Origin: Syntrophaceae bacterium
GTDB lineage: Bacteria > Desulfobacterota > Syntrophia > Syntrophales > Smithellaceae
Assembly: GCA_003139775.1 (NCBI GenBank)
Contig: PLGI01000105.1
Span: forward strand, 1-44,623
Reading direction: 5' to 3'
DNA: 44,623 nt
Shown piece by piece: positions 1 to 44,623 of this stretch. The notes beneath the pieces were generated by a model, which saw nothing but the letters and a program-made list of their open reading frames with translations, searched no databases and had not been told where the DNA came from. The position numbers and the translations under genes are program-made. How positions within the stretch are numbered: the first letter of the stretch is position 1; each line of letters begins with the position of its first letter.

Positions 1-176
1 TGTTGGCAGGCTGCTTGCACTTACTATCTGTATGATGTTGGTCATTATATGAATGAGTGTCCTTACTGGGAAGTGCATGGAATTGCCACAGACCCATTGC
101 TTCCCTGTCCGGTTCCATTCCGATGCAGAAGGGATGTCAGTCCAGCAGATAAATAAAATCCTAAAGGAGGAATACC

Positions 177-356
177 ATGAAATCAAGTACGAAGGACGAA
201 GCGAAAGGTAAGTTTCACGAAGTGAAGGGTAAGGTCAAGGAAGTCGCCGGGAAAGTAAGCAATGACCAAAATTTGGAAGCCGAAGGCACCGGTGAAAAGA
301 TAGCCGGCAAGATTCAGGAAAAGGTCGGCCAGGTCAAGAAGGTTTTGGGACAGTAG
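177..356 (+). CDS. CsbD-like small stress protein
   Basis: This 59-residue protein is rich in Lys, Glu and Gly and carries the repeated KGK-x-KEV-x-GK pattern (KGKFHEVKGKVKEVAGK, residues 10-26) typical of the CsbD/YjbJ family. These are small, probably disordered or helical, general-stress proteins whose biochemical role is not established. The start is fixed by a strong ribosome site, AAAGGAGGA, 7 bases upstream. It opens a run of tiny plus-strand genes that ends at a terminator near 1.9 kb, so a shared stress role is a reasonable inference. A 12-codon ORF at 393-431 (MGEINDKTKSKK) with a GGA site lies just downstream and may be a remnant of a second copy. Confidence 0.85.
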   Translation: MKSSTKDEAKGKFHEVKGKVKEVAGKVSNDQNLEAEGTGEKIAGKIQEKVGQVKKVLGQ

Positions 357-509
357 TAAGAACAGCGTATCCTATACCGACGAAGGAAAACAATGGGCGA
401 GATCAATGACAAGACCAAGTCCAAAAAATAAAGATACTTTATTCCCCCTGCCTGTTGTGCGAGGTCCGCAAGCCGGGAGAGGGAATGAACAATAAGAAAG
501 GAGAATACT

Positions 510-659
510 ATGTTGTGGACAATAGCTGTAATACTGATAATTTTGTGGGCACTCGGGTTGGTGTCTGGCTATACACTAGGTAATTTTATTCATGTCCTGC
601 TGGTCATTGCCATTATCGTTATAGTGATACAAGTCATTCAGGGGCGAGGATCTGAATAA
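510..659 (+). CDS. Lmo0937-like small membrane protein
   Basis: A 49-residue, almost wholly hydrophobic protein beginning MLWTIAVILIILWALGLVSG and ending in a short charged tail, QGRGSE. The MLWTI start, a Gly-rich break after the first helix (SGYTLGNFIH) and a second Val/Ile helix match the Lmo0937/DUF5670 family of two-helix inner-membrane proteins, whose function is unknown. An AAGGAG site stands 7 bases before the ATG. It sits between the CsbD-like gene and other tiny genes, all on the same strand, and such neighbours commonly travel together in stress-responsive clusters. That last point is family knowledge, not something the sequence proves. Confidence 0.8.
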   Translation: MLWTIAVILIILWALGLVSGYTLGNFIHVLLVIAIIVIVIQVIQGRGSE

Positions 660-730
660 ATGATTTTCTAAATAAGGAATTACTCAAAGAAACAAGAGAA
701 CTTATTTATAAAGCAACAAAGGGGTAAGAA

Positions 731-916
731 ATGGGAAAAGGATTGAAGGGATTTAAAGACTACAGGGATTATCTATCCTATGCTCAAGTATGTTTATCTT
801 GGATGGGCGATAAGGATCATCAAAAGCTTTACGAGATGCTACTTAAACGGAAGGGAGAAATAGAACCGCTTAGTTATATGCGACAAATGAGTTTACTTGC
901 TCATAGTCATAATTAA
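731..916 (+). CDS. small hypothetical protein
   Basis: A 61-residue protein, not recognised. It is soluble in composition, with charged and aromatic residues spread through it (FKDYRDYLSYAQ near the start, KLYEMLLKRKGEIEP in the middle) and a predicted mostly helical character. GGGGTAAGAA just before the ATG is a usable ribosome site. The gene lies 71 bases after the Lmo0937-like gene on the same strand, so co-transcription is plausible. No signal peptide or membrane segment is visible. Confidence 0.55.
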   Translation: MGKGLKGFKDYRDYLSYAQVCLSWMGDKDHQKLYEMLLKRKGEIEPLSYMRQMSLLAHSHN

Positions 917-986
917 ACAAAAGGAGAGCAACGAAAACCCGAAGTCATGTTGTCTGGTAAACTAAGAACGTTCCTGGGGTGAATCC

Positions 987-1194
987 GTGGACCATAAACA
1001 GAAAAAGGACCTGCAGAAGAAGACAGAAAGAAAGCGGGACACCAAGGATAAGAAACAAAGCGAGAAGACACGAGAGCTGGAAGAGTCAAAGGGCACACGA
1101 GTCATTCGTCCCTTCTGGTTCGCTGTGGTGCGGGTTCATTCTCTCGATGGTGGCATTGCTCTCTTGGTTTTTTTTCCGTATCCCCAAGCCATGA
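987..1194 (+). pseudogene. frameshifted single-TM small protein
   Basis: From a GTG at 987 the frame reads MDHKQKKDLQKKTERKRD and a long Lys/Glu-rich helix up to IRPFWFAVV (near 1130), then loses sense. Removing one base near 1131 continues it as GFILSMVALLSWFFFRIPKP, a clean membrane helix with a short basic tail ending at the TGA at 1192-1194. The combined product, about 68 residues with a charged N-terminal helix and a C-terminal membrane anchor, looks like a normal small anchored protein. As written, the sequence holds a +1 frameshift, which could be a real mutation, an assembly error or, less likely, recoding. No slippery heptamer is evident at the site. Confidence 0.6.
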
Positions 1195-1353
1195 GATTGT
1201 ATAACAAGAGAGCGAATCCTTTCGGCAATCATAAACTGACTTTCAAACGGTTATCATTGATTCTCCGTGATGCTGCCATGTGTGACTTTGTATAGGAAGG
1301 GAACCTTTAAACCTAAACAAGTAGAAAACCTTTAAATGAAATTGGGGAAAATT

Positions 1354-1491
1354 ATGAATCCATTTGAAAGGTCTGTCTGGGTGTTCTTTGCGTTTATTGT
1401 GTCCATTATTTTGATAGTATTTATATTTCTTGCCGAGCGAGCCTATTATAGTCAAAGGGTAAAGGCGGACGATGAAATAGGAACCTTGTAA
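1354..1491 (+). CDS. single-pass small membrane protein
   Basis: A 45-residue protein starting MNPFERSVWVFFAF, followed by one long hydrophobic helix (IVSIILIVFIFLAE) and a polar tail with Arg, Tyr and Asp. I chose the ATG at 1354 over the in-frame ATG at 1336 because GGGGA lies 5-9 bases before 1354. The family is not recognised. Its size, topology and strand match the neighbouring tiny genes between 0.5 and 1.9 kb, and it probably belongs to the same transcription unit or stress cluster. Confidence 0.5.
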   Translation: MNPFERSVWVFFAFIVSIILIVFIFLAERAYYSQRVKADDEIGTL

Positions 1492-1607
1492 CAGCACAAG
1501 AGTGTGACAAGGAGTAAGCGTAATAATGAACAACCCCGCCGCAAGCAGCGGGGAATTGAACCCATAGAGATTAAAATAAAAATAAATTTAAAAAGGAGGA
1601 TTTTAAG

Positions 1608-1853
1608 ATGAAGCGTTTAGGATTGTTTATAGTCGCATTGGTTTTCGTATTTTCCACTACGGTAATGGCTGAGTCTAATGCAGAGCAAAAGGAAGATGCC
1701 GCCGCCGTAAAGGCTGAAGTGAAAGCAGAACAAAAAAGACTCAAACCAGAACAGAAAGAAGAACAGAAGAGACTCAAAGCAGAACAGAAAGCAGAAAAGA
1801 AGAGACTTGAAGCAGAAAAAGAAGCAGCGGACAAAGTCGAACACGCAAACTAA
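1608..1853 (+). CDS. exported Lys/Glu-rich coiled-coil protein
   Basis: An 81-residue protein with a clear signal peptide (MKRLGLFIVALVFVFSTTVMA, cut expected after VMA) and a mature part made almost only of Ala, Glu, Lys, Gln, Arg and Leu. Repeats of the type EQKRLKAEQKAEKKRLEAE form a single charged helix or coiled coil. It should be periplasmic. GGAGG stands 10 bases before the ATG. The protein is low in complexity, so no function can be assigned. The repeated AGAACAGAAA-type codons look like slippage-driven expansion. It is the last gene before the terminator at 1881-1920. Confidence 0.75.
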   Translation: MKRLGLFIVALVFVFSTTVMAESNAEQKEDAAAVKAEVKAEQKRLKPEQKEEQKRLKAEQKAEKKRLEAEKEAADKVEHAN

Positions 1854-1880
1854 TCTCTTAGATTCGAAGTTGATGTGCTT

Positions 1881-1920
1881 AAAGAGGCACGAGGGAATTC
1901 ACCTTTGTGCCTCTTTTTTT
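1881..1920 (+). terminator. Rho-independent terminator
   Basis: AAAGAGGCAC (1881-1890) pairs perfectly with GTGCCTCTTT (1907-1916) around a 16-base loop and is followed by a T run. It sits 28 bases after the stop of the coiled-coil gene and closes the small-gene cluster. Confidence 0.85.
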
Positions 1921-2125
1921 ACATGAATTCCTGTAAAAACAAATACCGGCAAATAGGGGGAAAGAGAGTTCTTGTGCCAAGAATTAGAGGAGCGACTATT
2001 GCACGTTTGTAACCTAGTATAAAATTAAAAATATAAAAATAAGGATTACAGGAAGAAAGAAATCCACCCCGCCGTGCAATTACAATACCTACAAACAGAA
2101 TCAAGATATTTAAAGTTTCTGTAGA

Positions 2126-2494
2126 TTAATTTACCCCTTTCCACCCATTATAACCATACCATTCCTTTCCACGTTTAATAAAACTAAAACGACCTTGGTT
2201 TTTTTCTTCAGTAAATGGTAAACAATTTCTGAAATAAAAAGTATACTTGTAATTTACTTCTATACAATAATACTCTTCATTATTTACTTTCTTATGAAAT
2301 TCGTTTGTTATTTGAAATTTTTCATAATTTAATCTTAAAATATTCTTTGGATTACCACAAGAAGGAACATCTAGTGTTACAATAATAATCTTCATTGTTC
2401 CTTCGGGTGGTTTTGAAGAACATTTATAAATTAAGGTTAATGAAATTAATAAAAACAGGATAAAAAATAAGTTTTTCAATCTGATATTAAACAT
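2126..2494 (-). CDS. hypothetical secreted or anchored protein
   Basis: A 122-residue protein, not recognised. It has an N-terminal hydrophobic segment (LFFILFLLISLTLIYKC, residues 9-25) that could be a signal peptide or an anchor. The Cys after it lacks a proper lipobox, since IYKC does not fit L-A-G-C, so lipoprotein status is doubtful. The rest is rich in Asn, Lys, Tyr and Phe with two further Cys. Base composition is clearly more AT-rich than the metabolic genes to the right, which suggests recent acquisition. Its upstream region shares a 45-base box with the next gene (see repeats at 2524 and 3000). Confidence 0.5.
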   Translation of the reverse strand: MFNIRLKNLFFILFLLISLTLIYKCSSKPPEGTMKIIIVTLDVPSCGNPKNILRLNYEKFQITNEFHKKVNNEEYYCIEVNYKYTFYFRNCLPFTEEKNQGRFSFIKRGKEWYGYNGWKGVN

Positions 2495-2523
2495 AATATT
2501 AAATCTTCTTATTGAAGGTAATG

Positions 2524-2568
2524 TTTTTACATACCAAATTATTGATTATTTACAAGATACAAATTCCT
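2524..2568 (-). repeat. upstream box, copy 1
   Basis: About 45 bases, with the core TTGATTATTTACAAGATA on the plus strand, recur at 3000-3043. Each copy lies 30-55 bases upstream of a minus-strand gene. On the minus strand it reads TTGTAAATAATCAA and so on, and could hold a shared promoter or operator. Confidence 0.6.
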
Positions 2569-2573
2569 CTTGT

Positions 2574-2948
2574 TTAATCGGATGAACTAGATGGAGATTT
2601 CGGGACAACGGTTTCACCAGTGGATTTCGGGACAACAGTTTCATTAGTAGCTTTCGGGACAATGGTTTCATCAGTGGATTTCGGGACAATAGTTTTAACA
2701 GGAGGTATCTGTTTGTCAATTTCCGATTTTTTAAAAGAGAATATGAAAACTAATAAACCAACAATTAATGAAATTATACCTAATACAATAAGAACTTGTT
2801 TCCCCTTTGATTGATGTGTTTCCGATTTTGGAATAGGTCTATCATTATTAATGGATGTTTCTCTTCTGGTGTTACTAATAGAACTACCACAATGTTCACA
2901 TAAATATGAATTACCACTAATTTTTGTTCCACATTGTGAACAATACAT
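2574..2948 (-). CDS. zinc-ribbon membrane protein with C-terminal VPK repeats
   Basis: A 124-residue protein. A zinc ribbon of two CxxC pairs (CSQC and CEHC, residues 3-20) is followed by a basic linker, one membrane helix (VLIVLGIISLIVGLLVFIF, about residues 52-70) and a tail of four 9-residue repeats of the type TVVPKSTGE. The repeats correspond to a 27-base tandem repeat at about 2598-2697. I chose the ATG at 2948, which has GGAA 8 bases ahead, over a TTG at 2954 that would sit on the ribosome site. Zinc-ribbon plus one-TM proteins of this layout are common and functionally undefined. AT-rich composition and the shared upstream box pair it with the preceding gene. Confidence 0.6.
   Translation of the reverse strand: MYCSQCGTKISGNSYLCEHCGSSISNTRRETSINNDRPIPKSETHQSKGKQVLIVLGIISLIVGLLVFIFSFKKSEIDKQIPPVKTIVPKSTDETIVPKATNETVVPKSTGETVVPKSPSSSSD
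2598..2697. repeat. 27-bp tandem repeat, about 4 units
   Basis: Units of 27 bases beginning TTTCGGGACAA lie inside the zinc-ribbon gene and encode the 9-residue VPK repeats. Wobble changes between units suggest the repeat is kept for its protein product. Confidence 0.65.
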
Positions 2949-2999
2949 TTTCAAAGTTCCATTTTATTAAATTGAATGGCTAAATGAATCTAATGACTG

Positions 3000-3043
3000 T
3001 TTTTAAATACCAAATATTTGATTATTTACAAGATATAAATTCC
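3000..3043 (-). repeat. upstream box, copy 2
   Basis: This is the partner of the box at 2524-2568. It shares TACCAAAT and TTGATTATTTACAAGATA with a few substitutions and one base of indel. It lies upstream of the zinc-ribbon gene. The rest of the 2949-3342 gap holds only the partial repeat at 3204-3262. Confidence 0.6.
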
Positions 3044-3203
3044 CTACAAAATTATAACCATATAACCTACTCCTATAATTAACCTGCCCCAAATGATTGA
3101 TACCATAGGCTAATCTGGATTTTCAGCCACTTTTTGATGATTTCCGCTTGAAAGGTTGTATAAATATAAAGACTGATAATTTGAAGAGGAAGTTATCGAT
3201 TAT

Positions 3204-3262
3204 TAATGAGACTCCAATTTTAAAAACGAAGTGCATTGAAATTGTTTAGTCGAATTATCCCA
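3204..3262 (+). repeat. partial copy of the GAAACTCC/GAATTATCCC repeat
   Basis: AATGAGACTCCAATTTTAA followed by AGTCGAATTATCCC matches the left half of the repeats at 34.7, 36.4 and 44.3 kb. The right half has decayed or is missing here. Confidence 0.45.
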
Positions 3263-3342
3263 GGAGCGACGTACCCTGAAGGGCATCTACGACGACGTGG
3301 GACTTGATACTCACTGTCAAGCCAAGTTCTATTCAGGGCATT

Positions 3343-4557
3343 TTAATCGTACCGTTTGAGTTCAAAAAGTTTTTTGTCTTGTGTGGAAACGATGTGATAA
3401 AAACGATCTTGAGGAATGTAGATATAGGGAACATCATCTTCCCGCCTGTACAGAAAGTGAGACAGGATCATCCGGTTAACAGCCTGATGGCCGACGATCA
3501 TAATATTATTCGCGCGCCGGTTTAAAAAAAATGCCTTCTTGATTCCTTGTATGATTCGGGGCTTCATTGTCTTGTAGCTCTCACCATCAGGATAAACATA
3601 ATGGTATTTGCTTGCCCCTCTTTTTTTGAAAACGTGCGGCATCTTTTTTTCGATATCTTCATAGGTCATTCTTTCGCAAGTCCCTGCGTTGATTTCATCA
3701 AACTCCTTAAGCGAAAGGATCCTGCAATCATCCTGCTTTTCGCAAATAGCTTTGGCCGTATCGATTGTCCTCTGTTTTTTGCTGGTAAAAATGTAGGAAA
3801 TTTTCTTTTTCTTGAAAAACAGGCCCAAGGCTGTTGCTTGCTCCTTACCTTTTTTTGTGAGCGGCGAATCTCCGCCGATTCGATTCTCAATGTTATATTC
3901 CGTTTCCGTGTGCCGGATCAGAAAAAGATTCTTTACTTCATCGGTAACAAGATAGTCGCGCAACCGGTCATAAAAAGGAATTACGTCATTGTGCTTTTCC
4001 TCGATAATCATGTTTTGTAAAGAATCTATGCGGATGTAATTTCTTTCGACCTTTAATGGTGTATAAATTATCCGGTAGTAATCGATTCGTTTTAAGAATT
4101 CTGTTGCCGCTTTATCCTTAAGACGGGCAAATTCAGGCAACTTAATTTTCTCCCGTATGCTCAGGTTCAGGATATCTTCATCATCATTGATGCACTCAAT
4201 AAAGAAAATCGAATGATCATCAAGATATTTTTCGATTGTCGCGCGTCGCTCCCGTCCGGCGTTGGTTGCGTCCATAATCGCGATCTGTCCGCTATTGCAC
4301 AGATAGGCCTTGGCCCTTTCCATATTCATGCGGGCGAATTCTTTTCTCCACTCTACGGCAGCAGAATTTTCCGGAGAATAGAATTCGGAACGCGATGTCT
4401 CATCCAGCGACCGATAAATCCTGCGCAAATTTCCATTATTGAATATTCGAGTGGGGATGCCATCCTTCCGGAAGGCATCCCGCAGGCGCACGGCCAGTGT
4501 GGATTTTCCTCGGGCGGGCAGTCCCATCAGGACAATGTATAATTTTTCATCGCTCAT
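3343..4557 (-). CDS. 6-phosphofructo-2-kinase / fructose-2,6-bisphosphatase
   Basis: A 404-residue bifunctional enzyme. The N-terminal kinase half has the PFK-2 Walker A GLPARGKS (12-19) and DATNAGRERR (96-105), close to the DATNTTRERR of animal PFKFB. The C-terminal half is a histidine phosphatase: RHTETEYN (RH at 215-216), then RIGGDSPLT, MTYEDIE, a PDGESY stretch and GHQAVNR, each with a direct counterpart in eukaryotic FBPase-2. The enzyme should make and break fructose 2,6-bisphosphate in the cytosol. In eukaryotes this is the main allosteric switch of glycolysis; in bacteria such enzymes are uncommon and their target is unclear. It stands alone, 133 bases from mop. The catalytic residues visible in both halves appear intact. 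Confidence 0.85.
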   Translation of the reverse strand: MSDEKLYIVLMGLPARGKSTLAVRLRDAFRKDGIPTRIFNNGNLRRIYRSLDETSRSEFYSPENSAAVEWRKEFARMNMERAKAYLCNSGQIAIMDATNAGRERRATIEKYLDDHSIFFIECINDDEDILNLSIREKIKLPEFARLKDKAATEFLKRIDYYRIIYTPLKVERNYIRIDSLQNMIIEEKHNDVIPFYDRLRDYLVTDEVKNLFLIRHTETEYNIENRIGGDSPLTKKGKEQATALGLFFKKKKISYIFTSKKQRTIDTAKAICEKQDDCRILSLKEFDEINAGTCERMTYEDIEKKMPHVFKKRGASKYHYVYPDGESYKTMKPRIIQGIKKAFFLNRRANNIMIVGHQAVNRMILSHFLYRREDDVPYIYIPQDRFYHIVSTQDKKLFELKRYD

Positions 4558-4689
4558 GTTGTATTTACTTTATCAGCCGCTTTTCTGTGGTAAAAGTTAT
4601 GAACAGCGGTTTAAAAAAACGGTCTTGTATGTCACAATCAAGAATGGACCGCAAAATTCTGTGGCACCTATTGCCGGAAAACGAAAGGC

Positions 4690-4899
4690 TTAATCAACAG
4701 CCATCATTACATTGGAAGCTTTTACAATAGCGTACGCTTTTTTACCGGATTTCAAACCTAGTTTTTTCGCGGATTCTTTGGAAATGATTGAAACGACCTT
4801 AGCTCCGCCCGAAAGTTCTAAAAGTATTTCTGTATTCACAGCGCCATCTGTAACTTTGATTACTTTCCCCTTCAGTATATTACGCGCGCTTATCTTCAT
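4690..4899 (-). CDS. Mop/TOBE molybdate-binding protein
   Basis: A 69-residue single TOBE domain: MKISARNILKGKVIKV, then TEILLELSGGAKVVSIISK and GLKSGKKAYAIVKASNVMMA. Molbindin/Mop proteins of this size assemble as hexamers that store or buffer molybdate or tungstate oxyanions in the cytoplasm. GGAGG lies 7 bases before the ATG and a near-consensus promoter is at 4954-4982. No modABC or cofactor genes are nearby, so it appears to be an independent unit. The match to the family is strong over the whole length. Confidence 0.9.
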   Translation of the reverse strand: MKISARNILKGKVIKVTDGAVNTEILLELSGGAKVVSIISKESAKKLGLKSGKKAYAIVKASNVMMAVD

Positions 4900-4953
4900 G
4901 GTGTCCTCCTTTTGGTTATGTCATTGAATAAGACATTGCTTCTGATAGTTGAA

Positions 4954-4982
4954 AGTATAAGGAGAACGGCTTTGTATGTCAA
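4954..4982 (-). promoter_or_regulatory. sigma-70-type promoter of mop
   Basis: Minus strand TTGACA (4982-4977), exactly 17 bases, then TATACT (4959-4954), about 55 bases before the mop start codon. It matches the consensus at 11 of 12 positions. Confidence 0.75.
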
Positions 4983-5029
4983 TGGAATCTTAATCGTGAA
5001 ATATTGGTCGTAAAATCGAGGTGTTTTGA

Positions 5030-5365
5030 TTAAGTGATGGACCTTAAATAGTGAAGTGTTAATAATACCGCGACCAATGGAGGAACGACCAAAACAGCAA
5101 TACTGGCCTTTAAAAAATTCTGCACTGAAACAAGGTTAGAGAAATAAAGGAATATGATTAATAGCGCGGAGATAAAACTGGAGATGAAGAAGGCTCGACC
5201 GAAATAGGCATTTGCTTCATACCAGACGAAATCATTTTCTAATGTTGATCGTGTGCGAAAACCGTAAACCACGTTTCTGGGCACTTTTCGGAGGATTAAT
5301 GGAATGGCGATAATCGCGAAAATAAGATCGCAAGCCAGAATTGTCACCAGACCTTTGAATAGCAT
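5030..5365 (-). CDS. SdpI-family membrane protein
   Basis: A 111-residue protein with three hydrophobic segments (near residues 5-25, 55-75 and 85-105). Between the first two it carries RKVPRNVVYGFRTRSTLEN and WYEANAYFGR, the conserved loop of SdpI/YhfL-type proteins. In Bacillus, SdpI gives immunity to a toxic peptide and controls a repressor, but most family members have no assigned role and no toxin partner is visible here. The start codon is preceded by GAGGAGAATC, a good ribosome site. It is separated from mop by the mop promoter region. Confidence 0.75.
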   Translation of the reverse strand: MLFKGLVTILACDLIFAIIAIPLILRKVPRNVVYGFRTRSTLENDFVWYEANAYFGRAFFISSFISALLIIFLYFSNLVSVQNFLKASIAVLVVPPLVAVLLTLHYLRSIT

Positions 5366-5391
5366 GTGATTCTCCTCATAAAAAGGTTATT

Positions 5392-5561
5392 TTATACTAA
5401 TTCGCATTCATTCGTCTACCTTTGTTGGCGCAGCCTGCACCGGCGGAGGCCGGGGGCGTCGGCTCGTTATCCTTTGACCGGGTGCGCAATAAAAATAAAC
5501 CTTTTTACCCTGCCGGGAAGTGACGCCGAGTAGGTGGCAGCTTCAAATTGAAATGGTATAA
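5392..5561. repeat. MITE-like repeat family 1, copy A (divergent)
   Basis: It starts TTATACTAATTCGCATTC and ends in AAATGGTATAA, so the outer bases form an inverted repeat. The left end TTCGCATTCATTCGTCTACC is nearly identical to copy C at 16952. The middle differs (GC-rich, GGCGGAGGCCGGGGGCG), but GTTATCCTTTGA matches copy D. The end supplies a TATAAT (5557-5562) facing thrC. The remaining gap to 5744 holds only a short hairpin (5636-5663) and no leader ORF of interest. Confidence 0.6.
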
Positions 5562-5744
5562 TCATACGTTGTTTTATGTAAAGATTATTCGGCGTTGTCA
5601 AGAAATAATAAAGTTGGGACTAGATTGCCTGGTCACCCGGCATACACCCGGTAATGAGCCGGGCAATGACATAGTGCGTCTTTTAAATTGATTTTTTCCC
5701 ATAAATAAGTTTAAAGAAAGAATGCCATTTAAAAGGTTATTATT

Positions 5745-7130
5745 ATGTCAATAAGTTACTACAGCACAAATCGTCATTTGAATAATGTTGAGGGAATCAC
5801 TCCTTTTACCGGCAAGGTCTCGTTTAAAGAAGCCCTGCTCAAAGGCCAGGCTTCGGATGAAGGTCTATTTATGCCGGATACGATACCGCTTCTTTCCTTA
5901 AAAGATATCCAGAAACTGAAAGGCAAGCCTTACCGGGAAGCAGCACTACTTGTGGCTGAAGCGTTTCTTGCCGATGAGTTTCCCCGGGAAGTTCTCAAAA
6001 AAGTAGTTAAAGAAGCTTACAACTATCCCGTTCCTCTGGAAGAAGTAAAACCCAAGGCCTACGTGATGCGCCTGGATCAAGGGCCGACAGCTTCATTTAA
6101 AGATTTTGCCGCGCGCATGATGGCAAGATTGATGAGCCATTGTCGCCCGCGAGGTGAAAGGCTTAATATTCTTGTCGCCACATCAGGTGATACAGGCAGC
6201 GCTGTGGGCGAAGCCTTCAAGGGAGTAGCGGGAATTGACGTTACTATTCTTTATCCGGAAACAGAAGTAAGCCCAAGGCAAAAAAAACAGCTCGACACAA
6301 TCGGCGGCAACGTGCGGGCGCTTTGCGTGCAGGGCAAATTTGATGATTGTCAGAATTTAGTCAAGCAGGCTTTTTCCGATTCTCAACTTACAAAATTTAA
6401 TTTGACCTCGGCTAATTCCATTAACTTTGGCCGGATTCTTCCGCAGATAATTTACTATGTCTACGCTTACGCCCAGCTTGCCGAAAATGGAGAGCAGGCA
6501 ATATTTTCTGTTCCTTCGGGGAATTTCGGCGATGCTCTGGGTTGCGAATACGCTCGCCGCATGGGCTTGCCGATGGACAAACTTGTTATGCCCACTAATG
6601 AAAATGATGAATTTCCGGTCTTTCTGGCCACAGGAAAATACAACAAAGTTTCTCCCTCACGGGCGTGTATTTCCAACGCCATGAACGTCGGGCATCCAAG
6701 CAATTTAGCGCGTTTCTTTGAATTGTATGGAGGGACGGTTGATCGTGTGGGTAAAGTTCATCGCTATCCTAATCTGGAAGAAATGCGGCGGCATATTTTT
6801 TCGGTAAGCATTACGGATGAGCAAACCAGACAAACTATCAAGAGCGTCTATGATCGCTATCACATAGTTTTGGAGCAGCATGGAGCTGTGGGCTGGGCGG
6901 GATTGGAAGCATATTTAAACACAGCACCAGACAAAATATTGGCCATTTGTCTGGAAACCGCCCATCCGGCAAAATTCCCGGAGGAGATTCAAAATCTGTT
7001 GGGATTAACCATGCCCCTGCCGGAGAGCATGAAAGACCTTGACCTCAGAGAAGGCTCTGCCATTTCTATTGCAAATAATTACGATGAATTTAAAAATTAT
7101 TTGCAGAAAAATTTAAAGATTAAAGAATAA
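5745..7130 (+). CDS. thrC: threonine synthase
   Basis: A 461-residue PLP enzyme converting O-phospho-homoserine to threonine, the last step of threonine synthesis. The cofactor lysine is in PTASFKDFAAR (K119). The phosphate-binding loop ATSGDTGSAVGEAF and the VPSGNFGDALG motif follow in the usual order. The N-terminus STNRHLNNVEGITPFTGKVS and the overall length fit the longer, E. coli/yeast-like threonine synthases. Its start follows AAAAGG at a workable distance. It converges with cimA. Threonine feeds isoleucine by the ilvA route while cimA gives a threonine-independent route, so the pair marks two alternative inputs to the same pathway. Confidence 0.93.
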   Translation: MSISYYSTNRHLNNVEGITPFTGKVSFKEALLKGQASDEGLFMPDTIPLLSLKDIQKLKGKPYREAALLVAEAFLADEFPREVLKKVVKEAYNYPVPLEEVKPKAYVMRLDQGPTASFKDFAARMMARLMSHCRPRGERLNILVATSGDTGSAVGEAFKGVAGIDVTILYPETEVSPRQKKQLDTIGGNVRALCVQGKFDDCQNLVKQAFSDSQLTKFNLTSANSINFGRILPQIIYYVYAYAQLAENGEQAIFSVPSGNFGDALGCEYARRMGLPMDKLVMPTNENDEFPVFLATGKYNKVSPSRACISNAMNVGHPSNLARFFELYGGTVDRVGKVHRYPNLEEMRRHIFSVSITDEQTRQTIKSVYDRYHIVLEQHGAVGWAGLEAYLNTAPDKILAICLETAHPAKFPEEIQNLLGLTMPLPESMKDLDLREGSAISIANNYDEFKNYLQKNLKIKE

Positions 7131-7150
7131 CTGTGACCTGAATTTACCCT

Positions 7151-7186
7151 AATAACCTAATACCCTAAAGGGCACATCGAGGTCAC
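7151..7186 (+). repeat. 36-bp repeat, copy 1
   Basis: AATAACCTAATACCCTAAAG continues through GGGCACATCGAGGTCAC. It is identical over 36 bases to the reverse complement at 17823-17858. It lies in the gap between the convergent thrC and cimA genes. Confidence 0.8.
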
Positions 7187-7305
7187 GCGAGGGCACAAGG
7201 CCGCCTGCGAGACTGTGTCATAATAGCAAAGAATGTCATTCCATATCCTACGGCATTTCAGACTGATGCTGCCGGCAAAAATAGCCAAACGAAGGCGGAA
7301 TGGTA

Positions 7306-8889
7306 TTATTTGATATTGAGATTGTCCTTGCTGAGTTTGTATTCAATACTATCAACAAGGGCTTGCCAACTGGCTTCAATAATATTTTCCGAAACACCTA
7401 TAGTACTCCAGATATCTTTGCCATCCGTGGAATCCAAAAGCACCCTGACGCCCGCGGCTGTGCCTTCCGAACCTTCCAGCGTACGCACTTTAAAATCAAC
7501 CAGGCGCATTTCCTTGATTTGCGGATAAAATGTCGTGAGTGCCTTGCGCAGCGCATGATCCAGAGCATTCACCGGACCGTTTCCTTCGGCGGCCGTTAAC
7601 TCTTCCTCACCGGCTACCGATATTTTGATGGTTGCCTGAGAAAGACAGGGGTTATCCTCTGTGCGTGAAGTAACAACGCTGAAGGACTCCAAGTTAAATG
7701 GTTCGATAAATTCACCGATCGTTTTTTTAATTAGCAGTGATAGCGAGGCGTCGGCGGCATCAAACTGAAAGCCTCGGTCCTCCATAAGCTTGACTTCATG
7801 CACTATCTTTTTACTGATAGCGTCATCTTTAGTAATGTCAATGCCCAGTTCTTTGGCTTTGTATTCAACATTGCTTTTACCCGCCAGATCGGAGACAAGA
7901 ACGCGCTGGTGGTTACCGACAAGTTCCGGTTGGATATGCTCATAGGCCATGGAGTTTTTAACCACAGCGCTGACATGCACTCCGCCTTTGTGCGCAAAAG
8001 CGCTGCGTCCTACAAATGGCCGCGAATTAATCGGCGGAACGTTGGCAACATCGCTTATGTAATGAGAAAGGTTGGTGAGCTGACGGATCGATTCCGGCGG
8101 CAGACAATTTTTCCCAAGCTTCAATTGTAAATTGGCAACCAGAGAAATCAAGTCGGCATTACCGCATCTTTCACCGTAACCATTGATCGTTCCTTGAACC
8201 ATCACTACCCCTTCCTGCACGGCGGCGATGGAATTGGCAACGGCAAGCCCGCAGTCATTATGCGCGTGAATCCCGGCACTGTCTAAAGGAATATAAGAAG
8301 AAATTTTTTTCACGATGGAGCTGATTTCATAGGGCAGAGAACCACCGTTAGTATCGCAAAGAACAATCGTATCCGCTCCGGCGGCCAGCGCCGTTTTCAC
8401 AACTTTGGTTGCGTAACGGGGGTTGTTTTTATAGCCGTCGAAAAAATGCTCGGCATCAAAAAGAACTTCCTTGCCCATTGATTTCAGATATTTGATAGAG
8501 TCGGCAATCATGGCGAGGTTTTCGTCCAAGTCAGTTTTAAGAATTTCGATTACATGCAAATCCCATGATTTCCCGACAATAGTGGCGGCAGGAGTGCCGG
8601 CTTTTACTAAAGCCTTTAAATTCGGACATAACTCGGTTTTGGTATGCGGCCGGCGCGTACTGCCGAACGCGGTCAGGCGCGAATTCTTAAATTTAACGGC
8701 TTTGGCCATTTCGAAAAAACGCACATCTTTGGGATTGGAACCTGGCCAGCCCCCTTCGATATAATGAAAGTGAGCCTCATCAAAGCGCTGGGCGATACGC
8801 ATTTTTTCTTCCGCCGAAAAATTGGTTTGTTCCCCCTGCGTGCCATCCCTCAAAGTTGTATCGTACACCAGTATTTTATTTTTTGTCAT
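7306..8889 (-). CDS. cimA: (R)-citramalate synthase
   Basis: A 527-residue member of the DRE-TIM metallolyase family. It condenses pyruvate and acetyl-CoA to citramalate, opening the threonine-independent route to 2-oxobutyrate and isoleucine. The barrel carries YDTTLRDGTQGEQTNFS near the start, the metal-binding HAHNDCGLAVANS and GYGERCGNADL. The last 130 residues form the LeuA-type allosteric domain where isoleucine normally binds. The length, the EGGWPGSNPKD motif and GTQGE in place of the GEQ-type LeuA signature favour CimA over 2-isopropylmalate synthase. GAGGGG precedes the ATG. The leader upstream encodes an Ile-rich peptide and an attenuator (8905-9104), which independently supports an isoleucine role. 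Confidence 0.93.
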   Translation of the reverse strand: MTKNKILVYDTTLRDGTQGEQTNFSAEEKMRIAQRFDEAHFHYIEGGWPGSNPKDVRFFEMAKAVKFKNSRLTAFGSTRRPHTKTELCPNLKALVKAGTPAATIVGKSWDLHVIEILKTDLDENLAMIADSIKYLKSMGKEVLFDAEHFFDGYKNNPRYATKVVKTALAAGADTIVLCDTNGGSLPYEISSIVKKISSYIPLDSAGIHAHNDCGLAVANSIAAVQEGVVMVQGTINGYGERCGNADLISLVANLQLKLGKNCLPPESIRQLTNLSHYISDVANVPPINSRPFVGRSAFAHKGGVHVSAVVKNSMAYEHIQPELVGNHQRVLVSDLAGKSNVEYKAKELGIDITKDDAISKKIVHEVKLMEDRGFQFDAADASLSLLIKKTIGEFIEPFNLESFSVVTSRTEDNPCLSQATIKISVAGEEELTAAEGNGPVNALDHALRKALTTFYPQIKEMRLVDFKVRTLEGSEGTAAGVRVLLDSTDGKDIWSTIGVSENIIEASWQALVDSIEYKLSKDNLNIK

Positions 8890-8904
8890 TTTCCCCTCAC
8901 TTTC

Positions 8905-8942
8905 AAAAAAAACCGCTGCTGGGTTTCCCTGGCAGCGGTTTT
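8905..8942 (-). terminator. attenuator terminator in the cimA leader
   Basis: On the minus strand AAAACCGCTGC pairs with GCAGCGGTTTT around a short loop that contains GGGAAACCC, and eight T follow (8912-8905). It lies inside the cimA leader, 15 bases before the start codon and 25 bases after the leader-peptide stop. It points into cimA, so it would end transcription before the gene unless disrupted. Confidence 0.9.
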
Positions 8943-8983
8943 AAATTTCGGTTATTTCGAGTTGATACTATTCCGCGACCAAG
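8928..8983 (-). promoter_or_regulatory. candidate antiterminator pairing of the cimA leader
   Basis: CUUGGUCGCGG (8983-8973, the last codons of the leader ORF) can pair with CCGCUGCCAGG (8938-8928, the 5' arm and loop of the terminator) at 10 of 11 positions, counting G-U. The two structures are mutually exclusive. A small hairpin, UCUCC-AUA-GGAGG (8996-8984), lies just before and may act as the pause or protector stem. Confidence 0.7.
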
Positions 8984-9048
8984 CCTCCTATGGAGAAGCT
9001 AATTATAATGTTGCTAATTATTATTTTTCTAATGATGATCGTGTTCAT
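8968..9048 (-). CDS. isoleucine-rich leader peptide of cimA
   Basis: A 26-codon ORF beginning MNTIIIRKIIISNIII, with a further Ile at position 20: ten isoleucines in 26 residues, in three runs of three. Such enrichment is the hallmark of ribosome-mediated attenuation, as in the leader peptides of enterobacterial ilv operons. GGAA lies close ahead of the ATG. A ribosome stalled at codons 14-16 (9009-9001) leaves the antiterminator strand at 8983-8973 free. A ribosome reaching the stop at 8970-8968 covers it and lets the terminator form. The peptide is expected to have no function of its own. Confidence 0.88.
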   Translation of the reverse strand: MNTIIIRKIIISNIIISFSIGGLVAE

Positions 9049-9075
9049 AGTTCCAACTATTGTCTGTTTTTTTAT

Positions 9076-9104
9076 ATACTAATTTTTCCGGCGAATTTTG
9101 TCAA
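9076..9104 (-). promoter_or_regulatory. promoter of the cimA leader
   Basis: Minus strand TTGACA (9104-9099), 17 bases, TAGTAT (9081-9076), with TATATA overlapping. Transcription would begin about 20 bases before the leader-peptide ATG, which is the right distance for an attenuated leader. Confidence 0.75.
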
Positions 9105-9221
9105 TAGAAATAATTTTCATAATCAAATCGCCCTCCAGCAAAGGATATTTTAATAGAGCGGGAAATGTGCTAAACTGACGCATAAATATTTATATCAAGT
9201 CTACTTTAATAAAGAGGAACC

Positions 9222-10166
9222 TTGTCAACTCATCAGCATCAACATCACAATCATGAAGAAGCATCATGGGGCAAACGCTTAGTCGTCTCCATGATCATGA
9301 ACCTGATCATTCCGGCGGTGCAGATTTACGGCGGCATTATCTCCGGCAGTATGGCGCTTATCAGCGACGCTCTGCATAATTTAAGCGACTTCATTTCTCT
9401 GGTCATCAATTATGCCGCACTGGCCATTGGCAGACGCGGCCCGACTGATCAGCAAACATTCGGTTATAAACGAGTAGAAATATTTGCCACTTTAGTCAGC
9501 GTAGGTTTATTATACGGCACCGGTTTTTATATTGCCATAGAGGCTTGGCACAGATTCCGCGCGCCCCAGCCGATTGCCGGGCAATTAGTTATCTGGATTG
9601 CTCTGCTGGGATTTGCCGGCAACATCATCTCCGCTCTGATGCTGCGCGCCGGCTCGAAGGTCAATTTGAATATGAAGAGCGCTTTTTTGCACATGCTCAG
9701 TGACGCCGCGACCTCTTTGGTTGTTGCCATATTGGGAGTTGTATGGATTTTCAAGTCCTGGTTTTGGCTCGATCCGGTATTCTCCTGGTTAATTGTCGGG
9801 ATGATATTATTCAGCGGTTGGGGTTTGCTGAAAGACAGTATTCTTATTTTGATGAATGCCACACCGCCGGGAATTGACTTGCACGATATTCAGAAATCAT
9901 TGGAATCGCTCGAAGGAGTAAAGGAAATTCACGACCTGCATGTTTGGAATCCGTCGGCGGAAAGTATTGCGCTGGCGGTCCATATTACTGTTCCTGATCA
10001 AATGCTCGGTAAAGTTGATGAACTGGCGGAAAGAGTTAGAACTGTTCTTGCCGATAAATTTAAAATTGATCATCCGACATTGCAGTTTGAATCCAACACC
10101 TGTAACAACGGACAGCTTTTATGTTGCATTGCCGATAACGGCCATGGAAAACATGGTCATGATTAG
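9222..10166 (+). CDS. cation diffusion facilitator, Zn-type exporter
   Basis: A 314-residue inner-membrane proton/metal antiporter of the CDF (ZitB/CzcD) family. The His-rich N-terminus (STHQHQHHNHEE) precedes six membrane helices. The two metal-binding HxxxD pairs are in LHNLSDF (helix 2) and LHMLSDA (helix 5), the pattern associated with zinc. The cytoplasmic C-terminal domain has DLHVWNPS and ends with a Cys/His tail (CNNGQLLCC, GHGKHGHD) that may bind metal. Translation starts at a TTG with GAGG 4 bases upstream. It stands alone, divergent from the cimA leader. No metal-regulator gene is adjacent. Confidence 0.9.
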   Translation: MSTHQHQHHNHEEASWGKRLVVSMIMNLIIPAVQIYGGIISGSMALISDALHNLSDFISLVINYAALAIGRRGPTDQQTFGYKRVEIFATLVSVGLLYGTGFYIAIEAWHRFRAPQPIAGQLVIWIALLGFAGNIISALMLRAGSKVNLNMKSAFLHMLSDAATSLVVAILGVVWIFKSWFWLDPVFSWLIVGMILFSGWGLLKDSILILMNATPPGIDLHDIQKSLESLEGVKEIHDLHVWNPSAESIALAVHITVPDQMLGKVDELAERVRTVLADKFKIDHPTLQFESNTCNNGQLLCCIADNGHGKHGHD

Positions 10167-10290
10167 GTGAAACATGCACGGCGCCGTCTGCGCGGTGGTG
10201 AAAAAGATGTAAAGAATAACGAACAGACTAAGAAATTTGATTCCTATAAATAGCATATGTTATAGTGACATTCAATTTAACGGGAAAAGA

Positions 10291-10311
10291 GAAGTTTGTA
10301 TATTAATTGTT
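10291..10311 (+). promoter_or_regulatory. 21-bp GAAGTTYGTATATTAATTGTT box, site 1
   Basis: GAAGTTTGTATATTAATTGTT lies 6 bases before the ATG of the orphan gene at 10318. The same 21 bases, with one change, occur before the orphan genes at 22160 (minus) and 30588. Sequences diverge right after the final GTT, as at an integron-type crossover. A promoter with TATATT as -10 is the alternative reading. Confidence 0.6.
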
Positions 10312-10317
10312 ATTATT

Positions 10318-10833
10318 ATGAATGAGAAATATATAAAATTTAATAGTCAAACCTTATCCGTTAAGATAGTCTCACGGAAGGGACCAGTTGAGACAACTAT
10401 TAAAGCCACGCCTTGGAACGGCGACCCTGTTTCTCATCCACTTTCTGATATTGTTTACCACGATATTTTATACCCCGCCATTGAAGCAAGAGATAAACGC
10501 CAAGGCAAAAAATGCACATATTCTTTAGTGCATCCTGATCCCTGGCTTGTCGGAATAGCTATGGTTATGTGGGAGGGTATAGTACAGGGAATAGCTTGGG
10601 ATACTATCAAAATTCTTGTTAAGAAAGCATACGAAGTTATGGCAACTCAAGGTCTCGCACCAAGAGACGTGCGGACTAGTCGAACAAAAAAGTCAAAAAC
10701 TGAATTGGGTTTTGTGTGGACGCAATATAAAGATGGCCGCAAACAATATCAAATGTTTCTTGGATTAAGAAGAGTATATAGCAAGAATATAAAAAATAAC
10801 GGTTATCGGTCGGCGAAGCGTATAAAACAATGA
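10318..10833 (+). CDS. hypothetical protein, possible gene cassette
   Basis: A 171-residue protein, not recognised. I chose the ATG at 10318 because the frame before it runs through the 21-bp box shared with other orphan genes. A central hydrophobic, aromatic stretch (PWLVGIAMVMWEGIVQGIAW) is followed by helices ending in a very basic tail. It is not clearly a membrane protein. It is framed by the box at 10291 and, 26 bases after the stop, by GCATAACAAGTTCAAT (10860-10875), which matches the end of the cassette at 19.9 kb at 15 of 16 bases. It may be an integrated cassette. Composition is more AT-rich than the neighbouring exporter. Confidence 0.55.
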   Translation: MNEKYIKFNSQTLSVKIVSRKGPVETTIKATPWNGDPVSHPLSDIVYHDILYPAIEARDKRQGKKCTYSLVHPDPWLVGIAMVMWEGIVQGIAWDTIKILVKKAYEVMATQGLAPRDVRTSRTKKSKTELGFVWTQYKDGRKQYQMFLGLRRVYSKNIKNNGYRSAKRIKQ

Positions 10834-10859
10834 ATTTGAATGCCTACACATGGAAGGAC

Positions 10860-10875
10860 GCATAACAAGTTCAAT
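10860..10875 (+). other. attC-like R''/L'' half site
   Basis: GCATAACAAGTTCAAT lies 26 bases after the stop of the orphan gene. It matches GCATAACAAGATCAAT at 19919-19904 (minus), directly at the stop of the nucleotidyltransferase gene. GCATAAC is a common left core of attC sites. The matching right half is not convincing here. Confidence 0.4.
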
Positions 10876-10966
10876 CCCGCGGACTCGATACGCTTACCGC
10901 TGATTTTTGCGTTAACCCCACACTATTGAAATATCTATACATGGCTTGTCCCAGAAGGTAGATATC

Positions 10967-11090
10967 ATACCATTTCGATTTCAAAGGATAACGAGGCGGC
11001 AAGGAGGAGGATCCGCAGGCGTATATGAAAATACGTTGAGGAAGCCGACGACGATGCCAACAAAGTTAGCCGAAGAAAGCATAATGGTAT
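10967..11090. repeat. MITE-like repeat family 1, copy B
   Basis: The terminal inverted repeat is ATACCATT at the left and AATGGTAT at the right. The core (CGAGGCGGCAAGGAGGAGG, then CCGCAGGCGTATAT, GAGGAAGCCGACGACG and GCCAACAAAG) matches copies D and E closely. The right end abuts the stop codon of the next gene. Confidence 0.8.
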
Positions 11091-12082
11091 CAAGCGAGCT
11101 TGATTTTCTCCAACCCTGAAAAAATAACTTTTTCTTCCTGCCAGCGAAAACCAAGAACGGAAATATTTATTCTCTGCAACTCCTGCGCATAACTATTTAC
11201 TTTGTCTTCCGGCAGAACCATGACGGGAAGAGGATTTAAAGCGGCGGCGGAAGTCTGCAAAAGTAATTTAGCCGCCGCGGCCAGCACATTTTTTTCTTTT
11301 GTATCGGTTAAAACTTCAAAAATATAAGAAATTCTGTTTTCAGAAGGATCAACTGTAAAAAGCTCGCTCTCCGTGTCATTGCCTATTTTTATTTTCTGCC
11401 GCTGAAGTAAAGCGGCTAAGCTACCGACAACCAGATCATGGTCGCACGCGAAGCTGATTTCGTCCTCAACCAAGGAAGGCGCGCTTCCCACTAAATCTTC
11501 CCGAAAACTTATTTCCGAAAAATTCATTTCTGTTTGCGTGGAAGGGGCGGCAGTGGATTTCAGTATTTCGATTTTTTTGACAAACTGAGCGGCCTGCAAG
11601 GCAAATCGAGGCGAGTTAAGCGCTCCGATTACCGCCACCTGGCTTAGTAAATCCCCGTCTTCCATAAATGACCAGACGCCGCGGTAGTTATGCTCAAAAA
11701 GCGATTTGCCGATTCCCTTTTTCCCGCCGCCAATTTTACCCCGATGAATTACAAAGACATTCCCCCATGCATCCTCGGCAAATGCACCGCCGGTTTTTCG
11801 ATCTATTTGGGACCAGGGAAAATTAATTTCAGAAGCTATGGAAAGAACACTGGACGCTCCCGGCTTTCCCACACCAAAGGCATTCCAGTAGCGCACTTCC
11901 TTTATGGCGCGGGAAAATTTCCAAATACCGAGGCTTTTCGACCATAAAACTTTTGCGGGAAAACCTGCTCCCTGATGCCCGAGCTTTACTTTTATTTCTT
12001 CGTCAATCAAGGATTTAAACTTTTTATTAAATTGACCGGCATATTTTTTTATGGCCGGTTGTTCTTCTATGACTTTGAGCAT
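11090..12082 (-). CDS. hypothetical protein, 330 residues
   Basis: Not recognised with confidence. It is a soluble two-part protein. The N-terminal half is basic and has a Gly-rich stretch HRGKIGGGKKGIGKS (about residues 113-127) after a conserved-looking EINFPWSQIDRKTGGAFAED. The C-terminal half is Ala/Leu-rich and helical with an acidic linker between. The Gly/Lys loop resembles a nucleic-acid or phosphate-binding surface, but it is not a proper Walker A. The TGA stop straddles the right end of repeat copy B, so the original C-terminus may have been shortened. It lies 52 bases upstream of the end of the ABC efflux operon and may not belong to it. Confidence 0.6.
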   Translation of the reverse strand: MLKVIEEQPAIKKYAGQFNKKFKSLIDEEIKVKLGHQGAGFPAKVLWSKSLGIWKFSRAIKEVRYWNAFGVGKPGASSVLSIASEINFPWSQIDRKTGGAFAEDAWGNVFVIHRGKIGGGKKGIGKSLFEHNYRGVWSFMEDGDLLSQVAVIGALNSPRFALQAAQFVKKIEILKSTAAPSTQTEMNFSEISFREDLVGSAPSLVEDEISFACDHDLVVGSLAALLQRQKIKIGNDTESELFTVDPSENRISYIFEVLTDTKEKNVLAAAAKLLLQTSAAALNPLPVMVLPEDKVNSYAQELQRINISVLGFRWQEEKVIFSGLEKIKLA

Positions 12083-12134
12083 AAATTATAATTTCCTGAA
12101 ATGTTATGTGTTAATAATATATGAGAAAGCGTTA

Positions 12135-13256
12135 CTAATCCAGCCGTTTTTTAAAACGGCTGATCGCGCCGGAAAAAACAACAATTCCTAAAATAGTCAG
12201 GGCCAGATATTGAGGCCAGAGCACATCAAAGCCTACCCCCTTGAGAAAAATCACCCGGAGAATGACCAGAAAAAACCTCAGCGGATTAAGATAAGTAAGC
12301 CATTGCACAACCTGAGGCATATTGACAATGGGAAAAACAAAACCGCTGAGCATAAAAAACGGCAGAATGAAAAAGAAGGATGTCATCATGGCCTGCTGTT
12401 TGGTTGCGGATATTGTCGATATAAAGAGTCCTATGCCCAATGTGCTGAGCAAAAATAAGCAGGTGGCGAAAAACAACAGTAGAATACTGCCGTTTAAAGG
12501 TATTTCAAACCAGTAAATGGCAAGAACAATAACGGCCGCCATCTGGCCCAGAGAAAGAATTATATAGGGAATAGTTTTGCCGATGATGAACTCATATGAT
12601 TTTAAGGGAGTGACAATCAATTGTTCCATCGTCCCATCTTCTTTTTCCCTGATGATGGCGATGGAGGTCAGAATAAAAGAAGTAATCATTACCAGAACAG
12701 CGACAATTCCGGGAACAAAAAAGTATTGACTGTTAAGGTTGGGATTATACCAGGTTCTGATGCGCGCATCCACTTTGCCATAGCTCATATTCATTGGATA
12801 AAGTTCGCGCAGCTCTTCGCGGTTGAACTTATCTAAAACAGACGCGGTGTATGCCACTCTCATGGAAGCCATATTACTCATGGAACCGTCAACAAGAATC
12901 TGGATGGGAGCTGTTTGTCCTTTCCTGATAATAGACGCGAAATCATGGTCGATCTTAATGCCCATATCAATTTTTCCCCGCAGCAGCAATTCCGCCATCT
13001 GACGATCATCGGCCACGTTATTGGTGATATGGAAGATATTGCTGCCGGTAAAGCTGTCGGCAAGTTTATGGCTCTCGTAGGTCTTGGAATTATCCAGAAC
13101 AGCCACGCGAATATTGCTGATATCATAATTTACGACATAGCCGAAAATGAACATTTGGATAAAGGGGAAAATAAACATCAACACGCGATTTCGCCTGTCG
13201 CTGAAAAGCTGAATAAATTCCTTGCGCACCAGTTCTCTGATTCTAAGCCAGCTCAT
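12135..13256 (-). CDS. ABC-2 type permease (YbhR-like)
   Basis: A 373-residue inner-membrane permease, the second of a pair. One helix near the N-terminus (MFIFPFIQMFIFGYVVN) is followed by a large periplasmic domain (residues 40-175) and five C-terminal helices. The sequence IREKEDGTMEQLIVTPLK is the signature cytoplasmic loop of the ABC-2 drug/lipid exporter family. I chose the ATG at 13256 because it overlaps the stop of the upstream permease as ATGA, giving translational coupling, and matches the family start. It is the last gene of the hlyD-ATPase-ATPase-permease-permease operon. Confidence 0.9.
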   Translation of the reverse strand: MSWLRIRELVRKEFIQLFSDRRNRVLMFIFPFIQMFIFGYVVNYDISNIRVAVLDNSKTYESHKLADSFTGSNIFHITNNVADDRQMAELLLRGKIDMGIKIDHDFASIIRKGQTAPIQILVDGSMSNMASMRVAYTASVLDKFNREELRELYPMNMSYGKVDARIRTWYNPNLNSQYFFVPGIVAVLVMITSFILTSIAIIREKEDGTMEQLIVTPLKSYEFIIGKTIPYIILSLGQMAAVIVLAIYWFEIPLNGSILLLFFATCLFLLSTLGIGLFISTISATKQQAMMTSFFFILPFFMLSGFVFPIVNMPQVVQWLTYLNPLRFFLVILRVIFLKGVGFDVLWPQYLALTILGIVVFSGAISRFKKRLD

Positions 13257-14386
13257 AGGCCTTCCTTTTTTAATAATATGTAGTTGGCGGTCGTCAGTGC
13301 TGTAAACATTAAAGCCAGAACCAGCATGCTCGGCCATAAATAGGCGAATCCTACATTCCGCAGATAAATTCCCGATAAAATATCGATAAAATAAGTTGCC
13401 GGAACGACTAAAGTCAGCATTTGCAAAAACTTCGGCATATTGATTACCGGAAAAACAAAGTTGGAAAGAAGAAGCGATGGCAGGTAAGTCGTTAAAATGG
13501 CTATTTGGTTGGCCATCAATTGTGATTTGGTTACTATGGAAATCAGCATTCCCAGGGATAAAGCGACACTTAAATAAAGAGAAGCGGATACGATCATCAG
13601 CCAGAAATTCCCTTTCATAACTATGCCGAATAGTAATTGGCCCAGGAGAATTGCTATCAACACATTAGTAAGCCCGATGAAAAAATAAGGAATAGCTTTG
13701 CCCAGCAGTAATTCCCCGGCTCTAACCGGCATTGATTTGATGGTTTCCATTGTGCCATCTTCATATTCCCGGGCGATGATGAGCGAGGTCAGAATCGCGC
13801 CGACGATCATAATGATAATAGCTATGATTCCCGGAATGATAAAATTACGGCTTTCCAAATCTTCATTGAACCAGATTCGGATGCGTCCGTCCACGGGAGG
13901 TTTTATTTCTTCTTTACCCTGCCGGTTAAGAAAACTAAGCAACATCTTTTGATTGTATTGTTCAGTAAAGGAGATAATGTAGCCGCGGATGATGTTCCCG
14001 AAAGTCGGGTCGCTGCCGTCAATAATAATTTGCAGCGGAGTTTCTCTATCGGCACGGATGCTTTTCATGAAATTGGGCGGGATGACAATTGCTACTTTTG
14101 CCCGGTCATGATCGAGATAATTAATGGCATCTTTTGTCTGGGACAGCCCCTGTGAAACATGGAAATAAGAAGAAGCGCCGAAATTGCGGATAAAATCACG
14201 ACTGAGCTCGGATTTATCGTAATCAACAAATACCGTTTCCACGTGATCCACATCAAGACTCAGCGCGTAACCGAAAAGAATAATAAGGAGCAGCGGAATC
14301 GCGAATGCCAGATAAAGGCTGCGGTAATCGCGGATCAAATGATAAAATTCTTTACGGACAATGGCTTTGAGTCTTATAAATCTCAA
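13253..14386 (-). CDS. ABC-2 type permease (YbhS-like)
   Basis: A 377-residue permease with the same layout as the next gene: an N-terminal helix (LYLAFAIPLLLIILFGYALS), a periplasmic domain containing RIWFNEDLESRNFIIPG, and a C-terminal bundle after IAREYEDGTMETIKSMPVR. It starts at a TTG that overlaps the upstream ATPase stop as TTGA. With its partner it should form the membrane channel of the exporter, fed by the two ATPases and linked to the outside by the HlyD protein. The substrate cannot be told from sequence. Confidence 0.9.
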   Translation of the reverse strand: MRFIRLKAIVRKEFYHLIRDYRSLYLAFAIPLLLIILFGYALSLDVDHVETVFVDYDKSELSRDFIRNFGASSYFHVSQGLSQTKDAINYLDHDRAKVAIVIPPNFMKSIRADRETPLQIIIDGSDPTFGNIIRGYIISFTEQYNQKMLLSFLNRQGKEEIKPPVDGRIRIWFNEDLESRNFIIPGIIAIIIMIVGAILTSLIIAREYEDGTMETIKSMPVRAGELLLGKAIPYFFIGLTNVLIAILLGQLLFGIVMKGNFWLMIVSASLYLSVALSLGMLISIVTKSQLMANQIAILTTYLPSLLLSNFVFPVINMPKFLQMLTLVVPATYFIDILSGIYLRNVGFAYLWPSMLVLALMFTALTTANYILLKKEGL

Positions 14387-15138
14387 GTATTATCCCTCAT
14401 CATTAAAGTTATAAAAGCATCATTCAAGTCAGCATCCGGCTTTTCCGGACAGGCGCCGGCGATAATTTCCGCGGGGCTGCCCGACGCCACAATATTACCG
14501 TCATTGATCATAACGATCCTTTCGCAAAAACGCGCTTCATCCATATAATGGGTTGTCACAAATATCGTCATTCCGCCAAGGGCTAGTTGTTTAATGAAAT
14601 TCCAGAAATGCTGTCTGGTGACGGGATCAACCCCGGAAGTAGGTTCATCGAGAAAGAGGATTTCCGGTTTATGTAAAAGCGAACAACCCAGCGCGAGTCT
14701 CTGACGCCAGCCAGTCGGTAACTCCCTCGTTTTCCGGTTGCGGACATCCTGCAGGCGCGTCATATCCAAAATCCAATCAATGCGCTGGGGCCACTGCGCT
14801 TGCGGCACATTGTAGACTCCCAGATAAAAGCGCAAATTTTCGAAGGGCGTTAAATCTTCATAAAGAGAAAATTTCTGCGACATATAGCCGATGGAATGCT
14901 TTATTTCTTCCGCATCCGTCATAATGTCGTGCCCGGCAACGAATCCGCCGCCGGACGTAGGTGTGATTATTCCGCAAAGCATACGAATTGTAGTGGACTT
15001 GCCGGAACCGTTGGCGCCGAGGAATCCGAATATCTCGCCCTTTTTTACGGAAAAGGTAATTTTATTTACCGCGACAAAAGCGCCGAATTTTTTTTCCAGA
15101 TTCGTCACGGAAATGGAATCAGAAGTGGAAAGTATCAT
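14383..15138 (-). CDS. ABC transporter ATPase, second of two
   Basis: A 251-residue nucleotide-binding subunit. Walker A is GANGSGKST, the Q-loop is YMSQKFSLYEDLT, Walker B is LFLDEPTSGVDP and the switch His is in VTTHYMDEA. The signature loop is atypical (LPTGWRQRLALG in place of LSGGQ), which fits the degenerate second half of YbhF-type tandem ATPases. I chose the ATG at 15138 because GGAG lies 9 bases ahead. It overlaps the first ATPase by 20 bases. In E. coli the two ATPase domains are one polypeptide, YbhF; here they are separate genes. Confidence 0.88.
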   Translation of the reverse strand: MILSTSDSISVTNLEKKFGAFVAVNKITFSVKKGEIFGFLGANGSGKSTTIRMLCGIITPTSGGGFVAGHDIMTDAEEIKHSIGYMSQKFSLYEDLTPFENLRFYLGVYNVPQAQWPQRIDWILDMTRLQDVRNRKTRELPTGWRQRLALGCSLLHKPEILFLDEPTSGVDPVTRQHFWNFIKQLALGGMTIFVTTHYMDEARFCERIVMINDGNIVASGSPAEIIAGACPEKPDADLNDAFITLMMRDNT

Positions 15139-15892
15139 GTGCCAGATCTCCATCCACTTCTTTAATGCGTTCAATAATTGCTTCTTCCAGAGTTTTAAAG
15201 CCGCCGCGAATACTGGCGGGAGTTGCCGTATCCATAAGAATAGAACTATGCATCAATCCCAGACTATCGCAGCGTTCGCCCTCATCCAGATAGGCTGTGG
15301 AAACGATGATCGTCATGCCTTCTTTTTTCATACTGCCCAGTATTTCCCAGAATTCATGCCTAGAGACCGGATCAACTCCGTTGGTCGGCTCGTCCAGAAT
15401 GAGCAGTTGTGGTTCGTGTACCAGCACACAGGCCAGCCCCAGTTTTTGTTTCATGCCCCCGGAAAGATTGCCGGCCAGCCTATCCACAAAGGGCAACAAG
15501 TTGGAAAATCCCAGATATTTTTCTTTGCGCATTTTTCTTTCCTTGCGCGGTATATCAAAAACATCCATGAAGAAAGTCATATTCTCTTCCACTGTCAAAT
15601 CCTGATACAAGCCGAACCGCTGCGGCATATAACCGATAATGTTTTTGATTTTTTGCCGCTGGGCAACAACATTGAGTCCGTCCACGAAAATTTCGCCTTG
15701 CGTTGGTTTGATCATGGTGGCAATCAGCCTCAGGAGCGTTGATTTGCCGGCGCCGTCGGAACCGACTAAGCCGAAAATATTGCCTTTGTCGACATGGAAA
15801 GAAACGTCTTTGACCGCCTCGACAAGATCAAAGCGCAGGGTAACGTTCTTGACTTCCACCATGGGTGGAGAATTTTCTAGGGAGGCGACCAT
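15119..15892 (-). CDS. ABC transporter ATPase, first of two
   Basis: A 257-residue nucleotide-binding subunit with Walker A GSDGAGKST, Q-loop YMPQRFGLYQDLT, an intact signature LSGGMKQKLGL and Walker B LLILDEPTNGVDP. The switch position reads VSTAYLDEG, with Ala-Tyr where most ATPases have His, another mark of asymmetric paired ATPases. GGAG stands 7 bases before the ATG at 15892; a GTG at 15904 overlapping the hlyD stop is the alternative start. It pairs with the downstream ATPase, which keeps the His but has a poor signature, so the two likely form one competent and one degenerate site. Confidence 0.88.
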   Translation of the reverse strand: MVASLENSPPMVEVKNVTLRFDLVEAVKDVSFHVDKGNIFGLVGSDGAGKSTLLRLIATMIKPTQGEIFVDGLNVVAQRQKIKNIIGYMPQRFGLYQDLTVEENMTFFMDVFDIPRKERKMRKEKYLGFSNLLPFVDRLAGNLSGGMKQKLGLACVLVHEPQLLILDEPTNGVDPVSRHEFWEILGSMKKEGMTIIVSTAYLDEGERCDSLGLMHSSILMDTATPASIRGGFKTLEEAIIERIKEVDGDLAHDTFHF

Positions 15893-15903
15893 CCGGGGCT
15901 CCA

Positions 15904-16914
15904 CTATCGCAACCAGGCATCAGCCGGCATTCCCGACTTGAGTTCAAAGTTGGGATTAACTATGGATACTTTAACCAGATATACCAGCTTTACTCTTTCT
16001 TTTTTCGTCTGAATGATTTTCGGAGTAAATTCTCCTTCCGGAGAAACAAAAGAAACCGATCCGGTATAAGTTTTACCGGGGAAGGTATCTACCTTCACAT
16101 CCACCTTCTGGCCCGGCCTGACTTTGCCGATCTCCGTTTCATCCACAAATATTTTCAGATCAACGCGGGCAAGATCGGAAATAGTCAGAACTTCTCTTCC
16201 GGGATTTACAGTTTCGCCTGGTTCAACATTGCGGCTGGTTATTACGCCATCCATGGGCGATTTTAATTGCGTATAACCCAACTGAATGGATGCTTGATTT
16301 AATGACGCGTTAATCGAATTAATTTGCGCAGAGGCGACTTCGATATCCTGCTTGGCGGCGTCTACTCTGGTTAAATTACCCTGCGCCAGTTTCAGCATGG
16401 ATTCACTTTCGGTAAGCCTCGATTGGGACACTTCGTAGGCTAGTTTCATGCTATCGCGTTCTTTTTCTGTGATCACACCCTTACTGAATAGATCTTCAAA
16501 GCGCTTGTAGTTCTTCTCAGCATCTTTTAAAGTATCTCTGGCGCTATTCACGGCCGCTCTTGCTCTGGCCACTTCCGAGGGCAGCGTTTTCCTGTTGATA
16601 TCCAGCACTGTTCCCAGTTGCTGTTTTGTTTTTTGCGCCCGATCCAGATTTGCTCTGGCTTGCTCATAACGTGATTCAAATTCCGCGCGGTCCAGTTCAG
16701 CAATAATCTGGCCTTTAGTAACGGACTGTCCTTCCTGAACGTTGACTTTAACAACACGTCCGGGAACCTGGAAAGACAAATTCGCTTGTGTTGTTTCTAT
16801 TGTGCCGGAATAAAATAGTCCCTTTTCGCGATTATTTTTCTGCCCGAAATAAACCAGTAATCCGACGGTCACAAAGAGAATTATAAAAACAATTATTATT
16901 ATTCTTTTTTTCAA
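15904..16914 (-). CDS. HlyD-family membrane fusion protein (YbhG-like)
   Basis: A 336-residue periplasmic adaptor anchored by one N-terminal helix (IIIIVFIILFVTVGLLVYF). The first lipoyl half is FQVPGRVVKVNVQEGQSVTKGQ, then comes a long coiled-coil hairpin (residues 75-205), the second lipoyl half (SPMDGVITSRNVEPGETV) and a beta-barrel domain. Such adaptors link an inner-membrane ABC pump to an outer-membrane channel. Translation starts at a TTG with GGAGG 8 bases upstream. It is the first gene of the efflux operon. No TolC gene is in the window, so an outer-membrane partner must be encoded elsewhere. Confidence 0.92.
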   Translation of the reverse strand: MKKRIIIIVFIILFVTVGLLVYFGQKNNREKGLFYSGTIETTQANLSFQVPGRVVKVNVQEGQSVTKGQIIAELDRAEFESRYEQARANLDRAQKTKQQLGTVLDINRKTLPSEVARARAAVNSARDTLKDAEKNYKRFEDLFSKGVITEKERDSMKLAYEVSQSRLTESESMLKLAQGNLTRVDAAKQDIEVASAQINSINASLNQASIQLGYTQLKSPMDGVITSRNVEPGETVNPGREVLTISDLARVDLKIFVDETEIGKVRPGQKVDVKVDTFPGKTYTGSVSFVSPEGEFTPKIIQTKKERVKLVYLVKVSIVNPNFELKSGMPADAWLR

Positions 16915-16951
16915 CGCTTAAACCTCCGTCGTATATTTTAGTCCGAAGTAT

Positions 16952-17080
16952 TTATACCAATTCGCATTCATTCGTCTACCTTTGTTGGCTACGTCATCAG
17001 CACCTCGACGTATATTAGAATACGCCTGCGTCGCCTTTTCCTTGCCGCCTCGGTATACTTTTGACTGCAAATTGGTATTA
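16952..17080. repeat. MITE-like repeat family 1, copy C
   Basis: TTATACCAATTCGCA at the left and TGCAAATTGGTATTA at the right form a terminal inverted repeat matching at 13 of 15 positions. The core is in reverse orientation to copies B and E (CACCTCGACGTATATTAGAA, CTTGCCGCCTCGGTATAC). It fills the region between hlyD and tetR. Confidence 0.8.
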
Positions 17081-17113
17081 CTGCTATTTATAATGATTGT
17101 GCCATCCTTCTGG

Positions 17114-17761
17114 TCATAGTTTTATCGCCTTCAGCACCAGCTTCGCCACTTCATCTCCCAGACTCCCCTTTAATTTTTTATCACGGGCTTTAATCTCAGC
17201 AGGAAGCCATAACTGCCTGTCTTTAATCGGTATGGCCTTTTTATAAAAAAGAATTGTTCCCACGATCATCATATGGATGAGGAATGGAACCACCTCAACA
17301 AAGATTCCTTTTTTTCGTCCTTCATCCAAAATACCAACAAGAATCGTCAGGACTGATACTATATCTTCAACGACAACGCGGGGCAGATGGGCGCCGTCTG
17401 CCGCCACCTCCCGCATCATAATCGAAGGCAATTCGGGATTTTTATCCACATTAGCGGCAATGCAGTTTATATAAACCTTGAGCTTTTCTTCCGGATGATC
17501 AACTTTGGCCACAGCACCGGCAATATTCTGGGCGGTATTACCTAGAACCTGATGGATCACATTGGCGTAAAGAGTATCTTTGTGGCCGATTTGATAATAG
17601 AGAGTTGCTTTATTCACACCGGCGCGTTCGGCGATTTCATCAACATGCGCCCCGCTGTAACCATTTTCGGCAAACACCTTTCGCGCCGCTGTTAAAATTT
17701 TTTCAGCGGTTTTGCCTGGTTTTTCTATATCAATTACTTTTTTAATCAAAAGCTTCACCAA
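17114..17761 (-). CDS. TetR-family regulator (CecR-like)
   Basis: A 215-residue repressor-type protein. The helix-turn-helix lies in residues 18-65: ILTAARKVFAENGYSGAHVD, EIAERAGVNKATLYYQIGHKD. The rest is the helical ligand-binding and dimerisation domain. It begins at a TTG (17761), with a GTG one codon later; the upstream site is weak, so the exact start is unsure. It lies directly upstream of the hlyD operon on the same strand and is divergent from a DEAD-box helicase. This is the E. coli order ybhG-cecR-rhlE, where CecR controls both sides. A perfect 12-base palindrome at 18066 is a candidate operator. Confidence 0.88.
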   Translation of the reverse strand: MVKLLIKKVIDIEKPGKTAEKILTAARKVFAENGYSGAHVDEIAERAGVNKATLYYQIGHKDTLYANVIHQVLGNTAQNIAGAVAKVDHPEEKLKVYINCIAANVDKNPELPSIMMREVAADGAHLPRVVVEDIVSVLTILVGILDEGRKKGIFVEVVPFLIHMMIVGTILFYKKAIPIKDRQLWLPAEIKARDKKLKGSLGDEVAKLVLKAIKL

Positions 17762-17822
17762 TATTTTTTTATGATCGCGTTAATTTGTCTTCATGCCCTC
17801 TCGTCACCTCGCGTGACCCCTA

Positions 17823-17858
17823 GTGACCTCGATGTGCCCTTTAGGGTATTAGGTTATT
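17823..17858 (-). repeat. 36-bp repeat, copy 2 (inverted)
   Basis: The exact reverse complement of 7151-7186. The flanking sequence also repeats TCACGCGAGG, so the original unit was somewhat longer. It lies upstream of tetR. Confidence 0.8.
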
Positions 17859-17905
17859 CAGATAGTTAGGTGATCAGGTTACACAGGCAAGAAGCCACTT
17901 ATACA

Positions 17906-18060
17906 CCGGCTTCGTAAAATACCCCAACGGGTACGGCGATCTTCAGAGGCAAGGCACGCAAATCCTGAGGCGTGCGACCGCCGTGGCGCATCCGGCATAC
18001 GCCGGATAAACTCCGCATATGCGAAGCCCGGCGAATGCCGGGAGTTTTTTACGAAGTCGG
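17906..18060. repeat. 155-bp element with 14-bp terminal inverted repeats
   Basis: The left end CCGGCTTCGTAAAA and the right end TTTTACGAAGTCGG match as inverted repeats at 13 of 14 positions. Inside are two hairpins (CCGGCATACGCCGG and CCCGGCGAATGCCGGG). It has no coding potential and the structure of a non-autonomous mobile or REP-like element. It lies in the 17762-18576 gap between tetR and the helicase. Confidence 0.65.
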
Positions 18061-18065
18061 AATTT

Positions 18066-18077
18066 AACCGATCGGTT
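18066..18077. promoter_or_regulatory. palindromic operator candidate between tetR and the helicase
   Basis: AACCGATCGGTT is a perfect 12-base palindrome. AACCATACGTTT follows directly (18080-18091) as a weaker copy. TetR proteins bind palindromes of this size. It lies about 300 bases before tetR and 500 before the helicase, with repeats inserted on both sides. Confidence 0.45.
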
Positions 18078-18426
18078 TAACCATACGTTTAAATATTATG
18101 AGGAATATGTCAAGATATTTTTGTTATATTGGCATCTATGAAGGCAGAATGCCTAACCGGCAATTTATATGATTTAAGGAAGACTCATCCCGCATAAAGA
18201 TATTCCTTGCTATTTAACTGATATGCGTGTAGATAGCTCACCGTGATAGCGATAGTTAGTTACCTTCCCTACTTTTTTCTCTTGGAAACTTCGGCAGGAA
18301 AATCCAGCTAATCGTAATAGAATCCAGCTATAGTGTGACGTTTCTAATCTGTCTTTCAGGCGCAAGATCAGCGGATGAGGCAGTTTATATTCACGCAACG
18401 ATTAGAAATGGGTTCAATTGTCACCA

Positions 18427-18550
18427 ATGCCATTTCGCTTTCTTTGGCTAACTTTGTTAGCAGCGTTGTCGGCTTCCTCGACGTATGTATAAATACGCCT
18501 GCGGAACCTCCTCCTTGCCGCCGCGTTATCCTTTGAAATCGAAAGGGCAT
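18427..18550. repeat. MITE-like repeat family 1, copy D
   Basis: ATGCCATTTCGCTTTC at the left and GAAATCGAAAGGGCAT at the right match as an inverted repeat at 14 of 16 positions. The core is conserved and inverted relative to copies B and E. It ends 9 bases before the first possible start of the helicase gene and so contributes its 5' untranslated region. No gene is supported in 18091-18426. Confidence 0.8.
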
Positions 18551-18576
18551 AATAAAAAATGAAGGAAAAAGAAAAA

Positions 18577-19869
18577 ATGAGTTTTGAGAAGTTCGAGTTA
18601 CATGCGAAAATATTTGCCGGCGTGCAAGCGCTTGGCTACACAGTGCCGACACCAATTCAATTAAAATCAATCCCGCCGATTATGGAAGGCCGCGATGTTA
18701 TGGGGCTTGCTCAAACCGGAACCGGGAAAACAGCGGCTTTTGTGCTGCCGATTTTGCAACGTCTTATGCAGGGGCCACGCGGCCATATCCGCGCCCTGAT
18801 CATAGCGCCAACGCGCGAGTTGAGCGAGCAAACACACAAGGCGATAGGGCAATTAGGCCGCAGGGCGCAAATCCACAGCGCCTCCATCTATGGCGGAGTG
18901 GGCATTGGCAGCCAGATAACAAGGCTACGGGATAAAGTCGATATCATCTCCGCTTGTCCCGGCCGCCTGCTTGACCATATCCAACGCAATACCATTGATT
19001 TGTCCCATGTAGAGGTACTGGTACTGGACGAGGCGGATCATATGTTCGATATGGGCTTTCTGCCGGATGTCCGGAAAATCGTAAAACATCTTCCCAAACA
19101 GCGTCAAACGTTGCTTTTCTCCGCGACGATGCCCAACGATATAAAAAGCCTGGCTAATGATCTTCTGCTAAATCCGGTCAATATTGAAATCGGCCACGCG
19201 GCACCGGTAGAAACGATTACACATAAATTTTATCCGGTACAAATGAGTTCTAAAACAGAGCTGCTGAAAAATATTCTTGATAATACAGAAACTGATTCCG
19301 TTCTCGTCTTTACCCGGACAAAATCGCGCGCGAAAAGTGTTGCCCAGCAGTTGGACAAATCGGGATATAAAGTTACTTCACTGCATGGAAATTTATCGCA
19401 GCAGAAACGTCAGCAATCTCTTGACGGCTTCCGCGACGGTCGTTATGAAATTATGGTGGCGACCGATATCGCCGCCCGCGGTATTGATGTGACAAGAATT
19501 TCCCATGTCATAAATTATGATATGCCGTCGACTGCGGATGCCTACACTCATCGTATCGGCAGAACAGGGCGCGCTTCCAAAATTGGCGATGCCTTTACTT
19601 TTGTAACAGCCGATGATGCAGGCCTTGCTCATTCTCTGAAAAGAGTGCTCGGAGACAAACTCCAATACCGCAGTGTTGATGGATTAACCATTGGAATGCC
19701 GTCAGATAAGGCCCCTGCTCATAGCAATCGAGGCGCGAACGAGATGAAGTTCAATGGAGGCAGAAAGATTTTTTCTGCCCGGACGCAAACAAAAAGAAGT
19801 CCGGCGCGACGATCCTTCGACAATAGTAATCGGTCTTTATGGTCGCCTAGATCACCAATGGCGGTTTAA
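18577..19869 (+). CDS. rhlE: DEAD-box RNA helicase (RhlE type)
   Basis: A 430-residue ATP-dependent RNA helicase acting in ribosome assembly or RNA decay. All core motifs are present: Q-motif PTPIQLKSIP, motif I AQTGTGKTA, PTRELSEQ, DEADHMFDMGF (motif II), SATMP (motif III), ARGIDVTRISHVINYD and HRIGRTGR (motif VI). A basic, Ser/Arg-rich tail of about 60 residues follows. I took the second Met (MSFEKFELH) as the start from the family pattern; the ATG at 18559, six codons upstream, is possible and has AAAGGG ahead of it. It is divergent from tetR, as rhlE is from cecR in E. coli, which supports the RhlE call over other DEAD-box subtypes. Confidence 0.88.
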   Translation: MSFEKFELHAKIFAGVQALGYTVPTPIQLKSIPPIMEGRDVMGLAQTGTGKTAAFVLPILQRLMQGPRGHIRALIIAPTRELSEQTHKAIGQLGRRAQIHSASIYGGVGIGSQITRLRDKVDIISACPGRLLDHIQRNTIDLSHVEVLVLDEADHMFDMGFLPDVRKIVKHLPKQRQTLLFSATMPNDIKSLANDLLLNPVNIEIGHAAPVETITHKFYPVQMSSKTELLKNILDNTETDSVLVFTRTKSRAKSVAQQLDKSGYKVTSLHGNLSQQKRQQSLDGFRDGRYEIMVATDIAARGIDVTRISHVINYDMPSTADAYTHRIGRTGRASKIGDAFTFVTADDAGLAHSLKRVLGDKLQYRSVDGLTIGMPSDKAPAHSNRGANEMKFNGGRKIFSARTQTKRSPARRSFDNSNRSLWSPRSPMAV

Positions 19870-19903
19870 TGAAAAAATCAAACAGAGAACGGCGACAGGC
19901 TAT

Positions 19904-19919
19904 ATTGATCTTGTTATGC
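19904..19919 (-). other. attC-like R''/L'' half site at cassette end
   Basis: On the minus strand GCATAACAAGATCAAT, where TAA is the stop codon of the nucleotidyltransferase gene. GCATAAC is the exact complement of the GTTATGC at 20549-20543 that stands at the other end of the same two-gene unit, as expected for the two ends of one cassette. Confidence 0.5.
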
Positions 19920-20366
19920 ATCTGAGTTTTCTTCAAGGTGCTTTGCGTCAATAAGATCTTTATCTCTTCCAGTTGATTTTTTATTTTTTATAAGGTTTTC
20001 TTTAGAAATAAATGGAAGATTTAATCCTTCCATAACAATTATTGTTCTGGAAGGATAAGCGTTATTAAAATCAACACCATCAATATGGTTTATAAGGTCT
20101 ATTCTGCGGGGGGCAACACCGATTTGAAAGATTATACTTTTTTGCATAAAAGTATTTTCTGTTAATCCTGACGTCGGCGTGCCGAAAGAGATAAGGGCAG
20201 ACAATATTTTTTTAGAATTTTCCTGGCTTGCTTCTACCCATATGTCAAAATCACCAGTTGCCCTTGGGTATCCATACGCGGCAAGGGCATACGCACCGAC
20301 AATAAGAAACTTTACCTCATTGTCTAATAAGCTTTGTAACATGTCTTTGTAATCTTCGTTCAGCAT
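19914..20366 (-). CDS. MNT-type nucleotidyltransferase
   Basis: A 150-residue protein of the nucleotidyltransferase fold found in AbiEii-like and MNT toxin or antitoxin proteins. FLIVGAYALAAYGYPRATGD leads into DFDIWV, giving the metal-binding pair D39 and D41, and RRIDLINHIDGVDF carries the likely third acidic residue. Such enzymes transfer NMPs to proteins or tRNA; the target here is unknown. It overlaps the 62-residue gene upstream by 50 bases and the two are almost certainly co-translated as one module. The stop codon lies in an attC-like half site. It converges with the helicase gene. Confidence 0.75.
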   Translation of the reverse strand: MLNEDYKDMLQSLLDNEVKFLIVGAYALAAYGYPRATGDFDIWVEASQENSKKILSALISFGTPTSGLTENTFMQKSIIFQIGVAPRRIDLINHIDGVDFNNAYPSRTIIVMEGLNLPFISKENLIKNKKSTGRDKDLIDAKHLEENSDA

Positions 20367-20505
20367 CTCTATCGCCTTTAAAGAACCAAAGTTCAGATGT
20401 CAGATCCCAAACAAAAGATATTCTTTCCTGAAAAGAGGCATTAACAAAGCAGTCATCCTGTTTGGTTTGTTTTTTTAATACGGTTTTAGTTCTATCTAAT
20501 CTCAT
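20317..20505 (-). CDS. small partner protein of the nucleotidyltransferase
   Basis: A 62-residue protein with a basic N-terminus (MRLDRTKTVLKKQTKQDD), a SFQERISFVWDLTSELWF core and RRLQRHVTKLIR at the end. Proteins of this pattern are regularly found directly upstream of MNT-like nucleotidyltransferases, and the 50-base overlap supports a two-gene module, possibly toxin-antitoxin-like. It is too short for a known enzyme fold and probably helical. The cassette-type core GTTATGC lies 38 bases upstream. Confidence 0.65.
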   Translation of the reverse strand: MRLDRTKTVLKKQTKQDDCFVNASFQERISFVWDLTSELWFFKGDRDAERRLQRHVTKLIRQ

Positions 20506-20542
20506 GCGTCTTTATATCATATTTTAATTCATTTGTCAGCAT

Positions 20543-20858
20543 GCATAACTGAGGAGCTAAGCGGCGGCCAACGAAGCGGCGCTTATCGGTGGCGCGGTCG
20601 CGGGGGACGCGAAGCGTCACATGCAATCCGTGACAACCGTTCGAGCGCCATGTTCGGCGCCTATATGCCCCTATCTTTTATTTTATATATATTTCTTTTA
20701 TCTTTTCTCCTGTGCGGCGCCGATAACAGGCGCGCTGAACGTTAGAGCAGCGCCGCTCCGTTCGGCGGGAACAGTCTTTTGTCTTTTCGTTCCCGCCGAA
20801 CGCTAAGGCTCACCGGGAGCCGGTTTTATCGGCTATCCGGTGGACCTATTTGTTAGCT
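20543..20858 (-). other. attC-like imperfect palindromes between cassettes
   Basis: Several integron-type structures fill this 316-base stretch. At the left of the minus-strand order, AGCTAAC (20858-20852) overlaps the last codons of the 237-residue gene. It starts a stem with a 5-base bulge in which GGTCCACCGG faces CCGGTGAGCC, ending near 20802. At 20631-20746 a 116-base imperfect palindrome has arms AACCGTTCGAGCGCC and GGCGCGCTGAACGTTAG. A 13-base perfect hairpin (GTTCGGCGGGAAC) lies between them. GTTATGC at 20549-20543 is the last core. No gene is supported here; small ORFs inside are palindrome by-products. Confidence 0.55.
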
Positions 20859-21559
20859 TTCACATCAATATAGGTATAGTTTTCTTCAATGAAGTCCTCT
20901 GTGCGCTGGTACTTATGGCGATACTGCAGTTCCGACAGCTGCTTCATTTCGTTTAGTTTAGGCAGCAAAGGACTTGAGAAATTCGCCATGCCGTTTTGAA
21001 AACGATAAGCCATAACCTCTGAGTTCTTCAGCCTGCGCAACGGGATTTTGGCGGATCTAACAAAGTCGTGACGGACCGGGTATAGACCCATCGACTCCGC
21101 TTTAGTAATGGCGCTCGGGGTCATAAGCAAACCTATCCAGTCTTGATCCTCAGCATACTCAAGGGCATCTAGGAAAGCCTTTCCTACAAAACATCGATTA
21201 TCGGCGCTCCGTATGAATGGGCCTACTGATATTGCGCCACGTATAGGTATTCCTGAGTATATGCATTTCCGAATGAAGAACTTGGCAGCTGTCTCCACGA
21301 TTGAGTACGACTGACCGGAAGCATCTCTGGAAAACATGAGGTATGTATCAGAAAACCAGCAGTAGTCAATTATTCCTGGCTCCCAATCGTCGCAGCTCGA
21401 TCTTAGATAGTCTATAGTGGTTTCATAGTCGACGCGCACCACAAAGGCTCTTACGTCGTCTTCGTCAACATTTATAATGTTGCGGATGCCAAGAATATCG
21501 AAGCAGGCCACCCAGCAATTCGAAACAATCCATTCATCAGCTTTTGTTATGTCTTTCAT
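20846..21559 (-). CDS. nucleotide-cyclase-like cassette protein
   Basis: A 237-residue protein with the layout of a class III nucleotidyl-cyclase-type fold. ACFDILGIRN holds a first Asp (D21), YCWFSDTYLMFS a second (D71), and GIPIRGAISVG stands where the conserved Gly turn is expected. Cyclases use two such Asp for metal. The purine-selecting residues are not evident, so the activity may be different or lost. It has no membrane helix or sensor domain. The C-terminal 60 residues are charged and helical. Its end (AAA GCT AAC AAA TAG) overlaps an attC left core and its start follows the attC at 21570 by 10 bases, so it is a gene cassette. Confidence 0.6.
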   Translation of the reverse strand: MKDITKADEWIVSNCWVACFDILGIRNIINVDEDDVRAFVVRVDYETTIDYLRSSCDDWEPGIIDYCWFSDTYLMFSRDASGQSYSIVETAAKFFIRKCIYSGIPIRGAISVGPFIRSADNRCFVGKAFLDALEYAEDQDWIGLLMTPSAITKAESMGLYPVRHDFVRSAKIPLRRLKNSEVMAYRFQNGMANFSSPLLPKLNEMKQLSELQYRHKYQRTEDFIEENYTYIDVKANK

Positions 21560-21569
21560 GCTTCCTCGA

Positions 21570-21632
21570 AGCTAACGCTCCGCTTCATGCGCGCCCGTTT
21601 TTAGGGCGTCGTCTTGGAAGCGGATGTTAGAT
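21570..21632 (-). other. integron attC recombination site
   Basis: A 63-base attC between two cassette genes, read on the minus strand. R'' is ATCTAAC (21632-21626, RYYYAAC), L'' is ATCCGCTTC, then an inner CGCCC-TAAAAA-CGGGCG hairpin, L' is GAAGCGGAGC (one extra base) and R' is GTTAGCT (21576-21570). It begins at the base after the stop of the upstream gene and ends 10 bases before the next ATG, the standard cassette layout. R' pairs perfectly with the AGCTAAC at the end of the next cassette (20858-20852), as expected if those cores belong to one cassette. Confidence 0.8.
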
Positions 21633-22160
21633 TCATTCTTCAATTGTGTTTTCATTTATATCGCGAAGCTTAAAGGAGATCGGCAATTTAATACTTCCTT
21701 GAATACCCTTGTCTGATTTGAAAGGCGACCATATAGTAAGGGTAATAATATCCGGGGCTCTAAGCGAGAATTTGGCGGCAACTATAGGCGGCAAGAAATC
21801 AGAAGAAGACAGCAATTTATTATCTCGGCGACGATAGAAGAAATATTTTGATTGCCATTCTGAGTGTCCACCAGTGTTATAAGTGCTATAGACGAAGAAC
21901 TTTGAATCCGGTGTCCATGATGCTTGTTCCACATATTGACCATGTTCCCCATCAGGCGATGAGTAATCTATTCTTACCAATACCTTTCCCTTTTCACCAT
22001 AAATTTCTACTATACATTCAGGCGGTTTTGCAGAGGGAATGATCTTGGCTGTGAGTCTTCCATCAGGAGATGGAAATACTTGGAGATCCATTGCGGACGC
22101 AATGGAAATATTAATGAATGATAATGCGATTGTCAAAATTAAATAGAATTTTCGTTTCAT
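21633..22160 (-). CDS. exported beta-propeller-like cassette protein
   Basis: A 175-residue protein with a signal peptide (FYLILTIALSFINISIASA, cleavage after ASA) followed by strands of the type VFPSPDGRLTAKI and QASWTPDSKFFVYST. These PDGR and PDSK blades are typical of TolB/WD40-like propellers, but only one or two blades fit, so it is a fragment or a small single-sheet protein. It should be periplasmic. The gene sits between the attC at 21570-21632 and a GTTAGGT core 8 bases before its ATG. That core differs from the complement of its own R'' (GTTAGAT) at one base. I infer the first cassette of the cluster. Confidence 0.65.
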   Translation of the reverse strand: MKRKFYLILTIALSFINISIASAMDLQVFPSPDGRLTAKIIPSAKPPECIVEIYGEKGKVLVRIDYSSPDGEHGQYVEQASWTPDSKFFVYSTYNTGGHSEWQSKYFFYRRRDNKLLSSSDFLPPIVAAKFSLRAPDIITLTIWSPFKSDKGIQGSIKLPISFKLRDINENTIEE

Positions 22161-22168
22161 CGTATTGA

Positions 22169-22193
22169 ACCTAACAATTAATATACGAACTTC
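22169..22193 (-). promoter_or_regulatory. 21-bp box, site 2, joined to a GTTAGGT core
   Basis: On the minus strand GAAGTTCGTATATTAATTGTT runs into AGGT, so the box ends exactly in GTTAGGT (22175-22169), a perfect GTTRRRY core 8 bases before the cassette gene. This is the copy that most suggests an integron-type insertion point. Confidence 0.6.
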
Positions 22194-22235
22194 TTTTTAT
22201 TAAGACTACCTATTGCAGTTTAAGAAATTACAGTA

Positions 22236-23141
22236 CTACTTGGCTCCAGCCTTTTTCCTCAATGATTCTATCTGCAGGTCTTTTTCCTCCCACAGTTGCT
22301 GTACCCACTTGTGAATGGCAGCGCGAAAGGCCTGATCGCCTTCGTAATCGCCATGCAGAAACTGTTGCGGAATTTCTATTGTCCGGACACGCACAATTAT
22401 CCTTTTGACTTTTCCGCAAAGAAAGTCCCAGAATTCCGGAACGCCGTCCGGATAGACGATGGTAATGTCCAGCATGGAATTAAACTTGTCGCCCAGCACG
22501 TTTAGAGCCAACGCGAGGCCGCCGGATTTCGGACGCAGGAGAAACTTATATTCACTGTTCTGCTTGTCGTGTTTTGCTTTGGTAAAGCGTGTGCCTTCGA
22601 GAAAATTCATCACGCTGGTGGGAATATATGCAAACTTCTCACAGGCCCGGCGCATTGTTTCAAAATCCTTTCCTTTTTGTTCGGGATGCTTTTTCAAATA
22701 TTCAAAGCCGTGGCGATGTAAGAAAGGAAAATCCAGCGCCCACCAGGCAAGACCCATTATCGGCACTCGAATAAGTTCGCTTTTCAGGAAAAATTTCAGC
22801 AAGGGAATGCGGCGATTTAACAGATGCTGCATAACTAATATATCAACCCAGGATTGATGATTACTGACGACCATATACCAGCCATGATAATTCAAGTCCT
22901 CTAATCCTTGCACATCCCACCGGGTTTTTTGGGTCAGGCGCATCCACCCACTGTTGCAAGTAATCCAATTTTCCGCAATCCGGTGAATAATCCAGTTGAA
23001 CCCCCGGCGTAATTGCGGCAGCGGTAAAAGAAATTTCAGAATGGCGAACACGAACAAGAGCGACGTCCATATCAATACATTCACGACCAAAAGCAAACCC
23101 GCGATGACTCCCAATAAACTGGATGGTAAAAAATTCAGCAT
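22236..23141 (-). CDS. membrane 1-acyl-glycerol-3-phosphate acyltransferase (YihG-like)
   Basis: A 301-residue acyltransferase of the PlsC superfamily. After an N-terminal helix (SLLGVIAGLLLVVNVLIWTS), the catalytic NHQSWVD (the family's HxxxxD), the middle FLHRHG block and the substrate motif EGTRFT are present. The long C-terminal region and the FPFLHRHG sequence resemble E. coli YihG and related acyltransferases rather than PlsC itself. It should acylate lysophosphatidate or a related lipid at the inner membrane. I used the ATG at 23141 (MLNFLPSS) with AGGA upstream, discarding 35 codons of unlikely N-terminus. Confidence 0.85.
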   Translation of the reverse strand: MLNFLPSSLLGVIAGLLLVVNVLIWTSLLFVFAILKFLLPLPQLRRGFNWIIHRIAENWITCNSGWMRLTQKTRWDVQGLEDLNYHGWYMVVSNHQSWVDILVMQHLLNRRIPLLKFFLKSELIRVPIMGLAWWALDFPFLHRHGFEYLKKHPEQKGKDFETMRRACEKFAYIPTSVMNFLEGTRFTKAKHDKQNSEYKFLLRPKSGGLALALNVLGDKFNSMLDITIVYPDGVPEFWDFLCGKVKRIIVRVRTIEIPQQFLHGDYEGDQAFRAAIHKWVQQLWEEKDLQIESLRKKAGAK

Positions 23142-23236
23142 AATGATATTCCTAAAAATACATAATATTAAATTAAGCTTGGCGAGCATAAAAAAAAGGG
23201 AAGTGCAAGTCAAGAACATTATTGACTTACTGTAAT

Positions 23237-23298
23237 ATAATACCAAGTTGCTTTCAAAAATTAAAAATATGAAATTTTGAAAGCTTACTTGGTATTAT
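23237..23298. repeat. 62-bp palindromic repeat
   Basis: ATAATACCAAGT and ACTTGGTATTAT bound the element, with CTTTCAAAA and TTTTGAAAG just inside. The ends resemble those of family 1, so this may be an internally deleted relative. It lies in the 23142-23560 gap between the divergent acyltransferase and typA genes. Confidence 0.6.
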
Positions 23299-23442
23299 GC
23301 CAGGCAAATCAACCGTTTAATATCTGATAGCTAATTGGTATAAACACGTAGCACCTCTTCATAGCGACCTCATTAAAGTTTTTAATATAGGCGGCATAAA
23401 TTGTTTTTAAAGAAATAACTGGCTTAAATACGATTCTTTTGT

Positions 23443-23448
23443 TATAAT
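23443..23448 (+). promoter_or_regulatory. possible extended -10 for typA
   Basis: TGTTATAAT, an extended -10 element, lies about 110 bases before the typA start. The -35 region is poor (TGGCTT at 17 bases), so this is tentative. Confidence 0.35.
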
Positions 23449-23560
23449 TACTTAATAGAAAGAATATTTTTAACCATCCCTAAGTAAAAATTGGTTGTGT
23501 TCAAAACTGCTATAAATCATATAATTCAGTTCAAAACCATAACCCAGAAGGACTAAAGAA

Positions 23561-25378
23561 ATGAAAAAAGATCATTTAAGGAATATTGCCATTATTTCCC
23601 ATGTCGATCATGGCAAAACTACGCTGCTGAATGCCTTGTTAAAACAGACGGGAGTTTTTCGTTCCAATCAGGTTGTAGAGGATCGCGTTATGGATTCGAT
23701 GGACCTGGAAAAAGAGCGTGGAATCACCATCACGGCGAAAAATACCGCGGTGGAGTACAACGGGGTAAAAATTAATATCGTTGATACGCCCGGCCATGCC
23801 GATTTCGGCGGCGAAGTGGAACGCAGCCTCAATATGGTTGATGGCGCAATCCTCCTGGTTGATGCCAGCGAAGGACCGTTGCCGCAAACAAGATTTGTTT
23901 TAAAAAAAGCTCTGGCACTACGTCTGCCGATAATTTTAGTCATCAATAAAATTGATCGAAAAGATGCCCGTATTGAAGAAGTGATCAATGATTCCTACGA
24001 TCTTTTTATCGATTTAGGCGCGGAAGAAAAACAAATTGAATTCCCCATCCTCTACACCAATGCCAAAACAGGAGTCAGCCATAAAAAATTAGGCGATGAC
24101 AGCACCGACTTGCAGCCACTACTCCAGACAATCATTGAGCATGTACCGGCCCCGCAGGGAGATGATGACACCGTTACACAGTTTCTGATTACCAATTTGG
24201 ATTATGATCCTTATGTTGGACAAATTGCTATTGGCCGTCTGCAAAACGGCAAATTAGAAATGAACACCAATTACAGCCTTTGTTCCCAGGATAAAATAAT
24301 TCCCGGCGTCAAACTAAGCGCACTTTATACTTTTTATGGTCTGGCAAAAAAACCGGTAACTATAGCTGAGTCCGGAGATATTATTGCCCTGTCCGGAGTG
24401 GAAAATGTCACTATCGGCGATACAATTTCTTCTTTTATATCTCCACAGGCGCTACCCCGACTGCTTGTCGATGAGCCAACCATATCCATGATTTTTTATG
24501 TCAACGACGGTCCCTTTGCCGGCAAAGAAGGTAAATTTCTCACTTCACGCCATTTGCTGGAGAGGCTGGAAAAAGAATCACTAAGAAATGTTGCCATCAA
24601 AATTAAAAAATTGGGAAAAACCAACTCCTTTGAAGTTTGCGGACGCGGTGAATTACAAATGGCAGTATTAATCGAAACCATGCGCCGCGAAGGTTATGAG
24701 TTAATGGTTTCCCGCCCGCAGGTCATCACCAAAGAACAAAACGGCAAAACTATGGAGCCGGTGGAAAGATTATTTCTGGATATACCGGAAGATTTTATCG
24801 GTAAAATTACGGAAAAACTGGCTGTGCGCAAGGGTCGGTTAGAAAGCCTTGTGAATAAGGGCAGTGGCAGAGTCAGCATGGAATTTTTAATCCCGTCTCG
24901 AGGTTTAATCGGCTTTCGCAGCCAGTTTTTGACGGATACCAAAGGTGGCGGAGTAATGAATTCTTTGTTGGAAAGTTATGCTCCCTGGTTCGGCCCTATT
25001 CCTCAACGCACGACCGGTGTTTTAGTGGCTGACCGTCCCGGACGGATCACGTCTTACGCCAGCTTCGCCATGGAAGACCGTGGAGAAATGATCGTGGAAG
25101 TCGGCACGGAAGTTTATGGAGGAATGATAGTGGGAGAACGCAACCGTACAGGCGATATAGATGTTAATATCACTAAAGAAAAGAAACTGACGAACATGCG
25201 GGCATCCACATCCGATGCCACAATAATTCTCCGGCCACCGCGTACATTTTCTCTGGATCAGGCCATCGAATTCATTGCTGAAAATGAACTGGTGGAAGTA
25301 ACTCCCCAAAGTGTACGACTGCGAAAAATGGAGCTGGACGCGACAAGACGTCTGCAGAAAAGCCGTAAAGAAGAATAA
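23561..25378 (+). CDS. typA: ribosome-associated GTPase TypA/BipA
   Basis: A 605-residue translational GTPase, of family length. G1 is ISHVDHGKTT, switch I and following is MDSMDLEKERGITI, G3 is DTPGHADFGGEVERSL and G4 is NKIDR. The C-terminal part has the BipA-specific domain with GRGELQMAVLIETMRREGYE and RGLIGFRSQFLTDTKG. BipA binds the 70S ribosome at the factor site and helps 50S assembly, mostly in cold or stress. Start codon context AGAAGGACTAAAGAAATG. It lies 8 bases upstream of an MBL-fold gene and is probably co-transcribed with it. Confidence 0.95.
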   Translation: MKKDHLRNIAIISHVDHGKTTLLNALLKQTGVFRSNQVVEDRVMDSMDLEKERGITITAKNTAVEYNGVKINIVDTPGHADFGGEVERSLNMVDGAILLVDASEGPLPQTRFVLKKALALRLPIILVINKIDRKDARIEEVINDSYDLFIDLGAEEKQIEFPILYTNAKTGVSHKKLGDDSTDLQPLLQTIIEHVPAPQGDDDTVTQFLITNLDYDPYVGQIAIGRLQNGKLEMNTNYSLCSQDKIIPGVKLSALYTFYGLAKKPVTIAESGDIIALSGVENVTIGDTISSFISPQALPRLLVDEPTISMIFYVNDGPFAGKEGKFLTSRHLLERLEKESLRNVAIKIKKLGKTNSFEVCGRGELQMAVLIETMRREGYELMVSRPQVITKEQNGKTMEPVERLFLDIPEDFIGKITEKLAVRKGRLESLVNKGSGRVSMEFLIPSRGLIGFRSQFLTDTKGGGVMNSLLESYAPWFGPIPQRTTGVLVADRPGRITSYASFAMEDRGEMIVEVGTEVYGGMIVGERNRTGDIDVNITKEKKLTNMRASTSDATIILRPPRTFSLDQAIEFIAENELVEVTPQSVRLRKMELDATRRLQKSRKEE

Positions 25379-25386
25379 AATAATTA

Positions 25387-26367
25387 ATGATCAACGAAAT
25401 TCAAACCAACTTTTACCGTATCACTTTGCGTATGCCTTATCGTTTAAAGCACGTACATGCTTATCTTCTCGCTCAGGATAAGGAGTTGGCGCTTTTTGAT
25501 ACCGGCCTCAATATGCCCGGCGCTTATGAAACGCTGGAGAAGGATTTGGCAAGCCTGAACTTCAGCATTAATAATATCAGACATATTTTTTTAACTCATG
25601 TGCATACCGATCACTGCAGTATGGCTGGTTTGCTGCAAAAAAAAACAGGTGCGAAAATTTATCTTTCCGCCGCCGCTTTCGAAGAATATCAACATTTTCG
25701 TCAGGCGGATTCAGCAGTAAAGCAGTTAAAGAAATTCTATGCGCGCCAAGGTATGACATCTGGCCAAATCGACATGGTAATCGAAGAATATGAAGATATA
25801 CGCGGCATCATCACCGAATTTAATGCCGATAATTATTTGCAGAACAACGAAATTCGTGAGTTCGGCGATTGGAAATTTGAAGTCATTTTCACTCCCGGAC
25901 ATGCCGCCGGACATACATGCTTTTTCTTCAGAAAAGAAGGCTTTTTGCTGGCCGGTGATCACATTCTGCCTTATATAGCGCCTATCCTGAGTCCCAATAT
26001 ATTTGACGATAATTTCCGTCCGCTCGCAACCTATCTGGAGTCTCTAAACGATATAGAGAAATTGCCTATCGCCACAATATATCCAGGGCATGGCAACGCG
26101 TTTATCGATTTGAAGGAAAGATTAGAAGAAATACGTCTGCACCATAAAAAAAGAAAAAAGATGGTCTTTGATCATCTGAACGTGAAGCCCAAGACAACTT
26201 ATGCCATCTCTCACGAAATGTTTGGCTCTGAGCTTTCCGATTTCGATAAATTTTTGGCGTTGAATGAAACCCTTACCTATTTGAAGGAACTCCAGTTTGA
26301 AGGCGCCATCAAAGAAGGTATGGCCGGTGATGTTTTGGTTTACACAAGGATAGAAAACACGGGATAA
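25387..26367 (+). CDS. MBL-fold metallo-hydrolase
   Basis: A 326-residue metallo-beta-lactamase-fold hydrolase. The di-metal site is visible as THVHTDHCSMAG (HxHxDH, residues 64-75), TPGHAAGHT (His), AGDHILPYI (Asp) and YPGHGNAF (His). The C-terminal 90 residues form the winged-helix-like extension seen in LACTB2/CptA-type hydrolases, which cut thioesters, RNA or lactones. The substrate cannot be chosen from sequence. It starts 8 bases after typA, so the two are coupled, but a functional link with the GTPase is only inferred. Confidence 0.88.
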   Translation: MINEIQTNFYRITLRMPYRLKHVHAYLLAQDKELALFDTGLNMPGAYETLEKDLASLNFSINNIRHIFLTHVHTDHCSMAGLLQKKTGAKIYLSAAAFEEYQHFRQADSAVKQLKKFYARQGMTSGQIDMVIEEYEDIRGIITEFNADNYLQNNEIREFGDWKFEVIFTPGHAAGHTCFFFRKEGFLLAGDHILPYIAPILSPNIFDDNFRPLATYLESLNDIEKLPIATIYPGHGNAFIDLKERLEEIRLHHKKRKKMVFDHLNVKPKTTYAISHEMFGSELSDFDKFLALNETLTYLKELQFEGAIKEGMAGDVLVYTRIENTG

Positions 26368-26439
26368 TTGTTGACAGATATTTTATTATAGTTAATAAAC
26401 GCGTGTTAATTAAATTGGACTTTTCGGGAATAGTATATT

Positions 26440-28026
26440 TTGAGTAAACATCTCCAAAAAGAAATTGATCGCCGCCGCACATTCGGCATTATCAGCCATC
26501 CTGATGCAGGCAAGACCACTCTAACTGAAAAGCTTTTGCTTTTCGGCGGAGCCATCCAACTTGCTGGGGCAATCAAAGCCCGTAAAGCGTCAAAGCACGC
26601 CTTGAGCGACTGGATGGCCATCGAAAAAGACCGCGGCATTTCCGTCACCTCGTCGGTCATGAATTTCGAATACGCTGATTGTGAGATAAATCTTCTGGAC
26701 ACGCCCGGCCATCAGGACTTTTCAGAGGATACCTACCGCGTATTGACCGCAGTGGATAGCGCGCTCATGGTTATCGACGGCTCCAAAGGCGTCGAGACGC
26801 AAACACAGAAGCTCATGGAAGTATGCCGTCTGCGCAACACGCCGATCATTACTTTTATTAATAAGATGGATCGTGATTCTCTGGCGCCGCTGGACATCCT
26901 CGCGGATATTGAAGACAAACTACAAATTGAGTGTTCGCCGCTATCCTGGCCCATCGGCATGGGTAAACGTTTCAAAGGCGTTTACAATCTGTATGATAAG
27001 AAACTGCATCTGTTCACACCCGGAAAAGCGCGGCGTTCGGAAGGCGGAGTTGTCATCAACGATTTATCTGATCCCTTACTTGATGAATTATTGGAGAGCC
27101 AGGCTAATGAACTCCGGGAAGAAGTCGCCTTACTGGAAGGCGCGGCTAATCCTTTTGATTTGAAAGAATACTTAAAAGCCGGCCAAACGCCGGTTTTCTT
27201 CGGGAGCGCCATCAACAATTTCGGCGTTAAGGAACTTCTTGACGCTTTCGTGGAAATCGCTCCGCCGCCTGTCGCGCGCCCCACAACAACCAGAATAGTC
27301 AGCCCGGAAGAAGATGATTTTTCCGGCTTTGTCTTCAAAATACAAGCCAACATGGACCCGGCGCATCGCGATCGCATCGCGTTTATGCGGATTTGTTCGG
27401 GACAATTCCAGCGCGGCATGCATGTAATCCATCACCGCATCGGCAAAGAAATTTCTTTATCTAATGCCACAATTTTTATGGCGCAGGATCGTACAAATAT
27501 AGAGGAGGCTTATCCCGGCGACATTATCGGCATTCATAATCACGGAACAATCAAGATCGGCGATACTTTTACGCAAAAGGAACCGCTCAAGTTTACCGGC
27601 ATTCCCCATTTTGCCCCGGAGCATTTCTGCCGCGTGCGCTTAAAAGATCCTCTGAGAATAAAACACCTGCAAAAGGGACTTACTCAGCTCTCCGAAGAAG
27701 GCGCGATTCAGGTTTTTAAACCCTTGTGGGGCTCGGACAATATCCTTGGCGCCGTCGGTGTTTTGCAATTTGACGTAACGATGTCGCGACTCAAAAACGA
27801 GTATAGTGTCTATGCCGACTATGAAAAAACAGATTATGCCGCCGCCCGCTGGGTTACTTGTGACGACGCCAAAATAATGGAAGATTTCCAGAAGAAAAAT
27901 TCAACGAACCTTGCTTTAGACACCGAAGGAAACCTTGTTTACCTAGCGCTAAGTGAATGGCGCCTGTCCCACACCATGGAAGAATGGCCGCGGATACAAT
28001 TCCATAAGACAATTGAAAAAAGCTGA
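26440..28026 (+). CDS. prfC: peptide chain release factor 3
   Basis: A 528-residue GTPase that recycles RF1/RF2 from the ribosome after termination. G1 is [10 protein letters not shown], then [20 protein letters not shown]3 [14 protein letters not shown] and G4 NKMDR, followed by the RF3-specific domains ([28 protein letters not shown] and [18 protein letters not shown]). It starts at a TTG, with a weak site CGGGAAT about ten bases ahead, which suggests modest expression. It stands 72 bases after the MBL gene on the same strand. Two translational GTPases within 5 kb is notable but probably not functional grouping. Confidence 0.95.
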
Positions 28027-28035
28027 TTATCATCC

Positions 28036-28167
28036 ATGACACCGCTTCTAAATCAAAGATGATATCGAGGCGGCAAGGAGGAGGCACCGCAGACGTATAT
28101 AAAAATACGTCGAGGAAGCCGACGACGCAGCCAACAAAGATAGCGCCTTGATTTATAAGTGGTATAA
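28036..28167. repeat. MITE-like repeat family 1, copy E
   Basis: ACACCGCTTCTAAATCAA at the left and the reverse complement of ATACCACTTATAAATCAA at the right match at 15 of 18 positions. The centre holds a perfect ACGTAT-ATAAAA-ATACGT hairpin. It lies just after prfC and fills half of the 28027-28326 gap. The rest of the gap shows no gene. Confidence 0.8.
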
Positions 28168-28326
28168 AATATTAATTGAAGTTTTCCTTAATTTAACGTA
28201 ACTGGTTTTCAAATTATATTGAAGTGAGTAATAATCCGAAAAAAGGGGAGCCGTTTAGCTTACAGTTTCCGTTGTTTTTCGGGACGTACCGAACAATCAA
28301 GCCCAAATATCAGGAGGAGACAACTC

Positions 28327-28671
28327 ATGAGTAATGCTAACGGAACCAAAATAGCGGAAATAAAAATAAATACTGGCAATCTTTACAAGGAAGAAGCTTT
28401 CACTGATCTGACCTTTGCCACAATCAGGCGACTCACGCCCGTAAAAATTGACGGTTCAATTGATGAGAGTCGGGAAGCCATTTTTACCGGCATGACCCAG
28501 CTCATGTCCCCCAACGGACCGATTCCGGTTCAGTGCATGATTGAAGGGGCAAAGAATCTTAGCGAAGCGGCGGAAAAATTACCTGGAGCCATTGAAAAAG
28601 CAGTTCAGGCGATGATTGCCGAGGCCAAGGAAATGGAACGACAGGAATCTTCCCGAATCGTTGTTCCCTGA
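28327..28671 (+). CDS. conserved cytoplasmic protein of unknown function
   Basis: A 114-residue soluble protein that begins SNANGTKIAEIKINTGNLYK and continues with FTDLTFATIRRLTPVKIDGS and QLMSPNGPIPVQCMIEGAKN. The pattern resembles a conserved deltaproteobacterial family that I know only as cytoplasmic protein, with no assigned function. It has a beta-rich first half and an Ala/Glu-rich helix at the end. AGGAGGAG 8 bases ahead of the ATG suggests strong translation. It has no close neighbours on the strand apart from the hydrolase 120 bases downstream. Confidence 0.7.
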   Translation: MSNANGTKIAEIKINTGNLYKEEAFTDLTFATIRRLTPVKIDGSIDESREAIFTGMTQLMSPNGPIPVQCMIEGAKNLSEAAEKLPGAIEKAVQAMIAEAKEMERQESSRIVVP

Positions 28672-28794
28672 CAATAGGAATAAGAGACAACAGCACCCAT
28701 TTTTAAAAGGACGCAGTTCCTAATAATTAGTGGTTGTGCTTTAATATATTAATGTAGAAACTCATTTTAATATATGCATTTCGGAACAAACGAT

Positions 28795-29649
28795 ATGGAT
28801 TATTCTCTGTACACTAACCATTCAACAACCGTTAAAGAATATATGGTGGATGTATCAGATGGAGTTTCTCTTAAGATAATTGATTTCACTCCACGAAATG
28901 TTTCACAGGGAAAACCTGTTATTCTTTTTGTGGCAGGATGGATTTCTCTGATCTCCGGATGGAAAGACGTGCTGAAAGTTTTAACTGCTGAGCACAGAGT
29001 CATCTATATTGAATCGAGGGAAAAACAGTCATCAGCGGTTCCTGATGTAAAAAAAGTAAGCTTCTCTATCGAGCGTCTTAAACTCGACATAGGTGAGATC
29101 ATAGAAAAAGTTATCCCACCGTCAGAAAAGTTTATACTTGCGGGGAGTTCACTTGGCGCTTCGGCGATACTTGAATACTGCGGATCAGAGAAGCAGAAAC
29201 CTTTATCTGCGGTATTGATCGCTCCAAATACCGAGTTCAGATTCCCCAAAATACTGGGAACAATAATTCCAGCAATACATCCTTCAATCTACTTTACGGT
29301 AAAGCCTGTAATAAAATGGTATTTAAGAAACTTCAGGCTGGATAAAAAAAACTGTAAAGAACAAATTGAAAAATATGAAAACACCATAGACTGTGCAGAT
29401 CCATACAAACTGAAAGCTAACGCGCTTGCTATTAGAAACTACGCGATATGGGATCGTATAGACAACATCACCGTTCCATGTCTCATTATCGGCGCTACGA
29501 CAGACATGCTCCATGATACAGAAAACATAAAGCATCTTATAAAGATGCTACCTGATTCCACTTACATGGAGCTTAAAAGTAATATGGAAACTCACAGCGA
29601 AAAAGCAGGACGTATTATTGTGGAATATATTCAAGGTGAACTCCAGTAA
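28795..29649 (+). CDS. alpha/beta hydrolase
   Basis: A 284-residue alpha/beta-hydrolase-fold protein. The oxyanion region is LFVAGWISLISGW, the nucleophile elbow is LAGSSLGAS (GxSxG) with the Ser in the middle, an acidic residue lies in GATTDMLHD and the C-terminal His in METHSEKAG. All three catalytic residues can therefore be placed. The long cap (IHPSIYFTVKPVIKWYLRNF) is hydrophobic, which suits a lipid or thioester substrate. I preferred the ATG at 28795 (MDYSLYTN) over the one at 28774, though neither has a strong ribosome site. It converges with the zinc-ribbon gene at 29651, one base apart. AT-rich relative to its neighbours. Confidence 0.8.
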   Translation: MDYSLYTNHSTTVKEYMVDVSDGVSLKIIDFTPRNVSQGKPVILFVAGWISLISGWKDVLKVLTAEHRVIYIESREKQSSAVPDVKKVSFSIERLKLDIGEIIEKVIPPSEKFILAGSSLGASAILEYCGSEKQKPLSAVLIAPNTEFRFPKILGTIIPAIHPSIYFTVKPVIKWYLRNFRLDKKNCKEQIEKYENTIDCADPYKLKANALAIRNYAIWDRIDNITVPCLIIGATTDMLHDTENIKHLIKMLPDSTYMELKSNMETHSEKAGRIIVEYIQGELQ

Positions 29650-29650
29650 C

Positions 29651-29833
29651 TTATTTCAAACGTTTATCCATTCCTGTAAACCCGCAATCCGGCTGGTAGC
29701 AGGTCACATTCAGAAATTCGCATTTCTGCTGGCAGGAAGGACATACCTCCGGCGGCTGAATTTCCACAATAGTATTGCCGCAATTACTGCATTTCCACGT
29801 ATTTTCAGGTGGTGCTGCCTTATTTTCTGTCAT
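29651..29833 (-). CDS. small rubredoxin-like zinc-ribbon protein
   Basis: A 60-residue protein with Cys pairs WKCSNCGNTI and EVCPSCQQKCEF plus CYQPDCGF. The first two pairs fit a rubredoxin-like or zinc-ribbon knuckle and the last two Cys extend it. Small proteins of this form occur in anaerobes next to redox enzymes, but none is adjacent here. They may carry iron or zinc. GGAGAAATG context (AAGGGAGAAATGTACTATG) supports the start. Confidence 0.75.
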   Translation of the reverse strand: MTENKAAPPENTWKCSNCGNTIVEIQPPEVCPSCQQKCEFLNVTCYQPDCGFTGMDKRLK

Positions 29834-29977
29834 AGTACATTTCTCCCTTCTTAGATATTGCTATAAATTTATCACAAAAACATCTCCAAAAGGGAAATCT
29901 TTTTGCACATCAAATATTCTTGATATTAATCCTTTCTTTTGGTAACCAAGTACAGTACTTATTTTTCAGGGGAAATC

Positions 29978-30385
29978 ATGGCAAAAAACACAAAGAAAAA
30001 TGATCTGGCGGGGTTAACTCTGCTGGGCAAACCTACAAAACCTACGCGCAAGCTGGAGACGTTTCCCAATCACAATGATAAACGCGATTATGTAATTACC
30101 TTGCAAACCGAAGAATTTACCTGTGTTTGTCCCAAAACGGGCCAGCCGGATTTCGCCAAAATTAAAATCCAATACATCCCGGATAAGAAAATTATCGAGT
30201 CCAAATCATTAAAATTATATTTATGGTCTTTCCGCAATGAAGGCGTTTTCCACGAACACGTTACCAATATAATGCTTGATGATTTGGTAGCCGCGCTCCA
30301 GCCGCGCTGGTGCAAAGTAAGCGCGGAATTTGCATCCCGCGGCGGCATCGGAATAACTGTCGATGCGGAATATAAAATGATTTAA
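29978..30385 (+). CDS. queF: NADPH-dependent 7-cyano-7-deazaguanine reductase
   Basis: A 135-residue QueF of the short (unimodular, B. subtilis-like) type. It reduces preQ0 to preQ1 in queuosine synthesis. The catalytic Cys is in TCVCPKTGQPDFAKIKI, and the substrate/NADPH segment ESKSLKLYLWSFRNEG with FHEHV follows. The family length and the Lys/Ser-rich N-terminus fit. I used the ATG at 29978 with GGGGAAATC directly before; 13 further codons upstream have no ribosome site. No other queuosine gene is nearby and no preQ1 riboswitch was found in the leader. Confidence 0.93.
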   Translation: MAKNTKKNDLAGLTLLGKPTKPTRKLETFPNHNDKRDYVITLQTEEFTCVCPKTGQPDFAKIKIQYIPDKKIIESKSLKLYLWSFRNEGVFHEHVTNIMLDDLVAALQPRWCKVSAEFASRGGIGITVDAEYKMI

Positions 30386-30533
30386 TCTCTGGATAACAAA
30401 GAGTGCGGCGACTATTGCTGCAGTGAAGGGCATCGCTGCGTTCCAGCAGTGACCTGGCCGGGCATAATCTCTGCAAAGCTACCACACGAAAATTAAATAG
30501 GACTGAACCTTTATTTAAGGTTATAGAAAAAAC

Positions 30534-30554
30534 GAAGTTCGTATATTAATTGTT
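30534..30554 (+). promoter_or_regulatory. 21-bp box, site 3
   Basis: GAAGTTCGTATATTAATTGTT, identical to site 2, 33 bases before the ATG of the orphan gene at 30588. The sequence after GTT (GTCGCCGTTATAAC) is unrelated to the other sites. Confidence 0.6.
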
Positions 30555-30587
30555 GTCGCCGTTATAACTAATAAAAAAAGGGAACCT

Positions 30588-31112
30588 ATGGATAAACATG
30601 TACTGAGAATCTTCCAACTGGAGACAGAAAGGCAGTGTAGGTTCGCAATTATGGCTATTGAGGACTTACAGAAAGCACTGCAAACAGGAGACATTGACCG
30701 AATCTGGTATTCCGTTCAAACGTTTCTCGTTGCGGCCGGCAATTTGTCCAAACTGCTCTGGCCGTCCGCCGCACATATTTCTGACCGGGCCAAGGAATTG
30801 AAAAGTTCTCTTGGTGTGGATGATAGTTCTCCATTGGCCCCAAGAACCTTCAGAAATCATTTCGAACACTTCGATGAACGGCTTGAAAATTGGGCGACCT
30901 CATCTAAGCACCAAGGCTTTGTCGATTCGAACGTTGGACCTTCCGGAATGATTTCCGGACCTGATTCTGGAGACTATCTTCGAAACTTTGATACAATAAA
31001 AGGCTCTATCACTTTCAGGGGAGATGAGTACATACTAAAGCCCATGGTAGATGCAATTGTGGAGTTACATCTGAAAGCTCTAACTGAAGCTAACAAATTT
31101 CCCTGGGAATAA
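30588..31112 (+). CDS. HEPN-like orphan protein
   Basis: A 174-residue, mostly helical protein. Helices at residues 5-55 (ETERQCRFAIMAIEDLQKAL, WYSVQTFLVAAGNLSKLLWP) precede RNHFEHFDERLENW, which has the R-x4-H spacing (R89, H94) with a polar residue after Arg. That is the RNase-type motif of HEPN domains. HEPN proteins are frequent in toxin-antitoxin and antiphage modules, often beside nucleotidyltransferases, but none is adjacent here. The C-terminal third is not recognised. AAAGGGAACC precedes the ATG. It has the 21-bp box upstream and may be an inserted cassette. Confidence 0.55.
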   Translation: MDKHVLRIFQLETERQCRFAIMAIEDLQKALQTGDIDRIWYSVQTFLVAAGNLSKLLWPSAAHISDRAKELKSSLGVDDSSPLAPRTFRNHFEHFDERLENWATSSKHQGFVDSNVGPSGMISGPDSGDYLRNFDTIKGSITFRGDEYILKPMVDAIVELHLKALTEANKFPWE

Positions 31113-31171
31113 ACAATTGGTATAATGAGTCATTTCAACGGATCGTTAGAGCACTCCCGGTAAATTTTTCG

Positions 31172-31495
31172 TTAGATTCTTTCTATAAATCCCAAGTCCT
31201 GTAAAATTTCTTTTGCCCGCTGAACCTCTTCGGCCTTAACCAATAGACGTGCATAAGCTCCCGCCGCGACGAGCATAATAGAGCTTTCTCCCTCAAAAAA
31301 ATATGTTATGCCTTCGCCGTCAAAGACAGATTTTATAAAGGCTATATCGCTTTGCTGATACGTGGAATAGACTTCAACGAGATCGACGTAACCAACTTCA
31401 GGCTCCGGCGGTATTTGGGCAACCAGATCAACACCGCAATCGGCGCATTTATAAAAACCATCCCGATACTCGCTTTTGCATTTTGGACAGAACAT
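31172..31495 (-). CDS. DUF2007-like protein with zinc ribbon
   Basis: A 107-residue protein. The N-terminal zinc ribbon is CPKCKSEY and CADCGVD. The rest, VEVYSTYQQSDIAFIKSVFD, EGITYFFEGE and ARLLVKAEEVQRAKEILQDL, is the ferredoxin-like DUF2007 (putative signal-transducing) domain. The last segment with its V-x4-A-x2-IL pattern is typical. Function is unknown, but such domains are thought to bind small ligands or protein partners. It stands alone, with about 150 bases before the radical SAM gene end. Confidence 0.75.
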   Translation of the reverse strand: MFCPKCKSEYRDGFYKCADCGVDLVAQIPPEPEVGYVDLVEVYSTYQQSDIAFIKSVFDGEGITYFFEGESSIMLVAAGAYARLLVKAEEVQRAKEILQDLGFIERI

Positions 31496-31645
31496 AATAT
31501 TATTCTTTCATTATTATAATGGTGTTATCCGCAAATGCCGCTGATAGCGGTAACTGATTTTCAGGAAACAGTATGAAGCTGGAAGTGATCGCTACGCCAA
31601 ATGTAAAGATATGTCATCCATTGCCGTCATTCAGAGGTATCCGCG

Positions 31646-32983
31646 TTAATTCTCATATGGATGTAATCCGTATTTTAATCTGTGATTAAAATATATGTTT
31701 GTTCTTAGCCTAATTAACATAGTCTTCAGCCCACGTCGTAAATTATTCAGATTAATGATGCGCTTTTTTATGGATCGATAAGAGTAGAAGGCCTTATATA
31801 TTTCCCAATATGCATGCTGCAGTTCGTCAGCGGTAATCAGTTTTGGCCGAAATGTAACACTGGTGCCATCTTGATTATCCCAATTGTAATCCGTAATTCT
31901 GTCTTCTTTCACATACTGCTCTCTTAACTCAGTACCAGGAAGTAATGCCGGCACATATAGTTGAATATAGTTTACGCTCATATCGCTGAGTTTTTGTATT
32001 GTGCCTTCCATCGTTTCTTTATTATCGCCATCCAAGCCCATGATCAAGCTTGCCGTTACCTGAATATTTGATTTATCGAATAATGCAAATAATTTTTTGT
32101 AATCAGCAAGTTTGTTGAATTTTTTATTCATATTGGCTAAACTCTCCGCTGAAAACGATTCGATGCCCATCATCACCCCTGTACATTTGGCTTCACCCAT
32201 CGCAATTATTATATCTTCATGTTTTTCAATATTCGTACTTACCTGACAAAAGAAGGTGAAGTCATGTTTTTTTATCAATTTAAGCAGCTCTCTGGTGTAT
32301 TGTACGTCGGCGATAAAATTGTCATCTGTAAAAAAAACTCTGTTCGTACCAAGGGCTTTGATATTTAATAATTCTCTTTCAACATTTTCCAAAGGTTTCT
32401 TCCTGATCTTCGGACCCCAGAATTTCGTGACAGTACAGAAATTACAGTTGAACGGACAACCTCTTGTAGCCTGGATTGGCAAGCGCGGTATATTCGTGCC
32501 AGTAGACTTTCGGTATCTATTAAGTTTCAGCAATTCATATTTGGGGATTACCAAGGTTTTTAAATCGCAGTAGTTATCGGCCTTATATTCTTCTTTTAAA
32601 TTGTTGTTTTGAAAATCTTCTATAATGTCAGACCAGACATCTTCCGCTTCGCCAATTACTATGCTGTCGGCAAACTGACGCGCCTCCTCTATTTGTGAAG
32701 AAACATGAATCCCACCCATAATCACTTTCTTGCCTTTATTACGAAAGGCCTTGGCAATGTCATAGCCGCGGTTTATTTGACTTGTAATTCCAGTGATTCC
32801 TATTAGATCTGCATCAGTGTTAAAATCAACTTCATCGACACTTTCATCGCACAACTCTACGTTAACCCCTTCCGGTGTCAAACCGGCGAGGGTGGGGATG
32901 GTGAGAGGGGGTATGTAAGGTTTGATCAGTTTCTTGCCGCCAAGTCTCCCGCGTTTTAATGGGTGTATTAACAATATTTTCAC
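31646..32983 (-). CDS. B12-binding-type radical SAM protein
   Basis: A 445-residue protein. The N-terminal cobalamin-binding-like domain covers residues 1-140 (LIHPLKRGRLGGKK, GITGITSQINRGYDIAKAF, GGIHVSSQIEEARQFADS, GEAEDVWSDI). The radical SAM core follows with ATRGCPFNCNFCTV, giving CxxxCxxC near residues 178-185. The C-terminal part is a short cap. The B12-binding DxHxxG motif is not obvious, so cobalamin may not bind. Members modify lipids, cofactors or peptides; the substrate is unknown. It starts at a GTG overlapping the stop of the 43-residue ORF by 4 bases, so it depends on that ORF for translation. Confidence 0.85.
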   Translation of the reverse strand: MKILLIHPLKRGRLGGKKLIKPYIPPLTIPTLAGLTPEGVNVELCDESVDEVDFNTDADLIGITGITSQINRGYDIAKAFRNKGKKVIMGGIHVSSQIEEARQFADSIVIGEAEDVWSDIIEDFQNNNLKEEYKADNYCDLKTLVIPKYELLKLNRYRKSTGTNIPRLPIQATRGCPFNCNFCTVTKFWGPKIRKKPLENVERELLNIKALGTNRVFFTDDNFIADVQYTRELLKLIKKHDFTFFCQVSTNIEKHEDIIIAMGEAKCTGVMMGIESFSAESLANMNKKFNKLADYKKLFALFDKSNIQVTASLIMGLDGDNKETMEGTIQKLSDMSVNYIQLYVPALLPGTELREQYVKEDRITDYNWDNQDGTSVTFRPKLITADELQHAYWEIYKAFYSYRSIKKRIINLNNLRRGLKTMLIRLRTNIYFNHRLKYGLHPYEN

Positions 32984-33111
32984 ATTGTCACCTTGTACAA
33001 TTTGTCATATATTTCTTTTAATATTTGATGGTTCTGATATATATGGTCGTACTTTCCCGGATATATGAAGTCCGTTTCAAATTTATTTTTGATAAGATAT
33101 TGTTTTTGCAT
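32980..33111 (-). CDS. 43-residue ORF coupled to the radical SAM gene
   Basis: A small protein starting MQKQYLIKNKFETDFIYPGK and ending IYDKLYKVTM. The stop overlaps the radical SAM start as GTGA. Its ATG lies 6 bases after the -10 of a strong promoter (33118-33146), so the mRNA would be leaderless or nearly so. The first eight codons and the promoter recur at 44206-44285. It has no Cys and no evident leader-core cleavage site, so a peptide substrate for the radical SAM enzyme is possible but not supported by motif. It may be a truncated gene or a translational leader for the enzyme. Confidence 0.5.
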   Translation of the reverse strand: MQKQYLIKNKFETDFIYPGKYDHIYQNHQILKEIYDKLYKVTM

Positions 33112-33117
33112 GGCTGC

Positions 33118-33146
33118 ACTATAAGAATTTCGGTCTTGTATGTCAA
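33118..33146 (-). promoter_or_regulatory. promoter of the radical SAM unit
   Basis: Minus strand TTGACA (33146-33141), exactly 17 bases, TATAGT (33123-33118), then only GCAGCC before the ATG at 33111. The start point should fall at or within a few bases of the ATG, giving a leaderless transcript. Confidence 0.75.
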
Positions 33147-33315
33147 GGGAAGATTGACCCTGTGGCCGGGGTGCGTGTGGTGATGACTGTGTATCCAGCG
33201 ACACTGGGATTTGTCAGGTAGATTGCACGGTTCAGGGTGGGGCAGCGAAACTTTTTGAGTTTGATACCATTTCCAAATCGGTTTTAATTTGTTTTTAAGT
33301 ATGGAGGGAATAGAA

Positions 33316-33882
33316 ATGAAAAACTATTTGTTTTGTTTTTTCCTGACCATTTGTTTAATTGCCGGCGGCGGAAACATGCTCGCGCAAGCAAAAGATCAAA
33401 TGAACACCAAAATAAAAGGAGGAAAAACTATGGAAATAAAAAGCTCATCGTTTAATCATGAAGATATGATTCCGGCCAAGTACACCTGTGACGGCCAGAA
33501 TATTTCGCCGCCGCTTGCCTGGCGTGATGCGCCGAAAGAGACAAAAAGTTTCGCGCTCATCTGCGATGATCCCGATGCGCCCGCGGGCACCTGGGTGCAT
33601 TGGGTCATTTTTGATATTCCGGCAAATGTCAATTCTCTGCCCGAAAAAGTTGCCAAGCAGGAAGAAATTGCTGGTTTGGGGAAAAACGGCAAAAATTCTT
33701 CCCGGCGATACGGCTACGACGGGCCCTGTCCTCCGGGCGGCACACACCGCTACTATTTTAAATTGTACGCTCTGGATGCAATGCTGAATCTGAATGCCGG
33801 ATTATCCAAAGAAGATCTGCTCAAAGCAATGAAAGGACACATCCTCTCAGAAGCGCAGGTAATGGGCAGATATAAGCGCTAA
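33316..33882 (+). CDS. YbhB/YbcL-type PEBP protein, exported form
   Basis: A 188-residue phosphatidylethanolamine-binding-like (Raf kinase inhibitor-like) protein. A signal peptide (LFCFFLTICLIAGGGNMLAQA) precedes the PEBP fold: DDPDAPAGTWVHWVIFDIPA, YGYDGPCPPGGTHRYYFKLY and a C-terminal AQVMGRYKR. Bacterial YbhB proteins are usually cytoplasmic. The ATG at 33316 has GGAGG 8 bases before. A second ATG at 33430 (MEIKSSSFNHEDM) has AGGAGG 7 bases before and gives exactly the usual cytosolic YbhB length, so two products, exported and cytosolic, are possible. It converges with the nitroreductase, 3 bases apart. Confidence 0.88.
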   Translation: MKNYLFCFFLTICLIAGGGNMLAQAKDQMNTKIKGGKTMEIKSSSFNHEDMIPAKYTCDGQNISPPLAWRDAPKETKSFALICDDPDAPAGTWVHWVIFDIPANVNSLPEKVAKQEEIAGLGKNGKNSSRRYGYDGPCPPGGTHRYYFKLYALDAMLNLNAGLSKEDLLKAMKGHILSEAQVMGRYKR

Positions 33883-33885
33883 TGA

Positions 33886-34710
33886 TTACCGCCATGTTGT
33901 CAGTGGCGCATTGCGTTGCGGAATCATTTTATATTCGTATTTTGGATAACCCAGCATGACCGCGCCGTAACAACGATGTCCCGCAGGTAGACCCATAGCT
34001 TCAATCAGTGGTGCGTGCATATTGGACGCCGCCGTAAAATAGCCGGCCCAGCATGTTCCCAGACCTTGGGCATAAGCGTATAGCTCCAGATAAGTCAGGG
34101 CAATAACACAATTCGTCTCGACAAAAGGAAGATCTGCCGGAGAATGAACCAGAATTAAATTCGGCGCTCCGCGCATGACCCGATCTTTACCATTATCCCA
34201 GCCAGCGATTATGCGCCTCACGCGTTTAGCAGTGTCCTCATCATTTATAAAAGGCAGCGTGACCCCTATAAAATCAACAACCAAAGCCGCCAATCGATTT
34301 ACGTCGTCCGGATTTTCAAATACCGTCCAATGCACCTGCTGTTTATTGCTTCCCGTGGGAGCATAGCGGGCTGTATCAATCAGTTCAGCCAAAATACTAT
34401 GAGGCACGGGCGTTTTTTTATATTGGCGAATGGAACGTCTCGCCTTTAAAAGCTGTCTGAGGGCCGCAGATCCCGGAAGGATGTCTTTTTGCAGAGGAGG
34501 ACAAGTATCTATAGGCATCGTCGAAAGCGTTAACGCGCCGTGAGGGCATACGGCGACACAGTGACCGCAGTTTATGCAGAATTCCGCGGCATCTTCCGCA
34601 GGCGCGGGGAAGGCATCTTTATCGGGTTGGACAATTATTTGCACCGGACAATCCTGAACACAAATACCGTCACGTTTACATTTTTCCTGATCAATACTGA
34701 AAAGAGGCAC
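33886..34710 (-). CDS. ferredoxin-nitroreductase fusion
   Basis: A 274-residue protein. The first 75 residues hold a 2[4Fe-4S] ferredoxin: CKRDGICVQDCPV and CINCGHCVAVCPHGAL. A nitroreductase-fold flavoprotein domain (residues 85-274) follows with RRSIRQYKKTPVP, RYAPTGSNKQQVHW and a Gly/Tyr-rich C-terminal part. Such fusions receive electrons from the clusters and reduce nitro compounds, quinones or similar acceptors through FMN. They are typical of anaerobes. All eight Cys expected for two clusters are present. A short ribosome site, AGGAAAATT, precedes its ATG. Confidence 0.9.
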   Translation of the reverse strand: MPLFSIDQEKCKRDGICVQDCPVQIIVQPDKDAFPAPAEDAAEFCINCGHCVAVCPHGALTLSTMPIDTCPPLQKDILPGSAALRQLLKARRSIRQYKKTPVPHSILAELIDTARYAPTGSNKQQVHWTVFENPDDVNRLAALVVDFIGVTLPFINDEDTAKRVRRIIAGWDNGKDRVMRGAPNLILVHSPADLPFVETNCVIALTYLELYAYAQGLGTCWAGYFTAASNMHAPLIEAMGLPAGHRCYGAVMLGYPKYEYKMIPQRNAPLTTWR

Positions 34711-34732
34711 GGTAATTTTCCTTTATAATTTT

Positions 34733-34993
34733 ATTGTGAAACTCCAATTCTAATGAAACTCAGATATTACAAGCGTAGCACAGTAATATCTGTTAGTTGA
34801 ATTATCCCACGTGCGAACCTAAATGGGACTATAACAGAATGTACTTAAGCTTGGCAAGTTGAACAATCCCGCGAAGCTGAGGGTAATGAGACTCAAGCTT
34901 CAAAAAGCGAATTGAATAGAAGTTTGTTAGTCGAATTATCCCGTGTAAGTAGGGATATAGTATCCCGCAGCTTGCTTTGGGGTTCATACCCAT
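34733..34993 (-). repeat. GAAACTCC/GAATTATCCC repeat, long copy
   Basis: It begins GTGAAACTCCAATTCTAATG, carries a 9-bp hairpin AGATATTAC (34762-34770) with GTAATATCT (34783-34791), has GAATTATCCC twice, and ends GCTTGCTTTGGGGTTCATAC. The internal repetition suggests two fused units. It fills the 34711-35045 gap between the nitroreductase start and the AMP-ligase stop, with no gene inside. Confidence 0.65.
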
Positions 34994-35045
34994 GAGTTCA
35001 TTTATATTTCCGTCAGTTGTTTTTTATACATGAAGACGATCATCG

Positions 35046-36431
35046 TCATTTTAATATCGGCTTCTTGACGGCTAGCAATTGTTCAATCCGGTGGCGGTCA
35101 ATTTTGCCGGTGGCTGTTCTGGCTATTGAGGAAACAATTTTAACACGGCGGGGCACAGCGTAAGGTTCCAGCATATCCGTTAAAAGTTTTTTAAAGTGAG
35201 TTTCGGTCAGGTCGCAGGCAATGACTGCCGCAATGACGCTTTCCCGTCCCTTCTCCGTGGGCAGCGCCACAACAACAGCGTCGCTGACGGTAGGTAAGGC
35301 TTTTATTTTATTCTGTACATCCAGCAGGTCAACTCTTTTCCCGGCGACCTTGACAATACCATCGGCCCTGCCTAAGAGAACAAAACGATTACCCTTGTCT
35401 TCACGGGCTTCATCACCGGTGAGACAGAAACCACCGGCATCGCGTTCCATTTCCTGTGATGTAAAATCGGATTTGACGGAAAGCCTGCCGCCGGCCAATT
35501 TCCAGTTTACGATATCAAAAGCCTTCCAGCTATCGGTGTGTCCGCTGATGTTGCGCGCGGCAATGCCGCCCGTTTCCGTGGAACCGTAGATTTCCGTGAT
35601 TCCCAATCCTGTCTTTTTAAGGAAATGCAAACCATCGGGGCGATTCAGAACGCCGGAAGAAGAAAACGCGACTTTGAGCGAAGGAGTGGACAAATTATCA
35701 ACTTTCAGGGCGCGGTAATGAATGGGCACACTGACCAGCACAGAGGCTTTATGTTTGTTAACAGTGGAAATAATTTCCTGCGGGAAGGTGTAAATATCCG
35801 GCAATACCCGCGCGTGCGCGACAAGAGGAACCAGAACAGAAAAAAGCAATCCGTAAATATGGTAAGGCGGAACGGTAGCCACAAAAAGGTCATTATCCGA
35901 CAGGGTGAATTTTTCTTTCAAATAAAAAGCTTCCGCAAATAAATTGCGGGGAGATTTAGACCAGACTTTCGGCTTGCCCGTTGAGCCGCCGGTGAAAAGA
36001 CGCAAAAACGGCTCGTCCGGATCACGGAGTAGTTCAGGGTTAATATTTTCTATGGCCGCGGGAAGGGGCGTGATTACTTCCACACCAGCCGGCATTTCTT
36101 CCGGATGATCGGCGATGGCGAAGTCAAAACCGACAGCGTCATACAGTTCCGTAAGCGCTTGGGCAGAAAAGGAATAAGGCAGGATCAGCTGACAGGAACC
36201 GGCAAGTGAGACCAGCACGCAAGCGGCGGCAACTGCCTTGTTTGTGGTGCAAAGGCAAAGCATTTTTTCTCCGCCGCGCCGCGCCAAAGTTTTTTTCAGG
36301 CCGGCGGCTAATTCAAACACATCGCCGTAGCTGTATCCGGAAAAAGTAAAATCTTTCTGGCAAACAGCTTTGGACGGCGCCAGAATTTTTTTATATAAAT
36401 TGATAAAAGAATCTTTTTTTGCGTCAGCCAT
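35046..36431 (-). CDS. AMP-forming acyl/aryl-CoA ligase-type enzyme
   Basis: A 461-residue adenylate-forming enzyme. The AMP-binding loop is LFTGGSTGKPKVWSKSP, followed by VATVPPYHIYGLLFS, GITEIYGSTETGG and the C-terminal catalytic loop RTATGKIDRHR with the reactive Lys. It activates a carboxylic acid with ATP for transfer to CoA or a carrier. It is shorter than standard acyl-CoA synthetases (about 500-550), and the N-terminal part is compact. The substrate cannot be named. The ATG at 36431 was chosen over a TTG at 36437. No carrier protein or ketosynthase is adjacent, so a secondary-metabolite role is unsupported here. Confidence 0.85.
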   Translation of the reverse strand: MADAKKDSFINLYKKILAPSKAVCQKDFTFSGYSYGDVFELAAGLKKTLARRGGEKMLCLCTTNKAVAAACVLVSLAGSCQLILPYSFSAQALTELYDAVGFDFAIADHPEEMPAGVEVITPLPAAIENINPELLRDPDEPFLRLFTGGSTGKPKVWSKSPRNLFAEAFYLKEKFTLSDNDLFVATVPPYHIYGLLFSVLVPLVAHARVLPDIYTFPQEIISTVNKHKASVLVSVPIHYRALKVDNLSTPSLKVAFSSSGVLNRPDGLHFLKKTGLGITEIYGSTETGGIAARNISGHTDSWKAFDIVNWKLAGGRLSVKSDFTSQEMERDAGGFCLTGDEAREDKGNRFVLLGRADGIVKVAGKRVDLLDVQNKIKALPTVSDAVVVALPTEKGRESVIAAVIACDLTETHFKKLLTDMLEPYAVPRRVKIVSSIARTATGKIDRHRIEQLLAVKKPILK

Positions 36432-36447
36432 ATTCAAACAAATTTTA

Positions 36448-36602
36448 TTGTTGAAACTCTAATTCTAATGAGACTCGCTGAAAACGAACGTAGTGAAGTT
36501 TAAAGCGTTGGTCGAACAATCCCGCGCAGCGGAGGGTTTAATACACCGCAGCTTGCCGCGGAATCTGTTTCCAAATCTTGCTTTGGGGTTCATACCCGTG
36601 AT
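36448..36602 (-). repeat. GAAACTCC/GAATTATCCC repeat, short copy
   Basis: TTGAAACTCTAATTCTAATG at the left and CTTGCTTTGGGGTTCATACC at the right match the long copy at 34733-34993. The interior has CGCAGCGGAGGG and CCGCAGCTTGCCGCGG, a GC-rich hairpin, in place of the AGATATTAC stem. Confidence 0.65.
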
Positions 36603-36685
36603 TTATCGTAAAAAAATCAGTTTCTTCAGTGTATGGCGCACTTCCGTTAGGAGAGGGTCTAAACCTATTGGATAGCAGTAGTCGA

Positions 36686-39004
36686 TTACACTTCATTCTG
36701 CTTAAACTCGAACCCTTGTTCTTCAAAAAGTTTCAGACAGGCATCCACAACTTCAACGTAGAGGGTAGAACCCCGCCGCTGTTTAATTTCCTCCAACGCA
36801 ACCGCTAATCCTTTTGCGGCTCTGTATGGCCGATCGCTGGACATGGCTTCAACAATATCTGCAACGGCGACAATCATGGATTCTAATAATATTGCATCAC
36901 CGGAAATCCCTAATGGATATCCCGAGCCATCCATTCTTTCGTGGTGTTGATAAACAATATCAACGATAATGGGAATAAAATCAACTTTACTCAATATATC
37001 ATAACCCACGGTAGGATGAGATTTTATCATCGCGAATTCGAGATCGCCCAATAGTGATGGTTTCGTCAAGATTTCAGAAGGAATATATATTTTCCCTATG
37101 TCGTGGATCAGGCTGCCCATACGAATCAAGTTGATTCTTTCTTCCGATAAGCCCAATTTATCGGCTATGGCTACGGCGAGCTGAGCTACGCGCTTTTGAT
37201 GACCTGCCGTGTAGGGATCCCTTGATTCAACAATCATGGAAATAGCGTCAATGGTACTGCTCATGGCTAATTGAAGCTTTTCAAGGCTCTCTTTCAGTTC
37301 CATTTCCGATCTTCTGATATCGGTCAGATTTTTAAATGTTCCAACTGATCCGATAAAATTGCCTTCTGAATCAAAATTTGGCGCACCACTTATGCTGAAG
37401 TACCGTTCCGTACCATCTTTGTGAAGAAGGATGCCTCCATCTTCTTTAATGGTTTGCTTTTGATCCCTGACTTGATTGAAGGATTTAACATATTTCGCCA
37501 TATCTTCTTTTCTGGCAATATCCACAAAATATTTACCGGTAATTTCCTCAGGCCGGTATCCCAAAATCGTTTCAATTGCCGGGTTGATATAGGTAAATTC
37601 CCCGTTGATACCCAAGGTATAAATTATATCCGGCGCATTTTCGCTGAGCGATCTGAAACGCGCCTCGCTCTCTTTTATTTTCTGATAAGCGATGGCGTTA
37701 TTGATGCTGATGCCGATCTGCGGGGCAATGCCCATCAAAAGACTCATCTCAGTCTGGCCGAGAGGTTTCTTTGATTGCACATTATCCACAATCATAATAC
37801 CCATGGATTCCCCTTTATAAACAATAGGAACGCAGATAAAAGACTGGGAGCCCATGGCGTGGACGAAATCGATACTTTTCAGTGAAAGATCATTCTCGAT
37901 TTCGGAGATATCATTAACCAAGACTGGTTTTTGTTTTCTGAAGACATCTACAGCTGTACCCTTGGAGAGAGGGTTATCCAGATGAAATTTAATGTTCTTC
38001 ACGTAATTTTCATCTCTTGGATTGTATCCATAACTGACCGTATAAACGAGACTGTCTTTTTGCTTGTTGGCCAGCATGATCATGCCCCGGTCGAAATCCA
38101 GTCTTTTTCCCAGGGACTCCATTATGAAGTTGAGCAATTGATCAACCTCCATGATCATGGAGGAGGCTTGGCCGATTTCCTGGATCAGCAGGGCCTCATT
38201 ATATCGTTTATTGATCTGGTCCAGGAGAAGTTCAGCCGAATCCCCCTGGTTCTGTATATTGGCGAGGAGTTCCTTCCTTTCCAGATGTTCCGTATACATC
38301 GTGACGCCCAGGATCATAACCATATACAACAAAACCAGTTTATTCCAGTGAGCTGGGCTGAGGATACCCAAGAAGATGAGGCAGATCACTAAACCGAGGA
38401 CCAAAAAATAACTGCGGATCTTCTTCCAGACAAAGGTGCGTGTTTTTTCCCAGGTGATGATATAACGGCAGCAATCCCCTCCCTCATGAATACAGGTAGG
38501 ATGCTCTATTCTGGCAAATTTATTGGTGAAAAGTTTCGCCATCGACTCCATTATACCCAGCCTGTACCGACACTGATAGGGATTTTCAACCACACCCGGC
38601 TGCAATACGGCTATCGCCTCAATCTGATCAACTCCGATTGCTTTGGTCTTCAAAACAACCGCCCGGCTGAGACGGGCGTTAAGCTTTTCCAGAACGGCAT
38701 AAGCCGTAGCCGGATTAATTAAGCTCATAAAATACGGTCCCAAAGCCCCGGAGGCGCGGGAGGTAGTGGAATTACGCCCCACTTTTCTGGAAATGTCCTT
38801 ATCCTGGGTCTTCTTCACAATTATTGTGTTAAAACGATCACTCTGTTCCTGCGTCAACCAATGACCCTCATCATCCAGTTGATAGGCTTCAATATTCGCA
38901 TATTTTAAAAGGGGAGCAATATCAATATCCGGAAAGTACTTGTTCAGATACTCCACGTAGCTCTTGAAGATACGGCTATTATAAAGGGGTGTGTCATCCA
39001 TCAT
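36686..39004 (-). CDS. V4R-TM-GAF-PAS-HD-GYP sensor phosphodiesterase
   Basis: A 772-residue signalling protein. Residues 1-190 resemble a V4R/heme-NO-binding-type sensor with CIHEGGDCCRYIITW. Two membrane helices (196-214 and 222-238) lead to a GAF domain (280-440), a PAS domain with NAPDIIYTLGINGEFTYINP (450-570) and a C-terminal HD-GYP domain (HDIGK at 634, HHERMDGSGYP at 687). HD-GYP enzymes hydrolyse c-di-GMP, and the catalytic residues are intact. It starts ATGATG, overlapping the stop of the PilZ gene by 4 bases, so effector and phosphodiesterase are translated together. Confidence 0.88.
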   Translation of the reverse strand: MMDDTPLYNSRIFKSYVEYLNKYFPDIDIAPLLKYANIEAYQLDDEGHWLTQEQSDRFNTIIVKKTQDKDISRKVGRNSTTSRASGALGPYFMSLINPATAYAVLEKLNARLSRAVVLKTKAIGVDQIEAIAVLQPGVVENPYQCRYRLGIMESMAKLFTNKFARIEHPTCIHEGGDCCRYIITWEKTRTFVWKKIRSYFLVLGLVICLIFLGILSPAHWNKLVLLYMVMILGVTMYTEHLERKELLANIQNQGDSAELLLDQINKRYNEALLIQEIGQASSMIMEVDQLLNFIMESLGKRLDFDRGMIMLANKQKDSLVYTVSYGYNPRDENYVKNIKFHLDNPLSKGTAVDVFRKQKPVLVNDISEIENDLSLKSIDFVHAMGSQSFICVPIVYKGESMGIMIVDNVQSKKPLGQTEMSLLMGIAPQIGISINNAIAYQKIKESEARFRSLSENAPDIIYTLGINGEFTYINPAIETILGYRPEEITGKYFVDIARKEDMAKYVKSFNQVRDQKQTIKEDGGILLHKDGTERYFSISGAPNFDSEGNFIGSVGTFKNLTDIRRSEMELKESLEKLQLAMSSTIDAISMIVESRDPYTAGHQKRVAQLAVAIADKLGLSEERINLIRMGSLIHDIGKIYIPSEILTKPSLLGDLEFAMIKSHPTVGYDILSKVDFIPIIVDIVYQHHERMDGSGYPLGISGDAILLESMIVAVADIVEAMSSDRPYRAAKGLAVALEEIKQRRGSTLYVEVVDACLKLFEEQGFEFKQNEV

Positions 39005-41118
39005 TTCTTCAGATATTTCCTAATGAGAAAATGGATTAAGAATTTAAGGCTCATTTTTGTATTTGCCATCATATATTCACTAAGCTCTCTTCCATAATTC
39101 ACATCCATGATCCAGAGATTATATTGTTTTTTAGAAGGAATGCCCTTCGCCTCCAAGTAGCTTGTTGGATAAATCAAAATAGGTATTTTGTCAATTGTAA
39201 AAGAGATGACTAATTGAGAAATAGCGGCAGATAGCGCTTCCCAGGGCAATCCGTCCGCATCATTGACTATAATTTTGATCCCATTGAGGAAGTCCGACAG
39301 GCTAAGGCCCGGATCCGATTGGTTTACAATGAACATCACCTTTAACATTCCGTTATGCTTCAGCGAGAAGCTTTGATAGCTTCTTTTGAACCCGTGCCGG
39401 GCATACAACTGCGACAGAGATTCAGTGTCTTCCTGCTCTTTGTCCAAACGTAAAATATCAAGGAAGAGACCTCCGGAAATATTCCGGTAAAAACGGTCTA
39501 CTTCGCCGAAATCAGATGATATAAACGGTTCCAGCGACCACCCCGCCGGGAGCGGTTGACGAACACCGGACCTCGGATAGCTAAGATAGGAAAAGAGATC
39601 AAGGGAACAGGCACGCGGATTATTGAGATGCCTGGCAAAACCGCCAAAAAAATGATCGGGAAAACTGTTTTCGGGACGAAAATAAAACATCAGATAGTCC
39701 ATTCCGGCGGCGGGGAGACGACAGAAACCATCAATATAACGGAGGGCTTGTTTCAGAACTTGCAGGCCTGTCCGCTTATTTTTGAATGGACTTGCGGCCA
39801 GATGATGAACCATCCAGGTCCGCTCGTAGGAGCGGACCAGGGAGATGTGTCCGTAGATCCGGCCGTTTCGCTGGTAAGTCAGTTGAGCGATGATTTCCGG
39901 GTTATCGCGATAAAGCCTCCTATAGGTTTCTTTCATGTGCTGCCGGTGAGACTGGACTAGATCATATTTTTTAGGATAAATGAACCCGCTTTCAAAAAGA
40001 AATTCCCATAACTGATCCATATCCACTTCATTGGCAATATGGATGCCGGGATCAATGACATTAATCACTATATGACTCAGCCGATCATAGCTGACAACAT
40101 CCATATCGAGGATGACAAAACCATAGTGGATACTATTTTTCTTCTTATCTTCACGACGGTAGAGAACCTGGGCCTTGCATTGTATTTTCAAGACCCCGGC
40201 ATAATTAATAGTCAGATCAGGAATGATCATCCCGGTCATCAGGACATCCTCTTCGGCCGAAACATAAATGGCGAAGCCCGAGGTTGAAAGATCATAAACA
40301 TCCAGTTTAATTTTATTTTTTGTTGCCGGGTGATCAAAAGTAATATCCGGCAGGGGGGTGACCCCGACGCGGGGATTACGCGATTTTTTCTTAAGAAAAC
40401 GACTCATTCGTCTGATTGCCGGGGCAAAGACAATAATTCGAATTGCCTGATCAGATGTCTGCCGGATGCAGTTACAGGATGCCGAAAAAATCATTTGCTC
40501 ATTGCGATAAAGATGGATGGTTGACGGGTTGTCGGCATTAAACCAGCGAAAAGAACCGGTTGCCTCCGGACTGACCTCAACACTAAAGGCCAGGGCGCTG
40601 AAATCAACAAGCCGGCCATGAGCCTCAAAACCGCTCTGAACCACTTCGACCTCGATGCCTTGGCAAAGATAGCGCCGGGCCCGGCGCGGACCCAGGATGT
40701 AACCCTTGTCTGGCAGGTGAATGGTGAAAGAATCCTTTTGAACGTCCTTGAGCCGGGTGGGGATGAGAAACAGCAAAAGCCCATCCGTGAAAATGATATT
40801 TAAAATTTCCGCCTTTTCTGTAATGCTGCTGGCCTCCTCCGGCCAGCGGCATGTCATCGAATCATCGCTGCAAGGTTCCGGGTGTGCCCAGACTAGAATA
40901 TCTTCCTTATACTGAGGATGATGGAGCTGCACGTATACCATGCCATCCGTGAAGTGATGACGGTTCCACATATTAATCAGTTTTTTCTGTCCGATGGTCT
41001 TTCCCGGATCGAGATTTCGGAGAAGATCCTGGTTGTGAAAACGCAAGGGGATAGATATTTCGTCGCGTTCAGGTAGGCCTTTATACAGCCTGAATGTTGG
41101 CTTAATATTTTGATCCAT
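39001..41118 (-). CDS. PilZ-type c-di-GMP receptor with GNAT-like domain
   Basis: A 705-residue protein. The first part (1-140) is a YcgR-like N-domain, followed by PilZ-type features: RRARRY (145-150) with DFSALAFSV, and a second block with DLSTSGFAIYV (276-286), the D/NxSxxG motif. Residues about 380-560 resemble a GNAT acyltransferase (ITYQRNGRIYGHISL-type strand, then VRSYERTWMVHHLAA, NKRTGLQVLKQALRYIDGF). The C-terminus is not recognised. It probably reads c-di-GMP and changes a catalytic output. It is first in the pair with the HD-GYP gene, coupled by a 4-base overlap. The function of the acyltransferase-like part is inferred only. Confidence 0.75.
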   Translation of the reverse strand: MDQNIKPTFRLYKGLPERDEISIPLRFHNQDLLRNLDPGKTIGQKKLINMWNRHHFTDGMVYVQLHHPQYKEDILVWAHPEPCSDDSMTCRWPEEASSITEKAEILNIIFTDGLLLFLIPTRLKDVQKDSFTIHLPDKGYILGPRRARRYLCQGIEVEVVQSGFEAHGRLVDFSALAFSVEVSPEATGSFRWFNADNPSTIHLYRNEQMIFSASCNCIRQTSDQAIRIIVFAPAIRRMSRFLKKKSRNPRVGVTPLPDITFDHPATKNKIKLDVYDLSTSGFAIYVSAEEDVLMTGMIIPDLTINYAGVLKIQCKAQVLYRREDKKKNSIHYGFVILDMDVVSYDRLSHIVINVIDPGIHIANEVDMDQLWEFLFESGFIYPKKYDLVQSHRQHMKETYRRLYRDNPEIIAQLTYQRNGRIYGHISLVRSYERTWMVHHLAASPFKNKRTGLQVLKQALRYIDGFCRLPAAGMDYLMFYFRPENSFPDHFFGGFARHLNNPRACSLDLFSYLSYPRSGVRQPLPAGWSLEPFISSDFGEVDRFYRNISGGLFLDILRLDKEQEDTESLSQLYARHGFKRSYQSFSLKHNGMLKVMFIVNQSDPGLSLSDFLNGIKIIVNDADGLPWEALSAAISQLVISFTIDKIPILIYPTSYLEAKGIPSKKQYNLWIMDVNYGRELSEYMMANTKMSLKFLIHFLIRKYLKK

Positions 41119-41223
41119 ACTAGAATCTTCCGTTGTTGATGAGGTTTCCCAATTTATTACCGGCTATCTTCCAAAAACAGGAAATTAACAAAGCTGCTTC
41201 TTTTTGTGAGTCCTAATTTTTCA

Positions 41224-43254
41224 TCAGTTCTTCCCAATAAAGGTTAAAATTTCGGTGGCAACTTCCTCAGGCCTTTCAAATTGTATGGCATGGCCGCTGG
41301 CCAATGAAACCATCCGGTTCTTATTTTCACCGGAAAACAAATGCCCGATGAATTGACGGACTTTATTATTGTCCACAATTCGATCATGTTCCGCCATAAT
41401 CGTGAGCACGGGAAGACGGTTCTGCAGCATGGCGAACCAGGAAAGTTCCTGAATCTCGTCCATGATGCTTACGGACTTTAAGGTGATCAATGTGGTTTTA
41501 AGATCGTCGTTTTCAATAAAATCAAGCCATTCATCGACGAGCGTAAAATCGGTCGCTTCCATGGGAATGGGGATGCAGGCATGGTCGCGTTCCGGTTTAA
41601 GTTTGAATTCGGAAATCATCCCCAGCATGATTTTCTCGGCAATACTTAAGACAGACCGGAAACGCTCATTCCAGAAAAAGCCCGGCGTCAGCAAAATCAG
41701 GCTGGAGAGTTCATCTCCCAGTCCGGCCGCCGCGACAGCGGCATATTGCGCCCCCTGGCACCAGCCCGAAAGATGAACACGCCGGAAAGATCCTTTTAAA
41801 AATTCAACCTGTTTTACTACATCATCAATAACAGCGGGAACTGAACCCAGGTCTCCACGCTGTTCGTTTAAACCGCATCCCCGCCGGTCGGGTGCGACAA
41901 CGGTTATGTTCGGCGACATGGATCGTAATTGCTTCGCCAGCGGCGCCTGCCAGCTGGAATGACTCATGCCTCCGTGCAAAATCATTACCACATCTTCCCC
42001 TTCGGGTTTACCCCAGCACCGGTAATTAATTTTATAACCGTTGGGCATTTCGAGAAAATGGATGCCCGCTGCACCGTCATCTGTGATGAGGGGCATACGA
42101 CACTGCATTCCAAATCCGGAGCTCCAGTTTTCGGCCGGTATGACCTGAAGTCCCTGAACCGTTTTGAGGTAGTAGGGAGTATTCAAATCCAACAGACCAT
42201 GACGGCCGAATTTTAACATCGGACTCGCCGGTTCCCGTTCCACCAGATAGTCGCCAAATGCCCCCTCATGGGCAATAAGACTATCTCCGGCGGCACCGGA
42301 GACCACAAGAGCAGCCCTTGTGAGCAAAGAGGTTTCACCCACATGACACCCGATAATAACAGGCCAGCGCAGTTTTTTCAGCTCTTCAATCATTTTCAAG
42401 GATCTTATAAGGCCACCCACCTTCGATATTTTGATATTCGCTATGAATTTCCCTGCAATATTTCTGTAAAGCGACAAATCATCAAGAGTGCAAATACTTT
42501 CATCCAGAATAACAGGGAGCCCCGTAGCAGTGCTGAATTTGCTTATATCTTCGGCATTTTTCGCCCTGACCGGTTCTTCCATGGCAAATGTTCGCCCAGC
42601 CCCCAGCATCATTGTATACTCTATAGCTTCGTCACAGCGATCCTTCCACAAATTATTGGCATCAAGACGAATACGAATGGACTTGGCATGATGTTGCACA
42701 GACAATTCTTCAAGAATATCTAATTTTTCAATATCACGTTCCAGATTGCCGCTTAACTTGATTTTAAAATCCGAAATTCCGCGGATCAGATATTTATCTG
42801 CCAGCGTGGTATATTTCCATTTTTTGTCATCTCCCAGCACAGCGGTGTAGCGGCCACAAAGTTTGCCATCGTCCAGTCCCAGCAGCTTTTCAACAGTGCA
42901 ACCCCTCTCCCGGGAAAGCAGATCAAGCATCGCCATTTCTATGGCGCACCATGCCGACGGGTAGTTATCAATTTTCTTTTCATTCCCTTCAGCCCACTGC
43001 TTCAGATCTTCCAGTGTTTCAAAATTCACCTTGCCGGAGGAAAAGTTTTTCTTTATCCAAGTGAGGCTCGCGTCAAGATCATCGCCGGCGACATAGACTC
43101 GCGGACACCCCTCGCCGTATCCAGTGTTTCCATTTCTTTTGGCCTGAACCCAGATGCTTTCTCCTTCGTTTCTGGTTGCGGCGGCATGACGGATGGTTGT
43201 TTTTAAACTCAACCGCAATGGTTCTGCTTCTATGCTCAAGGTATGCTTTATCAT
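41224..43254 (-). CDS. enolase-superfamily epimerase fused to alpha/beta hydrolase
   Basis: A 676-residue fusion. The N-terminal 360 residues are an enolase-superfamily enzyme of the MLE/dipeptide-epimerase subgroup: DFKIKLSG (KxK base), IRLDANN, AMEEP, VILDES (metal ligands) and NIKISKVGG (second base). The C-terminal 270 residues are an alpha/beta hydrolase with LHGGMSHSSW, the elbow LSGWCQGAQ (Cys in place of the usual Ser), AEHDRIVD (acid) and SGHAIQFERP (His). It starts at 43254 with AGGAAAG upstream, and the consensus promoter at 43345-43373 drives it. It may epimerise or lactonise and then hydrolyse one substrate; no substrate can be named. Confidence 0.82.
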   Translation of the reverse strand: MIKHTLSIEAEPLRLSLKTTIRHAAATRNEGESIWVQAKRNGNTGYGEGCPRVYVAGDDLDASLTWIKKNFSSGKVNFETLEDLKQWAEGNEKKIDNYPSAWCAIEMAMLDLLSRERGCTVEKLLGLDDGKLCGRYTAVLGDDKKWKYTTLADKYLIRGISDFKIKLSGNLERDIEKLDILEELSVQHHAKSIRIRLDANNLWKDRCDEAIEYTMMLGAGRTFAMEEPVRAKNAEDISKFSTATGLPVILDESICTLDDLSLYRNIAGKFIANIKISKVGGLIRSLKMIEELKKLRWPVIIGCHVGETSLLTRAALVVSGAAGDSLIAHEGAFGDYLVEREPASPMLKFGRHGLLDLNTPYYLKTVQGLQVIPAENWSSGFGMQCRMPLITDDGAAGIHFLEMPNGYKINYRCWGKPEGEDVVMILHGGMSHSSWQAPLAKQLRSMSPNITVVAPDRRGCGLNEQRGDLGSVPAVIDDVVKQVEFLKGSFRRVHLSGWCQGAQYAAVAAAGLGDELSSLILLTPGFFWNERFRSVLSIAEKIMLGMISEFKLKPERDHACIPIPMEATDFTLVDEWLDFIENDDLKTTLITLKSVSIMDEIQELSWFAMLQNRLPVLTIMAEHDRIVDNNKVRQFIGHLFSGENKNRMVSLASGHAIQFERPEEVATEILTFIGKN

Positions 43255-43344
43255 CTGATTCTTTCCTCTATCTTTATTGTCGCTTATAATGCCCAATATG
43301 AAATTGGTTTTTTATTCGTTGTAGTTTTTTGATACCACAGTGGA

Positions 43345-43373
43345 ATTATAGGAGGGCTGCCCTTGCTTGTCAA
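43345..43373 (-). promoter_or_regulatory. perfect-consensus promoter of the fusion gene
   Basis: Minus strand TTGACA (43373-43368), exactly 17 bases, TATAAT (43350-43345): 12 of 12 consensus positions. A GCAAGGGCAGCCC spacer with a small GGGC/GCCC stem lies between them. The start point would be about 80 bases before the chosen start codon. Confidence 0.8.
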
Positions 43374-43614
43374 GGGCTTATATGATTACAAAAAGTGGGG
43401 AAATGCCGTTGTTTGTAGTCGAGTGTGAATCCGATAGCGAGCGCATTCCCCATAGCTTACTGCGGCGTAATCGAGCGAATACTGAATGATAGTGGAGCCC
43501 CCTCCGGCTGGAGCCGGGAGATTCCAAGCCTCGCGGGATTGATCCCTAAGAATCGAAGATTCTACTCGGCTTGCCGCGGAGAGTTTCAATTAATGTGTAA
43601 AAAATGTCTTTCGT

Positions 43615-44100
43615 CTATTTCGATTTAGCGCTGTTGAATTTCGCAAAAATCCAAAAAGGCACACCGAGCGGATTAACATTTGTAAACTTCTGTTTCGATA
43701 AAATGTAATCCTCAATTTTCTGGATCGCTTCGCTGGATGTATCGACGAATTCCACTCCCGCCTCATAAGACCCATCCTCAGTGTTGAATTCGATCCGTTT
43801 TATTTTTCCGAAAGCAGTTATCTTTTGGTGCAGACTCTCTAATGTTAAATCTATCTTGAGGAGGGTATCGACGGGCAAAGGAATATTGCCCTGAATTTTA
43901 ATGCCGGACTCAGAAATATCCTTGCTGAATTTATAACGGATTTTTTCTTTAGGAAGATTTTCGACTTCGGAGACGATAGTTATTGTGATCTCGTGCTCTT
44001 CATTCAGTCGTTCCGACTTCCTTAGTTCGTCCTCTTTTTTTCGTTCCGTCCTCTTTTTTACATTTTTCTTCGGTAGTTTCGCTTTCCCTTTTTTGGCCAT
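43615..44100 (-). CDS. PilZ-domain protein
   Basis: A 161-residue protein with a very basic N-terminus (MAKKGKAKLPKKNVKKRTER) and a PilZ domain: RKSERL as the arginine motif, DISESGIKIQG as the D/NxSxxG motif, and GKIKRIEF, YEAGVEFVDTS as the barrel end. It should bind c-di-GMP. Its Lys-rich tail may bind RNA, DNA or membrane. AGGAGG lies 12 bases before the ATG. The promoter at 44257-44285 is its probable source of transcription. With the HD-GYP and PilZ-GNAT genes 3-7 kb away, it makes three c-di-GMP genes on this side of the window. Confidence 0.82.
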   Translation of the reverse strand: MAKKGKAKLPKKNVKKRTERKKEDELRKSERLNEEHEITITIVSEVENLPKEKIRYKFSKDISESGIKIQGNIPLPVDTLLKIDLTLESLHQKITAFGKIKRIEFNTEDGSYEAGVEFVDTSSEAIQKIEDYILSKQKFTNVNPLGVPFWIFAKFNSAKSK

Positions 44101-44205
44101 TACGATCCATTCCTCCTTTTTTTATTCCAGAATGTCCGTTTTTCACTCTTTTCTTCCGAGTGTTCCAAACCATTAATTGGTTTCGCATATTATTATCTCA
44201 ATAGG

Positions 44206-44250
44206 TTATGCAAAACACAAGGGGTTTTTGATAAGATATTTCCTGTTCAT
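44206..44250 (-). CDS. 14-codon leader ORF upstream of the PilZ gene
   Basis: MNRKYLIKNPLCFA, directly after the -10 of the promoter at 44257. Its first eight codons and promoter match the 43-residue ORF at 33111 (MQKQYLIKN). It is probably a decayed or truncated copy and may be translated from a leaderless mRNA. Confidence 0.4.
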   Translation of the reverse strand: MNRKYLIKNPLCFA

Positions 44251-44256
44251 GGTTGC

Positions 44257-44285
44257 ACTATCGGAATATCGGTCCTGTATGCCAA
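44257..44285 (-). promoter_or_regulatory. promoter upstream of the PilZ gene
   Basis: Minus strand TTGGCA (44285-44280), 17 bases, GATAGT (44262-44257). The spacer sequence (TACAGGACCGATATTCC) is closely related to that of the radical SAM promoter at 33118-33146. Confidence 0.6.
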
Positions 44286-44347
44286 GGAAAGCTTGGCCAA
44301 AAAAGTGGAGGTAATGTCGATGTTTGTCGTCGGTATAAATTGTGTTT

Positions 44348-44486
44348 ATTGTGAAACTCCAATTTAATGAAACTCAGATATTACAAGCACAGCGAAGTAA
44401 TATCTATAAGTTGAATTATCCCCCGTGCGAAGCTAAGTGGGACTATATATGATACGCAACAGCTTACTTTGGAGTCATCCCCGTGA
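44348..44486. repeat. GAAACTCC/GAATTATCCC repeat, third copy
   Basis: GTGAAACTCCAATTTAATG, hairpin arms AGATATTAC (44376-44384) and GTAATATCT (44397-44405), GAATTATCCC and TTACTTTGGAGTCATCCCCG are all in the order seen at 34.7 kb. No gene is supported in 44286-44623. Confidence 0.65.
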
Positions 44487-44519
44487 TTACAAATTGATCG
44501 CCTGCATTTTTGTCGAGAT

Positions 44520-44542
44520 TGACAACAAATTAAATGTTGTCA
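44520..44542. promoter_or_regulatory. 23-bp palindrome, operator-like
   Basis: TGACAAC, nine bases, GTTGTCA. The arms are perfect. The palindrome overlaps TTGACA on the plus strand, but no good -10 follows within the window. It may belong to a gene beyond the right edge. Confidence 0.4.
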
Positions 44543-44623
44543 CCTTTATTTTTACAGTCAAATTAACTCTCGTCTCTTTTAACGAGTATACCTACGAAGT
44601 TTCAGTACTGGGCAATTGTCAGA

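Follow-up and report, generated by a model that had tools for sequence, protein, structure and literature searches.

How is the expression of cimA, the gene whose product starts isoleucine synthesis from pyruvate, controlled in an order of mostly uncultured anaerobes that includes syntrophic bacteria? The window (the whole stretch of DNA analysed, 44,623 nucleotides from an assembly of 3.42 Mb) carries cimA on its minus strand, and a sequence-only reading had proposed an isoleucine-sensing attenuator in front of it. Judging from sequence comparison, we put the probability at roughly 90% that a ribosome-mediated transcription attenuator adjusts cimA expression to the amount of charged tRNA-Ile. 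Ribosome-mediated attenuation would then also cover citramalate synthase, the enzyme through which the threonine-independent isoleucine route is entered. The elements of the locus are as follows.

9076 to 9104, minus strand: promoter, with the -35 box TTGACA at 9104-9099, a 17-nt spacer and the -10 box TAGTAT at 9081-9076 (10 of 12 consensus positions); of 102 cimA leaders, 87 have a similar promoter upstream, compared with 543 of 2040 shuffled stretches.
8968 to 9048, minus strand: leader ORF MNTIIIRKIIISNIIISFSIGGLVAE*, 26 codons and TAG, with ten Ile codons.
9001 to 9009, minus strand: third Ile run, codons 14-16 (ATT ATA ATT), the likely control codons beside the first RNA strand.
8982 to 9000, minus strand: probable protector (1:2) hairpin, AGCTTCTCC-ATA-GGAGGCT.
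8973 to 8983, minus strand: antiterminator strand (segment 2), CTTGGTCGCGG, identified by pairing and covariation; in other families this strand carries the ATG or GTG of a mini-ORF.
8928 to 8938, minus strand: segment 3, CCGCTGCCAGG, within the 5' arm of the terminator and pairing with segment 2, identified by pairing and covariation.
8905 to 8942, minus strand: intrinsic terminator, a stem-loop at 8942-8909 followed by a U-run to 8905.
7306 to 8889, minus strand: cimA (start ATG at 8889-8887), encoding citramalate synthase (TIGR00977, 743.4 bits with a cut-off of 450) with domains PF00682 and PF08502, the latter a C-terminal LeuA_dimer domain.

The promoter described by the sequence-only reading, TTGACA-17-TAGTAT, was found as given, and the other elements were found with some refinement. 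The 26-codon leader said to hold ten Ile in runs of three has such runs at codons 4-6, 9-11 and 14-16, the tenth Ile standing alone at codon 20, and it contains only 1 Leu and 1 Val besides. The terminator of 11 bp followed by eight U reaches that length with the A-U pairs at its base included, and some of the U residues at 8912-8905 lie inside the stem. The pairing of 8983-8973 with the terminator 5' arm at 10 of 11 positions consists of 8 Watson-Crick and 2 G-U pairs. This terminator was missed by a simple terminator scan with a loop limit of 8, which the loop within the uninterrupted stem probably exceeds.

We searched 60 genomes with CimA and obtained 55 upstream regions from 54 genomes, the window's own included; six genomes gave none. 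One region (L021) stops at a contig edge with the terminator alone visible and was left out, so that 54 regions from 25 genera were judged. The earlier reading could have been contradicted by orthologous leaders lacking an Ile-rich ORF or a terminator, and we observed both in all 54, the window among them. The ORFs, as called, contained 5 to 14 Ile, with some starts called too far upstream, and the weakest leader (L038) had 5 Ile in 35 residues as called. Since the leader call selects the ORF richest in Ile, it was compared with 2700 shuffles. The best upstream ORF had at least 5 Ile with an II run in all 54 regions compared with 5.4% of the shuffles. Six or more Ile together with III occurred in 49 of 54 regions and in 0.4% of the shuffles. 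The terminator stems had 9-16 uninterrupted pairs across the 55 regions.

A covariance model (R1) built from 51 leader cores, which the genomes used for building match by construction, matched 137 of the 155 genomes of the order and 87 of the 92 of good quality. CimA matched 128 of the 155 genomes at 132 places, and a listed R1 match was located 15-447 nt upstream of 120 of these, at a median of 26.5 nt from the cimA match. The remaining 12 places had no upstream R1 match among the matches listed. Two of them start within 5 nt of the contig end on the upstream side (G011, G098), and five are in genomes whose R1 scores fell below those listed (G034, G095, G122, G127, G138). For the cimA of G064 there was no R1 match among the matches listed, while for G102, G124, G142 and the second copy of G097 the listed matches were elsewhere in the genome. 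We call the order Syntrophales from its labelled members: two loci, L255 and L250, are letter-identical over a 400-nt stretch to a Syntrophus aciditrophicus MAG (L066) and to Syntrophaceae bacterium UBA6112 (L065), respectively, and Syntrophus is a member of the Syntrophales, Thermodesulfobacteriota.

The comparison of related leaders that the sequence-only reading had proposed found the Ile-rich ORFs kept, and compensatory changes in both the terminator and the antiterminator. Across 51 leaders, 98.2% of the terminator cells were paired; 5 of 10 pairs showed two-sided changes, and the covariation score was 0.351 compared with 0.189 in shuffled alignments (reached by none of 500). For the pairing of segments 2 and 3, 87.9% of the cells were paired. 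Two-sided changes occurred at 4 of 11 pairs, a count also reached by 60 of 500 shuffles; they were present in 28 cells compared with 11.7 in shuffles, and the covariation score was 0.267 compared with 0.193, reached by none of 500. Slid versions of this pairing all scored lower (best 0.193). One middle pair was unpaired in 28 of the 51 leaders, and two other pairs in 10 and 12. The antiterminators of the window's genus are likewise imperfect, with 7-9 Watson-Crick and 0-3 G-U pairs of 11. Independently of the alignment columns, the best complementarity to the terminator arm averaged 9.02 over 54 leaders, against 6.77 in shuffled sequences (sd 0.08, highest 7.06 of 200).

The two partners also differ together between groups, with CCTGATAATGG/CCGTTATCAGG in the distant families, the window's own pair given above, and CTGGTGATGG/CCGCCACCAG in L052. 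Segment 2 paired better with the segment 3 of its own group than with that of the other group (9.65 vs 8.11 over 15 leaders, 8.82 vs 8.00 over 30 leaders). At the level of sequence, then, the antiterminator is predicted to compete with the terminator, with compensatory changes present. The protector hairpin at 9000-8982 was seen by eye in the window and its relatives and occurs in the window's minimum-energy fold; the RNAalifold consensus is without it and contains no structure besides the terminator.

Taken as sequence, the tested features make the leader a ribosome-mediated attenuator and support the earlier interpretation, and from them we infer the transcription start, leader translation, stalling and the change in read-through. 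Transcription would begin below 9076, with a ribosome following along the leader ORF. When isoleucine is ample, the ribosome would reach the stop codon (8970-8968) and cover segment 2; the terminator would then form, and transcription would stop short of cimA. When isoleucine is short, the ribosome would stall on an Ile run. A stall at codons 14-16 would cover the 5' side of the protector hairpin and leave segment 2 free to pair with segment 3, and RNA polymerase would continue into cimA.

We examined this geometry in a folding model that takes the RNA as it is just before the terminator 3' arm exists and assumes a ribosome footprint. In the window, the mean pairing probability of segments 2 and 3 rose from 0.006 with no ribosome to 0.995 once a ribosome sat at Ile codon 16, and a ribosome at the first Ile run freed segment 2 about as well (0.98). 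Averages over 132 leaders were 0.49 without a ribosome, 0.77 with one at the first and 0.84 with one at the last Ile/Leu/Val run, and a stalled ribosome raised the pairing in 118 of the 132. With a ribosome at the leader stop the pairing is zero by construction, because the assumed footprint masks segment 2. Thus, of the earlier claim that stalling at codons 14-16 frees segment 2 and a ribosome at the stop covers it, the first part holds in the model and the second holds by assumption, while the model does not single out codons 14-16 for a special role. Once the RNA is complete, the minimum-energy form contains the terminator even with the 5' part covered. Since the first run is nearly as good and the finished terminator is the most stable form, the decision must be kinetic, a matter of timing, and known attenuators do decide kinetically.

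The last Ile codons, ATA ATT (within 9001-9009 in the window), are kept at the nucleotide level, as ATAATY near this place in 90 of the 100 cimA leaders examined. This was observed even where cimA itself has no ATA codon (L053, L047), and in many leaders a CATAGG motif follows. Rare-codon sensing or a pause site is a possible reason for this conservation.

The rival that survives best, though unlikely, is that the leader senses branched-chain amino acids in general (Ile, Leu and Val), like the enterobacterial ilv leaders. Isoleucine is the only product fed by citramalate synthase, whereas the acetolactate synthase step is shared by isoleucine, valine and leucine. The leaders of cimA and ilvB were set side by side. 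The ilvB set came from 47 genomes of the window's family, of which 44 had a match, and 30 loci were examined; the leader criterion, a run of four I, L or V, favours none of the three. In the window's organism, ilvB (G000:C31; L257:644-742) is preceded by a Val/Leu-rich leader, MFLKDLTGGNDLIINSVVVLVVVLTGSAALYL, and terminator-like hairpins, and such a leader with a terminator-like hairpin was present at all 30 loci. The I/L/V counts were 85/182/179 of 979 residues in these 30 ilvB leaders and 329/35/51 of 953 residues in 37 cimA leaders of the family. General sensing is favoured by the cimA attenuators outside the order, which have mixed leaders (L183, L184, L193 and L195 together 18/36/19 of 143 residues), and by L067 and L070, likewise outside it, whose leaders mix Ile, Leu and Val. 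It is contradicted by the nearly pure Ile content in the window and its family and by the location of the Val/Leu signal at ilvB. With an Ile leader at cimA and a separate Val/Leu leader at ilvB, the Ile leader matches the Ile-specific branch. One organism would thus split the branched-chain signal between two attenuator-like leaders, with isoleucine read at the Ile-only branch and valine and leucine at the shared acetolactate step. In other families of the order, the R1-type leaders before ilvB are Ile-rich (18 leaders, 144/19/34 of 509 residues), so this division is clear in the window's family and not general.

We consider it very improbable that a metabolite riboswitch or a T-box runs the terminator, with the Ile ORF being incidental. 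Such elements could account for a nucleotide-level conservation (ATAATT, CATAGG) that exceeds codon needs, and riboswitches also use a terminator with a competing upstream strand. However, the conserved upstream part is a coding frame whose residues vary with the operon (Ile, Val/Leu or mixed), the consensus structure is the terminator alone, and there was no fitting Rfam match. A search of 7000-9600 with E up to 5 gave five sub-threshold matches and no leader family, riboswitch or T-box; the amino-acid leader families of Rfam include the His, Leu, Thr and Trp leaders. A constitutive terminator that insulates or lowers cimA, with an unimportant leader ORF, is the least credible of all, since the promoter found is upstream of the terminator, the segment 2-3 pairing covaries and Ile runs are kept in all judged regions, even though the terminator is a strong one and additional sequence has been inserted ahead of some cimA copies.

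If a ribosome-mediated attenuator operates here, part of the leaders may hold the terminated state by means of a second, very short ORF on the antiterminator strand. For this count we used the 111 well-anchored leaders out of 124 distinct ones, dropping 13 poorly anchored. Removed beforehand were L021, which runs into a contig end, L194, whose orientation is unclear, L166 and L169, in which no anchor was found, two records lacking a leader call and eight same-context repeats. In 59 of the 111, the leader ends in frame, and 93% of these share a single stop position immediately after segment 2. In the remaining 52 the leader ends out of frame, in most cases before segment 2 is complete; 41 of them have ATG (32) or GTG (9) at a fixed place in segment 2 and meet a stop one codon (33), three codons (7) or four codons (1) later. 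In 14 leaders this start shares one base with the leader stop, and in 19 it lies two bases after it. The stops include TAA, TAG and TGA, and the intervening codon varies.

A stop within two codons was found in 33 of 41, compared with a mean of 3.7 and a highest value of 10 in 1000 shuffles, and in 0 of 41 in each other frame. Within five codons it was found in all 41, compared with a shuffle mean of 13.3 (highest 22) and with 2 and 15 in the other frames. The sequences share descent and are not independent events; grouped into 19 sequence clusters, 15 end within two codons and all 19 within five. Using the 41 out-of-frame leaders that have a start, we examined whether the conserved stop is a mere leftover of an in-frame leader, and set this idea aside, given the three different stop codons and the frame-specific excess, though shared history explains part of the signal, as the same place carries the stop of in-frame leaders. 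The T of the start codon makes a G-U pair with segment 3, where pairing alone would favour C. A start codon at that place was also present in 46 of the 59 in-frame leaders.

Among the 11 out-of-frame leaders without a start at the exact place, L052, L235 and L237 carry an ATG displaced by one base as judged by eye, the register of L176 and L214 looks wrong, a shifted or CTG variant is seen in L038 and L230, and L245 and L247-L249 have no mini-ORF start. By eye, a Shine-Dalgarno-like stretch precedes the mini-ORF in some leaders and not in all. Both absences speak against a restart ORF. Leaders with two linked ORFs come from 13 of the order's 21 families (from cimA in 9, from ilvB in the rest), and also from ilvD and leuA elsewhere in the phylum. 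The window has GCG at the start place and thus the one-ORF form, and we rejected the mini-ORF as an explanation of the window itself. In its genus the start was absent from the members looked at, except for a shifted GTG in L010 and L006.

In the two-ORF form, the amino-acid leader would stop just before or at the edge of segment 2, and the mini-ORF (start, one to four codons, stop) would span the end of the strand. We give even odds to the idea, drawn from these sequence patterns, that a ribosome restarts or another binds at the mini-ORF, holds segment 2 and enforces termination, and that leaders in frame through segment 2, like the window's, need no second ORF and can lose the start. The mini-ORF, if real, would offer an explanation of what keeps such switches in the terminated state once the leader ribosome has been released.

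In the enterobacterial ilvGMEDA, ilvBN and leu attenuators, a leader peptide with many residues of the product amino acid is combined with alternative RNA strands and a terminator before the first gene. The cimA system resembles them in its amino-acid-rich leader, alternative strands and terminator. It differs in controlling an Ile-only entry route with a nearly Ile-only leader, in belonging to the Thermodesulfobacteriota and in matching no Rfam leader family. T-box leaders sense tRNA charging and switch a terminator by binding tRNA directly, without translation; like them, the cimA leader is proposed to sense tRNA charging at a terminator, but it has no T-box match. The ilvBNC leader of Corynebacterium glutamicum encodes a peptide with branched-chain codons and forms anti-antiterminator, antiterminator and terminator hairpins (PMC11857589). 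It differs in its mixed Ile/Val/Leu codons, its acetohydroxy acid synthase operon and its phylum (PMC11857589). A comparative study of Actinobacteria predicted Ile/Val/Leu leaders with terminators, among them candidate ilvB leaders, together with trp and leuS attenuators; in the parts consulted it names no cimA, and it calls the mode of ilvB regulation unclear (PMC1262725). Another article mentions cimA, in the parts consulted, only as a gene deletion (PMC13158618). Among the openly licensed articles listed, where older comparative attenuation work may be missed, none was seen to deal with a cimA attenuator or with a start-stop mini-ORF in such a leader. The features that seem new are the controlled gene, the bacterial group, the signal divided between two leaders and a possible mini-ORF variant; the type of switch itself is well known.

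In an even sample of the phylum, R1 matched 73 of 395 genomes, 16 of these being from the order, and many of the weak matches were reverse-strand matches to the palindromic terminator. Among 80 named cimA loci (L064-L143), 14 of which were also read by eye, an attenuator of this kind was present in six (L064, L065, L066, L067, L070, L084). In the other 74, a script saw none in up to 300 nt upstream, so beyond the order the arrangement is apparently missing from most named cimA loci. Ile-run ORFs were also flagged in L095, L121 and L141, but we discounted them by eye; by script, L141 has no terminator. Several cimA copies outside the order follow the end of a coding frame that, from a motif, we take to resemble aspartate kinase. 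Elsewhere in the phylum, this attenuator type was found before cimA (with mixed leaders), ilvD, leuA and ilvB; model matches confirmed the genes of L183, L187, L188 and L199, and those of the other phylum loci were judged by their first residues.

Two loci, L197 and L185, have attenuators of this type, with Ile runs in the leader, before an acyl-CoA dehydrogenase gene, which is unexpected under an Ile leader. The best NCBIfam model for this gene is acryloyl-CoA reductase, below its cut-off, and in L197 the two genes that follow are presumably etfB and etfA.

Within the order, G090:C269:2919-6418 holds two cimA copies with leaders in head-on inverted arrangement and with equal scores, either a palindromic duplication or an assembly artefact. 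At G097:C101:41817-43370 an additional cimA, divergent at 54% identity, has no leader match among those listed; it lies beside a first copy that does have one. Inserts of very roughly 70-240 nt lie between the terminator and cimA in L004, L005, L006, L009, L011, L014, L015, L019, L020, L025 and L050. They resemble a dispersed palindromic repeat, CCAATTTCAG...CTGAAATTGG, followed in several by AATCCCGCAAAGCGGTGGTTTTGAA. L009 and L055 have similar repeat-like stretches between the -10 box and the leader, as does L257 ahead of ilvB.
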